A stretch of 64,000 nucleotides of DNA, taken from contig NZ_LT629749.1 in NCBI RefSeq assembly GCF_900105065.1, forward strand, positions 3,286,001-3,350,000. Direction: 5' to 3'. Origin of the DNA: Friedmanniella luteola (GTDB taxonomy: Bacteria; Actinomycetota; Actinomycetes; Propionibacteriales; Propionibacteriaceae). A program made the position numbers and the translations under genes. Below, piece after piece: positions 1 to 64,000 of the stretch (positions within the stretch are counted from its first letter, which is position 1; every line of letters begins with the position of its first letter). The notes beneath the pieces were generated by a model. It was not told the DNA's origin. It ran no database searches and worked only from the letters and a program-made list of their open reading frames with translations.

Positions 1-366
1 CACGAGGTTCTCGCGGTTGGACAGCGAGAGGTCGCCACGGATGGTGCCGGGGGCGGCCTTGCGGCCGTCGGTGGCGCCGTTGAGGCTGCGGACGACCTCG
101 ATCGCCTCGTCGCCCTCGAGGACCAGGGCCACCGACGGCCCGGACGTGATGAAGCGGCGCAGCGGCGGGTAGAACGGCCGGTCGAGGTGCTCGGCGTAGT
201 GCTCGTCGGCCAGCTCCTCGGTGACCTGGCGCATCGAGAGGGCGACGACGGACAGCCCCTTCGCCTCGAAGCGGCTGAGCACGGCCCCGACCAGCCCGCG
301 GCGGACCGCGTCGGGCTTGATCAGGACGAAGGAGCGCTGGGTGGGGACCTCGGCGACGGCAGTCAT
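1..366 (-). CDS. ndk: Nucleoside diphosphate kinase, 3' part missing
   Basis: Transfers the terminal phosphate of ATP to nucleoside diphosphates to balance cytosolic NTP and dNTP pools. The 122 visible residues run from VLIKPDAVRRGLVG through FITSGPSVALVLEG to APGTIRGDLSLSNRENLV, all family hallmarks. Ndk is usually about 135-140 aa and the catalytic His follows directly after NRENLV, so the window edge cuts just before it. The ATG at 366 is preceded at 7 nt by TAGGGT, a -10-like hexamer that implies a leaderless mRNA. It lies upstream of no other gene here; DUF4233 and folC, on the same strand, end 60 nt before it. Identity is certain; completeness beyond the window is not visible. Confidence 0.96.
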   Translation of the reverse strand, partial: MTAVAEVPTQRSFVLIKPDAVRRGLVGAVLSRFEAKGLSVVALSMRQVTEELADEHYAEHLDRPFYPPLRRFITSGPSVALVLEGDEAIEVVRSLNGATDGRKAAPGTIRGDLSLSNRENLV

Positions 367-373
367 GGGCTGC

Positions 374-379
374 ACCCTA
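374..379 (-). promoter_or_regulatory. -10-like hexamer of ndk
   Basis: Reads TAGGGT on the minus strand and ends 7 nt before the ndk ATG. No Shine-Dalgarno sequence is present, so transcription probably starts at the start codon. Confidence 0.45.
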
Positions 380-426
380 GCGGGACGGGCCGCGGGTCGA
401 CTCCGTGCCCGGATCCCGTCGAACGG

Positions 427-777
427 TCAGGCCGCGCGCGCCCGGCCCTGCTCGTCGAGGCGCCGGCCCAGCACGAAGGTGATCACCCACAGGGCGAGGA
501 ACAGCCCGCCGACGACGAACATCGCCGGGGTCAGCAGCCCCAGCGCGAGGCCGACGACCTGGGTCAGCCAGCCCAGCGGGTAGCCGGCCGGGCGGCGCAC
601 CAGCCCGGCGGAGACCAGGGCCAGCAGGGCGGCCCCGCCGGCGCACAGGCCGGCGGTCAGCGGCCGCACGTCGGAGATGAGGATCATCACCGGGACCGCC
701 AGCCCGAACAAGATGAACTCGAAGACGAGGACGGACAGCAGCACCACGCCCATCGGGTTCTTCGGGCTGAGCCTCAC
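427..777 (-). CDS. DUF4233 membrane protein
   Basis: A 116-aa protein of unknown function with four predicted membrane helices filling almost its whole length: VVLLSVLVFEFILFGLAV, a Gly/Ala-rich second helix, PLGWLTQVVGLALGLL, and FVVGGLFLALWVITFVLG. The basic end RRLDEQGRARAA should be cytoplasmic. It begins with GTG at 777, whose GTGA overlaps the folC stop, so it is translationally coupled to folC. This folC / DUF4233 / ndk order is a recurring actinobacterial arrangement. The family assignment rests on this context and on the SPKNPMG start; the function is unknown. Confidence 0.85.
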   Translation of the reverse strand: MRLSPKNPMGVVLLSVLVFEFILFGLAVPVMILISDVRPLTAGLCAGGAALLALVSAGLVRRPAGYPLGWLTQVVGLALGLLTPAMFVVGGLFLALWVITFVLGRRLDEQGRARAA

Positions 778-2246
778 CGCGAGCCCGCCCCGGGGAGGAA
801 GCCGTCGTACGGGTCCACGCCCTCGTCGTCCTCGTCGTCCTCGGCCGTGTCGTCCCAGTCGTCGTCGAGGTCGGACGCCGGCGTCGGCACCGTCGGTGGT
901 GCATCGGTGACCAGCAGCGCGCGCGCCTCGCCCACCAGCACCACCGAGCCGGTGACGACGACGCCGGGCGTCCCGGCACCCTCGCCCTCGGCGCGCCCCA
1001 GGGCCACCTCGAGGGCGTCGTCGAGCCGTGGCGCGACGGTGACCCGCTCGGCCCCGAACACCTCGGCGGCGACCTCGCCCAGCTCGTCGGCCGGCATCCC
1101 GCGGCTGGTCGAGGCGACCGTGGTGACGACGACCTCGTTCATGACCTCCTCGAAGACCTCGAGCAGGCCGCGGACGTCCTTGTCGGCCATCACGGCGATC
1201 ACGCCGACGAGCGGGTTGAAGCCGAACGCCTCGGTGAGGGCGGCAGCGGTGGCGCGGGCGCCGTGCGGGTTGTGGGCCGCGTCCAGCACGACGGCGGGAC
1301 CACGGCGCACGACCTCGAGCCGGCCGGGGACGACGACCTGCGCGAAGCCCTCGCGGACGACGTCGGGGTTCACGGCCTTGAGGCCGAGGAAGGCCTCGAC
1401 GGCGGCGAGGGCCTGCGCGGCGTTGGCCGCCTGGTGGGCGCCGTGCAGCGGGAGGAAGACGTCGTCGACGGGTCCCTCGGCGCCGTTCAGCCGCACCACC
1501 TGCCCGCCGACGGCGAGCTGGCGGCCGAGCACCCCGAAGTCGAGCCCCTCGCGCTGGGCGAGGGCGCCCACCTCGGCGCAGCGGGCCAGCAGGACCGCGG
1601 CCGCGTCGGGCGACTGCCCGGCCAGGATCGCCTGGGCCCCGGGCTTGATGATGCCGGCCTTCTCGGTCGCGATCTCGGTCACCGTCTCGCCCAGCAGGCG
1701 GGTGTGGTCGAGGTCGATCGGGGTGATCACCGCGACGTCGCCGTCGGCGACGTTGGTGGCGTCCCAGGTGCCGCCGAGGCCCACCTCGATGACGGCGACG
1801 TCGACGGGGGCGTCGGCGAACGCGGCGAAGGCCATGCAGGTGATGATCTCGAAGAAGGTCATGGGGACGCCGTCGAGGAGCTGCTCGTCGACCAGGGCGA
1901 CGAGCGGCTCGATCTCGCGCCAGACGGCGTCGAACCGCTCGTCGGAGATGGCCTCGCCGTCGATGGCGATCCGCTCGTTGACGGCCGTGACGTGCGGGCT
2001 GGTGAAGCGGCCCGTGCGCAGCCCGGTGGCGCGGAGCAGCGACTCGATCATCGCCGTGGTGCTGCCCTTGCCGTTGGTGCCGGTGACGTGGATGACCCGG
2101 AAGGCGTGCTGCGGGTCCCCGAGCAGGCCGGTGAGCGCCTGCACCCGGCCGAGGCTGGGCGCGACCCGGTGCTCGGGCCAGCGGCGGGTGAGGGCCGCGA
2201 CGATCTCGGCGTGGGTCTGCGGCGCGGCGTTCTGGGGCATCGACAT
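774..2246 (-). CDS. folC: Bifunctional folylpolyglutamate/dihydrofolate synthase
   Basis: Adds glutamate to dihydropteroate and to reduced folates in an ATP-dependent Mur-ligase-type reaction in the cytosol. The protein has 490 residues. The ATP-binding P-loop is [17 protein letters not shown] near residues 53-69, followed by [12 protein letters not shown] and the central [23 protein letters not shown] marks the C-terminal Mur-ligase domain. The last about 35 residues are an acidic low-complexity tail ([18 protein letters not shown]) not needed for catalysis. The start is ATG 2246; a second ATG lies two codons in. TAGACT lies 9 nt upstream. The stop overlaps DUF4233 by 4 nt. Divergent from valS across 146 nt. 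Confidence 0.95.
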
Positions 2247-2358
2247 GGCCCCACGAGTCTAGGGCCCGCCACCGCGGGGACCTGTGGCGCTCCGGCCACC
2301 GCGGCGGCGCAGGGGGCGACGGCCCGGGCCGCACCGGCCCGCGCCCGAAAGGCGTGCG

Positions 2359-2370
2359 GGCGGTACCGCC
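2359..2370. promoter_or_regulatory. 12-bp palindrome upstream of valS
   Basis: GGCGGTACCGCC is a perfect palindrome that ends 9 nt before the -10-like hexamer of valS, so it would sit between the -10 and -35 regions. It could be an operator or chance in GC-rich DNA; no regulator is implied. Confidence 0.25.
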
Positions 2371-2379
2371 GGGTTCTCC

Positions 2380-2385
2380 TAGGAT
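2380..2385 (+). promoter_or_regulatory. -10-like hexamer of valS
   Basis: TAGGAT is separated by exactly 7 nt from the valS ATG at 2393. This supports that ATG over the GTG at 2354 and implies leaderless transcription. Confidence 0.5.
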
Positions 2386-2392
2386 CAGCACC

Positions 2393-4981
2393 ATGACCCA
2401 GACCGCTGACCCCCGTACCGACGCGAGCCCCCGCGGCAGCGCCCGGGTACCGGAGAAGCCGGCCCTGGAGGGCCTGGAGGACCGCTGGGTGGAGCAGTGG
2501 CGGACTGACAGCACCTACGCCTTCGTCCGTCCCACGTCGCGCGCCGAGGTGTTCAGCATCGACACCCCGCCCCCCACGGTGTCCGGCTCGCTGCACGTCG
2601 GCCACGTGTTCTCCTACACCCACACCGACCTGGTGGCCCGCTACCAGCGGATGACCGGCAAGCACGTGTTCTACCCCATCGGCTGGGACGACAACGGGCT
2701 GCCGACCGAGCGCCGGGTGCAGAACTACTTCGGCGTGCGCTGCGACCCCTCGGTCCCCTACGACCCGGACTTCAGCCCGCCCGAGAAGCCAGACGCCAAG
2801 CGCCAGGTGCCGGTGAGCCGGCGCAACTTCGTCGAGCTGTGCCACGAGCTCACCCACGTCGACGAGCGCAGCTTCGAGGACCTGTGGCGTCGCGTGGGGC
2901 TGAGCGTCGACTGGTCCTCGCTCTACACGACCATCTCCGACGACTCGGTGGCCGTGGCGCAGAAGGCGTTCCTGCGCAACGTCGCCCGCGACGAGGCCTA
3001 CATGTCCGAGGCCCCGACGCTGTGGGACGTGACCTTCCAGACCGCGGTCGCCCAGGCCGAGCTGGAGGCCCGCGACTACCCGGGCGCCTACCACCGGGTC
3101 GCCTTCCACGCCGGGGGCGGGCCCGTCCACGTCGAGACCACGCGGCCGGAGCTGATCCCGGCCTGCGTGGCCCTGATCGCCCACCCGGACGACGAGCGCT
3201 ACGCGCACCTGTTCGGCCAGACCGTCACCTCGCCGGTCTACGGCGTCGAGCTGCCGGTGCTGGCGCACCCCGCCGCCGAGATCGACAAGGGCTCGGGCCT
3301 GGTCATGTGCTGCACGTTCGGCGACCTGACCGACGTCACCTGGTGGCGGGAGCTGCAGCTGCCGGCCCGGGTGATCATCGGCCGCGACGGCCGGATCCTG
3401 CGGGACAAGCCCGCGTGGCTGCCCGAGACGGTGGACTGGGAGGAGCTGGCCGGCAAGACGACCTTCTCGGCCCGCGAGGCCGTCGTGGCCGCCCTGCGCG
3501 CCGCCGGCGACCTGGTCGGGGAGCCGAAGCCGACGCAGCGGAAGGCGAGCTTCTACGAGAAGGGCGACAAGCCGCTGGAGATCGTGTCGACCCGGCAGTG
3601 GTACATCCGCAACGGCGGGCGCGACGCCGAGCTCAAGGCGACGATGCTGGAGCGCGGCGACGAGCTGGCCTGGGTCCCGCAGCACATGAAGTACCGCTAC
3701 GACAACTGGGTCGGCGGGCTGAACGGCGACTGGCTCATCTCGCGGCAGCGCTTCTTCGGGGTGCCGTTCCCGGTCTGGTACGCCCTCGACGCGGACGGCG
3801 AGCCCGACTACGCGCACCCGCTGGTGCCCGAGGAGGCCCAGCTCCCGGTCGACCCCAGCTCCGACGTGCCGGCCGGCTACACCGCCGAGCAGCGGGGGGT
3901 CGCCGGCGGGTTCATGGCCGACCCCGACGTCATGGACACCTGGGCGACGTCCTCGCTCAGCCCGCAGATCGTCTGCGGCTGGGAGCGGGACGCGGAGCTG
4001 TTCGAGCTCACCTTCCCGATGGACCTCAACACCCACGCGCACGAGATCATCCGGACCTGGCTGTTCTCGCGCGTGGTCCGCGCCCACTTCGAGAACCACT
4101 CGCTGCCCTGGCGGCGGTCGATGATCTCGGGCTTCGTCATGGACCCGGACCGCAAGAAGATGAGCAAGTCCCAGGGCAACGTGGTGGTGCCGACCGACAT
4201 CCTGCAGCGCTACGGCTCCGACGCCGTGCGCTGGCGGGCCGCCAAGGCCCGGCCGGGCCTGGACTCCCCGTTCGACGAGCGGGAGATGAAGGTGGGGCGC
4301 CGGCTCGCGACCAAGGTGCTCAACGCGTCGAGGTTCGTGCTGGGGATCAGCAGCGACCCCGACCTGGCCGCCGTCACCGAGCCGGTCGACCGGGCGGTGC
4401 TGGCCGCGCTGGCCGACGTGGTGGGGGCGGCGACCCGGGCCTTCGACGCCTTCGACTACACCGGCGCGCTGGAGGTCAGCGAGCAGTTCTTCTGGCAGTT
4501 CTGCGACGACTACCTCGAGCTGGTGAAGGAGCGGGCCTACGGCGACCCCACCGACCCCGCCGTCCGCTCGGCGCAGGCCGCGCTGGCCCTGGCGCTCGAC
4601 GTCATGCTCCGGCTGCTGGCGCCGATCATGCCGTTCGCGACCGAGGAGGTGTGGTCGTGGTGGAAGGACGGCTCCATCCACACGGCCAGCTGGCCCACCC
4701 GGTCCGAGCTGGCGGTGGACGGCGACCCGGCCGTGCTGACGGCGGTCTCGAGCGCGCTCGTGGAGATCCGGGGTGCCAAGTCGCAGGCGAAGGTGTCCAT
4801 GCGCACCGACGTCGCGGCGGCCGAGTTCTCGGGACCGTCGGACGCCCTGGCACGGCTGCAGGCGGTCGAGGCGGACCTGCGGGCCGTCGGCCGGATCAGC
4901 GGTCCGGTCCGCTGGGTGGAGGGGGCCGGCGCGCTGGCCGTCCGGGTGACGCTGGCGGAGGACGACCGGCCGGCGGAATAA
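2393..4981 (+). CDS. valS: Valyl-tRNA synthetase
   Basis: Charges tRNA-Val with valine and edits mischarged threonine. The protein has 862 aa. The class I HIGH signature is [15 protein letters not shown] near residues 65-79, the editing domain follows ([20 protein letters not shown]), and the KMSKS loop is [12 protein letters not shown] near residue 590. The anticodon-binding helical domain ends the protein and there is little or no long C-terminal coiled-coil arm. The region around [19 protein letters not shown] resembles the archaeal/Rickettsia-like 'type 2' ValS rather than the usual bacterial form; this subtype is from memory. ATG 2393 was chosen because a -10-like element precedes it at 7 nt. 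Confidence 0.96.
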
Positions 4982-5003
4982 CGCCCGCCGTCTGCCGGTT
5001 GGC

Positions 5004-5027
5004 GGTCAGTATAAGTTTCAACTGACC
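5004..5027. promoter_or_regulatory. Inverted repeat, likely operator of the QorB-like gene
   Basis: GGTCAGT and ACTGACC form a perfect 7-bp dyad separated by 10 bp (ATAAGTTTCA), an AT-rich island in GC-rich DNA. It ends 13 nt before the ATG, just upstream of the GAGGAG ribosome site, where a bound repressor would block the promoter. QorB-like genes are often controlled by HxlR-type regulators, but none is in the window. Confidence 0.55.
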
Positions 5028-5040
5028 GAGGAGCCCGCCC

Positions 5041-5898
5041 ATGCCCACCACCGCCGTCACCGGAGCCACCGGCCACCTCGGCCGCCTCGTCGTCGCGTCC
5101 CTGCGCGCCCAGGGCGCCGACGTCGTCGCCCTGGTCCGCGACCCCGCCAAGGCGGCCGAGGTGCTGGGTCGAGACGTCGAGACCCGGGTGGCGTCCTACG
5201 ACGACCGGGCGGCGCTGGAGGCCGCTCTGGCGGGCGTCGACGTCCTGGTGCTGGTCTCGGGCAGCGAGGTGGGCCAGCGCGTGCGCCAGCACACCACCGT
5301 CGTCGAGGCGGCCCGCGCCGCCGGCGTCGCGCGGGTGGTCTACACCAGCGCCCCGCACGCCGACACCACGCCGCTGGTCCTCGCCCCGGAGCACAAGGCG
5401 ACCGAGGAGGTCATCGTCGGCTCCGGGCTGGCCTTCACCATCCTGCGGAACAACTGGTACCACGAGAACTACGCGGATCAGGTCAGCCAGGCGGCGGAGT
5501 CGGGGGTGCTGCTGGGCAGTGCGCACGGCGGCCGGACCGCCAGCGCCGCCCGGCAGGACTACGCCGAGGCGGCTGCCGCCGTCGCCCTGGGCGCCGGGCA
5601 CGACGACCGGGTGTACGAGCTGGCCGGGGACGTCGCCTGGACGAGGCCGGAGCTCGCCGCGGCGATCACCGAGGTGACCGGGAGCCCGGTCGAGTACCGC
5701 GACCTCAGCACCGACGAGCACGTCGCCGCCCTCACCGCGGCCGGGCTGGACGAGGCCACCGCGGGCTTCGTCGCCGCCCTCGACGCGAACACCGCCGAGG
5801 GGACGCTGGCCGACACCAGCACCGGCGACCTGCGCCGGCTCATCGGCCGGCCGACGACCCCGCTGGTCGACGGGCTCCGGGCCGCGACCGCCGCCTGA
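5041..5898 (+). CDS. NmrA/QorB-like NAD(P)H quinone reductase (atypical SDR)
   Basis: A 285-aa atypical short-chain dehydrogenase. The N-terminal Rossmann motif TGATGHLGRLVV binds NAD(P)H, followed by LVRDPAKA and VLVLVSG strands and YTSAPHADTTP. The stretch LRNNWYHENYADQV is typical of E. coli QorB (YtfG), which reduces quinones. The length equals QorB. It starts at ATG 5041 with GAGGAG 7 nt upstream and is preceded by an inverted repeat that looks like an operator. It is monocistronic, 59 nt after valS and convergent with an aldo/keto reductase. The fold is clear; the substrate is inferred. Confidence 0.85.
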   Translation: MPTTAVTGATGHLGRLVVASLRAQGADVVALVRDPAKAAEVLGRDVETRVASYDDRAALEAALAGVDVLVLVSGSEVGQRVRQHTTVVEAARAAGVARVVYTSAPHADTTPLVLAPEHKATEEVIVGSGLAFTILRNNWYHENYADQVSQAAESGVLLGSAHGGRTASAARQDYAEAAAAVALGAGHDDRVYELAGDVAWTRPELAAAITEVTGSPVEYRDLSTDEHVAALTAAGLDEATAGFVAALDANTAEGTLADTSTGDLRRLIGRPTTPLVDGLRAATAA

Positions 5899-5925
5899 GC
5901 CCTCTCCGCACCACGGGCTCCTGAG

Positions 5926-5941
5926 CCGGCCGGAGGGCCGG
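5926..5941. terminator. Short GC hairpin between convergent genes
   Basis: CCGGCC-GGAG-GGCCGG forms a 6-bp stem between the QorB-like gene and the convergent aldo/keto reductase. There is no T-tract on either side; a weak terminator call. Confidence 0.35.
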
Positions 5942-5980
5942 GGACGGGCTCACGGGGACGACCGCCGGTCGCGCTGACCG

Positions 5981-6937
5981 TCAGCCCTCCGCCCAGACCG
6001 CCTCGGCGATCGGCCGGTTCATCCGCTCGACCGCCGCGGCCACCTCCGCCGCTGAGCGCAGGCCCACCACCACCGCGGCGGTGGCGGGGTGCCGCAGCGG
6101 GAACTGCAGGGCCAGGTCGGGCAGCGCGACGCCGTGCTGCTCGGCGCGGTCCGCCCAGCGGCGGGCGTCGGCCAGCACCTCCGCCGGCGCCGGGCCGTAG
6201 TCGAAGGTCGCGTCGTCGGCGGGCCGGGCCGAGGCCAGCAGCCCGGAGTTGTAGGCCGCCGCCGCCAGCACGGACACGCCGCGCTCCGCCGCCGCGGTCA
6301 TCAGGGGCTCGGCGCTGCGGTCGACGAGGGTCCAGCGGCCGGCGACCATGACGACGTCGACCGCGCTCTCGAGGACGAAGCGGCGCAGCGCCTGCCACTG
6401 GTTCATGCCGACGCCGACCGCCCCGATGACGCCCTGGTCGCGCAGCGCGGCCAGGGCGGGGACGGCCTCGCCGAGGGCCTGGTCGAGGGCGTCGTCGGGG
6501 TCGTGCACCAGGACGACGTCGGCCCGGTCCAGCCCGAGCCGTTCCAGGCTGGCCTCCAGGCTCCGCCGGACGCCGTCGGCGGAGTAGTCCCGCACCCGCG
6601 CCAGGGTGTCCGGGACGGCGAACTGGTGCTCCCGGTCCGACCCGGTGGGGTGCGGGTTGGGCACGAGCAGGCGGCCCACCTTGGTGGAGACGACGAACTG
6701 GTCCCGCGGCCGGCCGGCCAGCGCCGCCCCGAGGCGTCGCTCGGACAGCCCGAGCCCGTAGTGCGGGGCGGTGTCGAAGTAGCGGATCCCCGCGCCCCAG
6801 GCGGCGTCGACCGCGGCGCGGGCGTCCTCGTCGGTGACGGGCGCGTAGAGGTTGCCGAGGGCCGCGGCGCCGAATCCCAGCGGGGTCACCCGCACGCCCG
6901 TCCGCCCCAACCGCTCCCGCCCCTGGTGATCGACCAC
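5981..6937 (-). CDS. Aldo/keto reductase (D-threo-aldose/pyridoxal dehydrogenase type)
   Basis: NAD(P)-dependent oxidoreductase of 318 aa with a TIM-barrel fold. The catalytic tetrad is visible: Asp55 and Tyr60 in FDTAPHYGLG, Lys86 in VVSTKVGRL and the His of VLVHDPDD. PLGFGAAALGNLY and YNSGLLAS recall the sugar/pyridoxal dehydrogenase branch (L-fucose dehydrogenase, D-threo-aldose 1-dehydrogenase). GTG 6937 is used; TACGCT lies 7 nt upstream. The downstream quinone reductase of the minus strand ends 32 nt before this gene begins, so the two may be co-transcribed. The precise substrate is not determinable. Confidence 0.88.
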   Translation of the reverse strand: MVDHQGRERLGRTGVRVTPLGFGAAALGNLYAPVTDEDARAAVDAAWGAGIRYFDTAPHYGLGLSERRLGAALAGRPRDQFVVSTKVGRLLVPNPHPTGSDREHQFAVPDTLARVRDYSADGVRRSLEASLERLGLDRADVVLVHDPDDALDQALGEAVPALAALRDQGVIGAVGVGMNQWQALRRFVLESAVDVVMVAGRWTLVDRSAEPLMTAAAERGVSVLAAAAYNSGLLASARPADDATFDYGPAPAEVLADARRWADRAEQHGVALPDLALQFPLRHPATAAVVVGLRSAAEVAAAVERMNRPIAEAVWAEG

Positions 6938-6944
6938 GGACGGC

Positions 6945-6950
6945 AGCGTA
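6945..6950 (-). promoter_or_regulatory. -10-like hexamer of the aldo/keto reductase
   Basis: TACGCT on the minus strand, 7 nt before GTG 6937, with no ribosome site between. It suggests an own leaderless promoter despite the close upstream gene. Confidence 0.4.
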
Positions 6951-6969
6951 GGGGCAGCGGCGCCGGAGA

Positions 6970-8007
6970 TCAGCCCGCGACGTCGATGAGCACCTTGCCG
7001 ACCGTGTCGGCCTCGACGGCGGCGTGGGCCTCCGCCGTCTGCTCCAGCGGGAACCGGGTGAGCGGCAGCCCGAACTCCTCGCCGACGGGCAGGGCGCCGT
7101 CGCGCAGGGCGGCGGTGATGTCCTCCGCGGCCACGGCCAGGGCGTCCTCGCCGACGGTGTAGAGCAGCAGGCCCTGGTAGCGGATGTTCTTCGCGAAGTG
7201 CGGGACGACGTCCAGGGTGACCCCGTCGCCGTTGTTGTTGGCGTAGTAGGCCACCGTCCCGTGGTTGGCCAGGACGGCGAGGTTGAGTGCCGCGTTGGGC
7301 CCGGGCGCCACCTCGACGACGATGTCCACCCCGTCGGGGGCCACCGCCTGGATCTCGGCGACGGCGTCCCCGGTCCGGTAGTTGACGACGTGGTGGGCAC
7401 CGGCCGCGGTGGCCAGCGCCGCCTTGGCGTCGCTGCTGATGGTGGTGACGACGGTGGCGCCGGCCCAGCGGGCCAGCTGGATCGCGGCGTGCCCGACGGC
7501 GCCCGCTCCCCCGGCGACCAGGACGACCTTGCCGTCGAGCGCCCCAGGAGCGAGCCGCGACGGACCCTGCTCGGAGACGGTCAGCGCCCGGTGGGCGGTC
7601 ATCGCCGGGACGCCGAGCGAGGCGCCGACGTCGAGCGAGACGCCCTCCGGCAGCGCGACGACGTGCTCGACCGGCAGGACGACGTACTCCTGGGCGGTGC
7701 CGGTCGCGCGCTGGTGCTGGGACAGGAACGTCCAGACCGGGTCACCGACCTCGAGCAGCGGGGCCAGGTCGGCGGCCTCCGCGCCGATGGCGTCGACGGT
7801 GCCGGCCCCGTCCTGGTTCGGGGTGACCTCGGGGAACGGCAGCTCCTGGCCGGGACCGCCGCCGACCCGGGACTTCCAGTCGGTCGGGTTGACGCCGGAC
7901 ACGGCGATCTTGACCCGGACCTCGGAGGGCCCGGGCTCGGGCAGCTCCCGGTCGACGAGGTCGAGGACGGACGGGGTACCTGTGGTGGTGTAGACGATGG
8001 CCTTCAT
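6970..8007 (-). CDS. Zinc-independent quinone oxidoreductase (MDR family)
   Basis: A 345-aa medium-chain dehydrogenase/reductase. The GroES-like N-terminal domain starts MKAIVYTTTG and carries SGVNPTDWKSRVG, typical of NADPH:quinone reductases; the Zn-ligand Cys/His of alcohol dehydrogenases is absent. The Rossmann half has VVLVAGGAGAVGHAAIQLAR as the NADPH-binding motif, then VVTTISSDAKA and HHVVNYRTGD. ATG 8007 was chosen as the first codon aligned with the family start. It is divergent from an SRPBCC gene (117-nt gap) and ends 32 nt before the aldo/keto reductase. Function is inferred as reduction of quinones or enals. Confidence 0.9.
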   Translation of the reverse strand: MKAIVYTTTGTPSVLDLVDRELPEPGPSEVRVKIAVSGVNPTDWKSRVGGGPGQELPFPEVTPNQDGAGTVDAIGAEAADLAPLLEVGDPVWTFLSQHQRATGTAQEYVVLPVEHVVALPEGVSLDVGASLGVPAMTAHRALTVSEQGPSRLAPGALDGKVVLVAGGAGAVGHAAIQLARWAGATVVTTISSDAKAALATAAGAHHVVNYRTGDAVAEIQAVAPDGVDIVVEVAPGPNAALNLAVLANHGTVAYYANNNGDGVTLDVVPHFAKNIRYQGLLLYTVGEDALAVAAEDITAALRDGALPVGEEFGLPLTRFPLEQTAEAHAAVEADTVGKVLIDVAG

Positions 8008-8124
8008 GTCGGGTGCAACCCCGGCGGGGGTCGGTCCTCTTCCCGACCGTCCAGCAGGTGGATGGGTCGTGCACGACAGGCCCCGGTGCACCGGCGTCCC
8101 CGGGCACGGGCCAGACTGGCCGGT

Positions 8125-8583
8125 ATGACGACGACGCAGACGGCCACGCGCACCATCAACGCCCCGGCGGCGCAGATCTTCGAGCTGCTCAGCAACCCCG
8201 GGCGGCACACGGAGTTCGACGGCTCCGGCTTCATCCGCTCGGCGGTGAAGCCGCAGCGGATCAGCGCCGTGGGCGACACCTTCCGGATGAACATGGAGGG
8301 CGACCACATGGGCGGGGAGTACCAGGTGGACAACCACGTCACCGGCTTCCAGCCCAACACGCTGATCGCCTGGAAGACCGCCCCGGCGGGCACCGAGCCC
8401 CCCGGGTGGGAGTGGCTCTACGAGCTCAAGGCCGACGGCTCGGACCAGACCGAGGTGTCGCTGACCTACGACTGGACCCACGTCACGGACAAGGACCTGC
8501 TGAAGAAGATCGGCTTCCCGCTGGTGAGCGCCGACGCGATGGAGTCCTCCCTCGCCTCGCTCGCCTCGGCCGTCAACGGCTGA
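8125..8583 (+). CDS. SRPBCC (START/Bet v 1-like) family protein
   Basis: A 152-aa protein of the polyketide-cyclase/AHSA1-like group that binds a hydrophobic ligand in a helix-grip fold. TRTINAPAAQIFELLSNPGRH is the typical first strand and helix (quoted over its first 20 residues or so), PQRISAVGDTFRM and QPNTLIAWKTAP are the central strands, and VSLTYDWTHV is the last strand before the long C-terminal helix. ATG 8125 lies 7 nt after CAGACT, so it may be leaderless. No enzyme activity can be assigned. A strong hairpin follows it. Confidence 0.85.
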   Translation: MTTTQTATRTINAPAAQIFELLSNPGRHTEFDGSGFIRSAVKPQRISAVGDTFRMNMEGDHMGGEYQVDNHVTGFQPNTLIAWKTAPAGTEPPGWEWLYELKADGSDQTEVSLTYDWTHVTDKDLLKKIGFPLVSADAMESSLASLASAVNG

Positions 8584-8599
8584 CGCCAGCGGAACTGCG

Positions 8600-8641
8600 G
8601 GAGGACGACGGCCGACGGCCCGTCCTCGGCTGTCGTCCTCC
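8600..8641 (+). terminator. Hairpin terminator after the SRPBCC gene
   Basis: GGAGGACGAC (8600-8609) pairs perfectly with GTCGTCCTCC (8632-8641); an inner GCCGA/TCGGC pair lies within the loop. It begins 16 nt after the stop codon. There is no T-tract. Confidence 0.6.
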
Positions 8642-8680
8642 TGCACCCCGCGGACCTCGACCGTGGCCGCACCTGACCCG

Positions 8681-9205
8681 ATGAGCACCGCCCCCGACCG
8701 CTCCCTGCTGCGCCCGGGGCTCCGGGTGCTGGTCGCGGGCACCACCGGCCGCGGCCGCCGTCCCGCCCGGTACTACGCGGGACCGGGCAACCAGTTCTGG
8801 GCCCTCGCCCACGACAGCGGTCTGGTCACCGAGCGTCTCTCCCCGGACCGGGCCGAGCGCCTGCTGGACCACGGGGTCGGCCTGACCGACCTGGTGATCG
8901 AGCGGGTGGAGATCGCCGGTCGCGAGCCGGAGATGGCGGTCCACCGCGCACCCTTCGACGCCGCCGTCCGGGCCGCCGGCCCCCGGGTGGTCGCGTTCGT
9001 CAGCAAGACGGCGGCCACCTGGTACGCCCGCGGCGCGGACGAGCGGCTCCCCCGGGGCTACGGCGAGCTGGGCTGGGCCGTAGCCGGCGTGCCCGCCTTC
9101 GTGCTCCCCGGACCCTCGGGCGCCAACAACGCCATGGCGGCCTCGCGGACCGCCCTGTGGGCCGACCTCGTCGACTTCCTCGAGCACCTCGAGGGCGGGA
9201 CCTGA
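8681..9205 (+). CDS. mug: Mug-type G/U mismatch-specific DNA glycosylase
   Basis: Base-excision repair enzyme of the uracil-DNA glycosylase superfamily. The 174-aa product has the first active-site motif in [23 protein letters not shown] (GxNPG-like loop changed to GTTGRG, then the typical PGNQFW) and the second motif LPGPSGANN near residue 145, which corresponds to NPSGLS of E. coli Mug. The start is uncertain: ATG 8681 is used, but GTG 8663 is in frame and would add six residues; neither has a good ribosome site. It is convergent with clpX. The replaced first motif suggests a specificity different from E. coli Mug. Confidence 0.85.
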   Translation: MSTAPDRSLLRPGLRVLVAGTTGRGRRPARYYAGPGNQFWALAHDSGLVTERLSPDRAERLLDHGVGLTDLVIERVEIAGREPEMAVHRAPFDAAVRAAGPRVVAFVSKTAATWYARGADERLPRGYGELGWAVAGVPAFVLPGPSGANNAMAASRTALWADLVDFLEHLEGGT

Positions 9206-9210
9206 ACCAG

Positions 9211-9268
9211 CACCGGCCCCGCCCGGCGCGCCGCCGCGGGTGCGGGGACGTGCCGGCCGGGGCCGGTG
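9211..9268. terminator. Bidirectional hairpin between mug and clpX
   Basis: CACCGGCCCCG (9211-9221) and CGGGGCCGGTG (9258-9268) form an 11-bp perfect stem around a GC-rich 36-nt loop, between two convergent genes. Confidence 0.55.
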
Positions 9269-9296
9269 ACCGACCAGGTCGTCAGGGCAGCTGCGC

Positions 9297-10586
<1,290 letters not shown>

Positions 10587-10621
10587 GGTGCTTCCTTTCC
10601 TCGGTGCTGCCCGGCAACCCG

Positions 10622-10656
10622 CGGGTCGGCCGGAGGAGTCAGGTTAACCCGACCCG
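10622..10656 (-). terminator. Hairpin between clpP2 and clpX
   Basis: CGGGTCGG (10622-10629) pairs with CCGACCCG (10649-10656) across a 19-nt loop that includes GGTTAACC. It lies downstream of clpP2 and just upstream of clpX, so it could end the clpP1P2 transcript or attenuate read-through. Confidence 0.4.
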
Positions 10657-10704
10657 ACGACGTTGTGGAGGACCTCGTCGCCGGGCGCGGGACCCGGCCT
10701 GGGC

Positions 10705-11364
10705 TCAGGCGTCGACGGCCTTGAGGGACGTCAGGATCTCGTCGATGATGCCGTACTCGAGGGCCTGCTCGGCCGTCAGGTACTTGTCCCGCTCGATGTC
10801 CTTGCTGACCTCGGCGGTGCTCTTGCCGGTGTCGGTGGCCAGCATGTCCTCCATGAGGGACCGGATGCGCAGGATCTCTCGCGCCTGGATCTCGATGTCG
10901 GAGGACTGGCCGTAGCCACCCTCGGTGGCCGGCTGGTGGATCAGGATCCGGCTGTTCGGCAGGGCGAGCCGCTTGCCCTTGGTGCCGGCGGCCAGGATCA
11001 CCGCGGCGGCCGAGGCGGCCTGCCCGAGGCAGACGGTGCGCACGTCGGGCTTGATGTAGCGCATCGTGTCGTAGATCGCCGTCAGTGCGGTGAACGAGCC
11101 GCCCGGGGAGTTGATGTAGATCTCGATGTCGCGGTCGGCGTCCATCTGCTGCAGGCACAGCAGCTGGGCCATCACCGCGTTCGCGATCTCGTCCGAGATC
11201 GGGGTGCCGAGGAAGATGATGCGGTCCTCGAACAGCTTGGTGTAGGGGTCGATGCGCCGCATCCCGTAGGACGTGCGCTCCTCCCACTGCGGGATGTAGT
11301 AGTCCATGGTCGGCGCGAACGGCTGACCCTCGGCACGGGGCGCGCCGAATGATGCGTTGCTCAT
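10705..11364 (-). CDS. clpP2: ATP-dependent Clp protease proteolytic subunit ClpP2
   Basis: Serine peptidase subunit of the hetero-oligomeric actinobacterial ClpP1P2 core. The 219-aa protein has the nucleophile Ser118 in CLGQAASAAAV, His143 in ILIHQPA and the triad Asp at about 189 in SKDIERDKYL. The handle region and INSPGGSFTALTAIYDTM are typical of ClpP2. The N-terminal part DYYIPQWEERTSYG matches the processed leader of ClpP2 proteins. It starts at ATG 11364, 10 nt after the clpP1 stop, so the two subunits are made from one transcript. ClpP2 usually provides the docking face for ClpX/ClpC. Confidence 0.96.
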   Translation of the reverse strand: MSNASFGAPRAEGQPFAPTMDYYIPQWEERTSYGMRRIDPYTKLFEDRIIFLGTPISDEIANAVMAQLLCLQQMDADRDIEIYINSPGGSFTALTAIYDTMRYIKPDVRTVCLGQAASAAAVILAAGTKGKRLALPNSRILIHQPATEGGYGQSSDIEIQAREILRIRSLMEDMLATDTGKSTAEVSKDIERDKYLTAEQALEYGIIDEILTSLKAVDA

Positions 11365-11374
11365 CGCACGCTCC

Positions 11375-12019
11375 TTACTGGTTGGGGGCTTGGGAGGACG
11401 GGATCTGCGCGGCCGAGGCGTAGACGTGGTCGATCTGGCCGTACTTCAGCGCGTCCTCGGCGGTGAACCAGCGGTCGCGGTCGGAGTCGGCCTCGATCTG
11501 CTCCAGCGTCTGGCCGGTGTGCTCGGCGATCAGCTTCTGCATGACCGTCTTGATGTGCAGCGACTGCTCGGCCTGGATCCGGATGTCGCTCGCCGTACCG
11601 CCGAGGCCGCCGGAGGGCTGGTGCATCATGATCCGGCTGTGCGGCAGGGCGTAGCGCTTGCCCTTGGTCCCGGCGCACAGCAGGAACTGACCCATCGACG
11701 CCGCCAGACCCATGGCCACGGTCGCGACGTCGTTCGAGATCCAGTTCATGGTGTCGTAGATCGCCATGCCCGAGTCGACCGAACCACCCGGGGAGTTGAT
11801 GTAGAGGTAGATGTCGCGGTGCGGGTCCTCGGCGTTCAGCAGCAGCATCTGCGCGCAGATCGCGTTGGCGTTCTCGTCGCGGACCTCGGAGCCGAGGAAG
11901 ATGATGCGGTTCTGCAGCAGCGCCTGGTACACGTTGTCGTCGAGGCCGATGCCGTTGCGGCTGGCTGCTCGGGGCTGGATGACGCCCGCCTGCCCTGGGT
12001 ACTCGGAGTGTGCGTTCAC
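11375..12019 (-). CDS. clpP1: ATP-dependent Clp protease proteolytic subunit ClpP1
   Basis: The partner subunit of ClpP2. The 214-aa protein carries Ser108 in [10 protein letters not shown], His133 in [10 protein letters not shown] and the Asp of [10 protein letters not shown]. The order clpP1-clpP2 and the sequence [19 protein letters not shown] assign it as ClpP1. The open frame continues upstream to 12151, but GTG 12019 (NAHSEYPGQ) is chosen because the residues before it are unlike any ClpP and because it leaves room for the promoter. A ClgR-type box lies 52 nt upstream. Upstream on the same strand, behind the repeat array, is tig. Confidence 0.93.
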
Positions 12020-12070
12020 GTCGACGAACCTACCGCGCAGCACGGACAACCCGGGGTGCCCGCCGCTGTT

Positions 12071-12084
12071 GTTCGCTGTCGGCG
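12071..12084 (-). promoter_or_regulatory. Putative ClgR operator upstream of clpP1
   Basis: The plus strand reads GTTCGC-TGTCG-GCG, an exact fit to the GTTCGC-N5-GCG pattern described for ClgR boxes in Streptomyces. It lies 52 nt upstream of the clpP1 start, where the activator should bind. clgR itself is not in the window. Confidence 0.55.
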
Positions 12085-12428
12085 CAGCGTGCCGCGGCCC
12101 GCGCGCAGGGCCGGGGAGGGCGGGCGTGGCTCTCCCCCTGATCGGAGCCACGGCCGCGCCGTCCGCCTCGACGTCGGTGCGGACGGGCCTCCCCCTGACC
12201 TGGTCCGTCCTGCACCTGCGCCGTTCCTCGGCCCTCGGTGGCGCTCCCCCTGATCTGCGCTCCTGCGGGCCTCTCGCCGGGGATCCCCCTCGTCCACCGG
12301 CAAGAAGAACGATGCCGGTCCGACCTCGGCGGGGGCTGTGGCCGACGTCGGCCCCGGCTCAGGATCTGCGCAGGCTTGTGCGGCCACCCTCAGGTCACCC
12401 CGACACCGCGTGCACGGACCGGGTCAAG
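12085..12428. other. Gene-free spacer before the repeat array
   Basis: About 340 bp upstream of the clpP1 control region. CTCCCCCTGA occurs three times as direct repeats at 12132, 12189 and 12244 (spacing 57 and 55 bp). Open frames here have no homology signal or ribosome site. I see no gene. Confidence 0.5.
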
Positions 12429-13118
12429 GCCCGATCCGCGTCCGAGCGGAGCCAGGACAGGAAGCACAGACGGCCGGGGCACACGGATCGGGCGCCGCTG
12501 CCGAGAGGAGGAGGGTGTGGACACGCTTTTCGTTCACGTCCGACGACGTCGACAGGGGTCACAGCCCGATCCGCCCCCGAGCGGAGCCAGGACAGGAAGC
12601 ACAGACGGCCGGGGCACACGGATCGGGCGCCGCTGTCGAGAGGAGGAGGGTGTGGACACGCTTTTCGTTCACGTCCGACGACGTCGACAGGGGTCACAGC
12701 CCGATCCGCCCCCGAGCGGAGCCAGGACAGGAAGCACAGACGGCCGGGGCACACGGATCGGGCGCCGCTGCCGAGAGGAGGAGGGTGTGAACACGCTTTT
12801 CGTTCACGTCCGACGACGTCGACAGGGGTCACAGCCCGGTCCGCCCCCGAGCGGAGCCAGGACAGGAAGCACAGACGGCCGGGGCACACGGAGCGGGCGC
12901 CGCTGTCGAGAGGAGGAGGGTGTGGACACGCTTTTCGTTCACGTCCGACGACGTCGACAGGGGTCACAGCCCGATCCGCCCCCGAGCGGAGCCAGGACAG
13001 GAAGCACAGACGGCCGGGGCACACGGAGCGGGCGCCGCTGTCGAGAGGAGGAGCGCGTGAACACGCTTTTCGTTCACGCACGACGACGTCGACAGCGGTT
13101 ACAGCCCGATCCGCGTCC
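12429..13118. repeat. 135-bp tandem repeat array, about five units
   Basis: The landmark GAGCGGAGC recurs at 12444, 12579, 12714, 12849, 12984 and 13119, always 135 bp apart, and whole units differ at only a few positions. Each unit contains the arms GCCCGATCCG and CGGATCGGGC 45 nt apart (first unit 12429-12438 and 12484-12493); in the later units one arm reads CGGAGCGGGC. Units also carry CTGTCGA/TCGACAG arms and GTG(A/G)ACACGCTTTTCGTTCAC, a T-rich loop between short complementary arms. 135 is a multiple of 3, so frames stay open across the array, but location between the tig terminator and the clpP1 promoter argues for non-coding DNA. Confidence 0.95.
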
Positions 13119-13119
13119 G

Positions 13120-13211
13120 AGCGGAGCGAGGACAGAAAGCACAGCGGAGCGAGGACAGAAAGCACAGCGGAGCGAGGACCAACAGCACAGCGGAGCGAGG
13201 ACCAACAGCAC
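13120..13211. repeat. 23-bp tandem repeat, four units
   Basis: Units start at 13120, 13143, 13166 and 13189. The first two read AGCGGAGCGAGGACAGAAAG plus CAC; the last two have CCAAC in place of AGAAA. The unit is clearly a degenerate copy of a segment of the adjoining 135-bp unit, so it seems to be a secondary expansion at the array's tig-proximal end. Confidence 0.95.
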
Positions 13212-13244
13212 AGAGCCCCCGTCCGTTGCCGGACGGGGGCTCTG
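13211..13244 (-). terminator. Strong terminator of tig
   Basis: CAGAGCCCCCGTCCG (13211-13225), loop TTGC, then the perfect complement up to 13244: a 15-bp stem 25 nt after the tig stop codon on the minus strand. No long T-tract follows; the 23-bp repeats come directly after it. Confidence 0.8.
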
Positions 13245-13268
13245 CGGTGCTGCGCGTGGAGCGGGGGG

Positions 13269-14717
13269 TCAGGCCTGGGCCTGCTCCTCCTCGGCGACGG
13301 GGGCGTCCTCGACGTCGGTGCTGCCGGCCGTCCCGTCGAGCACCTCGCCCTCGACGACCTCGGTCTCCTCGCCGGGCTCGGCGATGGTGCCGTCCTCCCG
13401 GAGGTTGGCCAGCTCGACGGGGGCGCCGTTGCTGTCGGTGACCGTGGCCGACTCGACGATCAGCGCGAGCGCCTTGCCGCGACGGATCTCCGTCATGTAC
13501 TCGTCGATGTGGTGCGGGTGCTCCTGCAGGTGGTCGGCGACCTGCTGCGGCGGCACGTTGTCCTGCTGCGCCTTGCGGATGATGTGCTGCGTCAGGTCGT
13601 TCTGGTCCACGCTGACCGCGCGCTCCTCGGCGACCTTGTCCAGGATCATCTGCGCCTTGAGCGCCTGCGTGGAGCGGGTGTCGACGTCGGCCCAGAACTC
13701 GTCCTCCGTCTGCCCCTCCTCCGCCTCGCTCAGGTACTGCTCGAGGCTGAGCTGCGCCTGCGCGAGCTGGGCGGTGATCTGCTGCTTCCGCGCGTCGGTC
13801 TCCGAGGCCAGGATGTTCTCCGGCACGTCGATCTCCAGCTGGGAGATGAGCTCCTCGAGGACGGCGTCGCGAGCGCGGCCGGCCTGGTCGAGGCGGGCCA
13901 TCGCCGTCAGCCGGTCGGCGATGCTGGCGCGCAGCTCGCCGATGGTGTCGAACTCCGAGGCCTGCTGGGCCAGCTCGTCGTCCGCCTCCGGCAGCTCCTG
14001 GGCCTGCACCTTGGTGACCGTCACCTCGATGTCGGCCTGCTCGTCCTTGAGGGGACCGCCGACGAGGGTGGAGGTGAAGGTCGTCGACTCCCCGGCGGAC
14101 AGGCCGGTGACGGCCTCGTCCAGGCCGTCGAGCATCTGGCCGGAGCCGACGGTGTACTCGAGGTCCTCGGCGGTGGCGTCGGGCAGCGCCTCGCCGTTCT
14201 GGGTGGCGACCAGGTTGATGGTGAGGATGTCGCCGTCGGCGGCCGCGCGCTCGACGGTCTCGCGCGAGCCGAAGCGGCCGCGGAGCACGTCGATCTGCTC
14301 GTCGACCTGGGCGTCGGGCACCTCGAGGGCGTCGACGGTCGCGGTCAGCGTGGCGAAGTCGGGGAGGTCGAACTCGGGCCGCACGTCCACCTCGGCGGTG
14401 AACTCGATCAGGTCACCGTCCTCGAGCTTGGTGACCTCGACCTCGGGCTGGGTCAGCGGGGCGAGCTGGTTCTCCGCCACCGCCGCGCCGTAGAAGCGCA
14501 TCCAGGAGTCGTTGAACGCCTCCTGGATCACCGCGCCGCGCCCGAAGCGCTGGTCGATGACCATCGGGGGCACCTTGCCGCGGCGGAAGCCGGGGATGCT
14601 GATGGTCTTGGCGATCTCGGCGTACGCCTTGTCCATGCTGGGCTTGAGATCGGTGAACGGCACCTCGACGGTGATCTTGACCCGCGTGGGGCTCAGCTGC
14701 TCGACAGTGCTGGGCAC
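13269..14717 (-). CDS. tig: Trigger factor
   Basis: Ribosome-associated chaperone and peptidyl-prolyl isomerase that receives nascent chains. The 482-aa protein has the ribosome-binding domain with the signature GFRRGKVP near residues 45-52, the FKBP-type PPIase domain around residues 150-240 (DGDILTINLVA, LEYTVGSGQMLDGLDEAV), and the long helical C-terminal arms. An acidic, Glu-rich tail (EPGEETEVVEGEVLDGT) ends it. GTG 14717 (PSTVEQLSPTRVK) is preferred over GTG 14726 because AGGAG lies 8 nt upstream of it, while it abuts the other. It ends at a 15-bp hairpin and is followed on its strand by the repeat array and then clpP1P2. Confidence 0.95.
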   Translation of the reverse strand: MPSTVEQLSPTRVKITVEVPFTDLKPSMDKAYAEIAKTISIPGFRRGKVPPMVIDQRFGRGAVIQEAFNDSWMRFYGAAVAENQLAPLTQPEVEVTKLEDGDLIEFTAEVDVRPEFDLPDFATLTATVDALEVPDAQVDEQIDVLRGRFGSRETVERAAADGDILTINLVATQNGEALPDATAEDLEYTVGSGQMLDGLDEAVTGLSAGESTTFTSTLVGGPLKDEQADIEVTVTKVQAQELPEADDELAQQASEFDTIGELRASIADRLTAMARLDQAGRARDAVLEELISQLEIDVPENILASETDARKQQITAQLAQAQLSLEQYLSEAEEGQTEDEFWADVDTRSTQALKAQMILDKVAEERAVSVDQNDLTQHIIRKAQQDNVPPQQVADHLQEHPHHIDEYMTEIRRGKALALIVESATVTDSNGAPVELANLREDGTIAEPGEETEVVEGEVLDGTAGSTDVEDAPVAEEEQAQA

Positions 14718-14900
14718 TCTTGTCACTCCTGGATTGGGGTTTCGTCCCAGGGCGTCGTCAGACAGCGCCCCGAGTCACGGCTCGTCTAGAGCAACGGTCA
14801 TCCTACTTCCGGGCGGCCGGACCGGCCAAAACCAGGATTGGTCGACCCCCGCGGGTGCCCTACACTCAGGCCTCGACGCCGTCTCCCCGACGGTCGTCAC

Positions 14901-14976
14901 CGGGGCGTAGCGTAGTGGCTAGCGCGTCTGCTTTGGGAGCAGAAGATCGCAGGTTCGAGTCCTGTCGCCCCGACCA
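14901..14976 (+). tRNA. tRNA-Pro (anticodon TGG)
   Basis: The acceptor arms CGGGGCG (14901-14907) and CGCCCCG (14966-14972) pair fully; the anticodon stem TCTGC/GCAGA encloses loop TTTGGGA with anticodon TGG at 14934-14936. GGTTCGAGTCC forms the T arm. The CCA end is encoded (14974-14976). Confidence 0.96.
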
Positions 14977-15053
14977 GGACCGTGCGGCCCCGGCCTCCGC
15001 GGATGTGCTCGGGGGCGGGCCGGTGTGGTTGGATGACCGGGTTCGTCAGCCCC

Positions 15054-15124
15054 GCGGGTGTAGCTCAATGGTAGAGCCCCAGTCTTCCAAACTGGCTACG
15101 CGAGTTCGATTCTCGTCACCCGCT
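15054..15124 (+). tRNA. tRNA-Gly (anticodon TCC)
   Basis: GCGGGTG (15054-15060) pairs with CACCCGC (15117-15123), discriminator T15124. The anticodon arm CCAGT-CTTCCAA-ACTGG gives anticodon TCC at 15086-15088; the T arm holds AGTTCGATTCT. CCA is not encoded, unlike the neighbouring tRNA-Pro 77 nt upstream. Confidence 0.96.
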
Positions 15125-15135
15125 CTCCGCCGGTC

Positions 15136-16377
15136 TCAGCCGGCCAGCACCGCCGCCCGCGCCACCCGCCGGGTGTGCAGGGTCAGGGCGGCCCAGGCCG
15201 CCAGGGCGAGCACCAGCAGCCCGCAGCAGACCAGCCCGACGCGCGCCATCCCGCCGGCCGCGTAGGCCGCCGGGCCGAGGAACGCCCCGGTCGAGCCACC
15301 GAGGAAGACGAAGAACATGAAGACGGTGTTGGCCTGGGCCGCCCGCCCCGGGTCCACCGCCAGCACCCGGTTCTGGTGCGCCGACTGGTGCAGCTGGCTG
15401 GCCGCCGTCGCGGCGAACATGCTGAGGGCGAAGGGCACCAGCCGGTCCGCGTCGACGACGACCGCGGCCATGGCGACCAGCATCACCGCCAGCGCCCCGC
15501 CGGCGACGGGCAGTGTGCCGAAGCGGTCCACCAGGCGGCCCGCCAACGGCGTGGTGAGCCCGGCCGCGAGGCCGACCAGGCCGAAGAGCCCGGCGGTCCG
15601 GACGCTCCAGCCGTACGGTTCCGCGGTCAGGTGCAGCACCATGACCGTCCAGGCCGAGTTGAAGGTCGCGAAGACGAAGAACTGCAGCAGCGCGGACTGG
15701 CTCAGCTCCGGGCTGCGGCGGACCAGCGCGAGCGTGTCGAGCAGCAGCCGCGGGTAGGGGGTGCCGGCCTCGGCCGGGACGGGCGCGTCCCGCAGCGCCC
15801 GCCGGGTGAAGGGCACGGTGGCGAGCACCAGCAGGGCGAAGCCGACCGTGACCCAGCGCCAGCCGAAGGCCTCGACGACCAGGCTGGCGGCGATCCGGCC
15901 GCCGAAGATCCCGACCGACAACGAGCCGACGATGGTGGCCGTGGTGGTGCCGCGACGCGCGACGGGGGCCAGCCGGCCCGCGGCCGGGATGATCACCTGC
16001 GCGATGTTGGCCACCAGGCCGACGACGGCGAAACCGGCGGCGACCGCGGCGACCGTGGGCAGCACGGCCGAGAGCGCCAGGGCGGCCGCCAGCAGCAGCG
16101 ACTGCACCGTGACCTGACGGCGGGGGTGCACCCGGTCGGCCAGCGGCACCAGCAGCAGGATGCCCAGCGCGTAGCCCGCCTGGACGGCCGTGGCGACCAG
16201 GCCGGCGGCCCCCGGGCTGACGCCGAGGTCGCCCGCCACGTCGGTCAGCAGCGACTGCGGGATGTAGATGACGCTGACGGCCACCGCGGCCGCGACGGCG
16301 AGGGCGGCCAGCCGCGGCGTCCAGGAGGGCTCCGCCGTCGTCGCGCCGGCGGTCTGCTCGGCTGCTCGCTGGGTCAC
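15136..16377 (-). CDS. MFS transporter (drug/metabolite efflux type)
   Basis: A 413-aa integral membrane protein with about 12 predicted helices. The inter-helix 2-3 loop LADRVHPRRQVTVQS fits the MFS signature G(X)3DR(X)GRR loosely, and GRLVDRFGTLPVAGG is the matching loop in the second half. Both termini are cytoplasmic. It begins at ATG 16377, only 7 nt after the stop of the upstream membrane-protein gene, so the two form an operon. Its stop is 11 nt from tRNA-Gly on the other strand. The substrate is unknown; the sequence recalls Bcr/CflA or YfcJ-like exporters. Confidence 0.85.
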   Translation of the reverse strand: MTQRAAEQTAGATTAEPSWTPRLAALAVAAAVAVSVIYIPQSLLTDVAGDLGVSPGAAGLVATAVQAGYALGILLLVPLADRVHPRRQVTVQSLLLAAALALSAVLPTVAAVAAGFAVVGLVANIAQVIIPAAGRLAPVARRGTTTATIVGSLSVGIFGGRIAASLVVEAFGWRWVTVGFALLVLATVPFTRRALRDAPVPAEAGTPYPRLLLDTLALVRRSPELSQSALLQFFVFATFNSAWTVMVLHLTAEPYGWSVRTAGLFGLVGLAAGLTTPLAGRLVDRFGTLPVAGGALAVMLVAMAAVVVDADRLVPFALSMFAATAASQLHQSAHQNRVLAVDPGRAAQANTVFMFFVFLGGSTGAFLGPAAYAAGGMARVGLVCCGLLVLALAAWAALTLHTRRVARAAVLAG

Positions 16378-16384
16378 GTCCCCC

Positions 16385-17008
16385 TCAAGTCGGACGGGCG
16401 CCGGCAGATTCCCGCACCGGCGCGGCGGCCTCGGCGCGCGGCCGGGTCCAGGCGACCACCAGCCCGGCCACCAGCGCCCCGAGCGAGCCGAGGCTCAGGT
16501 CCCCGAGGGTGTCGGTGTAGGCGGTCTGCAGCTCCGGGGAGGTGCGCAGGAAGGTGGCGTACTCCCCCAGCTCCCAGAGCAGCGCGGCCGCCATCCCGAA
16601 GGCCAGCCCGGCCAGCACCACCAGCCCGCGGGGGACCCCGCGCGGCGCCCAGGCCAGCAGGACACCGCCGGTCAGCAGCGCCCAGTTGAGGAAGTGCATG
16701 CCGTCGTCCCACCAGCTCACGGAGTCGAACAGGTCGAGCCGGTTGCCGAGGGTGTCCAGCAGCCAGGGCAGGCTGACGAGGAGGTCAGCGGACCAGGGGA
16801 AGCCGGGCCGGCCGGTGCGCGCCGCCCGGCGACGTCCCCACGCCCACCACCACAGCGGGACGGCGAGCAGCCCCAGCGGGTACACGACCAGCCGTGCGGT
16901 GCCCGCCTTCTCCTTGACCCCGGACAGGTCGGGGACGAGCAGGGCCGAGACCAGCAGGAGCACGAGCGCGACCTTCACCAGGAGGTCGAGGATCGGGAGC
17001 CGGCGCAC
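16385..17008 (-). CDS. DUF2238-like integral membrane protein
   Basis: A 207-aa membrane protein with about six helices (for example VKVALVLLLVSALLVPDL, TARLVVYPLGLLAVPLWWW, WALLTGGVLLAW). The polar motifs SWWDDGMHFLNWALL and LLWELGEYATF (Asp-Asp, His, Glu) in or near membrane segments and DTLGDLSLGSLG are what suggests the DUF2238/YjdF group of unknown function. The start GTG 17008 gives a sensible N-terminus (RRLPILDLL) but is not proven. It is coupled to the MFS gene downstream (7-nt gap) and divergent from another MFS gene. Confidence 0.7.
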   Translation of the reverse strand: MRRLPILDLLVKVALVLLLVSALLVPDLSGVKEKAGTARLVVYPLGLLAVPLWWWAWGRRRAARTGRPGFPWSADLLVSLPWLLDTLGNRLDLFDSVSWWDDGMHFLNWALLTGGVLLAWAPRGVPRGLVVLAGLAFGMAAALLWELGEYATFLRTSPELQTAYTDTLGDLSLGSLGALVAGLVVAWTRPRAEAAAPVRESAGARPT

Positions 17009-17113
17009 GTCCCCATCGTGGCAGGGCCGGCTCGCGGGCGCCCCCGGCGCGCCCCGGCCGCCCGCTCGGTCGACGCCGCCCGGTCGACGCCGACCGGTAG
17101 CGTCGCTCCGGAC

Positions 17114-18367
17114 ATGGAACCGACCCGCACCCTCCCCACCCACCCCGCCGAGGTGCTGTCGGCGCGGAACGCCACCTACATCGCCTTCATCGGGAGCGGC
17201 TTCGGGTTCGCCAGCTGGGCGTCCCGGATCCCCCAGGTCCGCGACGCGCTGGCGGCGTCCCCCTCCACCCTCGGGCTCGTGCTGCTGGCCGTGGCCCTCG
17301 GCTCGCTGGTCGCGCTGCCGCTCGCCGGCGTCGTGGTCACCCGGCTGGGCACGGCGCGGACGGTCACCGCGATGGCCTGCTGCGTCGCGGCGGGCCTGGT
17401 GGTCGTCGGGCTGGGCTACCGGGCGGGGGTGCTGCCGGTGGTCCTCGGGCTGTTCCTCATCGGGTTCGGCAACGGCACCTGGGACGTGGCGATGAACGTG
17501 GAGGGCGCCGCCGTCGAGCAGCGCCTCGGGCAGGCGATCATGCCGCGCTTCCACGCCGGCTTCAGCGTCGGCACGGTGGTCGGCGCGCTCGGCGGGGCCG
17601 CGATGGTCGCCCTCGACGTCCCCGTGACCGTGCACCTGGTCGCCGCGGCGCTCGTCGTCGGCCTCACCGTCCCGCTGGGCACCCGGCGCTTCCTGCCGGT
17701 CGAGACCCGGACCCCCGACGCCGACCGCGACGGCGCCGACCGGGCGCGCCACCCGCTGGCGGCGTGGACGGAGCCCCGCACCCTGCTGGTCGGCGTCTTC
17801 GTGCTCTGCATGGCCTTCACCGAGGGGACGGGCAACGACTGGCTGGCGGTCGCCGTCCTCGACGGGTACGGCGCGCCGCCGGTCGCGGGACCCCTCGTCT
17901 TCGCCGCGTTCCTGGCCGCGATGACGGCGGGACGCTGGTTCGGACCGGGGCTCATCGACCGGTTCGGCCGGGTCGCGACGGTCCGCACGTCGGCCCTGGT
18001 CGCCCTGGTGGGCCTGCTGCTGGTGGTCTTCGGCGGGGTCCTGCCACTGGCCGCCGTGGGGGCGGTGCTGTGGGGGCTCGGGACGGCGCTGGGCTTCCCC
18101 GTGGGGATGAGCGCGGCGGCGGACGACCCGCGGCGGGCGGCCGGCCGGGTGAGCGTCGTGGCCTCGATCGGCTACACGGCGTTCCTCGCCGGGCCCCCGC
18201 TGATCGGCTTCCTGGGCGACCACGTCGGGGTCCTCCGCGCCCTCACCGTGACGGCCGCGCTGCTCGGGCTGGCCGCGCTGCTCGCCGGCACGGTCCGCCC
18301 GCTGGCCCCGGACGACGCACGACCCCCGTCGCCCGCGGGCGACGAGGGTCGGGACCACCTGCGCTGA
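17114..18367 (+). CDS. MFS transporter (YbjJ-like)
   Basis: A 417-aa permease with 12 predicted helices. The first half starts NATYIAFIGSGFGFASWASR and contains GFGNGTWDVAMNVEGAAVEQ, a stretch typical of the YbjJ/fucose-permease-like group; GPGLIDRFGRVATVRTS is the loop 8-9 signature. ATG 17114 follows a divergent 105-bp spacer; TAGCGT lies 10 nt upstream. It is convergent with the aldo/keto reductase (7 nt between stops). The cargo is not identified. Confidence 0.85.
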   Translation: MEPTRTLPTHPAEVLSARNATYIAFIGSGFGFASWASRIPQVRDALAASPSTLGLVLLAVALGSLVALPLAGVVVTRLGTARTVTAMACCVAAGLVVVGLGYRAGVLPVVLGLFLIGFGNGTWDVAMNVEGAAVEQRLGQAIMPRFHAGFSVGTVVGALGGAAMVALDVPVTVHLVAAALVVGLTVPLGTRRFLPVETRTPDADRDGADRARHPLAAWTEPRTLLVGVFVLCMAFTEGTGNDWLAVAVLDGYGAPPVAGPLVFAAFLAAMTAGRWFGPGLIDRFGRVATVRTSALVALVGLLLVVFGGVLPLAAVGAVLWGLGTALGFPVGMSAAADDPRRAAGRVSVVASIGYTAFLAGPPLIGFLGDHVGVLRALTVTAALLGLAALLAGTVRPLAPDDARPPSPAGDEGRDHLR

Positions 18368-18374
18368 GCGGGGC

Positions 18375-19223
18375 TCAGGCCGGCACGTAGTCCATGGTGT
18401 CGGGGTGCCCACCCGTGCGACCCTCGTCGCCGCGGTCGAGCAGCGAGATCGTGGTCACGTCCTGGGCGGTCAGCTCGAAGTCGAAGATCTCGAAGTTCTC
18501 CCGGATCCGCGACGGCGTGGTCGACTTCGGGAAGATGATGTCGCCGCGCTGCACGTGCCAGCGCAGCACCACCTGAGCCGCCGTCCTGCCGACCCGCTCC
18601 GCGATGGTGACGATCGCCGGGTCCTGCAGCACCCCGCCCTGCGCGATCGGCGACCAGGCCTCGGTCGCGATGTGGTGCTCGGCGCCGTAGGCCCGCACCT
18701 CGTCGTTCAGCAGGTAGGGGTGCACCTCGATCTGGTTGACCGCCGGCACCACGTCGGCCTCCTGGGCGAGCCGGCGCAGGTGGTTGACCTGGAAGTTGGA
18801 GACGCCGATGGAGCGGGCCCGGCCGTCGTGGTAGAACTCCTCGAGCGTCTTCCAGGTGGAGACGAAGTCGCCGTCGTAGAGGGTGGGCAGCGGCCAGTGG
18901 ATGAGGAAGAGGTCCACGTGGTCGGTGCCGAGCTCGACCAGGGTCTGGTCGAACGCGCGGCGGGCGTCGTCGGGCGCGTGGAAGCCGTTGTTGAGCTTGC
19001 TGGTGATGAACACCTCGTCGCGGTCCAGGCCGGCGTCGCGGACGCCCTGGCCGACGCCCTTCTCGTTGCCGTACATCTCGGCCGTGTCGATGTGCCGGTA
19101 GCCGATCTCCAGCGCCTGGCGGACCGCGTCGGCGGTCTCGGCCGGGTCGATCTGGTAGACCCCGAAGCCGAGCTGCGGGATGGTCTGGCCGTTGTTCAGG
19201 TCGATCGTGGGAACGGTCCCCAT
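18375..19223 (-). CDS. Aldo/keto reductase (2,5-diketo-D-gluconate reductase type)
   Basis: A 282-aa NADPH-dependent reductase of the AKR5-like group. The catalytic tetrad is complete: Asp46 and Tyr51 in HIDTAEMYGNE, Lys76 in FITSKLNN and His in LFLIHWPLP. IGVSNFQVNHL and VNQIEVHPYL line the substrate and cofactor sites; FPKSTTPSRIREN binds the NADPH phosphate. ATG 19223 has GGAGGAACC directly upstream, a good ribosome site. The gene stands alone. Typical substrates are diketogluconate or small aldehydes; the natural one here is unknown. Confidence 0.93.
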   Translation of the reverse strand: MGTVPTIDLNNGQTIPQLGFGVYQIDPAETADAVRQALEIGYRHIDTAEMYGNEKGVGQGVRDAGLDRDEVFITSKLNNGFHAPDDARRAFDQTLVELGTDHVDLFLIHWPLPTLYDGDFVSTWKTLEEFYHDGRARSIGVSNFQVNHLRRLAQEADVVPAVNQIEVHPYLLNDEVRAYGAEHHIATEAWSPIAQGGVLQDPAIVTIAERVGRTAAQVVLRWHVQRGDIIFPKSTTPSRIRENFEIFDFELTAQDVTTISLLDRGDEGRTGGHPDTMDYVPA

Positions 19224-19318
19224 GGTGGTTCCTCCTCGTCGTCGGAGGCGGCGCCGGTTCCGGCGCGCTCGCCCCGCACGGTCGTCCAGCCTAGCCAGCA
19301 GGGTGCGGCCCGCGACGC

Positions 19319-20092
19319 TCACCCCCGCCGCGCACCGAGCTCGACGACGAGCGGGCGGTGGTCGGACAGCTCCATCTCCGGGTTGTCGACGAGGCGGACC
19401 GGACCCAGCTCGCCGCGCAGCAGGATGTGGTCGATCTGGTGGTCCGGCCGGCCCGCCGGCATGGTGGGACGACGTCCCAGCGGCCGGTAGCCGGTCAGCC
19501 GCTCGGGCTGGCGGCCCCGCAGGTTGAGGTCGCCGAGGAGCACCACCGGTCCGTCCACCGCGGCCAGCGCCCGGCGGAGCGCCAGCAGCTGCAGCTGCCC
19601 CCAGCCGGGCACGAACGACAGGTGCGTCGACACCGCGGTGAGCGGGCCCTCCGGGGTCGCGAACCGGCCCGCCACGGCGACCCGCGGCTCCTCCGGGGCC
19701 AGCCGCTGCGGCCAGCGGTGCGGCCCCGTCCGCGGGACCCGGAACGGGATGCGCGGGAGCCGGAGCACCCGCCAGGCCGTCGCCGGGTGGCGGGACAGCA
19801 GCGACACCCCGTACCCGGCGGTGCCCGGGTCGTCGGGGTCGGCCGCCGGCACCCAGGCCGCGCCGGGGGTGCCGGCCAGGGCGGGCACGAAGCGCTGGTC
19901 GACCGCCCCCATCGCCGCCGCCGCGACGTCGGTCAGGTCGGCGTGGTGCGACCGCTCCTGGGCGCGGTCCACCTCCTGCAGGGCCAGGATGTCGGGGTCG
20001 AGGCGACGGATCGCCTCCGCCAGTCGGCCGGTGTCCACCTGCCCGTCCCGGAGGCTGCGTCCGTGCAGGATGTTGAAGGTCACCAGGCGCAT
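19319..20092 (-). CDS. Endonuclease/exonuclease/phosphatase family hydrolase
   Basis: A 257-aa member of the DNase I-like EEP fold. The metal and catalytic motifs occur in order: LVTFNILHGR (Asn), ILALQEVDRAQE (Glu), VSTHLSFVPGWGQ (His), VVLLGDLNLR (Asp-x-Asn), DHQIDHIL (Asp) and LSDHRPLVVEL (Asp-His). The set is complete, so it should be an active Mg-dependent phosphodiesterase or phosphatase. No signal peptide is seen. ATG 20092 follows TAGCGT at 6 nt. The substrate could be DNA, a phospholipid headgroup or an inositol phosphate. Confidence 0.9.
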   Translation of the reverse strand: MRLVTFNILHGRSLRDGQVDTGRLAEAIRRLDPDILALQEVDRAQERSHHADLTDVAAAAMGAVDQRFVPALAGTPGAAWVPAADPDDPGTAGYGVSLLSRHPATAWRVLRLPRIPFRVPRTGPHRWPQRLAPEEPRVAVAGRFATPEGPLTAVSTHLSFVPGWGQLQLLALRRALAAVDGPVVLLGDLNLRGRQPERLTGYRPLGRRPTMPAGRPDHQIDHILLRGELGPVRLVDNPEMELSDHRPLVVELGARRG

Positions 20093-20098
20093 GACCCG

Positions 20099-20104
20099 AC
20101 GCTA
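20099..20104 (-). promoter_or_regulatory. -10-like hexamer of the EEP hydrolase
   Basis: TAGCGT on the minus strand ends 6 nt before ATG 20092; no ribosome site lies between. Confidence 0.4.
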
Positions 20105-20163
20105 CGAGGCGCGGGCCGCCGGCCGCGAGGGCGGCACCCGGGAACTGCGGCCGGGCGTCGAGT

Positions 20164-20811
20164 TCAGTCCCGGCTCTGCCAGGTGCAGAGGCAGACCCGG
20201 TTGCCCTGGGGGTCGGCCAGCACCCAGAAGGCGGGGGCCTCCGCGTCGTCGACCAGGGTGCCGCCGGCCGCGACCGCCGCCGCGATCCGCGGTCGCACCT
20301 CGGCCGGGTCCACCCACAGGTCGGGGTGCCAGCGCTGCCGCGGCTCCTCGCTGCCGGACCGCTGGAACCAGACGGTCGGCAGCGCCGCCGCGGGGTCCAC
20401 CAGCTCGTCGCCGCGGCCCGCCTGGTCGGCCAGCCCGAGGACGGCACCCCAGAACGGCAGCACGGCGGCCGCGTCGGGACTGTCCAGCCCCAGCTCCAGC
20501 CGGGTGGCCCCGGCCGCGGCCGTGCGCAGCCCGGCCGCGGCGGCCAGCTCCGTGATCCGCCGGGCCAGCCGGAGGTCGCGGTCGGTGATGCCGCCGACGT
20601 CGTGGCTGGTCAGCCGGACGTCGACGTGGGCGTAGCGCAGGCCGAGGTCGGGGTGGTGGTCCATCTCCTCCGCCGCCGCGCCGATGGCGTCCACCAGGGC
20701 CAGCCCAGCGGCGAAGTCCGGCGTGACGACCCGGGTCTGCAGCCCGCCGAGCAGGTTGGCCCAGCCCTCCAGACCGGCGTCGGCGACCTGCTGCCCGCTC
20801 AAGGTGCTCAT
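20164..20811 (-). CDS. Pterin-4a-carbinolamine dehydratase / VOC domain fusion
   Basis: A 215-aa two-domain protein. Residues 1-95 form a 4a-hydroxytetrahydrobiopterin dehydratase domain with the catalytic histidines His52 and His53 in [11 protein letters not shown] and His70 in [10 protein letters not shown]. Residues about 105-215 form a VOC/glyoxalase-like half ([20 protein letters not shown], quoted in part, [23 protein letters not shown]). Such fusions are known in actinobacteria, but no aromatic amino acid hydroxylase lies nearby. ATG 20811 is the only start consistent with the first domain. Divergent from rnhA. Confidence 0.85.
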
Positions 20812-20900
20812 CCGGCCATGCTCGCGCAGCCGGACGCCGACCGGAAGAGCCGGGCCCGGCGAGCGACGGTCCGGGGGTCGCGACCTGCGATCATGAGCCG

Positions 20901-21371
20901 GTGAGTGCGATCGAGATCTGGAGCGACGGAGCCTGCAAGGGCAACCCCGGGGTCGGTGGCTGGGGGGCCTGGCTGCGGTCGGGCGACCTCGAGCGCGAGC
21001 TGTACGGGGGCGAGCAGGTGACCACCAACAACCGGATGGAGCTGACCGCCGTCATCGAGGCCCTCCGGGCCCTCACCCGGCCCTCCGACGTCACCCTGCA
21101 CGTCGACTCCACCTACGTGATGAACGGCCTCAACGACTGGCTGCCCGGCTGGAAGCGCAACGGCTGGCGCACCTCGGCCAAGAAGCCGGTCAAGAACGAG
21201 GACCTGTGGCGTGCCCTCGACGCCGAGGTCGCCCGGCACACCATCACCTGGGTGTGGGTCAAGGGCCACTCCGGCGACCCGGGCAACGAGCGCGCCGACC
21301 AGCTGGCCAACCGCGGCGTCGACGAGGTCCGCCTCCGCGGGGCCGACGTCCCGGTCGTCGCCTCCGCCTGA
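20901..21371 (+). CDS. rnhA: Ribonuclease HI
   Basis: Cleaves RNA in RNA-DNA hybrids, for example primers and R-loops. The 156-aa protein is of normal length. The four acidic catalytic residues are in [11 protein letters not shown] (Asp), [13 protein letters not shown] (Glu), [11 protein letters not shown] (Asp) and [10 protein letters not shown] (Asp); the basic protrusion [20 protein letters not shown] is present and KGHSGDPGN supplies the flexible His loop. GTG 20901 is the start; there is no clear ribosome site. A hairpin follows. Confidence 0.97.
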
Positions 21372-21386
21372 GCCCCGACCGGCCGG

Positions 21387-21410
21387 AGCGGGGCGGGGCC
21401 AGGCCCCGCT
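21387..21410 (+). terminator. Hairpin after rnhA
   Basis: AGCGGGG (21387-21393) pairs with CCCCGCT (21404-21410) 15 nt after the rnhA stop. No T-tract. Confidence 0.45.
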
Positions 21411-21488
21411 GGCGTCTGACACGTCGGCGTCGGCCGTCTCGTAGGCTGCCCGCGTGATGGCCGAGGCACGACGGACGGGAGTGGCGTG

Positions 21489-22262
21489 ATGGCGACGGTG
21501 CTGGTGACGGGTTCGAGCGACGGCATCGGGCGGCAGACCGCCCTCGACCTGGTGACGGGCGGGCACCGGGTGGTGCTGCACGCGCGCAGCGACCAGCGGG
21601 CCGAGCAGGCCCGGGCCGCCGTGCCCGGGGCGGCGGACGTCGTCGTCGGCGACCTGGCCTCGCTCGCCTCGACCCGCGCGCTGGGCGAGGCCGTGGCGGC
21701 GCTCGGCCCGCTGGACGCCGTCGTGCACAACGCCGGGGTCGGCGGTCAGGACGAGCGCCGGCTGACCGAGGACGGCCACGAGCTGATCTTCCAGGTCAAC
21801 GTGCTGGCGCCCTACCTGCTGACCGCGCTGGCGCCGCCCCCCGCCCGGCTGGTCTACCTCACCTCCGGCCTCCAGGCCCAGGGCGAGCCGCACCTCGACG
21901 ACCTCGACTTCGCGAGCCGGCCCTGGAACGGCATGCAGGCCTACTCCGACTCGAAGCTCTGGGACGTCGTGCTGGCCCTCGCCGTGGCCCGGCACTGGCC
22001 GGGCACCCTGAGCAACGCCGTCGACCCGGGGTGGATCAAGACCCGGATGGGCGGTTCCGGCGCGACCGACGAGCTGCCCGCCGGCGCGGAGACCTCGGTG
22101 TGGCTGGCCACCAGCGACGACGCCGAGGCCCGGGTCACCGGCCGCTACCTCCACCGCCGCCGGCTGCGCGAGCCCCACCCGGCCGCCACCGACGTCGACC
22201 TCCAGGAGCAGTTCCTCGCGACCGTGGCCCGGTTGACCGGCGTCGGCCTGCCCACCGCCTGA
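21489..22262 (+). CDS. Short-chain dehydrogenase/reductase
   Basis: A 257-aa SDR. VTGSSDGIGRQTALDL is the cofactor-binding Gly motif, VVHNAGVGG the NAG motif, LVYLTSGLQ carries the catalytic Ser and YSDSK the Tyr-x3-Lys pair. A dehydrogenase acting on a retinol- or WW-oxidoreductase-like substrate is possible. ATG 21489 follows GGGAG; GTG 21486 immediately before is an alternative. It is a single gene between rnhA and the nitrogen-starvation-type cluster, 298 nt upstream of it. Confidence 0.88.
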   Translation: MATVLVTGSSDGIGRQTALDLVTGGHRVVLHARSDQRAEQARAAVPGAADVVVGDLASLASTRALGEAVAALGPLDAVVHNAGVGGQDERRLTEDGHELIFQVNVLAPYLLTALAPPPARLVYLTSGLQAQGEPHLDDLDFASRPWNGMQAYSDSKLWDVVLALAVARHWPGTLSNAVDPGWIKTRMGGSGATDELPAGAETSVWLATSDDAEARVTGRYLHRRRLREPHPAATDVDLQEQFLATVARLTGVGLPTA

Positions 22263-22560
22263 CCCGCGCGACCTCCTGGGGAGAGGGCCCGCGGCGACCC
22301 CCTCACGCCTCCACGACGGGACCGGCGGCGGCCGGTGAGCCGTCCGACGCGGGATCGTCACCGCCGTCACGGGGGCTTGTTCCGGCTGTAACCACCCGGA
22401 CATCGGTGCGGGCCGACGATGGACGTACGGCCCGGGGCCTCGCCCGGACCGCTCCTCTCCCCCGGGCCGACGGACGGCCGGGCGCCCGCCGCCCGCGCCG
22501 CTCCGGCGTGCCCGCCCAGCCGCTCCGCGCTCTCCCGCACCTGCCTCAGGAGGCCCCGCC
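22263..22560 (+). promoter_or_regulatory. Spacer and likely control region of the Nit1C-type cluster
   Basis: A 298-bp gene-free stretch before the eight-gene cluster. AGGAGG ends 8 nt before the first ATG. At 22389 GTAAC-N6-GACAT resembles half of an actinobacterial GlnR site (gTnAc-n6-GaAAc), but the second half is not convincing. No clear -10/-35 pair is visible. Confidence 0.4.
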
Positions 22561-23085
22561 ATGCCCCAGTTCGACGACACCGTCACCGCGAACATCGCCA
22601 CGTCCCTCGCCGAGATCCCCCACCCGTCGCTGCCGAAGGGCAGCAGCATCTACGGCGGCACCAAGGTCTTCCCGGACTACCAGGCGTCGGAGGGCCAGTC
22701 CTACTTCACCCTGGTGCACGGCATCGCCCACGAGTCCTCGGTCAGCTTCGTCGCCGTCCTGCAGGCCACCCGCGCGCTGCGCAAGGGCTTCGAGTCCGTC
22801 CTCTACTTCTACGGTCCCGGCTCGATCAACTGCCTGGCCACCCGCGGCTTCCCCACCACCGGTGACTCCGCCTTCCCGGGCGAGCAGAACCTCAACAACT
22901 CCATCGAGACCTTCATCGGCGAGGGCGGCACCGTCTTCTGCTGCCGCTTCGGCCTGGCCCTGCACGGCGGCCGCGAGGAGGACCTGATCGAGGGCGTCAT
23001 CCCCTGCCACCCGCTGGACGTGCAGGACGCCGTCATCCACTACGCCAACAAGGGCGCCATCATCAACTCCACCTACATGGTCTGA
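22561..23085 (+). CDS. MSMEG_0572/Sll0783 family nitrogen starvation response protein
   Basis: The 174-aa first gene of the Nit1C-type cluster. It matches the family named after Synechocystis Sll0783 and M. smegmatis MSMEG_0572 by GGTKVFPDYQASEGQSYFTL, VLYFYGPGSINCLATRGFP, and the tail AIINSTYMV. In Synechocystis, Sll0783 is induced by nitrogen starvation and needed for polyhydroxybutyrate accumulation; its molecular activity is unknown. Several Cys residues (INCLATRG, VFCCRFG, IPCHPLD) could bind metal or act in catalysis. AGGAGG ends 8 nt before ATG 22561. The radical SAM gene follows after 31 nt. Confidence 0.92.
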   Translation: MPQFDDTVTANIATSLAEIPHPSLPKGSSIYGGTKVFPDYQASEGQSYFTLVHGIAHESSVSFVAVLQATRALRKGFESVLYFYGPGSINCLATRGFPTTGDSAFPGEQNLNNSIETFIGEGGTVFCCRFGLALHGGREEDLIEGVIPCHPLDVQDAVIHYANKGAIINSTYMV

Positions 23086-23116
23086 GCGCCGGCCTCCGCA
23101 GGAGAGCCGAGCAGCC

Positions 23117-24175
23117 ATGAGCACCAGCACCCGCGTCGACCTGGCGGTCCTGGGCGTCCGCGGCCGAACCCCGGTCAGCCGGGTCGCCGGCGCCGGCCCC
23201 AGCGACGACGGCCACGTGCTGATCGACGGTCTGAGCGCCGCGCTGCCGATCAACGACACCAGCCCCTACTTCCTGGACGAGCGCGGCCGGATCACCCTCG
23301 ACGGCGCCGACATCGGCCTGGACGTCGACCTCGTCGAACGCCCCCGGTTCTACGACCTGGCCACCGCCGACGGCGTCCCCTACGAGCAGATCGCCCGGCT
23401 GCACGGCCGGGACGTGCTGGCCACCACCGTCGTGCAGACCTGCGTCCGCTACGCCGAGGACCAGCGCTGCCGGTTCTGCGCCATCGAGGCGTCCCTGGCC
23501 GCGGGCAGCACGGTGGCGGTCAAGAAGCCGGCCGACCTGGCCGAGGTCGCGGCCGCCGCGGTCGCCCACGACGGCGTCCGGCAGATGGTGATGACGACCG
23601 GCACCTCCGCCGGCCGCGACCGCGGCGCCACCCACCTCGCCCGCTGCGTCCGGGCGGTCAAGGCCGCGGTGCCCTGGCTGCCGGTGCAGGTGCAGTGCGA
23701 GCCGCCCGGGGACCTCGCGACGATCACCGAGCTGCGCGAGGCCGGGGCCGACTCCATCGGCATCCACGTCGAGTCGCTCGACGACGAGGTCCGCCGCCGC
23801 TGGATGCCGGGCAAGGGCGGCGTCAGCCTCGACGAGTACCGGGCCGCCTGGGCCGAGGCGGTCCGCGTGTTCGGCCGCAACCAGGTCTCGACCTACCTGA
23901 TCGTCGGCCTCGGGGAGGACCCGGACGCCCTGGTCGCCGGGGCCGCCGAGCTGGTGGCCCTGGGCGTGTACCCGTTCGTCGTGCCGTTCCGGCCGTTGGC
24001 CGGGACGCTCGCCACCACCGTGGACGGGGCGACCGCGCCGGACCCGGCCGTCGTCGCGGACGTCACCGACCGGGTGGCCCGGCTGCTGGTCGCGGCCGGG
24101 ATGACGTCGGCGGGGCAGAAGGCCGGCTGCGCGGCCTGCGGGGCGTGCAGCACGCTCAAGAGCGCGGGGGCCTGA
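23117..24175 (+). CDS. MSMEG_0568 family radical SAM protein
   Basis: A 352-aa radical SAM-type enzyme, distantly like biotin synthase. The cluster cysteines are Cys109, Cys118 and Cys121 in TCVRYAEDQRCRFC: spacing Cx8Cx2C rather than the canonical Cx3Cx2C. QMVMTTGTSAGRDRGATHL is the SAM-binding GGE-like region, VQCEPPGDL and LIVGLGEDP line the barrel, and the C-terminus has Cys338, Cys341 and Cys344 (CAACGAC), which could ligate an auxiliary cluster. The substrate is unknown. The stop TGA shares its A with the ATG of the next gene. MSMEG_0568-type proteins occur only with this cluster as far as I know. Confidence 0.92.
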   Translation: MSTSTRVDLAVLGVRGRTPVSRVAGAGPSDDGHVLIDGLSAALPINDTSPYFLDERGRITLDGADIGLDVDLVERPRFYDLATADGVPYEQIARLHGRDVLATTVVQTCVRYAEDQRCRFCAIEASLAAGSTVAVKKPADLAEVAAAAVAHDGVRQMVMTTGTSAGRDRGATHLARCVRAVKAAVPWLPVQVQCEPPGDLATITELREAGADSIGIHVESLDDEVRRRWMPGKGGVSLDEYRAAWAEAVRVFGRNQVSTYLIVGLGEDPDALVAGAAELVALGVYPFVVPFRPLAGTLATTVDGATAPDPAVVADVTDRVARLLVAAGMTSAGQKAGCAACGACSTLKSAGA

Positions 24176-25587
24176 TGACCTTCGACGTCGAGGTGCTCAC
24201 CCGCGGGCTGGTCGGCGCCGCACCGGCCGCCCCGGCCGTCACCGTGGCCGAGGCCGGGACGGCGGCCGAGCTCGAGGCGGCCGCCCGGCTCCGGCACGCC
24301 ACCTTCGTCGCCGAGCAGGGGCTCTTCGCCCGGCACGACCGGGACGACGTCGACGACGACCCCCGGGCGGTGACCCTGGTGGCCCGGGCGGACGACGGCA
24401 GCGTCCTCGGCACCGTCCGGCTGGCCCCCGCCACGGCCGTCGACGCGGGCTGGTGGACGGGCAGCCGGCTGGCCGTCCGGCCGGACGCGCGCGGCCACGC
24501 CCTGGGCGTCGGCTCGGCCCTGGTGCGGGCCGCCTGCGCCCACGCCGAGGCCCGGGGGGTGCTGCGCTTCGACGCCCACGTGCAGCCCCAGAACTCCCGC
24601 CTGTTCAGCCGGCTCGGCTGGCTGCGGCTGGACGACGCGCTGGTGCACGGGCACCCGCACGTGCTGATGACCTGGCCGGTGCGCCGGGTCGCGGACCTGG
24701 TCGCGCGGACGAAGGCCCCGCTGGGCGTGACCCTGGGCGCCCTCGCCCGGGGGGACGCCGCACTCGGCGGTCCCGGGTTCCGCGGTGACGACGGCGCCCC
24801 GGTGCCGGGCAGCGACCTGGTCGCGGTCACCGACGCGATCATCCCGTCGATGGTGGAGCGTGACCCGGAGTGGGCGGGCTGGTGCGCCGTCCTGGTCAAC
24901 CTCAACGACCTGGGCGCCATGGGCGCGGAGCCGGTGGGGCTGCTGGACAGCCTCGGGGCCCGCGACCGCTCCTTCGCCACGAGGGTCGTGCACGGGCTCG
25001 CCGCCGCGGCCCGCGCCTGGGACGTCCCGGTGCTGGGCGGCCACACCCAGCTGGGCGTGCCCGCCGCGCTGTCCGTCACCGCACTGGGGCGGACGGCCAC
25101 GCCCGTCCCCGGAGGCGGCGGCCGGCCCGGCCACGAGGTCCGGCTGACCGCCGACCTCGGCGGCCGCTGGAGGCACGGCTACACCGGGCTGCAGTGGGAC
25201 TCCACCAGCGGGCGCTCCACCGCCGAGCTGCAGGCGATGGGCTCCTTCGTCGCCCGCACCGCTCCGGCCGCGGCCAAGGACGTCAGCATGGCCGGGGTCG
25301 TCGGCACCCTCGGCATGCTCGCCGAGGCCAGCGGCTGCGGGGCCACCCTCGACGTCGCCGACGTCCCCCGCCCCGAGGGCACCACGGCCGGGGACTGGCT
25401 GACCTGCTTCCCCGGCTCCGCGATGCTCACCGTCGACGTCCCCGGCACCGAGCCCGCCCCCGCGGGCCCGGCCACCTCCCGGGTCTGCGGCACCCTGCAC
25501 GACTCCCCCGGGGTCACCCTGCGCTGGCCCGACGGCCGGCTCACCGAGGCCCTCTCCCCCCACGTCACCGGACTAGGACCCGCATGA
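24175..25587 (+). CDS. MSMEG_0567/Sll0786 family GNAT acetyltransferase fused to AIR synthase-like domain
   Basis: A 470-aa fusion. Residues about 20-165 are a GNAT N-acetyltransferase: the acetyl-CoA loop is in LAVRPDARGHALGVGSAL and QPQNSRLFSRLGW is motif B. Residues about 175-465 resemble AIR synthase/PurM-like enzymes, which make ATP-dependent activated intermediates (VAVTDAIIPSMVE, VLVNLNDLGAMGAEPVG, LGGHTQLGVPAALSVTA, GVVGTLGMLAEASGCG). In Synechocystis the two halves are separate genes (sll0786, sll0787). ATG 24175 overlaps the previous stop by one base, and its TGA overlaps the next ATG (ATGA). Confidence 0.88.
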   Translation: MTFDVEVLTRGLVGAAPAAPAVTVAEAGTAAELEAAARLRHATFVAEQGLFARHDRDDVDDDPRAVTLVARADDGSVLGTVRLAPATAVDAGWWTGSRLAVRPDARGHALGVGSALVRAACAHAEARGVLRFDAHVQPQNSRLFSRLGWLRLDDALVHGHPHVLMTWPVRRVADLVARTKAPLGVTLGALARGDAALGGPGFRGDDGAPVPGSDLVAVTDAIIPSMVERDPEWAGWCAVLVNLNDLGAMGAEPVGLLDSLGARDRSFATRVVHGLAAAARAWDVPVLGGHTQLGVPAALSVTALGRTATPVPGGGGRPGHEVRLTADLGGRWRHGYTGLQWDSTSGRSTAELQAMGSFVARTAPAAAKDVSMAGVVGTLGMLAEASGCGATLDVADVPRPEGTTAGDWLTCFPGSAMLTVDVPGTEPAPAGPATSRVCGTLHDSPGVTLRWPDGRLTEALSPHVTGLGPA

Positions 25588-26624
25588 GCACCACGACGAA
25601 CCGGGCGCACGGCGCCACGCCCACATCCCCGGCGCGGGGCGCCACCGTCACATCCCCGGCGCGGGGCGCCACCGTCACATCCCCGGCGCGGGGCGCCACC
25701 GTCACAGCCCCGGCGCGGGGCGCCACCGTCATCACCGCCGTCTCGGCCGCCTTCGGCCGCGACCTGGACGAGGCCTACGCCGCCATCGCCACGATCGCCA
25801 TCGAGGCGCGCGAGCGCGGCACCGACCTGCTCGTGCTGCCCGAGGCGTGCCTCGGCGGCTACCTGCCCAGCCTCGGCAACGCGGGCGACGACGCCGCCAC
25901 CCGCGCCCGGCGGGCCCGCGACCTGCCCCCCGCCCTGGAGCTGGACGGCCCCGAGCTGCGCCGGGTGGCGAGCCTCGCCGGCGACATGCTGGTGCTCGTC
26001 GGCCTCCGCGAGGCCGCCGGCGCCGACACCTACAACACCGCCGTCGCGCTCACCGGGGACGGGGTGCTCGCCACCCACCGCAAGGTCCACCAGCCGCTCG
26101 GGGAGAACCTCTGCTACGCCGCGAGCGACGGCTTCGCCGCCTTCGACTCCCCCGTCGGCCGGATGGGCATGCTGATCTGCTACGACAAGGCGTTCCCGGA
26201 GGCCTCCCGCACGCTGGCCCTGGACGGCGCCGAGATCATCGCCGCCCTGTCGGCCTGGCCGGCGGCCCGCACGGCCACGGCGGCCGACCTCGAGGACGAC
26301 CGCTGGAAGAAGCGCCACGACCTCTACGACCAGGCCCGGGCCCTGGACAACCAGGTCGTCTGGGTGGCCTCCAACCAGGCCGGCACCTTCGGCTCGCTGC
26401 GCTTCGTGGGCAACGCGAAGGTGGTCGGGCCGGGCGGTGAGGTGCTGGCCGCGACCGGCGTGGGCCCCGGCCTCGCCACGGCCACCGTCGACGTCCAGCG
26501 CGAGCTCGCCGCCACCCGCGGCGGGATGTACGCCCTCCGCGACCGCCGGCCCTCGGCCTACCGGCTCGACGCCGTCCTGGGCGACTACCAGCCCGCCGCG
26601 CGACCGGAGCCGTCCTATGCCTGA
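25584..26624 (+). CDS. Nit6803-type nitrilase with repeated N-terminal extension
   Basis: A 346-aa carbon-nitrogen hydrolase. The catalytic triad is intact: Glu87 in LVLPEACLGG, Lys167 in HRKVHQPLGE and Cys199 in LICYDKAFPE. Cytosolic nitrilases of this cluster (Nit6803) hydrolyse nitriles to acids and ammonia; cyanide use has been linked to the Nit1C cluster. The domain begins near residue 49; residues 14-49 are four copies of a nine-residue repeat (TSPARGATV) encoded by 27-bp DNA repeats, not a normal nitrilase feature. ATG 25584 overlaps the previous stop. It is 8 bp longer than its neighbour's start, overlapping the next gene. Confidence 0.93.
   Translation: MSTTTNRAHGATPTSPARGATVTSPARGATVTSPARGATVTAPARGATVITAVSAAFGRDLDEAYAAIATIAIEARERGTDLLVLPEACLGGYLPSLGNAGDDAATRARRARDLPPALELDGPELRRVASLAGDMLVLVGLREAAGADTYNTAVALTGDGVLATHRKVHQPLGENLCYAASDGFAAFDSPVGRMGMLICYDKAFPEASRTLALDGAEIIAALSAWPAARTATAADLEDDRWKKRHDLYDQARALDNQVVWVASNQAGTFGSLRFVGNAKVVGPGGEVLAATGVGPGLATATVDVQRELAATRGGMYALRDRRPSAYRLDAVLGDYQPAARPEPSYA
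25623..25730. repeat. 27-bp tandem repeat, four units, inside the nitrilase gene
   Basis: Units start at 25623, 25650, 25677 and 25704 and differ by one base in the last. The 27-bp length keeps the frame, so unit number changes only linker length. Confidence 0.97.
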
Positions 26625-26904
26625 GATGACGTTCACCAGCCGCTGGCCCGACGGCCACGAGCTCGTCAGCTACTCCCCCTCCCTGGTCGTGCACGACCAC
26701 CTGGAGGCGGGCGGCCGGTACCCGGTGGCGGAGTTCGTCGCCCGCTCGCGGACGGCCCTGGAGACGGCCAGCGAGCGGGTCCGGGCCCGCTACGGGGTGC
26801 CCTGCTCGCGGGCCGCCGCCTCGCTCGCCGCCATCGAGGCCCGCGCGGCCGGCCTGGACGGCGACGTCGAGGTGACGGCGCTGCGACCGGAGCGGGCGGC
26901 GTGA
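26617..26904 (+). CDS. MSMEG_0570 family nitrogen starvation response protein
   Basis: A 95-aa protein of unknown function found with this cluster. TFTSRWPDGHELVSYSPSLVV and HLEAGGRYPVAEFVARS are the recognisable parts, and VPCSRAAASLAAIEA is a Cys-containing helix. No membrane segment or signal. ATG 26617 overlaps the nitrilase by 8 nt; a second ATG lies three codons later. Its stop overlaps the GTG of the flavoprotein (GTGA). The function is unknown. Confidence 0.85.
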   Translation: MPEMTFTSRWPDGHELVSYSPSLVVHDHLEAGGRYPVAEFVARSRTALETASERVRARYGVPCSRAAASLAAIEARAAGLDGDVEVTALRPERAA

Positions 26905-28211
26905 GCACCCTCGACGCGAGCCCGTCGCACGTCCCGGTCGTCGTCGTCGGCGCCGGCCAGGCCGGCCTGGCCGCCAGCTGGTACCTCAGCCGGCACGGGG
27001 TCGAGCACGTCGTGCTGGAGCGGGACACCGCCGCGCACGCCTGGCAGGACAGCCGCTGGGACCACTTCACCCTGGTCACCCCCAACTGGCAGTGCCGGCT
27101 GCCCGGCTTCCCCTACCCCGGTCCCGACCCCGACGGGTTCATGACGCGGGAGCAGGTGGTGGCCTACCTCGCGGACTACGTGCGGCTGGTCGACCCCCCG
27201 CTGCGGGAGCACGTCACGGTCACCTCGGTGCAGCAGGACGCGGACGGCGGCTTCCTGGTGGGCCTGCGCCCTTCGACAGGCTCAGGGCACGGCCCGACAG
27301 GCTCAGGGGCCGGTGAGGTCCTGCACACCGACCAGGTGGTCGTGGCCACGGGCGGCTACCACGACCCGCGGGTGCCGCGGCTGGCCGACCGGCTGCCCGC
27401 CGACCTGGTGCAGGTCCACTCGTCCGCCTACCGCAACGCGGACGCGCTGCCGCCCGGGGCCGTGCTGGTCGTCGGCACCGGCCAGTCGGGCGCGCAGATC
27501 GCCGAGGACCTGCACCTCGAGGGGCGCCGGGTCCACCTCGTCGTCGGCTCGGCGCCGCGGGTCGCCCGGTTCTACCGGGGCCGCGACTGCGTCGCCTGGC
27601 TCGAGGACATGGGCACCTACGACGTCCCCGTCCAGCAGCAGCCCGGGGGGCTGGCGGCCCGGGAGAAGACGAACCACTACGTGACCGGCCGCGACGGCGG
27701 CCGGGACATCGACCTGCGCGCCTTCGCCCTCGACGGGATGCGGCTCCACGGCCGGCTCGTCGGCTGCACCGGCGGCCGGCTGGAGATCGCGCCCACCCTG
27801 GAGGCGTCGCTGGACGCCGCGGACGCCGTCGCGGACTCGATCAAGGACGCCATCGACCGGCACATCGCCGCGCTGGGCCTGGCGGCGCCGACGGAGCCCC
27901 GCTACACCCCGGTCTGGCGTCCCGAGGTCGAGTCGACGGAGCTCGACCTGGCGGCGGAGGGGGTCACGTCGGTCGTCTGGGCGGTCGGGTTCACCAGCAA
28001 CTACCGCTGGCTCCGGGTGCCCGTGTTCGACGGCGAGGGCCAGCCGTGCCACGAGCGCGGGGTGACGGCCGTCGAGGGGCTCTACTTCCTGGGTCTGCCG
28101 TGGCTGCACACCTGGGGCTCGGGCCGCTTCGCGGGCGTCGACCGGGACGCCGAGCACGTCGTCGCCCACCTCGCGGCTCGGGCGCGCACGCCGCAGGCCG
28201 CGCTGGGCTGA
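26901..28211 (+). CDS. MSMEG_0569 family flavin-dependent oxidoreductase
   Basis: A 436-aa flavin monooxygenase-like protein. FAD binds VVVGAGQAGLAASWYLS at residues 14-30, ATGGYHDPR is the second flavin motif and VVGTGQSGAQIAEDL the NADPH motif. DHFTLVTPNWQCRLPGFPYP is typical of the family. An in-frame insertion, PSTGSGHGPTGSGAG near residues 124-138, is encoded by two copies of a dispersed DNA repeat and interrupts the domain between FLVGLR and EVLHTDQ. GTG 26901 is coupled to the previous gene. Two bases after the stop the next gene starts. Confidence 0.92.
   Translation: MSTLDASPSHVPVVVVGAGQAGLAASWYLSRHGVEHVVLERDTAAHAWQDSRWDHFTLVTPNWQCRLPGFPYPGPDPDGFMTREQVVAYLADYVRLVDPPLREHVTVTSVQQDADGGFLVGLRPSTGSGHGPTGSGAGEVLHTDQVVVATGGYHDPRVPRLADRLPADLVQVHSSAYRNADALPPGAVLVVGTGQSGAQIAEDLHLEGRRVHLVVGSAPRVARFYRGRDCVAWLEDMGTYDVPVQQQPGGLAAREKTNHYVTGRDGGRDIDLRAFALDGMRLHGRLVGCTGGRLEIAPTLEASLDAADAVADSIKDAIDRHIAALGLAAPTEPRYTPVWRPEVESTELDLAAEGVTSVVWAVGFTSNYRWLRVPVFDGEGQPCHERGVTAVEGLYFLGLPWLHTWGSGRFAGVDRDAEHVVAHLAARARTPQAALG
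27269..27309. repeat. Dispersed element inserted in the flavoprotein gene
   Basis: CCCTTCGACAGGCTCAGGG (27269-27287) is followed by a second, shortened copy (CCGACAGGCTCAGGG, about 27294-27308). Relatives occur in intergenic DNA at 48482 and, inverted, at 60755. Confidence 0.85.
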
Positions 28212-28213
28212 GC

Positions 28214-29059
28214 GTGGCGCTCACCCGCATCGGCGCGGTCGCCGGCCACTTCGGCCGCGACGTCGACCGCACCCTGGCCAAGCTGGCCGGCATCATCGCG
28301 TCCGCCCGGCGCGACGGGCTGGACCTGCTCGTCCTGCCCGGCGCGACCGTGGGCGGCTACATCCCCGACCTGCGCCACCCCGGCCTCGACGACCTGCCGC
28401 CGACGCTGACCCTGGACGGGCCGGAGCTGGCGACGCTGCGCCGGCTGGCCGGCCCGCTCACCGTCTGCGTCGGCTTCTGCGAGCTGGCCGACGGGCTGCG
28501 CTACAACGCCGCCGTCTGCCTGAGCGGCGACGGCGTCCTCGGTCACCACCGCAAGGTCCACCAGCCCGCCGGCGAGCACTTCGCCTACGCGGCCGGCGAC
28601 GGCTTCGCCGCCTTCGACACCCCGGTCGGCCGGCTGGGCCTGCTCGTCGACTACGACAAGACGTTCCCCGAGTCCACGCGGACGCTCGCCCTCGACGGCG
28701 CCCGCGTCGTGGCCGCCCTCTCCGCCTGGCCGGCCAGCGTCACCGACCGTGCCGCCCGGATCACCGAGGACCGGCAGTCCCGGCTTTTCGACCTGTACGA
28801 CGCGGCCCGCGCGGCGGAGAACCAGGTGGTGCTCGCCTCCGCCAACCAGACCGGGGTGCTCGGCGACCTCCGCTTCCTCGGCCAGGCCAAGGTCGTCGGG
28901 CCCGGCGGCGACGTGCTGGCCCGGACCTGGTCGAAGGGCGCGCTGGCCCGCGCCGACGTCGACGTCGACGCGGAGGTGGACCGGGCCCGGCGCGTGCTCT
29001 CCCACCTGGACGAGCGCCGGCCCTCCGCCTACCGGCTGGACGGCCCGGTGCCCGCGTGA
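28214..29059 (+). CDS. Catalytically degenerate nitrilase-fold protein (MSMEG_0566-like)
   Basis: A 281-aa paralogue of the nitrilase two genes upstream, alignable along its whole length (GDGVLGHHRKVHQPAGE, FPESTRTLALDGARVVAALS). Of the triad, Lys114 remains, but the catalytic Glu is Gly43 (LVLPGATVGGY against LVLPEACLGGY) and the nucleophile Cys is Asp146 (LLVDYDKTFPE against LICYDKAFPE). The codons GGC and GAC read cleanly, so these are not frameshifts. It should not hydrolyse C-N bonds by the nitrilase mechanism; a regulatory or heteromeric role is the best guess. GTG 28214 begins 2 nt after the flavoprotein stop; the 3' end overlaps the glycosyltransferase (GTGA). Confidence 0.9.
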   Translation: MALTRIGAVAGHFGRDVDRTLAKLAGIIASARRDGLDLLVLPGATVGGYIPDLRHPGLDDLPPTLTLDGPELATLRRLAGPLTVCVGFCELADGLRYNAAVCLSGDGVLGHHRKVHQPAGEHFAYAAGDGFAAFDTPVGRLGLLVDYDKTFPESTRTLALDGARVVAALSAWPASVTDRAARITEDRQSRLFDLYDAARAAENQVVLASANQTGVLGDLRFLGQAKVVGPGGDVLARTWSKGALARADVDVDAEVDRARRVLSHLDERRPSAYRLDGPVPA

Positions 29060-30147
29060 GGGTCGCGCTGCTCACCTACTCGACCCGGCCCCGCGGCGGC
29101 GTCGTGCACACCCTGGCCCTGGCCGAGGCCCTCGCCGCCCTGGGCGTCGACGTCACCGTGTGGACCCTCGGCCGCGGCGGCGACGCCGCCTTCTTCCGGC
29201 CGGTCGACCCGGCCGTCCGGCTGCGGGTGGTCGACCTCCCGGCCCTCGAGGACGAGGAGGTCGGGGCGCGCATCGTCCGCTCCATCGCCACCCTGCGCGC
29301 CGCGTTCGACGAGCACCGGGCCGCCGGCGGGCGCTACGACGTCGTGCACGCCCAGGACTGCATCAGCGCCAACGCCGTCGACCGCTGCGTCCGCACCATC
29401 CACCACCTCGACCACTTCACCACCCCCGAGCTGGCCGCCTGCCACGAGCGCGCCGTCGTCCGGCCCTTCGCGCACGTCTGCGTCTCCGCCGCGGTGGCGC
29501 GGGAGGTCGAGCAGGGCTGGGGCCTGCGGCCGACCGTGATCGGGAACGGCGTCGAGGCGGAGCGGTTCGCCGCCGCCGCCCACGACGCCGCCGGCCGACG
29601 GCGCTGGCGGGAGCAGGTCGGCGGGCGCTACGTGCTGGCCGTCGGGGGCATCGAGCCGCGCAAGGGCAGCCTCGACCTGCTGGAGGCCGTCGCCCTGCTG
29701 CGGAGGGACGAGCCGGACCTGCAGCTGGTGGTGGCCGGCGGGGAGACCCTGTTCGACTACCGCGGCTACCGGGCCGCCTTCGACGAGCGCGCCGAGGCCC
29801 TCGGGGTCCGGCCCCAGGTCCTCGGCCCCGTCGACCACGACGCCCTGCCGTCCCTGGTCGCCGGCTGCGGTGCGCTGGGCTTCGTCTCCACCCAGGAGGG
29901 GTTCGGGCTGGCGGCGATGGAGGGACTGGCCGCCGGGGTGCCCGTGGTCGTCCGCGAGCTGCCCGTGCTGACCGAGGTGTTCGGGCCGCACGTCCGCTAC
30001 GGCTCCGACCCCGGCACGATCGCGGCCGCGCTCCGCGAGGCCCTCGACGCGGGCCCGCTGCCCGGTGGGCAGGCCTTCGCCCGGGGCCACACCTGGGCGG
30101 CCGCGGCCCGCGCACACCTGGCCTTCTACGCCGGCCTGGAACCTTGA
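29056..30147 (+). CDS. MSMEG_0565 family glycosyltransferase
   Basis: A 363-aa GT4-type glycosyltransferase with GT-B fold. LLTYSTRPRGGVVHTLALAE contains the N-terminal Gly loop for the nucleotide-sugar, LAVGGIEPRKGSLDLLEAV the hinge and QEGFGLAAMEGLAAGVPVV the EX7E donor motif near residues 279-297. The product or acceptor is unknown; the gene ends the cluster, so it may act on the product of the upstream enzymes. GTG 29056 overlaps the previous stop by 4 nt. It completes the actinobacterial form of the cluster. Confidence 0.9.
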   Translation: MRVALLTYSTRPRGGVVHTLALAEALAALGVDVTVWTLGRGGDAAFFRPVDPAVRLRVVDLPALEDEEVGARIVRSIATLRAAFDEHRAAGGRYDVVHAQDCISANAVDRCVRTIHHLDHFTTPELAACHERAVVRPFAHVCVSAAVAREVEQGWGLRPTVIGNGVEAERFAAAAHDAAGRRRWREQVGGRYVLAVGGIEPRKGSLDLLEAVALLRRDEPDLQLVVAGGETLFDYRGYRAAFDERAEALGVRPQVLGPVDHDALPSLVAGCGALGFVSTQEGFGLAAMEGLAAGVPVVVRELPVLTEVFGPHVRYGSDPGTIAAALREALDAGPLPGGQAFARGHTWAAAARAHLAFYAGLEP

Positions 30148-30230
30148 CGCGATCTTGACGCCGACGACCCGTGCTGCGCGGGCCGCCCGGCCTAGCGTCG
30201 GAGAGCAGGCACCACCGACGCAGGAGAACC

Positions 30231-32216
30231 ATGACGACCACGGCCCCACCGGCCGCGCGGACCACCACCGCCGCCACGCCCCCCACCCCCCGCGGACCCG
30301 TCCGCGCCTGGCTGCTGGAGGGTCTCGCCGACCGCCACCGCGGCCACCCCGGCCCGCACGCGCACCCGGCCGACACCGAGCGGAAGCACTCCTGGTGGCG
30401 GGTCATGTGCCTCACCGGTGTCGACTACTTCTCCACCCTCGGCTACCAGCCCGGCATCGCCGCGCTGGCCGCCGGCGCGGTGTCACCGCTGGCCACGCTG
30501 GTGCTCGTCGCCCTGACCCTGCTGGGCGCGCTGCCGGTCTACCGCCGGGTGGCCGAGGAGAGCCCGCACGGCGAGGGCTCGATCGCCATGCTGGAGCGGC
30601 TGCTGTCGTTCTGGGGCGGCAAGCTGTTCGTCCTCGTGCTGCTGGGCTTCGCGGCGACGGACTTCCTCATCACCATGACGCTGTCGGCGGCCGACGCCTC
30701 GGCCCACCTCGTCGAGAACCCGCACCTCTCCGCCCTGCTCGAGGGGCACGAGGTGCCCGTGACGCTGGTGCTGCTGGCCCTGCTGGGCGGCGTCTTCCTC
30801 AAGGGGTTCAAGGAGGCGATCGGCATCGCCGTCGGCCTCGTCGCGGTCTACCTGGCGCTCAACGTGGTGGTGATCGGCGTCGGCCTCTACCACGTCGTCA
30901 CCCAGCCGTCCCTGGTCACCGACTGGCAGACCGCCCTCACGACGTCGCACGCCAGCCCGCTGGTGGTGGTCGCCGTCGCGCTGCTCGTCTTCCCCAAGCT
31001 CGCGCTCGGCCTCTCGGGCTTCGAGACCGGGGTCGCCGTCATGCCGCACATCCAGGGCGCCCCGGGCGACGACGAGGAGCACCCGCGCGGCCGGGTCGCC
31101 GGTGCGAAGCGGCTGCTCACCGCGGCCGCGCTGACCATGAGCGTGTTCCTGGTCTCCAGCAGCTTCGTGACCACCCTGCTGATCCCGGCGGCCGAGTTCC
31201 AGCCGGGCGGCGGGGCCAACGGCCGTGCGCTCGCCTACCTCGCGCACGACTACCTCGGCGGGGTGGTGGGCAGCGTCTACGACGCCTCCACGATCGCCAT
31301 CCTCTGGTTCGCCGGTGCGTCGGCCATGGCCGGGCTGCTCAACCTCATCCCCCGCTACCTGCCGCGCTACGGGATGGCCCCGCACTGGGCCCGCGCGGTC
31401 CGGCCGCTGGTGCTGATCCTCACCGCCGCCGCCTTCGCCATCACCGTCATCTTCGACGCCGACGTGGACGCCCAGGGCGGTGCCTACGCCACCGGCGTGC
31501 TGGTGCTGATCACCTCCGCGGCCATCGCCGTCACCCTGGCCGCCCGCCGGGCCCGGCAGCGGAAGCGGACCGTCGCCTTCGCCGTGATCGCCCTCGTGTT
31601 CCTCTACACGACGGCCGCCAACGTCGTCGAGCGCCCCGACGGCGTCCGGATCGCCGCCGTGTTCATCGCGGCGATCGTCGCCGTCTCGCTGGTCTCCCGG
31701 CTCAGCCGCTCCTTCGAGCTGCGGGTGGACGCGGTGGTGCTGGACGCCCCGGCGCAGCGCTTCGTCCGCGACTGCGCCCGCCGCACCATCCGGCTGGTGC
31801 CCCACGAGCCGGACCGGCGCGACCGGGCCGAGTACAGCGAGAAGCTGCGCCAGGTCAGCCGCGACAACGACCTGGGCAGCGCGGACGACGTGGTCTTCGT
31901 CGAGATCACCGTGGCCGACGCGTCGGACTTCGAGAGCACCCTCGAGGTGCACGGGGAGGTCCGGCACGGCCGCTACCGGGTGCTCACCGCCACCAGCTCG
32001 ACGGTCCCGAACGCGCTGGCCGCGCTGCTGCTGGAGATCCGGGACCAGACGGGCCGCTCCCCGCACGTCTACTTCGAGTGGACCGAGGGCAACCCGCTGG
32101 TCAACCTCGCGCGGTTCCTGCTGCTGGGCAACGGCGAGATCGCCCCCGTCACCCGTGAGGTGCTGCGGCAGGCCGAGCGGGACCGGAGCCGGCGCCCGCA
32201 CGTGCACGTGGGCTGA
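30231..32216 (+). CDS. APC-type amino acid/polyamine permease with long cytoplasmic tail
   Basis: A 661-aa transporter. The N-terminal 55 residues are a Pro/Thr- and His-rich cytoplasmic segment. The core begins [21 protein letters not shown] and has about 12 helices up to residue 495. After it comes a soluble tail of about 165 residues ([39 protein letters not shown]), unusual for APC permeases. ATG 30231 has CAGGAG 7 nt upstream. Starts 83 nt after the cluster; co-transcription is possible and would point to transport of a cluster substrate. A KUP-like potassium carrier is less likely but not excluded. Confidence 0.8.
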
Positions 32217-32249
32217 GGGCTGGCGCGCCCGCGCACCGGGGAGGGGCTC

Positions 32250-32255
32250 TAGGGT
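32250..32255 (+). promoter_or_regulatory. -10-like hexamer of the VOC gene
   Basis: TAGGGT, 7 nt before ATG 32263; there is no ribosome site. Confidence 0.45.
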
Positions 32256-32262
32256 CGCCCGC

Positions 32263-32658
32263 ATGGACATGAAGCTGGAGCTCGTCCCCGTCCCGGTCGC
32301 CGACGTCGACCGGTCCAAGGCCTTCTACACCGAGCAGCTGGGGTTCGCCCTCGACGTCGACGTCCAGCCCGCGCCGGGCATGCGGGTCGTGCAGCTCACC
32401 CCGCCCGGCTCGGCCTGCTCGATCGTGGTGGGGACCGGCCTGGGCCCGATCACGGAGATGCCCCCGGGCACGGTCAAGGCCCTCCACCTGGTGGTGGCCG
32501 ACATCGAGCGGGTGCGCGCGGAGCTGGTGGCCCGGGGCGTCGCGGTCGACGAGGTCGTCGACGTCGGCGGTGGCGTGCGGTACGCCTACTTCGGCGATCC
32601 CGACGGCAACACCTGGACGCTGCAGGAGATGGCCTGGCGGACCGGCGACGCCTTCTGA
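32263..32658 (+). CDS. VOC/glyoxalase family protein
   Basis: A 131-aa single VOC module, one to two bab-b-b-b units. VPVPVADVDRSKAFYTEQLG is the first strand and helix, ALHLVVADIERVRAEL begins the second half and YFGDPDGNTWTLQE ends with the metal Glu. The matching metal ligands fit dioxygenases or fosfomycin-like resistance enzymes, but the function is open. Followed by a strong bidirectional terminator, so monocistronic. Confidence 0.88.
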   Translation: MDMKLELVPVPVADVDRSKAFYTEQLGFALDVDVQPAPGMRVVQLTPPGSACSIVVGTGLGPITEMPPGTVKALHLVVADIERVRAELVARGVAVDEVVDVGGGVRYAYFGDPDGNTWTLQEMAWRTGDAF

Positions 32659-32691
32659 CCCCGAGGCCGTCCGAGCCCGACGCCGTCAGAC

Positions 32692-32728
32692 CCAGCAGGG
32701 CCCGGGCGGAGCGCCCGGGCCCTGCTGG
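32692..32728. terminator. Strong bidirectional terminator
   Basis: CCAGCAGGGCCCGGGCG pairs perfectly with its complement across a 3-nt loop (17-bp stem). It lies between the convergent VOC gene and glgX. Confidence 0.8.
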
Positions 32729-32781
32729 TCTGCTCGTCGGTGCCCCGGTCCGACCGCGGTCGTCGGGCCCGGGCGCCTCCC

Positions 32782-35013
32782 CTAGGGCTGGGCCGGGGTC
32801 GGCTTGATGGCGTGCGGCGGGTTCTCCGACCGCTTGGCGACGCTGGAGGACGCCGCCGTCGCGCGGTCGGCGGCCGCCTGGCGCTCGGACTCAGGCACCA
32901 CCTCGGTGGACAGCACCACCATCGAGTGCGGCGCGACGACGTGCTCGGTGCCCGCGTCCCACGGCGCGTCGACGATCGGTCCGACGAGGCCGTCGCCGGT
33001 GTCGAGCTGGACCACCCAGTGGTTGCCGAAGGGCTCCGGCGGCACGGTGAACGAGATGTCCTCGCCCGAGGCGTTGAACATCAGCAGGAAGTGGTCGTCC
33101 ACCACCCGGCGGCCCATGGCGTCGGACTCCGGGATGGCGTCCCCGTTGAGGAACACCATGAGGCTCTGGGCGTAGCCGGAGTTCCAGTCGCCGTCGTCCA
33201 TGGCGTTGCCGTCGTTGCGCAGCCACTCGATGTCGCCCAGCTCGCTCTGCCCGCCACGGGCGGCGTCGCCGCCGAAGAAGCGCCGGCGCCGCAGCACCGG
33301 GTGGGCCTTCCGCAGCGCGATGGCGGCCGAGGTGAAGTCGAGCAGGCCCTTCTGGTCGCCGTCGAGGTCCCAGTCGACCCAGGAGAGCTCGTTGTCCTGC
33401 GCGTACACGTTGTTGTTGCCGCCCTGGGTACGGCCCAGCTCGTCGCCGTGCGCGAGCATCGGCACGCCCTGGCTGACCATCATCGTGGTGATGAAGTTCC
33501 GCTGCTGCCGCAGCCGCAGAGCCTGGATCGCCGGGTCGTCGGTCTCGCCCTCGACCCCGCAGTTCCAGGAGCGGTTGTGGCTCTCGCCGTCGTTGCCGCC
33601 CTCGCCGTTGGCGTCGTTGTGCTTCTCGTTGTAGGACACGAGGTCGCGCAGCGTGAAGCCGTCGTGCGCCACGACGAAGTTGATCGACGCGGTCGGGCGG
33701 CGGTCGGAGTGGTTGTACAGGTCGCTGGACCCCGTGATCCGGGACGCGAACTCGGCCAGGGCGGCCGGCTCCCCGCGCCAGAAGTCGCGGACGGTGTCGC
33801 GGTACTTGCCGTTCCACTCGGTCCACAGCGGCGGGAAGTTGCCCACCTGGTAGCCGCCGTCGCCCAGGTCCCAGGGCTCCGCGATCAGCTTGACCTGGGA
33901 GATCACCGGGTCCTGCTGGATGATGTCGAAGAAGGCGCTCAGCTTGTCGACCTCGTGGAACTGCCGGGCCAGCGTGGCGGCGAGGTCGAAGCGGAAGCCG
34001 TCGACGTGCATCTCGGTGACCCAGTAGCGCAGCGAGTCCATGATCAGCTGCAGCACGTGCGGGCTGCGCATCAGCAGGCTGTTGCCGGTGCCGGTGGTGT
34101 CGTAGTAGTGGCTCTTGTCCTCGTCCACCAGCCGGTAGTAGTTGACGTTGTCGATCCCGCGGAACGCGATCGTCGGGCCCTTCTCGTTGCCCTCCGCGGT
34201 GTGGTTGTAGACCACGTCGAGGATGACCTCGATGTTGGCCGCGTGCAGCGCCTTGACCATCGCCTTGAACTCGGTGGTCTGCGCGCCCGTCGCCGGCGAG
34301 CTGACGTAGCCGTTGTGCGGGGCGAGGAAGCCGATCGTGTTGTAGCCCCAGTAGTTCGACAGGCCCTGGTCCACCAGGTGGGAGTCGTTGACGAACTGGT
34401 GCACGGGGAGCAGCTCCACCGCGGTGACGCCCAGGGACGTCAGGTGCTCGATGATCGCCGGGTGCCCGATGCCCGCGTAGGTGCCGCGGACGTCGTCGGG
34501 CACGTCGGGGTGGGTCATGCTCAGACCCTTGACGTGCATCTCGTAGATGACGCTCTCGTGGTACTCGTGGCGCGGCGGCCGGTCGTGGCCCCAGTCGAAG
34601 AACGGGTTCGTGACCACCGAGAGCATCGTGTGGCCGAGCGAGTCGTCGGCGTTGAACGCGTCCGGGTCGTCGAAGCGGTAGCTGAACAGCGACTCGTCGC
34701 CGTCGATCTGCCCGTCGATCGCCTTGGCGTAGGGGTCGAGCAGCAGCTTCGCCGGGTTGCTCCGGTGACCGTGGGCGGGGTCGTAGGGGCCGTGCACGCG
34801 GTAGCCGTAGCGGATGCCCGGCTGCACGTTCGGCACGTAGGCGTGCCAGACGTAGCCGTCGACCTCCACCAGCTCGTGGCGCGTCTCGGCGCCGGACTCG
34901 TCGATCAGGCAGAGCTCGACCTTGTCGGCGGCCTCGGAGAAGATCGCGAAGTTCACGCCGCTGCCGTCGTAGGTCGCACCCAGCGGGTAGGGCCTTCCAG
35001 GCCAGATATCCAT
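32782..35013 (-). CDS. glgX: Glycogen debranching protein GlgX
   Basis: Hydrolyses alpha-1,6 branches of glycogen limit dextrin. The 743-aa protein starts with a CBM48 domain (YPLGATYDGSGVNFAIFSEA), followed by the GH13 barrel: region I DVVYNHTAEG, region II VDGFRFDLA (nucleophile Asp), region III AEPWD (acid Glu) and region IV FVVAHDGFTLRDLVSYN. SYNEKHNDANGEGGNDG is the GlgX-specific segment and the tail after residue 715 is low complexity. ATG 35013 is the family start. No other glycogen or trehalose gene is nearby. Confidence 0.95.
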   Translation of the reverse strand: MDIWPGRPYPLGATYDGSGVNFAIFSEAADKVELCLIDESGAETRHELVEVDGYVWHAYVPNVQPGIRYGYRVHGPYDPAHGHRSNPAKLLLDPYAKAIDGQIDGDESLFSYRFDDPDAFNADDSLGHTMLSVVTNPFFDWGHDRPPRHEYHESVIYEMHVKGLSMTHPDVPDDVRGTYAGIGHPAIIEHLTSLGVTAVELLPVHQFVNDSHLVDQGLSNYWGYNTIGFLAPHNGYVSSPATGAQTTEFKAMVKALHAANIEVILDVVYNHTAEGNEKGPTIAFRGIDNVNYYRLVDEDKSHYYDTTGTGNSLLMRSPHVLQLIMDSLRYWVTEMHVDGFRFDLAATLARQFHEVDKLSAFFDIIQQDPVISQVKLIAEPWDLGDGGYQVGNFPPLWTEWNGKYRDTVRDFWRGEPAALAEFASRITGSSDLYNHSDRRPTASINFVVAHDGFTLRDLVSYNEKHNDANGEGGNDGESHNRSWNCGVEGETDDPAIQALRLRQQRNFITTMMVSQGVPMLAHGDELGRTQGGNNNVYAQDNELSWVDWDLDGDQKGLLDFTSAAIALRKAHPVLRRRRFFGGDAARGGQSELGDIEWLRNDGNAMDDGDWNSGYAQSLMVFLNGDAIPESDAMGRRVVDDHFLLMFNASGEDISFTVPPEPFGNHWVVQLDTGDGLVGPIVDAPWDAGTEHVVAPHSMVVLSTEVVPESERQAAADRATAASSSVAKRSENPPHAIKPTPAQP

Positions 35014-35257
35014 GTCTCAAAACCTCTGCACTCGTGGTCGTTCGATGCGTCGCGGGCAGCGCCGCCCCCCGGGGAGTTACCCCGGCGCCGCGGGGTCAAC
35101 CTACCGACCTGCGGCCCCCACCCCCGCCTCGCCGTCCCGGCGGGGTCCGTGGCCGGCCCTGCGGCACGCTGGCGTGCAGCGCGGGCAGCGGAGCGGGCGT
35201 GGTTCGGCGATACTGCCAGCACACCGTCGCCCGGGGGGCGCCTGCCGAGAGGAAACC

Positions 35258-36283
35258 ATGCACCGTCCCGCCCCCGTCCGCCGTGCCCGCACGGCCGTGA
35301 CCGCCCTGCTGCTGGGCCTGGCCGTGAGCCTGCCGACCGGTCCGGCGGGCGCCGCTCCCGCTGCACCGGCCCCGGCCGCCCCGGCACCGGTCAGCGCGGT
35401 CGCCGCCGCCTCCGCGGCCCCCCGCTACGGCCAGCGGAGCAGCGCCGTCCGGGCGCTGCAGAACCGGCTCATCGCCGCCGGCCTGCTGAAGGCCGAGCTG
35501 AACACCGGCTTCTTCGGCGACTCGACCCGCGCGGCCGTCCGCGCGCTGCAGCGCAAGGCCGGGCTGAGCGCGAGCGGCACCGTGACCGCGGCGACGGACC
35601 GGGCCCTCGACCGCGCCGTCGACGCCGCGACCGGTCCCCGCACCTGGTACCACCGCGAGACGATCGGCACGTCCGCCGAGGGCCGCGCGATCCGCGCGTA
35701 CCGGGCCGGCCAGCCCGGGAAGCCCGTCGTCGTGGTGCTGGCCACGATGCACGGTGAGGAGAACTTCGGCCAGTACGTCGCCCGCGGGCTGCTGGAGGGC
35801 AGGAAGATCAAGGGCGTCGACCTGTGGGTGGTCCCGGTGCTGAACCCCGACGGGCTGGTGCGGGACCGGCGCTGGCTGCGGGGCGGCGTCGACCTCAACC
35901 GCAACTTCCCGCACCGCTGGATCGAGCGCGCGAACTCCGGGCCGAAGGCCGTCTCGGCCCAGGAGACCAAGGTCACCATGCGCTTCCTGGACCGGGTGGA
36001 CCCGCGCTACGTCGTCTCCTGGCACCAGCCGCTGATCGGGGTGGACAGCTACGGGGTGAAGGACCGGCGGCTGATGAACCGGCTCTCGAAGGGCCTGGGC
36101 ATCAAGACCCGCCGGCTCGACTGCCACGGCTCGTGCCACGGGACGATGACCGGCTGGTTCAACGCCCACCACGCGGGTGCGGCCATCACCATCGAGTACG
36201 GCAGCACCGCGCGGTCGATGGCCCGGATGAAGGGTCGGGACGCGAACGCCGTCCTCACCGCCGTCGGCGGTCGGCGCGGCTGA
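35258..36283 (+). CDS. Secreted M14 zinc carboxypeptidase with peptidoglycan-binding domain
   Basis: A 341-aa exported protein. Residues 1-33 are a signal peptide (RRARTAVTALLLGLAVSL, cut after GPAGA), followed by an Ala/Pro linker and a PG_binding_1 domain at about 57-110 (GQRSSAVRALQNRLIAAGLL). The M14 domain has HGEEN (Zn His and Glu), PDGLVRDRRWLRGGVDLNRN (substrate-binding Arg and Asn), SWHQPL (third Zn His) and TIEYG (catalytic Glu). All key residues are present. Likely trims cell wall peptides. ATG 35258 has AGAGGAAACC ahead. Confidence 0.92.
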   Translation: MHRPAPVRRARTAVTALLLGLAVSLPTGPAGAAPAAPAPAAPAPVSAVAAASAAPRYGQRSSAVRALQNRLIAAGLLKAELNTGFFGDSTRAAVRALQRKAGLSASGTVTAATDRALDRAVDAATGPRTWYHRETIGTSAEGRAIRAYRAGQPGKPVVVVLATMHGEENFGQYVARGLLEGRKIKGVDLWVVPVLNPDGLVRDRRWLRGGVDLNRNFPHRWIERANSGPKAVSAQETKVTMRFLDRVDPRYVVSWHQPLIGVDSYGVKDRRLMNRLSKGLGIKTRRLDCHGSCHGTMTGWFNAHHAGAAITIEYGSTARSMARMKGRDANAVLTAVGGRRG

Positions 36284-36320
36284 GCCGGGCCGCGGGCTCC
36301 GGCCGCGCCGGGAACAGGAA

Positions 36321-36363
36321 GGGGCTGGTGGGAGCGCCCCGACTCATCGCCCCCACCAACCCC
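36321..36363 (+). terminator. Imperfect hairpin after the M14 peptidase
   Basis: 36321-36336 and 36348-36363 form a 16-bp stem with two mismatches (GGGG(C/T)TGGTGGG pattern) and an 11-nt loop. It starts 38 nt after the stop. Confidence 0.6.
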
Positions 36364-36495
36364 TAGGCCGCACCGCCTCAGCGCACCCCGGCGGTGAACG
36401 GGCCGGGCGACGCCGACGAGGTCGGCAGCGCCCGCCCGGCCGTGCGCATGAGTTGAAGTATCGACCATGGACCTCAGGATTTGCTCCGGCCCGTC

Positions 36496-37128
36496 CTAAT
36501 CGTGCGCGAGCGCGATCCGCAGCGTGTCGCTGGCCGTCTGCTTGAGGTAGCGCTTCGACTTCGGGGCGCTCTGGGCGAGCAGCTCGTAGGTCAGGTTGAG
36601 CGTCACCGAGCGCGCGGCCGCGTCCACCGCCGGGAGGGTCAGCACGTCGCTGTAGGAGCTGGGCTCGGTCACCAGGTACCCGGGGTCGACGTCGGCCTGG
36701 TCGGTGATCGACTCCGCGGCCGGCAACGGGCCGTCCGCCCCGGCGACGTCGACGCGCGCCTGGACCGAGCGCAGGTAGATGTCCTGCTCGCTGCCGTCGG
36801 GGAACGAGGCGGTGAGGGAGACCTTCAGCGGCTTGGTGGCCTCGGGGCTCCACTGGTCCAGGGGGACGTCGGAGTAGTAGTTGACCGCCACCTCCACCCC
36901 TCCGGCGTTCAGCGTCCGCTTGGCCGAGCCCTTGGCCAGGTCGTTGGCGAGCGACCGCGTGGGGCTGGGGCTCGGGCTGGCGGTGGGGGTGGCCGACGCG
37001 GACGGCGCCGGGGCGGCCTGCTCCTCGCCCTCGTCCCACGGCGGGGTGCCGCAGCCCGCCAGGGTGCCTCCGACCAGGGAGGTGACCAGGGCCAGCGCGG
37101 CCAGACGGGAGGTGGATCGAGGGGTCAC
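36496..37128 (-). CDS. Lipoprotein of unknown function
   Basis: A 210-aa exported lipoprotein. The signal sequence RLAALALVTSLVGGTLAGC has the lipobox LAGC at the end. Then follows a Pro/Ala/Ser/Thr linker (EEQAAPAPSASATPTASPSP), and a globular domain from residue 65 (AGGVEVAVNYYSDVPLDQW) with no family I can name. Actinobacterial family proteins of this kind are conserved hypotheticals. GTG 37128 has GGAG 6 nt upstream. Stands alone. Confidence 0.8.
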   Translation of the reverse strand: MTPRSTSRLAALALVTSLVGGTLAGCGTPPWDEGEEQAAPAPSASATPTASPSPSPTRSLANDLAKGSAKRTLNAGGVEVAVNYYSDVPLDQWSPEATKPLKVSLTASFPDGSEQDIYLRSVQARVDVAGADGPLPAAESITDQADVDPGYLVTEPSSYSDVLTLPAVDAAARSVTLNLTYELLAQSAPKSKRYLKQTASDTLRIALAHD

Positions 37129-37264
37129 CGGGGCTCCTTCAGGCGCGTGGCGCCAGTGTCGGTCCCCGAGGACGCCACGGTAGCAGTGGACGGCCGGCCG
37201 GACCGCGTACCAGCAGCGCACTGGTCGGCCCGCCCGGCGGCCCGAGCTCGCGAGCCTCAATAAT

Positions 37265-37277
37265 TCGTTGACAACGA
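37265..37277. promoter_or_regulatory. Palindrome in front of the small HTH gene
   Basis: TCGTTG-A-CAACGA in an AT-rich patch, 25 nt before the ATG at 37303; a related half-site GTTGAAACG follows. It looks like an operator, perhaps autoregulatory. Confidence 0.45.
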
Positions 37278-37302
37278 TGTGTTGAAACGCGAGGCTGTCG
37301 GC

Positions 37303-37719
37303 ATGACCGACCCCCGGACCGCCCCGACCGCCGAGGACCGCCGCCGCCGACGCGCCCCGGCCGCCCTCTTCCGGCTGGCCGAACGGCACGCCGCCACCGA
37401 CGGCGCCCGCGCCCGGCAGGCCGGTTCGGCGACCCTGCTGCCCCAGGAGGCGGTCCGCCTGGTCGAGCTGCTGGCCGCCGGCACCGTCGGCCACCTCGAG
37501 GGCGAGACGCGGGTGGACGGCGAGGACCTGCTGGCCGCCCTGACCCTGCTGCCCCAGGTCCGGGCCGAGCTGGACGAGACCGAGCTCGGCCTGCTGGTGA
37601 TGGCTCGCGGGCGGGGGCTCACCTGGGTGCAGATCGCCGAGGGCCTCGGGCTGGGCAGCGCGCAGGCCGCCCAGCAGCGGCACGACCGGCTCGCGGCCCG
37701 CCGGCCCGAGGGCGGCTGA
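37303..37719 (+). CDS. Small helix-turn-helix DNA-binding protein
   Basis: A 138-aa soluble protein. A helix-turn-helix is visible near the end: GLTWVQIAEGLGLGSAQAAQQR at residues about 106-127 (TWVQIAEGLGLGSAQ as helix-turn-helix core). The middle region is helical and Leu/Ala-rich. Actinobacterial DNA-binding proteins of this type have unknown targets. ATG 37303 was chosen over the in-frame GTG 37279 because it gives the typical MTDPRTAP start. An operator-like palindrome lies in front of it. Confidence 0.7.
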   Translation: MTDPRTAPTAEDRRRRRAPAALFRLAERHAATDGARARQAGSATLLPQEAVRLVELLAAGTVGHLEGETRVDGEDLLAALTLLPQVRAELDETELGLLVMARGRGLTWVQIAEGLGLGSAQAAQQRHDRLAARRPEGG

Positions 37720-37742
37720 GGGGGCCGGTCCGGCGGTCCGGG

Positions 37743-38531
37743 TCAGCGGCGCCACTGGTAGGGCGTCGTCGTCGACACCCGGACCAGACCGGCCCGCTCC
37801 AGGATCGGCCGCGAGGACGCGGTCGAGTCGCTGTGCAGCAGGGTCTGCCCCCGCCGGAGCGCGGACCGGGCCCGGGCGGCGGTGAGCGCCCGGTAGAGGC
37901 CCCGCCCACGCCAGCCGGCGAGCGTCGCCCCGCCCCACAGCCCGGCGAACTCCGAGCCCGGCACCGGCTCCAGCCGGCCGGCGCTCACGACCCGGCCCTC
38001 CACCTCCGCCACCCAGAGCTCCAGCTCGTCGTCGAGGTCCAGCCGGCGCAGCAGGTCCCCGGCCCGCTCGTCGGAGACCGGGTCCCCGAACGCCAGGTCC
38101 TGCACCGCGCTGGCCGCGCGGACGTCGGCCTCGGTGCTGACCCGGCGCAGCGTGGCGCCCACCGGCAGGGTCACGTCGACGGCGAGCAGCTCGGCCGCGC
38201 CCACCATGATCGACTCCGGCTCCTCCGGCCGGAACCCGTGCTCGAGCAGGGCGTCGTGCAGTCCCGGCGCCTGGTCATGACCGCGGGTCTTCCACTCCAC
38301 CCGGGTGACGGCGGGGTCCCGGACGAGGTGGTCGAGCGCCTCCGCGACCAGCGCGCCGATCGTCGTGGGGCCCGCGCCGCCCAGGTCGCGGTAGGTCACG
38401 AAGCCGCGGCCGCCGGCGAAGGTGGCCAGGTGCAGCGGGCCGAGGACCCGCACAGCCAGCGCCCCCGTCGTCTCCGCGTCGGTGCGCAGCTGGTCGTCGT
38501 AGGCGGCGAGGAGGTGCGCGGTCTGGTCCAT
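37743..38531 (-). CDS. GNAT family N-acetyltransferase
   Basis: A 262-aa protein. The acetyltransferase half lies at residues about 130-262: AELLAVDVTLPVGATLRR, the acetyl-CoA motif in WGGATLAGWRGRGLYRALTA and the last strand AGLVRVSTTTPYQW. The N-terminal half is another GNAT-like fold (RVEWKTRGHDQAPG, LLEHGFRPEEPES). The substrate is unknown. ATG 38531 is the only good start. Divergent from dinB across 85 nt. Confidence 0.88.
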   Translation of the reverse strand: MDQTAHLLAAYDDQLRTDAETTGALAVRVLGPLHLATFAGGRGFVTYRDLGGAGPTTIGALVAEALDHLVRDPAVTRVEWKTRGHDQAPGLHDALLEHGFRPEEPESIMVGAAELLAVDVTLPVGATLRRVSTEADVRAASAVQDLAFGDPVSDERAGDLLRRLDLDDELELWVAEVEGRVVSAGRLEPVPGSEFAGLWGGATLAGWRGRGLYRALTAARARSALRRGQTLLHSDSTASSRPILERAGLVRVSTTTPYQWRR

Positions 38532-38616
38532 GTCGCGCCCATCCTCCCCGGCCGCGGCGCGACGTCGCCACCGGGGATCGGCGGGCCAGGCGCCCCGGGG
38601 ACGGCAGAATGGCCCC

Positions 38617-39960
38617 GTGCGACCCGAGGCCTCCGTGCTGCACCTCGACCTCGACGCGTTCTTCGCCTCGGTCGAGCAGCGCGACAAGCCCTCGCTGCGG
38701 GGCAAGCCGGTGGTCGTCGGCGGGGTGGGGGCGCGCGGCGTGGTCGCCACCGCCTCCTACGAGGCCCGGGTGTTCGGGGTGAGGTCGGCGATGCCCGGTG
38801 GGGAGGCTCGCCGCCGCTGCCCGCACGCGGCCTTCCTCGGCGGCCGCTTCGACGCCTACCGGGAGGCGAGCGGCCGGGTGATGGACCGGCTGCGCGCGCT
38901 GTCCCCGCTGGTCGAGCCGCTGAGCCTGGACGAGGCCTTCGTCGACCTGCGGACCGCCGAGTCGGTGCCCGACTACGACACCGCCACCCTGCAGCGGCTG
39001 GTGGACGCGCTGCGGGCCTCGATCAGCGAGGCCACCGACGGGCTCACCGCCTCGGTGGGGGTGGGCACCTCGAAGTTCATGGCCAAGATCGCGAGCGAGC
39101 TGGCCAAGCCCGACGGCAGCTGGATCGTCGAGCCGGGCACCGAGGTCGCCCTGCTCGCGCCGATGGCCGTCGGCGTCATCCCCGGCGTCGGGCCCGTGAC
39201 GGTGGACAAGCTCCAACGGGTCGGGCTGCACCGGGTGGGCGACCTGCAGGCCGTCGACGTCGACGAGCTGGCGCAGGTGCTGGGCCGCAACGCCGCCACC
39301 GCCCTGGTCGCGCTGGCGCACGCCCGCGACGACCGCCCGGTGGAGGCCGAGCGGGAGGCCAAGTCCATCTCCACCGAGGACACCTTCGAGCGCGACCTCA
39401 CCGACGTCGCCGAGCTCACCGCGATCCTGCAGCGCGACGCCCGCCAGGTCGCCCGCCGGCTGACGGCCGCCGGCCTGTTCGCCCGCACGGTCACCCTCAA
39501 GCTGCGCCGGCACGACTTCTCGACGATCACCCGCTCCCGCACCGTGCTCAGCGCCACCGACCGCGCCGACGTGATCGCGTCGGTGGCGCAGTCGCTGCTG
39601 GCGGGCGTGGACGTGACCGACGGCGTCCGGCTGCTGGGGGTCGGCGTCGCCGGGCTGACCGACGTGCTGCAGGAGGACCTGTTCGCCGAGGCCGAGGTCG
39701 CGGCCGCCGGCGCCGCCGCCGACCCGGCCGGGCTCGCCGGAGCCGCTCCGGTCGAGCACCCCGAGCCGCCACGACGGTCGGGCTGGACCCCGGGCGCCGA
39801 CGTCGAGCACGACGAGCACGGGCCGGGCTGGGTCTGGGGCTCCGGCCTGGGCCGCGTCACGGTCCGCTTCGAGACCCGCACCAGCGGACCGGGCCCCGTG
39901 CGCACCTTCGGCGTCGACGACCCGCACCTGCGGCTCCGGGGCGGCACACCGGTGGCGTGA
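38617..39960 (+). CDS. dinB: DNA polymerase IV (Y family)
   Basis: Translesion polymerase. The 447-aa protein has the metal Asp and steric-gate Phe in LHLDLDAFFASVEQ, the second metal site in PLSLDEAFVDL, YEARVFGVRSAMP, SVGVGTSKFMAKIASELAKP (fingers/palm) and IPGVGPVTVDKLQRVG (thumb HhH). The little finger follows (KSISTEDTFERD). The clamp-binding motif is QEDLF at about 352-356. The tail of about 90 residues carries an extra domain (GPGWVWGSGLGRVTVRFE). GTG 38617 is chosen; CAGAAT lies 6 nt before. Confidence 0.95.
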   Translation: MRPEASVLHLDLDAFFASVEQRDKPSLRGKPVVVGGVGARGVVATASYEARVFGVRSAMPGGEARRRCPHAAFLGGRFDAYREASGRVMDRLRALSPLVEPLSLDEAFVDLRTAESVPDYDTATLQRLVDALRASISEATDGLTASVGVGTSKFMAKIASELAKPDGSWIVEPGTEVALLAPMAVGVIPGVGPVTVDKLQRVGLHRVGDLQAVDVDELAQVLGRNAATALVALAHARDDRPVEAEREAKSISTEDTFERDLTDVAELTAILQRDARQVARRLTAAGLFARTVTLKLRRHDFSTITRSRTVLSATDRADVIASVAQSLLAGVDVTDGVRLLGVGVAGLTDVLQEDLFAEAEVAAAGAAADPAGLAGAAPVEHPEPPRRSGWTPGADVEHDEHGPGWVWGSGLGRVTVRFETRTSGPGPVRTFGVDDPHLRLRGGTPVA

Positions 39961-39993
39961 GGAGGGGCCGCCGGCTCAGCGTCGGCGGGCCTC
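39961..39993. terminator. Imperfect hairpin between dinB and puuD
   Basis: GGAGG...CCGCCG and CGGCGG...CCTCC flank a GCTCAGCGT loop; the pairing has an internal mismatch. Convergent spacer. Confidence 0.4.
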
Positions 39994-40013
39994 CGACGAG
40001 CTCGGGCGCAGGG

Positions 40014-40739
40014 TCAGCCCTCGCGGTGACGGAGAGCGGCCTGGGCCAGGCCGCGGAACAGGCCGTGGTCGTCGCCGTGCTCGGGGTGCCACTGGACGCC
40101 CAACCAGAAGGGCCGCTCCGGGTCCTCCAGCGCCTCGACGGTGCCGTCGGCGGCGTGCGCCGTGGCCACCAGGCCCGGGTGCGCCACGACGGACTGGTGG
40201 TGGTGGCAGTTGACCTGCAGCTCGGCCCCCACCAGGGCGCGGACCGTCGACCGCGCGGCCGTCACCACCGGGACCCAGCCGTAGGCGTCGCCGCCCGGCG
40301 AGTGCTGGTCGTGCCCGACGACGTCCGGCAGGTGCTGCTCCAACGTCCCGCCCGCGTGCACGGCCATCACCTGCAGCCCCCGGCAGATGCCGAGGACCGG
40401 CGTGCCGAGCGCGGCCGCGCGGTCCAGCAGGGCCAGCTCCCAGGCGTCCCGCTCCGGCCGCGCGGCCTGCGTCTGCGGGTGCCGGTCCGCGCCGTAGCGG
40501 GCCGGGTCGACGTCCGAGCCGCCGCTGATGATCAGCCCGTCCAGCCGCTCGACCACCCCCGCCGCGCGGTCCCCGTGCTGCGGGAGCAGCACCGCGACGG
40601 CGCCCGCGGCCTCGACGGAGCGGGCGTAGAGGGAGTTGAGCAGGTCGGCCTGGGCGTGCCAGACGCCCCAGTCGGCCTGGACCCGGTAGGAGCTCAGCCC
40701 GATCACCGGCGGGAGCCCGGCCTGGGCGGTGGTGCTCAC
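40014..40739 (-). CDS. Gamma-glutamyl-GABA hydrolase-like amidase (PuuD type)
   Basis: A 241-aa class I glutamine-amidotransferase-fold amidase. The nucleophile Cys is in LGICRGLQVM, the His and Glu are in VQWHPEHGDD, and ISGGSDVDPARYG is the PuuD signature. PuuD splits gamma-glutamyl-GABA; here it would release the glutamate tag from an acid product. GTG 40739 overlaps the SDR stop (GTGA). Last gene of the six-gene amine-utilisation operon on this strand. Confidence 0.9.
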   Translation of the reverse strand: MSTTAQAGLPPVIGLSSYRVQADWGVWHAQADLLNSLYARSVEAAGAVAVLLPQHGDRAAGVVERLDGLIISGGSDVDPARYGADRHPQTQAARPERDAWELALLDRAAALGTPVLGICRGLQVMAVHAGGTLEQHLPDVVGHDQHSPGGDAYGWVPVVTAARSTVRALVGAELQVNCHHHQSVVAHPGLVATAHAADGTVEALEDPERPFWLGVQWHPEHGDDHGLFRGLAQAALRHREG

Positions 40740-41503
40740 AGCGGCGTCACGTAGGCGCCGCTGATCCCGCCGTCCACCAGGAAGGTGTTGGCGGTCATGA
40801 AGCTGGACTCGTCGGAGGCCAGGAACAGCACGGCGTTGGCGATCTCGACCGGCTCGGCGAACCGACCCAGCGGCACGTGCACCAGGCGGCGGGCCGCCCG
40901 CTCGGGGTCCGAGGCGAACAGCTCCTGCAGCAGCGGCGTGTTCACCGGTCCCGGGCACAGCGCGTTCACCCGGACGCCCTGCCGGGCGAACTGCACGCCC
41001 AGCTCGCGGCTCATCGACAGCACGCCGCCCTTGGAGGCGGAGTAGGAGATCTGCGAGGTGGCCGCCCCCATCACGGCGACGAAGGACGCCGTGTTGATGA
41101 TCGAGCCGCGCCCCTGGGCCAGCATGTGCGGCAGGGCCGCCTTGCAGCACAGGTAGACGCTCGTGAGGTTGACCTCCTGGACCCGGCGCCACGCGTCGAG
41201 GTCTGTGTCGAGGATCGAGGCGTCCTCGGGCGGGGAGATGCCGGCGTTGTTGAAGGCGATGTCCACCGAGCCGTAGGTGTCCGCGGCGGCGGCGAACAGG
41301 GCGTCGACGTCCTCCGCGCTCGTCACGTCGGTGCGCAGGTAGAGGCCGTCGACGGACGCCGCGACGTCGGGCCCGCGGCGGTCGTCGAGGTCGCCGATCA
41401 CCACCCGGGCTCCCTCGGCAGCCAAGCGCTGCACGCTGGCCAGGCCGATGCCCGAGCAACCGCCCGTCACCACCGCCACCCGGTCCTGGACCCGTCCGGT
41501 CAT
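40736..41503 (-). CDS. SDR family oxidoreductase of the amine operon
   Basis: A 255-aa classical SDR. TGGCSGIGLASVQRLA is the NAD motif, NNAGISPP the NAG region, INTASFVAVMG supplies Ser, YSASKGG the Tyr/Lys pair, and FLVDGGISGAYV the end. All catalytic residues are present. In this operon it sits where PuuB-type amine oxidases lie in E. coli, so it may oxidise the alcohol group of a gamma-glutamylated amino alcohol. Spacing to the aldehyde dehydrogenase upstream is 87 nt, with a hairpin. ATG 41503 follows a GGAGCACGAG stretch. Confidence 0.9.
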   Translation of the reverse strand: MTGRVQDRVAVVTGGCSGIGLASVQRLAAEGARVVIGDLDDRRGPDVAASVDGLYLRTDVTSAEDVDALFAAAADTYGSVDIAFNNAGISPPEDASILDTDLDAWRRVQEVNLTSVYLCCKAALPHMLAQGRGSIINTASFVAVMGAATSQISYSASKGGVLSMSRELGVQFARQGVRVNALCPGPVNTPLLQELFASDPERAARRLVHVPLGRFAEPVEIANAVLFLASDESSFMTANTFLVDGGISGAYVTPL

Positions 41504-41541
41504 GCTCGTGCTCCTTCGTCGTGCGTCGTGGGGGTGCGCGG

Positions 41542-41587
41542 CCGACCATGATCGGTGATCATGGTCGGGCCCGCGTGATCATGGTCG
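41542..41587. repeat. Palindrome plus direct repeat inside the amine operon
   Basis: CCGACCATGATC (41542-41553) and GATCATGGTCGG (41557-41568) form a 12-bp hairpin with a 3-nt loop; TGATCATGGTCG recurs at 41576-41587, 20 bp after its first copy. It is in the spacer before the SDR gene. Confidence 0.8.
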
Positions 41588-41590
41588 TCG

Positions 41591-42991
41591 TCATCCGTCG
41601 CTGAGGAAGACGTTCTTCTCCTCGGTGAAGCCGTGCGGGGCGTCGGGCCCCAGCTCGCGGCCGAGGCCGGACTGCTTGAAGCCGCCGAACGGCGTCCAGT
41701 AGCGGACCGAGGAGTGGGAGTTGACGCTGAGGTTGCCGGCCTGGACGGCCCGGGACACCCGCAGGGCCCGGCCGAGGTCGGCGGTGTAGATCGAGCCGGA
41801 GAGCCCGTACTCGGAGTCGTTGGCCAGTGCGACGGCCTCCGCCTCGTCGGCGAACGGCAGCACGGCGACGACGGGGCCGAACACCTCCTCGCGCCAGATC
41901 CGCTGCCCGGGGCCGGTGGCCAGCACCACCGACGGCGGCACCCAGAAGCCGGGCCCCGACGGCGCGGAGCCGGCGAAGGCGACGTCCACCTCGTCGAGGT
42001 AGCCCTGCACGCGGTCCCGCTGCCGGGCCGAGACCAGCGGGCCCATCTCGGCCGCCTCGTCGGACGGGTCGGTGACGACGAAGGCCTCGACGGCGCTCTG
42101 CAGCCGGTCGAGGAACTCCGCGTGCACCGAGGCCTGGACCAGGATGCGGGACCGCGCGCAGCAGTCCTGGCCGGCGTTGTCGAACACCGCACCCGGGGCC
42201 GCGGCGGCGGCCTGGGCGAGGTCGGCGTCGGCGAAGACGATGTTGGCGCTCTTGCCGCCGAGCTCCAGCGTGCAGCGCTTGACCTGCTCGGCGCACCCCG
42301 CCAGCACCTGCTTGCCGACGGCGGTGGAGCCGGTGAAGCAGACCTTGCGGACCAGCGGGTGGCTGACGAAGCGCTGACCCACCACCGGACCCGCCCCCGG
42401 CAGGACGGTGAGGACGCCCTCGGGCAGCCCCGCCTCGAGGCCCAGCTCCGCGAGCCGGAGCGCGGTCAGCGGCGTGTACTCCGCCGGCTTGAGCACGACG
42501 GTGTTGCCCGCGGCCAGCGCGGGCGCGAACCCCCAGGCGGCGATGGGCATCGGGAAGTTCCAGGGCACGATGATGCCCACGACGCCGAGCGGCTCGTGGA
42601 ACGTGAGGTCGATGCCGCCGGGTACCGGGATCTGCCGGCCGAACAGCCGCTCCGGGGTGGCGGAGTAGTAGTTGAGGACGTCGCGGACGTTGGCGGCCTC
42701 CCACCGCGCGTTCCCGATGGTGTGGCCGGCGTTGCGGACCTCCAGGCGGGCGAGCTCCTCGACGTGGTCGTCGACGACGGCCGCGAAGCGGCGCAGCAGC
42801 CGGGCCCGCTCCCCCGGCGCGACGGCGGCCCAGGCGGGAGCGGCGGCCGCCGCGGCCTCGATCACCGCGTCGGTCCGGGCCAGGTCGGCCATCGCGACCT
42901 CGGTGATGCGCTGCTCGGTGGCGGGGTCGACCAGCGTGAAGCTGCTCGCTGCCGCGCGTGGGGCGGCACTCGTCTCGACGATCGGGTTCAC
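41591..42991 (-). CDS. Aldehyde dehydrogenase (gamma-glutamyl-aminoaldehyde type)
   Basis: A 466-aa NAD-dependent aldehyde dehydrogenase. The NAD loop is FTGSTAVGKQVLAG, the general base Glu is in LELGGKSANIV, the nucleophile Cys in NAGQDCCARSR and the tail motif EEVFGPVVAVLPF. It should oxidise an aminoaldehyde linked to glutamate, like PuuC. GTG 42991 overlaps the stop of the ligase gene (GTGA). The N-terminus is 15-20 residues longer than a minimal ALDH start. Confidence 0.93.
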   Translation of the reverse strand: MNPIVETSAAPRAAASSFTLVDPATEQRITEVAMADLARTDAVIEAAAAAAPAWAAVAPGERARLLRRFAAVVDDHVEELARLEVRNAGHTIGNARWEAANVRDVLNYYSATPERLFGRQIPVPGGIDLTFHEPLGVVGIIVPWNFPMPIAAWGFAPALAAGNTVVLKPAEYTPLTALRLAELGLEAGLPEGVLTVLPGAGPVVGQRFVSHPLVRKVCFTGSTAVGKQVLAGCAEQVKRCTLELGGKSANIVFADADLAQAAAAAPGAVFDNAGQDCCARSRILVQASVHAEFLDRLQSAVEAFVVTDPSDEAAEMGPLVSARQRDRVQGYLDEVDVAFAGSAPSGPGFWVPPSVVLATGPGQRIWREEVFGPVVAVLPFADEAEAVALANDSEYGLSGSIYTADLGRALRVSRAVQAGNLSVNSHSSVRYWTPFGGFKQSGLGRELGPDAPHGFTEEKNVFLSDG

Positions 42992-44373
42992 ATCCTCTCG
43001 AAGCCGCGGCGCAGCTCCCAGTCGGTGACGGCGGCGTCGAAGGCGGCGAGCTCGACGTCGGCCATGTTCGTGTAGTGGTCGACGACCTCGTCGCCGAAGA
43101 CCTGGCGGGCGACCGCGGAGCCGGCGAAGGCGTCCCGGGCCTGGAGCAGCGTACGCGGCACCGTCGGAAGACCCGACGTGTAGGCGTTGCCGGTCAGCTC
43201 CGGCGGCAGCTCCAGCCGGTGCTCGATGCCGTGCAGGCCGCCGGCGATCATGGCGGCCAGCGCCAGGTAGGGGTTGACGTCACCGCCGGGCACCCGGTTC
43301 TCCACCCGGGCGCCCTTCCCCGCGCCCACCACGCGCAGGGCGCAGGTCCGGTTGTCCTGGCCCCAGGCGATCGTCGTCGGGGCGAAGGAGCCGGCGGCGA
43401 ACCGTTTGTAGGAGTTGACGTTCGGCGCGTACAGCAGGGTGAAGTCGGCCATGGTGGCCAGCAGGCCGGCGAGGAAGTGGTCGTACAGCTCGCTCCGCGC
43501 GCCGTCCTCCCAGAACACCGTCTCGCCGTCCGCACCGCGCAGCGACAGGTGGATGTGGCAGGAGTTGCCCTCCCGCTGGTCGTACTTGGCCATGAAGGTC
43601 AGCGACATCCCCTGCTGGGCGGCGATCTCCTTGGCGGCCGTCTTGTAGACCGCGTGGTTGTCGGCGGTGGTGAGGGCGTCGGCGTAGAGGAAGCCGATCT
43701 CGTGCTGGCCGAGGTTGCACTCCCCCTTGGCGGACTCGACGTCCATCCCGGCCGTGTACATGTGGTTGCGGATGGCCCGCAGCAGCGGCTCGGCCCGGGA
43801 GGTGCCCAGCACCGAGTAGTCGACGTTGTACTGGTTGAGCGGGACGAGGTCGCGGTAGCCGGAGCTCCAGGCCTCCTCGTACGGCGTCTTGAACGCGATG
43901 AACTCGAGCTCGGTCCCGGCCAGCGCGACGTAGCCGAGCTCGGCGGCCCGGGCCAGCTGGGTGGTCAGGATGGTCCGCGGGGACTGCGGCACCGGTCCGT
44001 GGTCGAGGGTCACCAGGTCGCACTGCACCATCGCCGTCCCGGGCAGGTGCGGCAGCAGCCGGATCGTGTCGAGGTCGAGGGCGAACTCCATGTCGCCGTA
44101 GCCGGACTCCCAGCTGGCCATGGCGTAGCCGTCGACGGTGTTCATGTCGATGTCCACGCTGAGCAGGTAGTTGCAGCCCTCGGTGCCGGCGCCGAGCACG
44201 TGGTCGACGAAGTAGGCGGCGTGCATCCGCTTGCCCTGCAGCCGGCCCTGCATGTCGGTGAACGCCACCAGCACCGTGTCCAGGTCGCCCTCCGCGATGC
44301 GTCGCCGGAGGTCGTGCACGCTCAGGTGCCGGTCGTTCCTCAGCTGGCTCATGTCCGCCGTCCCCTTCTCCAT
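42988..44373 (-). CDS. Glutamine synthetase-like gamma-glutamyl-amine ligase
   Basis: A 461-aa glutamine-synthetase-fold ligase, in the branch used for polyamines or ethanolamine rather than ammonia. GTELEFIAFKTPYEEAW and KGECNLGQHEIGFLYADALT carry metal Glu residues, NSCHIHLSL the His, and YAPNVNSYKRFAAGSFAP the substrate loop. PuuA, GlnA3 and GlnA4 are the closest functional models. ATG 44373 is used; ATG 44352 (MSQLRND) is an equally good alternative because GAGAAGGGG precedes it. It overlaps the aldehyde dehydrogenase by 4 nt. Confidence 0.9.
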   Translation of the reverse strand: MEKGTADMSQLRNDRHLSVHDLRRRIAEGDLDTVLVAFTDMQGRLQGKRMHAAYFVDHVLGAGTEGCNYLLSVDIDMNTVDGYAMASWESGYGDMEFALDLDTIRLLPHLPGTAMVQCDLVTLDHGPVPQSPRTILTTQLARAAELGYVALAGTELEFIAFKTPYEEAWSSGYRDLVPLNQYNVDYSVLGTSRAEPLLRAIRNHMYTAGMDVESAKGECNLGQHEIGFLYADALTTADNHAVYKTAAKEIAAQQGMSLTFMAKYDQREGNSCHIHLSLRGADGETVFWEDGARSELYDHFLAGLLATMADFTLLYAPNVNSYKRFAAGSFAPTTIAWGQDNRTCALRVVGAGKGARVENRVPGGDVNPYLALAAMIAGGLHGIEHRLELPPELTGNAYTSGLPTVPRTLLQARDAFAGSAVARQVFGDEVVDHYTNMADVELAAFDAAVTDWELRRGFERM

Positions 44374-44406
44374 GTCCCCGCCCTCGTCCTCGTCCCGCGT
44401 CGCCGG

Positions 44407-45144
44407 TCAGTCCAGCAGTCCGCGCAGCAGCGCGGCCGTGTCGTCGCAGTGCCGTTCCATCTCCCGCCGCGCCCGCACGCCGTCACCCTCGAGCACCGCC
44501 GCCACGATGGCCGCGTGCTGGGCGCTCGAGTGCTCGATGTTGACCCGGAGCACCGGGATCGCGACGAGCATGTCGTGCAGCCCGGCCTGCACCGCGGTGA
44601 CCGCCTCGACCAGCCGCGGCGAGCCGGCCACCGTGGCCAGGGCCAGGTGCAGCCGGGAGTCCGCCTGCCGGTGCTCGGCCGGGTCGCTCGCCCGGGCCAC
44701 CTCGGCCAGCGAGCCGACGACCAGCGCCCGCTCCGATCCGCTCAGCGTCCGGCCGGCCGCCACCTGCACCGCCCCCGGCTCCACCACCCGGCGGAAGACC
44801 AGGTCGTCCAGCAGCTCGTCGCGGCGGCCCCGGAGCCGGGCGCGGCCCCCCGCCCCCGGCGTCGCCGGCTCGTGCAGCACGACGGTCCCGCCGCCGCGGC
44901 CGCGGGTGGTCGTGACCATCCCGGCGGCCCGCAGCCCGGCGATCGCCTCCCGCAGGGTGGCCCGGGAGACGCCCAGGGCGACGGCCAGCTCCCGCTCCGG
45001 CGGCAGCGCCGTCCCGTGCGGGTAGACGCCCAGCCGGATCGCCGTCGCCAGCCGCTCGACGCAGTCCTCGAACGCGTGCCGGCTCCGGACGGCACCGACG
45101 ACGACGGCCGCCAGGCCGGCCCCGGCCCCCTGCTCCGCGCTCAC
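44407..45144 (-). CDS. GntR/FadR-type transcriptional regulator
   Basis: A 245-aa regulator. The winged helix is at residues 25-85: LPPERELAVALGVSRATLREA has the recognition helix. An all-helical FCD ligand-binding domain follows (ELLDDLVFRRVVEPGAVQVA, HRQADSRLHLALATVA, SSAQHAAIVAAVLEG) with the metal-binding Asp and His residues. It probably represses the operon and is relieved by a pathway intermediate. GTG 45144 lies 3 nt after the permease stop. Confidence 0.9.
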   Translation of the reverse strand: MSAEQGAGAGLAAVVVGAVRSRHAFEDCVERLATAIRLGVYPHGTALPPERELAVALGVSRATLREAIAGLRAAGMVTTTRGRGGGTVVLHEPATPGAGGRARLRGRRDELLDDLVFRRVVEPGAVQVAAGRTLSGSERALVVGSLAEVARASDPAEHRQADSRLHLALATVAGSPRLVEAVTAVQAGLHDMLVAIPVLRVNIEHSSAQHAAIVAAVLEGDGVRARREMERHCDDTAALLRGLLD

Positions 45145-45147
45145 GCT

Positions 45148-46689
45148 TCAGCTGTCCAGCACCTTCTCGGCCTCGGGGCTGGTCGGCGTGTCCTTGGCGT
45201 CGAGCATGAAGGTGTGCCGGCCGCCGACGAACCACGAGATCGTCGCGAAGGCCAGCACCACCAGCACGGCCACCGGCGCGTAGTTGAAGGTGCTGACGTC
45301 GACCGGCGCCACCGGCGGCAGCACGAAGAGGATGCAGATGACCACCACCCAGACCACGGCGACCCAGCCGACGAGCCCGCTGAAGCGGCCGAGGTTCCAG
45401 GGGCCGGGGGTGAAGTCGCGGTTGAGCCGGCGCAGCAGCACGGGGACCACGTAGGCGATGTAGAGGCCGATCACCGCGATCGAGGTGACGGCGAAGTAGG
45501 CCGTCGTGCTGACCAGGGCCGGGGAGGCCAGGATGACCGACAGCGCGACGCAGAGCCAGATCGAGTTGGTCGGGGTCCCCGTGCGGGGGTTGACCTTGGA
45601 CCAGATCCGCGAGCCGGGCAGGGCGTGGTCGCGGGAGAACGCGTAGGACATCCGGGAGTTCGCCGTCACCGAGGCCATCCCGCAGAAGAACTGGGCGACG
45701 CAGACGATGAACAGCAGGAACTTCGCGACCGTCGGGTTGTCCAGCGAGTCGAGGAAGATCTGCGCGGGCGGCAGGCCGGTCGCGGACTCCGACAGCTTGG
45801 CCAGACCCTCCTCGCTGCGGTCCGTGATCGACGCGGTGATCGAGTAGAGCAGGATGAACCCGCCGATCACCGACACCAGCACGCTGGTCACGATGCCCCG
45901 GGGTGCGGCCACCGAGGCGTTCTTGGTCTCCTCCGCCACGTGGGCCGAGGCGTCGTAGCCGGTGTAGGTGTACTGGGCCATCAGCAGGCCCATCAGGAAG
46001 ACGTAGGGCAGGAACGTCCAGCCGGTCTCGTTGTGGAAGCCGGTCAGCGTCCAGGACACCGACTGGTGGTTCTCGGGCAGGACCCAGAGCGCCGCGACGA
46101 TCACCAGCACGCCGCCCACGTGCCACCAGGCCGACACGTTGGACAGCAGGCTGACCAGGTTGACGCCGAAGGTGTTGAGCAGGCCGTGCACGACGATGAT
46201 GGCCACGAACAGGGCGAAGGTCCGGACCGGTGTCGCCTCGACGCCCCAGACCAGGTTCATGAACGCCATCCAGGTGGTGGCGCAGCCGAAGTCGATGGCC
46301 GCGGTCACCGCGACCTCCCCGAGGAAGTTGAACCAGCCGGTGAACCAGGCCCACTCGCGCTTGTTCTTCTTGGCCAGTCGGCCCGCCCAGAAGTAGAGGC
46401 CGCCGGCGGTCGGGTAGCGCGAGCAGACCTCGGCCATGGCGCCCGCGACGGCCAGCACGAGCACGCCGACGATCAACCAGCCCAGCACCAGCGTCGACGG
46501 CCCGCCGGAGCGCAGCGCGATGCCGTAGGAGGTGATGCAGCCGGCCAGGATCGAGATGATGGAGAACGAGACGGCGAAGTTCGAGAACGCGGACATGCCG
46601 CGGTGCAGCTCCTGGGTGTAGCCCAGCTCCGCGAGGTGCCGGGCGTCGTCGTCCAGGTCGGCGTGCTGAGGGTTGCTCTCGACGCTCAT
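45148..46689 (-). CDS. APC-family amine/amino acid permease
   Basis: A 513-aa transporter with about 12 helices, head of the six-gene operon. SFSIISILAGCITSYGIAL, GFNLISLL-like VNLVSLLSNVSAWWHVGG and YTGYDASAHVAEETKNAS (substrate helix) are typical of GABA/choline-like permeases. An ATG at 46689 with GGAG 7-8 nt upstream sets the start; the longer open frame to 46782 is untypical. The neighbours suggest uptake of a primary amine or amino alcohol. Confidence 0.92.
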   Translation of the reverse strand: MSVESNPQHADLDDDARHLAELGYTQELHRGMSAFSNFAVSFSIISILAGCITSYGIALRSGGPSTLVLGWLIVGVLVLAVAGAMAEVCSRYPTAGGLYFWAGRLAKKNKREWAWFTGWFNFLGEVAVTAAIDFGCATTWMAFMNLVWGVEATPVRTFALFVAIIVVHGLLNTFGVNLVSLLSNVSAWWHVGGVLVIVAALWVLPENHQSVSWTLTGFHNETGWTFLPYVFLMGLLMAQYTYTGYDASAHVAEETKNASVAAPRGIVTSVLVSVIGGFILLYSITASITDRSEEGLAKLSESATGLPPAQIFLDSLDNPTVAKFLLFIVCVAQFFCGMASVTANSRMSYAFSRDHALPGSRIWSKVNPRTGTPTNSIWLCVALSVILASPALVSTTAYFAVTSIAVIGLYIAYVVPVLLRRLNRDFTPGPWNLGRFSGLVGWVAVVWVVVICILFVLPPVAPVDVSTFNYAPVAVLVVLAFATISWFVGGRHTFMLDAKDTPTSPEAEKVLDS

Positions 46690-46797
46690 GCGGGCTCCGT
46701 TCGAAGGGGGCGGCGACGACGCGCTCAGTCTGGCGGCGGCCGTCCGGGCCGTCAATGGTCCGGACTCATACCAATGCCGCACCGGGGAGACCTGGCG

Positions 46798-47622
46798 TCA
46801 GGTCCGGAACCAGGGCGCCTCGGGGCGGGTGTCGGGCCGGAAGCCGTGCGCCCGCGCCCGCGCGGCCGCCGCGGCGAGCCCGGACCCCACCTTCTCGGGC
46901 TCGTGCGCGTCGCTGCCGAAGGTCACCCGCTCCCCGCCCTCGTCGACCCACCAGCCGAGGACGGTGTCGTGGAGCGGCAGCGTGGTGTTGATCTCCAGGG
47001 CCCGACCGCCCGCGGCGACCGCGCGGAGGGCCTGCCGGAGCTCGTCCTCGAAGTCGCGGGGGTCGAAGGGCGGGCCGTCCTGCGGCCAGGAGCGGACCGG
47101 GTAGTCGAGGTGCGCGAGCACCTCGAAGGCCTCCGAACCGGCCACCATCCGTGGGATCTCGGCCAGGTACTCCCGGAACACGTCACCGGCGAGGCGGTCC
47201 ACCATCAGGGTGAACGGCTCGGCGGAGACGTCGCCGTCGGGCAGGCAGTGCAACGAGCCGAGGACGCGGTCGACGGCCCCCTCGGCCAGCAGCCCGGCGA
47301 GCTCGGCGGCGTGCCGGTGGGGCTGGCCGACCTCCATCCCGGTGCGGACCCGCAGGTCCGGGAACCGGTCCCGGCAGCGCTCGACCGAGGCGAGGTAGCC
47401 GGCGACGTCCAGCCGGGGCGCGGTCAGCACCCCGTCGGCCACCAGCGGGGCGAAGGACTCCGTCAGGGAGCCGGCCCGGAACGGGGTGAGGTCGACGTGC
47501 TCGGTGAAGGTGACCGCCGGCAGCCCCAGCTCCACCGCCCGCCGGCAGGTGCCCTCCATCGAGCCCTGCAGGGCGTCCCAGGACCACTCGCTGTGCACGT
47601 GCCCGTCGGCGGGGAGCTCCAT
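46798..47622 (-). CDS. PHP domain phosphatase (histidinol-phosphatase type)
   Basis: A 274-aa metallophosphoesterase. The metal motifs DGHVHSEWSWDA, FTEHVDLTPF, GMEVGQ, GSLHCLPD and VLAHLDYPVR plus FGSDAHEPEKVG are all in place. It is HisK-like, which would dephosphorylate histidinol phosphate, but PHP phosphatases have other roles. ATG 47622 follows CAGACT at 7 nt. Between it and the PIN gene is a perfect 18-bp palindrome. Confidence 0.9.
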   Translation of the reverse strand: MELPADGHVHSEWSWDALQGSMEGTCRRAVELGLPAVTFTEHVDLTPFRAGSLTESFAPLVADGVLTAPRLDVAGYLASVERCRDRFPDLRVRTGMEVGQPHRHAAELAGLLAEGAVDRVLGSLHCLPDGDVSAEPFTLMVDRLAGDVFREYLAEIPRMVAGSEAFEVLAHLDYPVRSWPQDGPPFDPRDFEDELRQALRAVAAGGRALEINTTLPLHDTVLGWWVDEGGERVTFGSDAHEPEKVGSGLAAAAARARAHGFRPDTRPEAPWFRT

Positions 47623-47666
47623 CTGCCGGAGTCTGCCAGCCGGGGCCGGGGCCCGTCCCTCGCATC

Positions 47667-47710
47667 GTGTGGTGAGTTCGGGGTGGATGACGACCCCGAA
47701 CTCACCACAC
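47667..47710 (-). terminator. 18-bp perfect palindrome after the PIN gene
   Basis: GTGTGGTGAGTTCGGGGT (47667-47684), loop GGATGACG, then the perfect complement to 47710. It follows the PIN stop by 29 nt on the minus strand, so it can terminate that transcript, but it looks like a dispersed palindromic element. Confidence 0.55.
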
Positions 47711-47739
47711 CGTCACCGCGTGAGGGCGTGCCGGACTCC

Positions 47740-48147
47740 TCACAGCTGCGGGCGGGACAGGGCTTCGACCGGGGCCAGCGGCACGATGCCCTCGGCCCGG
47801 CGGCGCAGCGCGGGGTCGACGGTGACCAGCGCGTCCGCCTGCAGCCGGGCGACGGCGAGGTGCTCGGCCTCGACGAGGGTGTCCCAGCCCTGCTCGCGGG
47901 CGATCCGCCAGGCGGTCCGCCGCGAGACCCGGTCCCCGAGCAGCCGCAGCTTCAGCTCGGTGACCCGGTCGTGGCGCCGCAGGGCCGACTCCTCGTCGAG
48001 CTCGCCCCTCCGGACCGCGGTCAGCAGCAGGGCCAGGGCCTGGGAGCGCACCGCGTTCGGGGCGACCAGCTGGTGCGCCGCGTGCACCTCCACCCCGGCG
48101 GTGACGACGTGCAGGAGGGTCACCGCGTCGACCGCGTAGCGCGCCAT
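47740..48147 (-). CDS. PIN domain protein
   Basis: A 135-aa protein of the PIN ribonuclease fold. The first acidic residue is in MARYAVDAVTLLH, the acidic centre in TLVEAEHLAVARLQADALVTVDPAL, with Glu and Asp in the VapC-like positions. No antitoxin gene is adjacent; the neighbour is divergent DUF503. ATG 48147 (MARYAVDAV) follows TACGGT at 6 nt. A VapC-like toxin or an rRNA/mRNA nuclease is possible. Confidence 0.8.
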   Translation of the reverse strand: MARYAVDAVTLLHVVTAGVEVHAAHQLVAPNAVRSQALALLLTAVRRGELDEESALRRHDRVTELKLRLLGDRVSRRTAWRIAREQGWDTLVEAEHLAVARLQADALVTVDPALRRRAEGIVPLAPVEALSRPQL

Positions 48148-48153
48148 GGAGGC

Positions 48154-48159
48154 ACCGTA
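48154..48159 (-). promoter_or_regulatory. -10-like hexamer of the PIN gene
   Basis: TACGGT on the minus strand, 6 nt before ATG 48147; divergent from the -10-like element of DUF503 nearby. Confidence 0.4.
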
Positions 48160-48166
48160 GGCCTCG

Positions 48167-48172
48167 TACGAT
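48167..48172 (+). promoter_or_regulatory. -10-like hexamer of the DUF503 gene
   Basis: TACGAT, 6 nt before GTG 48179, which favours that start over ATG 48185. Confidence 0.4.
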
Positions 48173-48178
48173 CGGCGC

Positions 48179-48478
48179 GTGGCCATGTGGGTGGGATCGC
48201 TGGAGCTGGACCTGCTGCTCGGGGACGTGCACTCGCTCAAGGAGAAGCGGTCGCTGGTCCGGCCGCTGCTCTCGGAGCTGCGACGGCGCTTCGAGGTGGC
48301 CGTCGCCGAGGTCGACCACGTCGAGCTGCACCGTCGGGCGGTCGTCGGCGTCGTGGCGGTGGCGGGCGAGCAGGGCCACCTCGTCGACGTCCTCGACGCC
48401 GTCGAGCGCAGCGTCGCCGCCCGTCCCGAGATGGAGCTGCTGTCCGCGCGCCGCCGGCTGCGCGCCGGCGACGACTAG
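48179..48478 (+). CDS. DUF503 (YlxP-like) protein
   Basis: A 99-aa protein of the YlxP family, small alpha/beta, possibly connected with ribosome assembly. The signature LELDLLLGDVHSLKEKRSLV is clear, then RRRFEVAVAEVDHVELHRRA and ELLSARRRL. GTG 48179 is preferred because of the -10-like element; ATG 48185 is an alternative. Divergent from the PIN gene with 31 nt between starts. Confidence 0.9.
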   Translation: MAMWVGSLELDLLLGDVHSLKEKRSLVRPLLSELRRRFEVAVAEVDHVELHRRAVVGVVAVAGEQGHLVDVLDAVERSVAARPEMELLSARRRLRAGDD

Positions 48479-48481
48479 CGG

Positions 48482-48500
48482 CCCTTCGACAGGCTCCGGG
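48482..48500. repeat. Dispersed element copy
   Basis: CCCTTCGACAGGCTCCGGG, one base different from the copy within the flavoprotein gene; it lies in the 44-nt spacer after DUF503. Confidence 0.8.
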
Positions 48501-48522
48501 AGCGGTCGCCCGTCGACCGGGC

Positions 48523-49338
48523 TCAGCGGGGTGGCCGGCCCACGTCGTCCCAGCCCTGCTGGGGGGTCGCGCAGGAGTCGCGGAAGACGTACTGGGAGAT
48601 GAGCTTGCGCTGGTGGCTGGACCAGTCGATGGCGGGCCGGCGCTGCTCGGCAGGCAGGTAGCCGAGCCGGTAGACCGCCATCAGCTCCAGCTCGTCGGGG
48701 ACGCCGAAGATCTTCTCGATCCGCGCCCACTGGCCCGGCACCTCCATCGGGAAGGAGATGAACTGGATGCCCATGCCCAGCTCGACCGTGGTCAGCCAGA
48801 CGTTCTCCAGGGCCGCGCCCATGCTGAACACCGAGTAGAAGGAGGACAGCTCGCCCGGGCGGTACTCGGCGCGGTCGAGCATCACCCCCAGCAGCAGCGG
48901 CGAGCCGGCGACCAGCTTGCGGTTCTCCTCCCCCAGCGTCTGCGGCACCCGCAGGGTGTTCATCAGCCGCTGCCCGCGCGCGGTGAAGACCTGCTTGGTG
49001 AAGGGCCGCAGCGGCGCCGGCAGCTTGTCGAACAGCATCCCGTCGCGCCGGGACTCCATCTCCTCGGCCGAGAAGCGGAAGTAGCGCTTGTAGCGCTCGA
49101 AGAAGGTGCCGTTCGACATGGCCTCGGTCATGCTCTCGCCGCTGATCGACGCGACCTGCGCGACGACGGCGCGGTCCTCGGTGATCACGAACCGCCACGG
49201 CTGGCTGTTCAGCTGCGACGGCGCCCGGCCGGCCACCTCCATGAGCAGCTGCTGGTGCTCGGGGCGGACCGGGTCGGGCAGGAACGGCCCGTTCGTGGTC
49301 TTGCGTCGGCGGACGACGTCGAGGAACTCCATGCTCAC
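48523..49338 (-). CDS. Nitroreductase family oxidoreductase
   Basis: A 271-aa FMN-dependent enzyme. [10 protein letters not shown] and [16 protein letters not shown] (FMN phosphate and ring) and [20 protein letters not shown] are the family marks; [12 protein letters not shown] ends the fold. The length is above the usual 200-220 because of the insertion [19 protein letters not shown] and neighbours. GTG 49338 overlaps the preceding stop by 4 nt. It is last in the type III PKS set, so it may reduce or oxidise the polyketide product. Confidence 0.9.
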
Positions 49339-49664
49339 TCACGGTCTGCGGCCAGTGCGGCCGCGTAGAAGGGTGCGGCCGACGCCGCGACGGCGACGTG
49401 CCGCCAGGAGCGGGTGCCCGCGTAGGGCACGACCGCCAGCGGGACGACGACGGGCAGCAACCACCAGCCGGCCCGGACCCGCTCCCGGCCGGTGGCGGCG
49501 AGGGCGGCCACCGTCAGGGTCGACGTGGCGACGTAGAGGGCGTGGTGCACCCAGCGGGCCCGGCCGGTGCGCAGCACGCCGGTCGCGACGCCGGTGCCCA
49601 GCGCGCAGCTCGCCAGGTAGCTCGCCCCGGCGGCGCGCAGCAGCGGGCGCGCCAGCTCAGCCAC
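49335..49664 (-). CDS. Small integral membrane protein of the PKS set
   Basis: A 109-aa protein with three or four helices ([68 protein letters not shown]). GTG 49664 overlaps the methyltransferase by 8 nt, so it is coupled. No family is recognised; it may anchor or serve the lipid-modifying steps of the set. Confidence 0.75.
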
Positions 49665-50391
49665 CCGCGCCCCAGGTGAGCAGCAGCCGGAACGGCAGCT
49701 GCGGCTGCACCACCCAGCCGTCGGGGACCACGGCGGCCAGCTCGGCCGGGGTGTAGCTGCGCCGGATGGAGCGCAGCCCGTCGGTGTGCAGGAACGAGTC
49801 GCGGGCCGCCGGCCGGGCGGCGACGGACCAGCCCAGGTAGGCCGCCCGGCTGCGCCGCAGGTCGCTGTGCACGACCAGCTCCCGCCCCAGCCGGCGGCTC
49901 TCGTCGAGCACCCTCGCCAGCACGTCCGGACCCAGGTGGTGCAGCAGGTGGTTGGAGGTGACGAGGTCGAACTGCTCCCCCTCCGCCACGAGCCCCGTCG
50001 TGTCCGCGGCGCGGTAGCGGACCCCGGCGGTCGGCGGCTGGTCGCGGACGAAGGCCAGCGCGCGCGGGTCGGGGTCCACGGCGTCGACGAGGAGCCGGAG
50101 ACCGTCGGCGCGCGCCCAGCCCGCCAGCGCCCGCGCGAGGTCCCCGCCGCCGAACCCGACGTCCAGCAGCGTCGTGGTGCGGGTCGTGGAGAGCCGGGGG
50201 CGCAGCAGGGCGCGGTAGGTGCGCCGCCAACCGGCGACCAGCCGGTTGACGGTCCGGAAGCGGGCGTAGGTGCGGCGCAGCGCCTGCTCGTCGCAGGCTG
50301 GGTCGTCCATCAGCTCCAGCACGGCGGTGTCGCGCCGGCGCAGGTCCACGCTCACCGTCGGCCCCGCACCCGGCGGCCCGGGGGCGCTCAT
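49657..50391 (-). CDS. Class I SAM-dependent methyltransferase
   Basis: A 244-aa methyltransferase. Motif I is LLDVGFGGGDLARALAGWA near residues 75-93, motif II VDAVDPDPRAL and motif post-I FDLVTSNHLLHHL. ATG 50391 overlaps the PKS stop (ATGA), so it is coupled to it. It probably methylates the polyketide ring or chain end. Confidence 0.92.
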   Translation of the reverse strand: MSAPGPPGAGPTVSVDLRRRDTAVLELMDDPACDEQALRRTYARFRTVNRLVAGWRRTYRALLRPRLSTTRTTTLLDVGFGGGDLARALAGWARADGLRLLVDAVDPDPRALAFVRDQPPTAGVRYRAADTTGLVAEGEQFDLVTSNHLLHHLGPDVLARVLDESRRLGRELVVHSDLRRSRAAYLGWSVAARPAARDSFLHTDGLRSIRRSYTPAELAAVVPDGWVVQPQLPFRLLLTWGAGG

Positions 50392-51503
50392 GCGGCGTCC
50401 CGCCGGGTCAGCAGCGCGCTCTCCACGCTCAGCCCGGGCCCGAAGGCCAGCGCGCAGACCCGGCCGGCCCCGGCCGGGGCCTCCTGGAGCAGCGCCCGCA
50501 GCACGAACAGCACGGTGGCGCTGGACATGTTGCCGTAGCGGCGCAGCACCTCCCGGGAGGGGGCGAGCTGCTCCGGCGCCAGCTCCAGCGCCGCCTCGAC
50601 CCGGTCGAGGATGCTCCGCCCGCCGGGGTGCACCGCCCACCGGTCGACGCCGGGGTAGCCGTCGCCGCCCGGCCCCAGCAGCGGGGTGAGGGCGTCACGG
50701 ACGTGGGCGCCGACCAGCCGGGGCACCTGGCCGCTGAGCACCATCTCGAAGCCCTCGTCGCCGATGGTCCAGGCCATGTCGTGCTCGCCCTCCACCACCA
50801 GGGCCGAGCCGAAGGCGTCGAGGTCCAGCAGCGGGGTGCCGGCCGGGGCGGGCCGCGCCGTCACCACCGCCGCCGCCCCGCCGTCGGCGAACAGGGAGCA
50901 GCTGAGGACGGTGTCCGCGTCCTCCGGGTTGCGCAGGTGCAGGGTGCAGAGCTCGACGGCGACGACCAGCACGACCGCCGCGGGGTCGGCGCGGCAGAAG
51001 TCCGCGGCCGCCCGCAGGGCCGGGAAGGCGCCGTAGCAGCCCATGAAGCCGAGGTGGTAGCGCTGCACGCCCGGGTCGAGGCCCAGCGCGCGGACCACCT
51101 CGATGTCGGGGCCGGGGGCGTAGAAGCCGGTGCAGGAGACGGTGACGACGTGCGTGACGTCGGCGGGCAGCAGCCCCGGGGCGGCGGCCAGGGCCTGCTT
51201 GGCCGCGGCCACGAACAGCTCGCCGGCGGCCTCCCGGTAGACGGCGTTGCGCCGGCCCGTGGGCAGCGGCCGGAGCGCGCCGGTGGCCGGGTCCAGGAAT
51301 CCCGCACCGGCCGTCCCGTCGCCGGCCAGCTCGGTGAGCACCGTGTGCCGGGTCTCGATGGCCGCCGCGTCGAAGACCACGCCCACCATCCGCTGCCGCA
51401 GCCGGGACAGCCCGGGCTGGGCGGCGAAGAGGTCGCGGACGGAGGGCTGGGTGAGGACGGTGGCGGGCACCACGGTCTCGATCGATCGGATGCTGACGTC
51501 CAC
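50388..51503 (-). CDS. Type III polyketide synthase
   Basis: A 371-aa chalcone-synthase-fold enzyme that condenses malonyl-CoA onto an acyl starter. The triad is complete: Cys124 in VSCTGFYAPGPD, His292 in WAVHPGGRSI and Asn325 in RRYGNMSSATVLF. Phe205 lies at the gatekeeper-like position in LFADGGAAAV. Alkylresorcinol, alkylpyrone or tetrahydroxynaphthalene are possible products. GTG 51503 is used (VDVSIRS); it begins the set PKS / methyltransferase / membrane protein / nitroreductase, all with overlaps. Confidence 0.93.
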   Translation of the reverse strand: MDVSIRSIETVVPATVLTQPSVRDLFAAQPGLSRLRQRMVGVVFDAAAIETRHTVLTELAGDGTAGAGFLDPATGALRPLPTGRRNAVYREAAGELFVAAAKQALAAAPGLLPADVTHVVTVSCTGFYAPGPDIEVVRALGLDPGVQRYHLGFMGCYGAFPALRAAADFCRADPAAVVLVVAVELCTLHLRNPEDADTVLSCSLFADGGAAAVVTARPAPAGTPLLDLDAFGSALVVEGEHDMAWTIGDEGFEMVLSGQVPRLVGAHVRDALTPLLGPGGDGYPGVDRWAVHPGGRSILDRVEAALELAPEQLAPSREVLRRYGNMSSATVLFVLRALLQEAPAGAGRVCALAFGPGLSVESALLTRRDAA

Positions 51504-51556
51504 GGCCCCACTCTGCCTCGTCACGCAACCGCGCGCAGCCCTGGGCGGCGCTCGGC

Positions 51557-52372
51557 TCAGGCGGTGCGGTCCCGTCGGCCGGCGGACCAGGGCTCGCCGA
51601 GGTCGACGTCGAGGACGAGGCGGGCCGGGTCCAGCAGCGAGGCCTCGCGGTAGCAGACGTAGCGGCCCTCGCCGTCGGTCCCGGAGATGGTGTTGCCGTC
51701 CTCGATCACGTCGCCGGTGTCGAACAGGTAGACGGCGGTGGCGAAGAGGAGCTCGGCGATCTCGCCGGGCTCCCGGTCCCGGAAGTGGCACTGGACGTCG
51801 GGCAGGTCGAAGACGTGCAGGCCGAGCGTGTCCATGGCGAGCGCGTCCTCGTCCCGGGCGTCGCCGACCATCCGGACGTTGATCACCCCGTCCAGGTCGC
51901 CGGCCCCGAAGGTCGCCGGGTCGCTGACCCGTTGGCTGCGCGCCCAGTGCAGGGCCCGCGGCGCGGTGTGGGCGACCAGCACGGCCACGACCTCCCCGAG
52001 CGACGTCACCCGCTCGGCGGCAGTGCGGCCGGCGGCCAGCACCTCGGTCACCAGGACGCTGCTGCGGCAGGGGGCGACGGCCGCCTCCGCGTCGGCCCAG
52101 GCCCAGGTCTGGCTGACGTCCGGCAGCGTCTTGCCCTCCTGGCCGAGGGGTGAGCCGGGCAGCACGACGGTGACCAGCGGCGGCAGCTCGGGGTCCGCCA
52201 GCGGGTGCGGGACGCTCAACGAGCCCTCCTGCTGCTCGGTGCCCGGCCGGACCGCCCGCAGCGCGGCCAGCAGGGCGGGGTCGCCGAGGTCGGGCGCCTC
52301 GGGGTACCAGAGCTCGGCGACCAGCGCGAGGCCCGCGGAGGCCCCCGCACCGGTGCTCGGCGGGTTCGTCAT
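51557..52372 (-). CDS. DUF4261 domain protein
   Basis: A 271-aa soluble protein of unknown function. The DUF4261 region covers the C-terminal 100-150 residues, recognised from LLVTEV-like VLVTEVLAAG, HTAPRALHWARSQ, INVRMVGDARDEDALAMDTLG and HVFDLPDVQCHFRDREPGE. ATG 52372 lies 102 nt after the unrecognised gene upstream. Regulation or role cannot be inferred. Confidence 0.75.
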   Translation of the reverse strand: MTNPPSTGAGASAGLALVAELWYPEAPDLGDPALLAALRAVRPGTEQQEGSLSVPHPLADPELPPLVTVVLPGSPLGQEGKTLPDVSQTWAWADAEAAVAPCRSSVLVTEVLAAGRTAAERVTSLGEVVAVLVAHTAPRALHWARSQRVSDPATFGAGDLDGVINVRMVGDARDEDALAMDTLGLHVFDLPDVQCHFRDREPGEIAELLFATAVYLFDTGDVIEDGNTISGTDGEGRYVCYREASLLDPARLVLDVDLGEPWSAGRRDRTA

Positions 52373-52474
52373 CGCTCTCGTCCCTTCGGAGGCCGGCCGC
52401 GCCCCACGGCGGGCACCGCCGGGGCAGATCGTCTTGTCCGGTGCCGAGCATCCTCCCCCACGCCCCGACGGGGC

Positions 52475-54043
52475 TCAGTCGGCCCGGGTGCCGAGCAGCA
52501 GCCACGAGAGGGCCGGTCCCGCCTCGGGACCCCCGTCCCAGGCCACCCGCTCCAGGACCGACACCCGACCGCCCGCGGCCAGCACGTGCGCCGTGCAGCC
52601 CCAGCGGGTGCGGTGCACGGCGGCGGCCGGCTCCGGCAGCAGCGCGAGCACCGCGCAGAGGTGCGCCAGCTGGTCGACGGGCAGGGGCCGGACCGCCCGC
52701 CCGGTGAGGCCGGCGCCCAGCCAGCCGCCGAGGGCCGCCACCCGCTCCCGGACGCGGACGGAGCCCGCGGCGCCGTCGGCCGGCCCACGGCGGGCCGTGG
52801 TGACCACCTCCAGCTCCAGCAGCGACGCCTGGGCCACCAGCGGAGCGGCTGACGCCCGCCGGTCAGCGGCGGCCGCCAGCCCGGCGAGGTGCTGCAGCAC
52901 CGGGGCCACCGGCCGGCCGGCCAGCAGCAGGGCCAGGCAGAGCTGCGTGGCGGCCAGGCCGAGCCCCGGCTCCGGTGACGCGGCCACCAGGACCGCCCGC
53001 TCGGCCCGCTCCAGCAGGGCCGGGTCGCCGGTCCGGGTGTGCTCACCGCACAGGTAGCCGACGGTGCGCGGGTCCAGGGCGTCCCCGTCCGGCAGCCTGG
53101 CCGTGTGCAGGTCCAGCGCCTCCTCGGCCAGCTCGGTGTCGGGCAGGACGGCCGCGGCGAGCGCGCGCTGGACCGCGAGCGCGGCGTCCCCGTCGGCCAG
53201 CCGGACGATCCCGGCCGCGGTGCGCGGCTGCTCCAGCGCCACCAGCGCCCGGTCCGCCAGCAGGGTCTCGAGCGGCGGCCCGACGCGCAGCTCGTAGGCG
53301 GTCGTCCCGCGGGCCGCCCGCAGCTCGACCGGGTAGCGGCCCGGCTGGACGCCGCTGAGCTCCACCTGACCGCGGGCGTGCTCGGCCTCCAGCCCGTCGG
53401 GCAGCACCAGCGCCTCGTCCTCGGTCGCCTCGACGACCACCACCTCGTCGACGGCGAGGTCGAGCCGGCGCGGCACCTGCGGGTGGCGGCCGCGGCTCAG
53501 GCCACGCGGTCCCGGGTGCAGGTCCCACTGCCACTGGACGACGTAGCGGGCGCCCGCGGCCAGCCGGACCGGCCCGAGGTGCAGCCCGGCCGGGTCGACG
53601 GCGGGCAGGGCACCGCTGCGCAGCACCCCGCCGAGCAGCGGGCCGGCGCCGTCGGCCGGCAGCACGGCGTAGCTGCCCGCGGCCCCGGCGGCCAGCGCCC
53701 AGGCGGGCCGGTCGTCGGGCGTCCGCCACGTGAGCAGCGGGTCCCTGAGGTCGATGGCCTGCTCCCCGCCGGCGCTCAGGGCCACCCGCAGCCCCCAGCC
53801 CACGGCGAAGGTGTGCCGGACGACCAGGGTGAGCGCCCCGGTCGACCAGGCCAGCTCGACCTCGTCCTCGTCGGCCCGGACCTCCGGCGGCCCGGGCAGC
53901 AGCGGGCGTCCGTCGGCGGCGTGCACCAGCAGGCCGCCGGTCACCAGCAGGGTCGGCGCCGCCCCCGGCAGCGTCGCGGTGACGGTGCCGTCGGGCCCCA
54001 CGGCGACCTCGGCCGCGCCGCAGGGGAACGTGAGGGCGCTCAC
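52475..54043 (-). CDS. Unrecognised 522-aa protein
   Basis: A hypothetical cytoplasmic protein. No signal or membrane segment is visible. The first 200 residues are rich in beta strands (PTLLVTGGLLVHAADGRPLL, LVVRHTFAVGWGLRVALSA), the rest is helical and Ala/Leu rich with repeated 35-50-residue helical pairs (ALDLHTARLPDGDALDPRT, LATQLCLALLLAGRPVAPVL), suggesting helical repeats. The base composition and codon use look like the neighbours, so it is a real gene, but I know no family. GTG 54043 is the first start consistent with these features. Confidence 0.65.
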   Translation of the reverse strand: MSALTFPCGAAEVAVGPDGTVTATLPGAAPTLLVTGGLLVHAADGRPLLPGPPEVRADEDEVELAWSTGALTLVVRHTFAVGWGLRVALSAGGEQAIDLRDPLLTWRTPDDRPAWALAAGAAGSYAVLPADGAGPLLGGVLRSGALPAVDPAGLHLGPVRLAAGARYVVQWQWDLHPGPRGLSRGRHPQVPRRLDLAVDEVVVVEATEDEALVLPDGLEAEHARGQVELSGVQPGRYPVELRAARGTTAYELRVGPPLETLLADRALVALEQPRTAAGIVRLADGDAALAVQRALAAAVLPDTELAEEALDLHTARLPDGDALDPRTVGYLCGEHTRTGDPALLERAERAVLVAASPEPGLGLAATQLCLALLLAGRPVAPVLQHLAGLAAAADRRASAAPLVAQASLLELEVVTTARRGPADGAAGSVRVRERVAALGGWLGAGLTGRAVRPLPVDQLAHLCAVLALLPEPAAAVHRTRWGCTAHVLAAGGRVSVLERVAWDGGPEAGPALSWLLLGTRAD

Positions 54044-54125
54044 CGCTCCACCCCGGGCCCCGGTCCGGCGCGACGCGCGGCGTAACGAGTTGGTCTCGAT
54101 CCCCGGGGGCTCCAGCACGCTCGCC

Positions 54126-54131
54126 TAGCGT
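54126..54131 (+). promoter_or_regulatory. -10-like hexamer of the small gene at 54139
   Basis: TAGCGT, 7 nt before ATG 54139. Confidence 0.4.
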
Positions 54132-54138
54132 GGGGGTC

Positions 54139-54402
54139 ATGAGTGGTGCGGTGGCACCGGGGGCCAGGCCCTCGGGAGCGCACGGCGGGGGAGCCCATGG
54201 CGGACACCAGCACGAGTGGCGCGACGGTTGGCCGCGCGACTTCGGGCGGGACGGTGTCTCCGGCCTGGTGACCCTCGACCGTGCGCTGCGGGCTCGGGAC
54301 GTGTCGCGTCCCGACGCGGGGGACGAGCAGCTGGCGCTGGAGGTGCTGGCCGACCTGATGGCCCGGGTCGACGGGCGGCGGCCCAGCCGCACCCCCGCCT
54401 GA
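54139..54402 (+). CDS. Small hypothetical protein
   Basis: An 87-aa protein with a Gly/His-rich start (SGAHGGGAHGGHQHEW) and a helical end (EQLALEVLADLMARVDG). The histidines could bind metal. Coding is supported by the -10-like element 7 nt ahead and by the exact fit between two other genes. No family is known. Confidence 0.5.
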   Translation: MSGAVAPGARPSGAHGGGAHGGHQHEWRDGWPRDFGRDGVSGLVTLDRALRARDVSRPDAGDEQLALEVLADLMARVDGRRPSRTPA

Positions 54403-54433
54403 GGACCGGTCCGACCGGGCGTCCACGGCCGGC

Positions 54434-54889
54434 TCAGGCCGTCCGGGTGCGCTCGTAGTCGGCGAGCAGGGCGATCCGGCGGGCGTGCCGCTCGTCCCCG
54501 CTGAACGGGGTGGCCAGGAACAGCCGGACCAGCTCCAGCGCCTCCTCCTCGGTGTGCATCCGCGCACCGATGGCGACGACGTTCGCGTCGTTGTGCTGGC
54601 GGGCCAGGCTGGCGGTGTCGCGGTCGTAGGCGAGCGCGGCGCGGGAGCCGACCACCTTGTTGGCGGCGATCTGCTCCCCGTTGCCGGAGCCGCCGATGAC
54701 GATGCCCAGCGAGCCAGGCTCCGCGACGGCGCCCTCGGCGGCGGGGATGCAGTAGGTGGGGTAGTCGTCCTCGGCGTCGTAGGCGTCGGGACCGTGGTCG
54801 ACCACGTCGTGGCCGTCGGCCACGAGGGCGCTGACCAGGTAGTTCTTGAGGTCGAAGCCGGCGTGGTCGGTGCCGATGTGTACGCGCAT
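54434..54889 (-). CDS. rpiB: Ribose-5-phosphate isomerase B
   Basis: Interconverts ribose 5-phosphate and ribulose 5-phosphate in the pentose phosphate pathway. The 151-aa protein begins HIGTDHAGFDLK and has the active-site loop GIVIGGSGNGEQIAANKVVG near residues 60-80. The Cys base of E. coli RpiB is absent; the Glu of GNGEQ takes its place, as in the mycobacterial enzyme. ATG 54889 follows CAGACT at 6 nt. Length is normal. Confidence 0.95.
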   Translation of the reverse strand: MRVHIGTDHAGFDLKNYLVSALVADGHDVVDHGPDAYDAEDDYPTYCIPAAEGAVAEPGSLGIVIGGSGNGEQIAANKVVGSRAALAYDRDTASLARQHNDANVVAIGARMHTEEEALELVRLFLATPFSGDERHARRIALLADYERTRTA

Positions 54890-54961
54890 GCCCGCAGTCT
54901 GGCAGACGGGTGCCGGGCCCCGGTCGGCGCTGCGCCGCCCCCACCGGGTGCTCCTCGTGCC

Positions 54962-54967
54962 TAGGGT
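54962..54967 (+). promoter_or_regulatory. -10-like hexamer of the SGNH hydrolase
   Basis: TAGGGT, 7 nt before GTG 54975; supports this start against upstream GTG codons. Confidence 0.45.
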
Positions 54968-54974
54968 GGTCGCC

Positions 54975-56189
54975 GTGCCCGCTCCCCCGCTGCGCCTGGA
55001 CCGGCGCCGACTGCTCGGCTGGGGCGGGGCGCTGGCCGCCGCCGGGCTGGTGGGCTGCACCGCCGGTCCCCCCGCCGAGCCGGCACCCTGGCAGCAGCGG
55101 CTGCGGACGGCGACGCCCGGCCGGCCCCGGCGGATCGCGGTGCTCGGGGACTCCGTGGCCTTCGGCTCCGGCAGCTCCTCGCCCAAACCGCTGCACAGCT
55201 TCGTCGGCGTGCTCCGGGCCGACCTGGACCGGACCTACGGCGCCGGCGGCACCGGCTGGCTGCTACTCAACCAGCAGCAGTGGCCGGTCACGCCGCAGAA
55301 CCGGGGCTGGGACCCGCGGCTCGTGGTGCACGGTCCCGTCACCAAGGTGGCCGCCGGCCTCTTCCGGCGGACCTGCGCCGCCCTGCCCGACGGCGGCACG
55401 GACGGGGCGCGGGCGCACGTGGAGCTCACGGCCGAGGGCCGCACCCTCACCACGCTGGTGCTGGCGCAGCCGGGCGGCCGCAGCCAGCAGCTGGTCTCGG
55501 TCGACGGCGGCGAGCCGGTGGCGCTGCGCAACGTCGTCGGCGGCGGTCCGGCGCCCGACGTCCAGCCCCGGGGCGGGCGCGTCCCCGGCCACCTGGTGAG
55601 CGAGGTCGACCTCGGTTCCCCCGGCACCCACACCGTCCGGGTGTGGGCCCGCGGCGGCCCGGTCCACCTCGTCGCCCTCGGCACCACGACCGGGACGGCC
55701 CCGTACGTCGTCGACGGGCTGGCCGTGGCCGGGGAGTCGCTGGAGACGTTCCTCGGCCCGGACGACCCGGCGCGGGAGAGCTTCTTCGGCCTGCCCTTCG
55801 TCGACACCCTGGCCCCGGACCTGCTGCTGGTCGAGCTGGGGGCCAACGACTACAACGCGGGCCGCCCCCTGGACGCCGTCGAGGCCGACCTGCGCCGGCT
55901 GGTCGCCCGGCAGCAGGCCACCGGCGGGGACGTCGCCCTGTGCTTCCCGCCCGTCTCGAGCCCGACGCTGCACCGCGCCGGCACCCCGACGTACACCGAC
56001 TACACCGACCGCTGGTCCGCCGTGGCCGCCGACGTCGACGTCGGCTTCTGCGACCTCAGCCGGGTCTGGGGCGACACCTTCGAGGAGGCGTCGGCCCAGC
56101 AGCCGCCCCGCTACGCCGACCTCCTGCACCCGAGCGACGCCGGCGCCGCCGACCTCGGCACGCGGGTGCGGGCCTTCCTCGGTCTCTGA
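54975..56189 (+). CDS. Tat-type lipoprotein, SGNH hydrolase
   Basis: A 404-aa exported esterase/acyltransferase-like enzyme. Residues 1-26 form a signal with RRRLLGWGG (twin Arg) and a lipobox AGLVGC. The Ser block is AVLGDSVAFGSG near residue 60; Gly and Asn are in LVELGANDYN, and the Asp-x2-His in ADLLHPSDAG. All four SGNH blocks are present. An interposed 120-residue beta-rich domain (VHGPVTKVAAGLF, LRNVVGGGPAPD) separates blocks I and III. Co-linear with the extensin-like gene 49 nt downstream. Confidence 0.88.
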   Translation: MPAPPLRLDRRRLLGWGGALAAAGLVGCTAGPPAEPAPWQQRLRTATPGRPRRIAVLGDSVAFGSGSSSPKPLHSFVGVLRADLDRTYGAGGTGWLLLNQQQWPVTPQNRGWDPRLVVHGPVTKVAAGLFRRTCAALPDGGTDGARAHVELTAEGRTLTTLVLAQPGGRSQQLVSVDGGEPVALRNVVGGGPAPDVQPRGGRVPGHLVSEVDLGSPGTHTVRVWARGGPVHLVALGTTTGTAPYVVDGLAVAGESLETFLGPDDPARESFFGLPFVDTLAPDLLLVELGANDYNAGRPLDAVEADLRRLVARQQATGGDVALCFPPVSSPTLHRAGTPTYTDYTDRWSAVAADVDVGFCDLSRVWGDTFEEASAQQPPRYADLLHPSDAGAADLGTRVRAFLGL

Positions 56190-56226
56190 GCGACGCGCTC
56201 ACCCGCTCCGCGCTTGGGCCGCTCCC

Positions 56227-56232
56227 TACCCT
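56227..56232 (+). promoter_or_regulatory. -10-like hexamer of the extensin-like gene
   Basis: TACCCT, 6 nt before GTG 56239. Confidence 0.35.
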
Positions 56233-56238
56233 GGCCCT

Positions 56239-57057
56239 GTGCCCGAGCCGCTGACCCGTCGCCGCCTGCTGGGCCTGGGTGCGGGGCTCGGCTCCGCCCT
56301 GGCGATCGGCGCGACGGCGGCCTGCGGCACGGTGCCCGACCCCGGGGCCGGCGTCCCCGAGCGCGGCGCGAGCGCCACCTGCGTGCCCCGGTCGGCGCTG
56401 GCGTCCCACCGCACGGTGGCCGGGCTGCCGCTGGTCTACGAGCCCGACCAGCGGCGCAGCGCCTTCCGCTTCGACACGGGCTTCTTCACCCGGCTCGAGG
56501 ACTGGGCGGGCGGGCTGGCCGACGTGCTGCCGGCAGCGCCGGAGGAGCTCCGCACCTACGGCAGCTGGACCGACGGCGGCACCGCCTGCGACTCCTGGCA
56601 CCACGCCGGCCGGGCCTTCGACCTGGCCCGGGTGCGGCTGGCCGACGGGTCCGAGGTCTCCTGCCGCCAGGACCGCTGGCGCTCGCTGGAGGGGGCACGG
56701 CTGGACGAGGCCCGCCGCCGGTACTGGGCGCTGGCGGCCGGCCTGCACGCCCGCTTCTCCTACGTGCTCACCTACCTCTACGACGCCCAGCACGCGAACC
56801 ACGTGCACGTGGACAACGGGCGCTCCGGCGACGGCGACCCCACGTTCAGCCCCCGGTCCGGCGTCCAAGTCGACGTCGTGCAGGCGGTCTGCCGCTACCT
56901 GTGGGCGCAGCCGGTGGAGCTGACCGGGCGCTGGGACGCCGCCACCCGGCGCGGGGTGGCGGCGGTGCTGGACTCGCTCGGCCTCGACGACGACCTGGGG
57001 GCCGCGGGCAGCTGGACCGGACTGATGACCGCCGCCGCGGCCCGCGGCCGGGACTGA
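56239..57057 (+). CDS. Extensin-like C-terminal domain lipoprotein
   Basis: A 272-aa exported protein. Residues 1-30 are a Tat-like signal (TRRRLLGLGAGLGS) ending ATAAC (lipobox-like). The extensin-like C-terminal domain has HHAGRAFDLARV and HANHVHVDNG, the zinc-binding His and Asp set of D-Ala-D-Ala metallopeptidases. It ends with a helical region. Possibly hydrolyses peptide bonds in the cell wall. Downstream is pepN. Confidence 0.85.
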   Translation: MPEPLTRRRLLGLGAGLGSALAIGATAACGTVPDPGAGVPERGASATCVPRSALASHRTVAGLPLVYEPDQRRSAFRFDTGFFTRLEDWAGGLADVLPAAPEELRTYGSWTDGGTACDSWHHAGRAFDLARVRLADGSEVSCRQDRWRSLEGARLDEARRRYWALAAGLHARFSYVLTYLYDAQHANHVHVDNGRSGDGDPTFSPRSGVQVDVVQAVCRYLWAQPVELTGRWDAATRRGVAAVLDSLGLDDDLGAAGSWTGLMTAAAARGRD

Positions 57058-57113
57058 GCCGAGCCCGCCCGGGGCGGGCGGTGCCGTCGGTGGCGCGTGA
57101 CAAGATCGCACGC

Positions 57114-59684
57114 ATGTTCCCCGACAACCTGACGCGCGCCGAGGCGCAGGCCCGATCCCGCCTGCTGCGCACCTCCCGCTACGCGGTCGAGGTCGACCTC
57201 TCCGGGGCCGGCCTGCCCGACCCGGTGCGCGAGTTCGTCTCCACCACCACGATCGCCTTCACCGGTCTGGGCACCGGCTCGACCCACCTCGACCTGATCG
57301 CGTCGTCGGTCCGCAGCGCCACCCTCGACGGCGTCGCGCTGGACCCGGCCGGCTTCGCGGAGTCCCGGCTGCCGCTGGAGGTGACCCCCGGCGAGCACGA
57401 ACTGACCGTGGTCGCCGTCTGCCGCTACAGCCGCAGCGGCCAGGGCCTGCACCGCTTCGTCGACCCGGTCGACGACCGCACCTACCTGTACACGCAGTTC
57501 GAGTCCTCCGACGCCCGCCGCGTCTACGGCTGCTTCGAGCAGCCCGACCTCAAGGCCCGCTTCACCATCAGCGTCGTCGCGCCCGCGCCCTGGGTGGTGG
57601 TGTCCAACGGGCACGCCCTGGAGCGGGAGCCGGCGGGTGAGGGGTTCGACCGGCACCGCTTCAGCGAGACCGCGCCGATCTCCACCTACCTGACGGCGCT
57701 GGTGGCGGGCGACTACGTCAGCGTGTCCTCCAGCTACGCCGCGGTGGCCGGTGAGCTGCCGATGTCGATCTACTGCCGCGCCTCCCTGCTCGAGCACCTC
57801 GACGCCGACGAGATCTTCCGGATCACCACCGACGGCTTCGACGTGTTCGAGGACCGCTTCGCGTTCCCCTACCCGTTCGGCAAGTACGACCAGGTCTTCG
57901 TGCCCGAGTACAACGCGGGCGCCATGGAGAACGTCGGCTGCGTGACCTTCCGCGACGAGTACATCTTCCGCAGCCGCGTCACCGCGGCATCCCGCTCGCG
58001 CCGCCAGGACACGATCCTGCACGAGCTCTCGCACATGTGGTTCGGCGACCTGGTGACGATGCGCTGGTGGGACGACCTGTGGCTCAAGGAGTCGTTCGCC
58101 ACCTGGGCGTCGAACTTCGCGGTCAGCGAGCTGGCGCCGGACCAGACGGCCGTCTGGGCGCGCTTCCTGCACGGCTTCAAGACCAACGCCTACCGTGGCG
58201 ACCAGCTGCCCTCGACCCACCCGGTCGCGGCGGACATCCCCGACCTCGAGGCCGTGGAGTCGAACTTCGACCAGATCACCTACGCCAAGGGCGGCTCGGT
58301 GCTGGTGCAGCTGGTGGGCTACGTCGGCCGCGAGACCTTCCTCGCGGGCCTGCGCACGTACTTCGCCGAGCACGCCTTCGGCAACACCTCGCTGGACGAC
58401 CTGCTCCGCGCCCTGGAGGAGGCCTCGGGGCGCGACCTCGGCGCCTGGTCGGCGCAGTGGCTGGAGCAGCCCGGCGTCAACCTGCTGGCCCTCGAGCTGG
58501 GCACCGAGGACGGCCGGATCACCTCCGCCGCCCTCCGGCAGAGCGCCCACCCGTCCTGGCCGACGCTGCGCGACCACCGGGTGGTCGTGGGCCTCTACCG
58601 CCGCGACGGCGACACCCTGACCCGCTCCGACCGGGTCGAGGTCGAGGTGTCCGGCGAGCTCACCGAGGTCCCCGCGCTGGTCGGCCGCCCGCTGCCCGAC
58701 CTGCTGCTCACCAACGACGAGGACCTGACCTACAGCAAGGTCCGGCTGGACGCCCACTCCACGCGCACCGCGCTCGCCGCGCTGCCCGGGCTGGCCGACC
58801 CGCTGTCCCGGGCCGTCGGCTGGCAGGCGCTGTGGGACGCGACCCGGGACGCCGAGCTGCCCGGCGCCGCCCACCTCGACCTCGTGCTCCGCGGGCTGGC
58901 GCACGAGTCCGACCTGACCGTGGTCAACAACCTGCTCGGCCAGGCGGCCGCCGTCGTCGGCAGCTACACCCCGCTGTCGACCCGCACGGCGACGGCGACG
59001 AGCTGGCAGCAGGGCCTCCGCGCCCTGCTGCAGGCCGCCGCGGCCGGCTCGGACCACCAGCTGGCGCTGGCCCGGGCCTACGTCGGGTCGGCGCGCGACC
59101 CGGAGTGCGCCGACGAGGTCGAGGGCTGGTTGCACGGACGCGGCGTCCCGGCCGGGCTGGAGGTCGACCAGGACCTGCGCTGGGCGGTCGTCAGCCGGCT
59201 GGCCGGTCTGGGCCGCGCCGACGCGGCGCTGATCGCCGCCGAGGAGCGCTCCGACGGGTCGGTGACGGGGCAGGAGCGGGCCGCGGGCGCGCGGGCTGCC
59301 CGGCCGACGGCCGAGGCCAAGGCCGAGGCCTGGCGGCTGGCCGTCGACGAGGACACGATCCCCAACGCGCAGCAGAGCGCGATCTGCCTCGGCTTCTGGC
59401 AGCGCCAGCAGGACGAGGTGCTGGCGCCCTACGTCGAGCGCTACCTGCAGCTCGCCGAGGACATCTCCGCGAGCCGCGGCGTCTGGGCCACGAAGGGCGT
59501 CGCGCTGCGCAAGAGCGCGCTGCGCAACCTGTTCCCGTGGCCGACGGACCAGCAGCCCTTCCTGCAGCGGCTCGACGGCTGGCTCGCCGACGCCGAGATC
59601 GCGCCGTCGGTCCGCCGGATCATCCTCGAGCGCCGCGACGAGACGGTGCGGGCGCTGGCCTGCCAGCAGGTCGAGGCCGCCTGA
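57114..59684 (+). CDS. pepN: Aminopeptidase N (M1 family)
   Basis: Removes N-terminal amino acids from peptides. The 856-aa protein has the exopeptidase motif GAMEN in NAGAMENVGCVTF near residue 270, and HELSHMWFGDLVTMRWWDDL with the Zn site HExxH-(x18)-E, with Glu in WLKESFATW. The C-terminal helical domain is present (YSKVRLDAHSTRTAL onwards), so it is full length. ATG 57114 follows CAAGAT at 7 nt. The stop overlaps the possible CTG of the next gene. Confidence 0.96.
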   Translation: MFPDNLTRAEAQARSRLLRTSRYAVEVDLSGAGLPDPVREFVSTTTIAFTGLGTGSTHLDLIASSVRSATLDGVALDPAGFAESRLPLEVTPGEHELTVVAVCRYSRSGQGLHRFVDPVDDRTYLYTQFESSDARRVYGCFEQPDLKARFTISVVAPAPWVVVSNGHALEREPAGEGFDRHRFSETAPISTYLTALVAGDYVSVSSSYAAVAGELPMSIYCRASLLEHLDADEIFRITTDGFDVFEDRFAFPYPFGKYDQVFVPEYNAGAMENVGCVTFRDEYIFRSRVTAASRSRRQDTILHELSHMWFGDLVTMRWWDDLWLKESFATWASNFAVSELAPDQTAVWARFLHGFKTNAYRGDQLPSTHPVAADIPDLEAVESNFDQITYAKGGSVLVQLVGYVGRETFLAGLRTYFAEHAFGNTSLDDLLRALEEASGRDLGAWSAQWLEQPGVNLLALELGTEDGRITSAALRQSAHPSWPTLRDHRVVVGLYRRDGDTLTRSDRVEVEVSGELTEVPALVGRPLPDLLLTNDEDLTYSKVRLDAHSTRTALAALPGLADPLSRAVGWQALWDATRDAELPGAAHLDLVLRGLAHESDLTVVNNLLGQAAAVVGSYTPLSTRTATATSWQQGLRALLQAAAAGSDHQLALARAYVGSARDPECADEVEGWLHGRGVPAGLEVDQDLRWAVVSRLAGLGRADAALIAAEERSDGSVTGQERAAGARAARPTAEAKAEAWRLAVDEDTIPNAQQSAICLGFWQRQQDEVLAPYVERYLQLAEDISASRGVWATKGVALRKSALRNLFPWPTDQQPFLQRLDGWLADAEIAPSVRRIILERRDETVRALACQQVEAA

Positions 59685-59737
59685 GCACCACGGCGGGTCC
59701 GGCGGCGGAGGACCCGCCGTCGGACCGGTACCGGGCG

Positions 59738-60589
59738 GTGGCCGTCGGGGTCCCCGCCCCCTTCGCCGGCGGCGCCCTGCTGGACTTCCTGCTCCGGCAC
59801 GCGGTGGCCGGGGTGGAGGACGGCGGTGTCGCGCCCGACGGCTCCGTGCACTACGCCCGGACGCTCGGCCTGGCGCACGGTCCGGCGACCCTGGACCTCC
59901 GCTGGGCCGACGGCCGGCTGGCGCTGGCGGTCGACGCGGACCCCCGCGACCACGCCGAGGCGGTCCGTCGCGTCGAGCAGCTGGTCGACGCCGCGGCCGA
60001 GCCGGCCGTCGTCGACGCCCACCTGGCCCGCGACCCGGCGCTCGCCGGCCTGGTCGCGGCCACCCCGGGGCTGCGGGTGCCGGGCGTCCTCGACCCGGCG
60101 GAGATGCTGGTCCGCACGCTGATCGGGCAGCAGATCTCGCTGGCCGCGGCCCGGACGCACGGTGCGGCGCTGAGCGGACGCCTCGGGTCGGCCCTGCCGG
60201 CGGGGCGGCCGGGCCTGGACCGCCTCTTCCCCACCCCGGCGCAGTTCGCCGCGGTCGACCCGACGACGCTGCCGATGCCGCGGGCGCGCGGCCGGGCGCT
60301 GGTCGGGGTCGCCGAGCGGCTCCTCGACGGCCGGCTGGTGCTGGATCCCGCCCTCGACCCCGCCGAGGCCCGCGCCCAGCTGCTGGCCTGCCCGGGCATC
60401 GGCCCGTGGACCGCGGACTACGTGCTGATGCGGGTCTGGCACGCCCCCGACGTGCTGCTGGTCTCGGACCTCATCGTCGGCCGCGAGCTCGCCACCCTGG
60501 GCTCGGCCGACCCCGACGCCTGGTCGCCCTACCGCTCCTACGCGACCCTCCACCTCTGGCACGCCTTCCTGCAGCGCACGCCGGGCTGA
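59738..60589 (+). CDS. AlkA-type DNA-3-methyladenine glycosylase
   Basis: A 283-aa base-excision repair glycosylase. An AlkA N-terminal domain (VAVGVPAPFAGGALLDFLLR) is followed by the HhH-GPD domain: MLVRTLIGQQISLAAA, LLACPGIGPWTADYVLMR (hairpin) and VLLVSDLIVGRE with the catalytic Asp. GTG 59738 is the most likely start; the frame is open back to CTG 59681, which would overlap the pepN stop by 4 nt. Follows pepN on the same strand. Confidence 0.9.
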   Translation: MAVGVPAPFAGGALLDFLLRHAVAGVEDGGVAPDGSVHYARTLGLAHGPATLDLRWADGRLALAVDADPRDHAEAVRRVEQLVDAAAEPAVVDAHLARDPALAGLVAATPGLRVPGVLDPAEMLVRTLIGQQISLAAARTHGAALSGRLGSALPAGRPGLDRLFPTPAQFAAVDPTTLPMPRARGRALVGVAERLLDGRLVLDPALDPAEARAQLLACPGIGPWTADYVLMRVWHAPDVLLVSDLIVGRELATLGSADPDAWSPYRSYATLHLWHAFLQRTPG

Positions 60590-60617
60590 GACCCCCGCGG
60601 CCCGGGCCGGTCGACGG

Positions 60618-60771
60618 CCCTGCGACGAGCTCAGGGAACGAGGAGCGGGTCGGAGCCCCCACGGCCGGCGCCCTGCACCCCGCGAGTGCGCGGGGACGCG
60701 ACCACCGGGGCTCTCGCGGGTCGAGGGAACGCGCAGGCGACGTCGACCCTGCGGCCTGAGCCTGTCGAAGG
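60618..60771. repeat. Repeat-rich spacer with two copies of the dispersed element
   Basis: CCCTGCGACGAGCTCAGGG (60618-60636) and the inverted CCTGAGCCTGTCGAAGG (60755-60771) are relatives of the element at 27269. The spacer between AlkA and DUF5130 is convergent and holds no gene. Confidence 0.7.
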
Positions 60772-60784
60772 CCGGCGGGCGGGC

Positions 60785-61186
60785 TCAGGAGAGGCGGGAG
60801 GTGTGCAGCGTCTCCGGGTGCCGGGCGGACTGGCCCAGCTGCTGGACGCCGTTGACCAGTCCGCCGACGACGTCGCCGGCCAGGAAGGACGTCTGCATCG
60901 ACACCGCGGCCAACCGGCAGTCGAAGTCGTCCAGCACGCGCCGGGCGTCGCGGCCCGTGACGATCTCCAGGGCCCGGCCGGCCGGGTCGCAGAACACCAG
61001 GACCGCGTCGTCGGCGTCGCTCAGGGCGGCGTGCAACCGCTCTGCGTGCCGGCGCACCGGGATCTCGCCCGGCCCGACGTAGACGGAGAAGGTGAGGCCG
61101 GAGAGCTGTTCCGCGACCTCGACGGCGCGCTGCAGGCGGCGCTTCTCGACGTGGTCGAGGACCTCACCAGCGGGCACCGGCGCCAC
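60785..61186 (-). CDS. DUF5130 (TPM-like) protein
   Basis: A 133-aa protein with the TPM-like fold of DUF5130: LTFSVYVGPGEIPVRRHAE, DADDAVLVFCDPAGRALEIV, and LAAVSMQTSFLAGDVVGGL. No signal. The start is uncertain: GTG 61186 is used, GTG 61216 (MRSGTTRRRR) and GTG 61177 are in frame. It overlaps the 3' end of the upstream small membrane gene. Function unknown. Confidence 0.7.
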   Translation of the reverse strand: MAPVPAGEVLDHVEKRRLQRAVEVAEQLSGLTFSVYVGPGEIPVRRHAERLHAALSDADDAVLVFCDPAGRALEIVTGRDARRVLDDFDCRLAAVSMQTSFLAGDVVGGLVNGVQQLGQSARHPETLHTSRLS

Positions 61187-61556
61187 CCGTCGTCGCCTCG
61201 TCGTCCCGCTGCGCACGCCGGGCCTGGCCGAGCTGCTCGTCCTGGCCGTCGCGCTCGTCCTGCTCGCGCGCGTCCCGCTCGGCCCGGTCGGTGACGGCGC
61301 GGTGGCCGGCCTCGATCGAGTCGCGGGCGTCCTGGCTCTGGATGGACGGCTCGACCCGCTCGCCGTTGACCCAGATCGGCTGGTTGGCCACGCCGGGCGT
61401 GCCCACGTTGCCCTTGACGGCGTGGTGGACCCGTGAGAGGACGGCGATGACGGCGATGACCAGCAGCGGCGCCCCCACCAGCAGCCCCAGCACCTGGAGG
61501 ACCGAGGGGCTGGGCGCCTCGGGCCAACCGGGCAGGGTGTCCAGAGGCACTAGCAT
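61164..61556 (-). CDS. Small membrane protein
   Basis: A 130-aa protein with one membrane helix near the start (VLGLLVGAPLLVIAVIAVL, about residues 20-40), a Gly/Val linker (VHHAVKGNVGTPGVANQP) and a highly charged tail (TDRAERDAREQDERDGQDEQ). The start is uncertain: ATG 61556 is used; GTG 61574 is in frame. It overlaps DUF5130 by a few codons, so the two are coupled. No family is recognised with confidence. Confidence 0.6.
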   Translation of the reverse strand: MLVPLDTLPGWPEAPSPSVLQVLGLLVGAPLLVIAVIAVLSRVHHAVKGNVGTPGVANQPIWVNGERVEPSIQSQDARDSIEAGHRAVTDRAERDAREQDERDGQDEQLGQARRAQRDDEATTGGAGARW

Positions 61557-61671
61557 GCTCAGGAGCTGATTCACCCTCCTACCGTAGCGGGAGGGCCAGC
61601 CCCGCCGAGCACACCTGCGGTCGTTGCGGGCGGGAAGACCCCGAGCACGGTGCCTGAGGAGGATCACGTCG

Positions 61672-62283
61672 GTGGCTGAGCCCGCTGCGACCGCGTCACG
61701 CCTGGTCCTGGACGCCGACCAGATCGCCCGGACCTGCGCCCGGATGGCCCACCAGGTGCTGGAGGCCAACCGTGGCGCCGAGGGCCTGCTCGTGCTCGGC
61801 ATCCCCACCCGCGGCGTCCCGCTGGCCGAGCGGCTGGCCCGGGCGATGGCCGACGTCGAGGGCGTGGCCATCCCCGTCGGCGCCCTCGACATCACCCTCT
61901 ACCGCGACGACCTGCGCCGTCACCCCACCCGCGCGGTCGGCCGCAGCCGGCTGCCGGTCAGCGTCGACGACGCCGTCGTCGTGCTGGTCGACGACGTGCT
62001 CTTCTCGGGCCGGACCGTCCGGGCCGCCCTCGACGCGCTGGGCGACCTCGGCCGCCCGCGGGCCGTCCGGCTCGCGGTGCTGGTGGACCGCGGCCACCGC
62101 GAGCTGCCGATCCGCGCCGACCACGTGGGCAAGAACCTGCCCACCCGGGCCGACGAGCGCGTCAGCGTCCGTCTCGAGGAGACCGACGGCGTCAACGAGG
62201 TCACCATCTCCCCCGGCACCGACGGCGGGGCCGACGGTGCCGGCGCCCACCTCAGCACGCCCGACGACGAGGGGACCCGCTGA
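61672..62283 (+). CDS. pyrR: PyrR bifunctional pyr operon regulator / uracil phosphoribosyltransferase
   Basis: Controls pyrimidine synthesis and has UPRTase activity. The 203-aa protein has the PRPP-binding motif [19 protein letters not shown] near residues 97-115, [14 protein letters not shown], and [11 protein letters not shown]. The C-terminal 25 residues are an extra tail. GTG 61672 has TGAGGAGG about 10 nt upstream. In mycobacteria PyrR acts by translational repression; no clear binding hairpin is seen in the 115-bp leader. Its TGA overlaps the pyrB ATG by one base. Confidence 0.95.
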
Positions 62284-63242
62284 TGCGGCACCTGCTGTCC
62301 GCCGCCGACCTGAGCCTGGCCGAGACGACCGACGTGCTGGACCTGGCCGAGGAGATGGCCCAGGTGCAGGCCCGGCCGGTGAAGAAGCTGCCGGCGCTGC
62401 GCGGCCGGACCGTCGTCAACCTCTTCTTCGAGGACTCCACCCGTACCCGCTCCTCCTTCGAGCTGGCCGGCAAGTGGCTCTCCGCCGACGTGATCAACAT
62501 CAGCGCCAAGGGGTCGTCCGCCTCCAAGGGCGAGTCGCTCCGCGACACCGTGCTCACCGTCGCCGCCCTGGGCGTCGACGCCCTGGTGATCCGGCACGGC
62601 GCGTCCGGGGCGCCGGGCCAGGCCGCTCAGTGGGTCGACGCGCACGTCGTCAACGCCGGTGACGGCACCCACGAGCACCCCACGCAGGCCCTGCTGGACG
62701 CGTTCACGCTGCGCCGGCACTTCCGCAGCACCGAGCCCGGGCTGGACACCTTCGCCGGCAAGCACGTCGTCATCGCGGGCGACGTCACCCACTCCCGGGT
62801 GGCGCGCAGCAACGTGCTGCTGCTGCAGACCCTCGGCGCGGACGTCACCCTGGTCGCGCCGCCGACGCTGATGCCGTCCGGCGTGGAGAGCTGGCCGGTC
62901 ACCACCAGCACCGACTTCGACGCCGTCCTGCCCGAGGCGGACGCGGTGATGATGCTGCGCGTGCAGCGGGAGCGGATGTCGGGCGGCTACTTCCCCACCC
63001 CGCGCGAGTACACCGTCGGCTACGGCCTCACCCGGGCGCGGCTCGCCACCATGAGGCCGGGCTCGGCGATCTGCCACCCGGGGCCGATGAACCGCGGGCT
63101 GGAGATCTCCGCCGACGCGGCGGACGCGGCCAGCTCCCTGGTCCTGGACCAGGTGGCGGCCGGTGTCGCCGTCCGGATGAGCGTGCTGTACCAGCTGCTG
63201 GGCGGCGAGGACGCCCCGGCGACCCCTCGAGGAGACCTCTGA
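62283..63242 (+). CDS. pyrB: Aspartate carbamoyltransferase catalytic subunit
   Basis: Makes carbamoyl aspartate from aspartate and carbamoyl phosphate. The 319-aa protein has the carbamoyl phosphate motif [16 protein letters not shown] (residues 46-61), [31 protein letters not shown] and [10 protein letters not shown], all in place. One base overlap to pyrR and one to pyrC (TGATG) show a coupled operon. No pyrI regulatory subunit is seen. Confidence 0.97.
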
Positions 63243-64000
63243 TGCCCGACGTGCTGGTCACCGGCGCCGACCTGCTCGGTGCCGGCCGCGCCGACCTGCT
63301 GCTGCGTGACGGCCGGTTCGCCGACCCCGCCACCGCCGGCCCGGACGCCGAGCGGGTGGACGCCGACGGCCTGGTCGCGCTGCCGGGCCTCGTCGACCTG
63401 CACACGCACCTGCGCGAGCCGGGCCGCGAGGACGCGGAGACCGTCGCCACCGGCACCGACGCCGCGGCCCGCGGCGGCTTCACCGCGGTGCTGGCCATGG
63501 CGAACACCAACCCGGTCACCGACACCGCCGAGGCGGCCGAGCACGTCGCCGCCCTCGGCCGGCGCGAGGGGCACGCCCAGGTCGTGCCCGTCGGCGCCAT
63601 CAGCAAGGGCCTCGCCGGGGCCGAGCTGGCCGAGCTGGGGCTGATGGCCCGCTCCGCCGCGGGCGTCCGGGTCTTCTCCGACGACGGCCACTGCGTCACC
63701 GACGCCCGGCTGATGCGGCGGGCGCTGGAGTACGTCCGCGCCTTCGACGGCGTCATCGCCCAGCACGCGCAGGACCCGCGGCTGGCCGGCCCGGACGCCT
63801 GCTGCCACGAGGGCGAGCTGTCCGGGCGGCTCGGTCTGCCCGGCTGGCCCGCCGTCGCCGAGTCCACCGTCGTCGCCCGCGACGTGCAGCTGGCCCAGCT
63901 GACCCGCTCGCGGCTGCACGTCTGCCACGTCTCGACGGCCGAGACCGTCGACGTGCTCCGCTGGGCCAAGGCCCGCGGGGTCGACGTCACGGCCGAGGTC
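63242..64000 (+). CDS. pyrC: Dihydroorotase, 3' part missing
   Basis: Cyclises carbamoyl aspartate. The first 253 residues are visible. The zinc motif LVDLHTHLREPGRED is at 51-65, the second metal region in FSDDGHCVTD, IAQHAQDPRL supplies His, and HVCHVSTAETV the last visible metal His. The C-terminal catalytic Asp is beyond the window. ATG 63242 overlaps the pyrB stop. Confidence 0.96.
   Translation, partial: MPDVLVTGADLLGAGRADLLLRDGRFADPATAGPDAERVDADGLVALPGLVDLHTHLREPGREDAETVATGTDAAARGGFTAVLAMANTNPVTDTAEAAEHVAALGRREGHAQVVPVGAISKGLAGAELAELGLMARSAAGVRVFSDDGHCVTDARLMRRALEYVRAFDGVIAQHAQDPRLAGPDACCHEGELSGRLGLPGWPAVAESTVVARDVQLAQLTRSRLHVCHVSTAETVDVLRWAKARGVDVTAEV

Follow-up and report, generated by a model that had tools for sequence, protein, structure and literature searches.

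The C-N hydrolase mechanism requires a Glu, a Lys and a Cys. What is the role of a protein of this fold in which the Glu and the Cys are gone, and which is encoded near a paralogue that keeps all three? This question was raised by a locus of Friedmanniella luteola, which was analyzed within a stretch of 64,000 nucleotides (contig NZ_LT629749.1, positions 3,286,001 to 3,350,000), here called the window. We refer to the two proteins as the thiol-less protein and the active twin. Our preferred reading, to which we assign a probability of about 0.52, is that the pocket has been repurposed: it would bind a metabolite of the pathway without thioester chemistry, and the protein would act without hydrolysis as a regulatory or carrier subunit. 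The thiol-less protein is probably a ligand-binding protein put to new use, and its frequent label as an amidase would then be wrong. The features are collected in Table 1.

Table 1. Coordinates and assignments of the features. A locus label precedes positions that lie outside the window.
Feature	Position	Strand	Basis
MSMEG_0572/Sll0783 family nitrogen starvation response protein (TIGR04044)	22561-23085	+	249.1 bits, cut-off 109.85
MSMEG_0568 family radical SAM protein (TIGR04043)	23117-24175	+	513.9 bits, cut-off 303.7
GNAT and AIR-synthase-like fusion, MSMEG_0567 family (TIGR04045, TIGR04050)	24172-25587	+	105.9 bits (cut-off 68.45), 491.7 bits (cut-off 312.2)
Active-type paralogue, amidase/carbamoylase-like (active twin)	25584-26624	+	Glu87-Lys167-Glu174-Cys199; PF00795, 1.5e-39
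MSMEG_0570 family protein (TIGR04042)	26617-26904	+	113.1 bits, cut-off 79.85
MSMEG_0569 family flavin-dependent oxidoreductase (TIGR04046)	26901-28211	+	640.9 bits, cut-off 498.35
Thiol-less CN-hydrolase paralogue	28214-29059	+	PF00795, 4.4e-29; Gly43-Lys114-Glu121-Asp146; MSMEG_0566-like by gene order
MSMEG_0565 family glycosyltransferase (TIGR04047)	29056-30147	+	435.2 bits, cut-off 259.85; start overlaps the thiol-less stop
Amidohydrolase-like ORF, distant TIGR04044 cluster	L102 10758-11684	+	name by inspection
Amidohydrolase-like ORF, distant TIGR04044 cluster	L103 8057-8917	-	name by inspection
FAD-monooxygenase-like ORF, twin-only cluster	L131 10518-12116	+	
FAD-monooxygenase-like ORF, twin-only cluster	L137 10495-12108	+	
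FAD-monooxygenase-like ORF, twin-only cluster	L141 7848-9563	-	

The thiol-less gene begins with GTG and encodes 281 amino acids; further GTG starts lie upstream in the same frame, back to 28046. The flavoprotein gene upstream ends at 28211. A BLASTP comparison with the active twin revealed 158 identical residues over 282 columns (56%, E 2e-96), in agreement with the original prediction, which had described the two as full-length paralogues. At the catalytic columns the thiol-less protein carries Gly43, Lys114, Glu121 and Asp146, where the active twin has Glu87, Lys167, Glu174 and Cys199. The exchange of Glu for Gly43 and of Cys for Asp146, with Lys114 kept, had been read correctly, positions included; the retained second Glu (Glu121) had not been mentioned. 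The claim of clean codons in a coupled gene of normal codon use was borne out as well. Gly43 is encoded by GGC and Asp146 by GAC, the TGA stop (29057-29059) overlaps the GTG start of the next gene at 29056, and GC3 is 0.99 in the thiol-less gene and 0.98 in the active twin gene.

By profile and fold the thiol-less protein belongs to the CN hydrolase superfamily (PF00795, 102 bits, cut-off 23.2), and it lacks the catalytic Glu-Lys-Cys set of this superfamily, with Gly43, Lys114 and Asp146 in its place. It is a conserved protein with its catalytic residues lost, as expected of a pseudoenzyme. For the thiol-less protein, no NCBIfam model scored above its cut-off. With the model of the Nit6803 family nitrilases (TIGR04048, cut-off 502.6) the thiol-less protein reached 23.4 bits and the active twin 41.8 bits; with that of the N-carbamoylputrescine amidases (TIGR03381, cut-off 410.25) the scores were 72 and 84.1 bits. 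Thus, neither protein is a member of either family. Nit6803/Sll0784 (3wuy), the canonical Nit1C nitrilase, comes from the same kind of gene cluster. The Cys motif of the active twin reads CYDKAFPE, and true nitrilases are known to have CWE at this motif. The nearest solved structures of the active twin by sequence are PH0642 and N-carbamoylputrescine amidohydrolase, and amidase/carbamoylase-like would be a safer name than nitrilase. The neighbor had been called an intact nitrilase; its Glu, Lys and Cys are indeed intact, but it is amidase/carbamoylase-like and not of the Nit6803 type. A mixed spiral filament of the two proteins, as once suggested, finds no support in this family assignment and Cys motif or in the closest solved structures, an amidase and an octameric amidohydrolase. 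The active twin also has an N-terminal extension with near-identical units of nine residues, SPARGATVT (window about 25620-25730), and its residues 1-41 are predicted to be disordered (pLDDT under 50).

Both genes stand in a larger cluster. The MSMEG_0572, radical SAM, GNAT/AIR-synthase, MSMEG_0570 and flavoprotein families that together mark a Nit1C/gpr-type cluster are all present in the window, along with TIGR04047. The Nit1C kind of cluster was described with one nitrilase per cluster (PMC1199592). In M. smegmatis the cluster comprises MSMEG_0565-0572, is named gpr and is driven by GlnR (PMC6039565, PMC4222082); its deletion lowered peroxide resistance and the NADPH/NADP ratio (PMC6039565). 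The literature consulted connects such clusters with nitrogen starvation, with the assimilation of cyanide in Pseudomonas and with the peroxide resistance of M. smegmatis biofilms, and contains no solved reaction for them. As judged by gene order and numbering only, MSMEG_0566 is the counterpart of the thiol-less gene. It was called a putative aliphatic amidase (PMC6039565) and has values of 2.96 and 8.94 in two nitrogen-limitation tables (PMC4617892, PMC4222082). M. smegmatis papers list it as an aliphatic amidase, and one adds that it might feed nitrogen assimilation.

A few observations on the cluster are added here. A selenocysteine read-through of the MSMEG_0571 stop into 0569 has been proposed for M. 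smegmatis (PMC6039565). In the window, the active twin overlaps a separate 0570-type gene that scores above its cut-off alone, which fits separate genes better in this genome. Within the flavoprotein gene, GACAGGCTCAGGG occurs twice and codes for TGSGHGPTGSGAG (window about 27268-27312); it resembles a dispersed genomic repeat. Of three loci from distant TIGR04044 clusters of the same phylum, two have a TIM-barrel amidohydrolase-like ORF, identified by inspection, between the radical SAM and 0572-type genes. The motif search gave no nitrilase match in these distant clusters, and none was seen in the three loci inspected.

The exchanged residues are not a peculiarity of this strain. All of the 80 close relatives from a contig scan (the best 80 of at least 301) had Asp at the nucleophile column and no Glu at position 43, where one of six search patterns of the scan contains the Asp, so that it leans to such proteins. 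Close homologues that keep Glu and Cys, which the original prediction had named as evidence against it, were not among these 80. An unbiased genome sample yielded 32 pairs of paralogues, and each of the 31 with sequences consisted of one Asp-type and one Glu/Cys-type protein, with one of the 31 active rows ending short at the Glu column. Contig scan and genome searches together gave 255 CN-hydrolase proteins of the group. The thiol-less protein was the best match for 118 of them: 115 had Asp without Glu, and three were Glu/Cys-type proteins from the class of G217, which fell outside the thiol-less clade on the tree. The other 140 of the 255 all had Cys; 138 had Glu too, and two were truncated at the Glu column. 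A loss in this strain only is ruled out by the 80 relatives and by the 115 of 118 best matches. The group of 115 is itself defined by Asp at column 146, and the independent counts are the 80 of 80, the 115 of 118 and the tree. The M. smegmatis label of aliphatic amidase conflicts with these sequences, in which the amidase nucleophile is missing throughout the clade.

Position 43 behaved differently from position 146. Among the 115 proteins, 99 read Asp-Lys-Glu-Asp and one Asp-Lys-Asp-Asp; in the others the first residue was Gly (10), Tyr (2), Gln, Asn or His (one each). Asp43 is the common state (100/115); Gly43 occurred in the genus of the window and a second time in a group from another family. 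Codon 43 was never GAG or GAA in the 114 distinct sequences among the 115, though both are one base away from the common GAC and GAT. The question whether Gly and Asp are conserved in relatives, posed with the original prediction, has a divided answer: Asp146 held in all 80 close relatives, whereas Gly43 is, by the alignment, a local variant and most members keep a carboxylate at this position.

In the phylogenetic analysis (67 of 100 rows, 30 drawn at random; L173_8803, og_L004, og_L006 and L180 left out), the thiol-less sequences formed one clade of 23 rows with a support of 100/96. Because no Cys-type row stood inside this clade, the Cys-to-Asp change looks like a single old event. Cluster-borne active twins formed a separate clade (30 rows, 86/87). 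Two more active groups, both from the class of G217, were recovered, one of cluster-borne (100/100) and one of stray genes (99/92). The branching order of the four groups was not resolved in the careful tree; a quick tree placed the stray active genes next to the thiol-less clade at 86, and in it L173_8803 fell among the active twins with a branch length of 10. The stray active-type relatives (L142, L144-L147, L149, L178 and L179) have Glu-Lys-Glu-Cys and no other cluster gene in the fetched stretch. All have Gln188 and most have Cys85/Cys102, as in the thiol-less clade, and they may resemble the active ancestor of this clade.

Median dN/dS values (Nei-Gojobori) were 0.327 for the thiol-less gene and 0.418 for the active twin. 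Of 2873 locus pairs, 2191 gave the lower value for the thiol-less gene; these pairs are non-independent, and their dS is near saturation. Mean pairwise identity was 67% in 51 thiol-less and 62% in 52 active representatives (85% identity cut). Comparison of the window with its nearest relative (L188) gave a dN/dS of 0.13 for the thiol-less and 0.18 for the active gene. With two other relatives of the window's genus the thiol-less gene was the faster one, with 0.37 versus 0.34 (L189) and 0.43 versus 0.31 (L051), and its identities to the window in three relatives were 76, 71-74 and 71%, versus 78% for the active twin. Constraint is strong across the thiol-less family, but it is not stronger than that of the twin within the window's own genus. 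We considered whether the gene is a decaying duplicate without function. The Cys is gone, the first Glu position is variable, and two of the three comparisons within the genus show the gene changing somewhat faster than its twin. As a general account, a decaying copy is nevertheless hardly credible to us, though a single strain may have lost expression, given the low dN/dS with the nearest relative, values that stay under 1 in all pairs viewed with the window, one well-supported clade, a conserved pocket and an intact frame in a coupled gene.

An AlphaFold2 prediction for the thiol-less protein had a pLDDT of 88.5, lowest at 178-182 and at the C-terminus. The top Foldseek match was MtCPA, an N-carbamoylputrescine amidohydrolase (PDB 5h8i-5h8l; E 5.2e-23, TM 0.84, 23% identity). 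MtCPA forms an octamer and, unlike the thiol-less protein, has Cys158 and Glu48; its entrance Glu187 aligns with Ser175. Among the top matches was also the Pyrococcus horikoshii amidase PH0642 (1j31; C146A variant 6ypa), which has 25% identity in the Foldseek comparison and by sequence matches residues 16-260. Its residue 146, a Cys in the native enzyme, aligns with Asp146. Pocket sites were assigned from the MtCPA pocket residues (PMC4812014) by one sequence alignment to this distant structure (23-24% identity to the thiol-less protein), and by this mapping Tyr49, Lys114, Pro118, Lys149, Ala171 and Trp172 were each found in 114 of 114 thiol-less sequences, Glu121 in 113 and Tyr147 in 112. The pocket, entropy and cysteine-pair counts use 114 sequences, with the over-extended row L173_8803 left out. 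In the active twins the same mapped residues were present in 123 or 124 of 124. The active twin (MSMEG_0571-like by gene order) shares the fold, nearly the same pocket walls, the Lys and the second Glu with the thiol-less protein, and differs from it by having the catalytic Glu and Cys.

Entropy was compared between the 51 thiol-less and 52 active representatives. The thiol-less clade had the lower values at residues 112-128, 143-153 (0.19 versus 0.31), 169-184 (0.72 versus 1.21), 185-203 (0.36 versus 0.77) and 217-232, and the higher ones at 39-53 (0.64 versus 0.59), 70-79 (1.71 versus 1.23) and 206-216 (0.89 versus 0.72). Of the six active-site segments, four vary less in the thiol-less clade than in the active twin. 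Columns 150, 188, 191 and 262 are mostly Thr, Gln, Leu and Leu in the thiol-less clade versus Ala, Trp, Arg and Met in the active twin. The 14 mapped pocket sites include three of the eight clade-distinguishing sites, namely 146, 150 and 262 (p 0.005 post hoc, and 0.037 when 146 is left out). Site 150 (Thr/Ala) aligns with MtCPA Trp162 and site 262 (Leu/Met) with Trp277, which enters the MtCPA pocket from the dimer mate (PMC4812014). Thr150, Arg179 and Lys241 are each present in 113 of 114 thiol-less sequences and are not so conserved in the active twin; the Lys241 position is Arg in six of eight stray active relatives. Read together, these data suggest that the pocket was kept and tuned, with only the thiol gone.

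A site kept this tightly would be expected also of an enzyme with new chemistry. Asp146, Lys114 and Glu121 might catalyze a non-thiol reaction, with the Asp as nucleophile or as general acid-base, and perform a pathway step of their own. The three residues vary as little as a catalytic site would (114, 114 and 113 of 114, Asp146 being the selection criterion of the set), the clade-specific conservation of Thr150, Arg179 and Lys241 points the same way, and in genome G515 a copy survives without the active twin or the radical SAM gene. Position 43, however, is Gly, Asn, Gln, His or Tyr in the members without Asp, the window included, and therefore a carboxylate there is dispensable. We know of no member of the nitrilase superfamily with an Asp nucleophile. 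An enzyme of different chemistry is unlikely in our estimate. Equally doubtful is its more specific form, in which the clade would be a new enzyme type on the nitrilase fold that uses Asp146, Lys114 and Glu121, together with the clade-specific Arg179 and Lys241, for a thiol-free missing step of the Nit1C/gpr pathway.

Two cysteines of the thiol-less protein, Cys85 (window 28466-28468) and Cys102 (window 28517-28519), were considered as substitutes for the lost thiol. Cys85 was conserved in 114 and Cys102 in 110 of 114 thiol-less sequences, with both in 110; among 125 active twins, 13 had both, 103 neither and nine Cys102 alone. The predicted neighboring strands 83-92 and 95-104 could set residue 85 opposite 102, and M. 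smegmatis requires the gpr cluster to resist peroxide (PMC6039565). An amidase that works via a relocated cysteine, or a protein made redox-sensitive through the pair, is still very improbable. Both cysteines lie on predicted strands, outside the pocket loops, and the pair, which is present in seven of eight stray active relatives as well, may be inherited.

The distribution of the two genes was determined in 394 genomes sampled evenly from the class. The thiol-less gene was present in 33 genomes, 32 of which also had the active twin, and the active twin in 48, 16 of them without the thiol-less gene; sequences covered 31 of the 32 pairs, the lone gene and 11 of the 16 twin-only genomes, the rest were assigned from the number of matches and their identity, and the sample includes fragmented assemblies. 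The active twin was located in the same fetched stretch in 109 of the 115 loci. For five of the other six (G846-G850) a Glu/Cys-type gene was found elsewhere in the genome. The sixth is G515 (98% complete), whose thiol-less gene lies among unrelated genes, and hence the gene does occur without its partner. Two twin-only genomes, G683 and G523, stand among bearers, as judged by the tree place of the active twin and by a genus label common to six pair-bearing genomes, respectively; loss of the thiol-less gene is therefore suggested for both. From the 32 of 33 genomes with the twin, the 16 of 48 without the thiol-less gene and the lone G515 it follows that the thiol-less gene is tied more closely to the pathway than the active twin is to the thiol-less gene. 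This co-occurrence is easier to reconcile with an accessory role in ligand binding, or with a separate step, than with an indispensable subunit, and a heteromer is compatible with it.

TIGR04046 was absent above cut-off in nine of 11 twin-only genomes searched. A rule that the thiol-less clade follows the 0569-type flavoprotein was rejected, as the 0569 type is retained, with no thiol-less gene beside it, in L138, L139 and six twin-only clusters from the class of G217. In three twin-only clusters the active twin and the glycosyltransferase are separated by an ORF of a different, FAD-monooxygenase-like type.

The same data bear on a tentative alternative in line with the original prediction, in which the thiol-less protein is a dead subunit that forms an obligate heteromer with the active twin and switches on or reshapes its activity. 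The trypanosome prozyme is reportedly a precedent for such a partner. A heteromer of this kind would agree with the 32 of 33 genomes that have both genes, with the twin in the same stretch or elsewhere in the genome in nearly all loci, and with the fold that is kept in the predicted model. In MtCPA the dimer mate gives Trp277 to the pocket (PMC4812014), and the twins have different residues at the corresponding site 262. Sorghum NIT4A/NIT4B2 are two nitrilase paralogues that act as one complex, though both are plant nitrilases (PMC5154151). An obligate partnership sits badly with the 16 of 48 twin-bearing genomes that lack the thiol-less gene, G683 and G523 among bearers included, and with G515, where the twin is missing. 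Fusion of the twins was dropped as evidence for a complex, with none in 75 two-gene loci. The next cluster gene downstream, meaning the next of eight gene types and not the next ORF, is the glycosyltransferase and not the twin in 113 of 115 loci, and a purely structural role would need no such conserved pocket.

We return to the repurposed pocket. The thiol-less protein is a member of a conserved, monophyletic CN-hydrolase branch in the Nit1C/gpr nitrogen-starvation cluster of many actinobacteria. Because no Cys thioester can form, it would be neither an amidase nor a nitrilase. The pocket may still bind the metabolite that the active twin binds, or a closely related compound, with Lys114, Glu121 and Asp146 in place of a covalent bond to hold it. 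Most likely, the protein would bind its ligand without hydrolysis and serve the pathway as a regulatory or carrier subunit, either in a homodimer or together with the active twin. Since a dimer mate can help to line the pocket of its neighbor in this fold, pairing of the two proteins would alter the specificity of the twin. Heteromer, sensor and Asp-based enzyme would all three be consistent with the sequence. Several findings count against the repurposed pocket: the lone gene in G515, the 16 of 48 twin genomes without it, the variable segments 39-53, 70-79 and 206-216 and the faster change in the window's genus. The original description as a pseudoenzyme stands as regards the catalytic residues, lost clade-wide under purifying selection and with a conserved pocket; the absence of catalysis itself we infer from these sequences.

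With pocket walls that hardly differ and a fixed exchange of Cys for Asp, the twins offer a natural probe for the pocket ligand. The thiol-less twin should hold this ligand without turnover, by which the metabolite of the pathway could be found. Within the literature searched, which covered few subscription journals and in part only excerpts, we found no mention of the missing Cys and no clade-wide Cys-to-Asp member of the amidase-like branch in a metabolic cluster. The mycobacterial Lnt homologue BCG_2279c is similar in that its nucleophile is altered and an active copy is encoded in the same genome, but there the change is Cys to Ser and the protein is a lipoprotein N-acyltransferase homologue, which could not replace BCG_2070c (PMC3850990).

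Two observations concern the spread of the cluster. In an Acidobacteriaceae MAG the cluster is divided between two contigs (L058 and L184) and follows the gene order of mycobacteria, so that these contigs may be contamination. On the Rhodococcus plasmids NZ_CP088909, NZ_AP026692, NZ_CP034156 and NZ_CP113952, two places each match the thiol-less protein, with E values up to 1e-30. Three of the four records label the match as carbon-nitrogen hydrolase family protein and one is unannotated, and the twin pair may be plasmid-borne in Rhodococcus.
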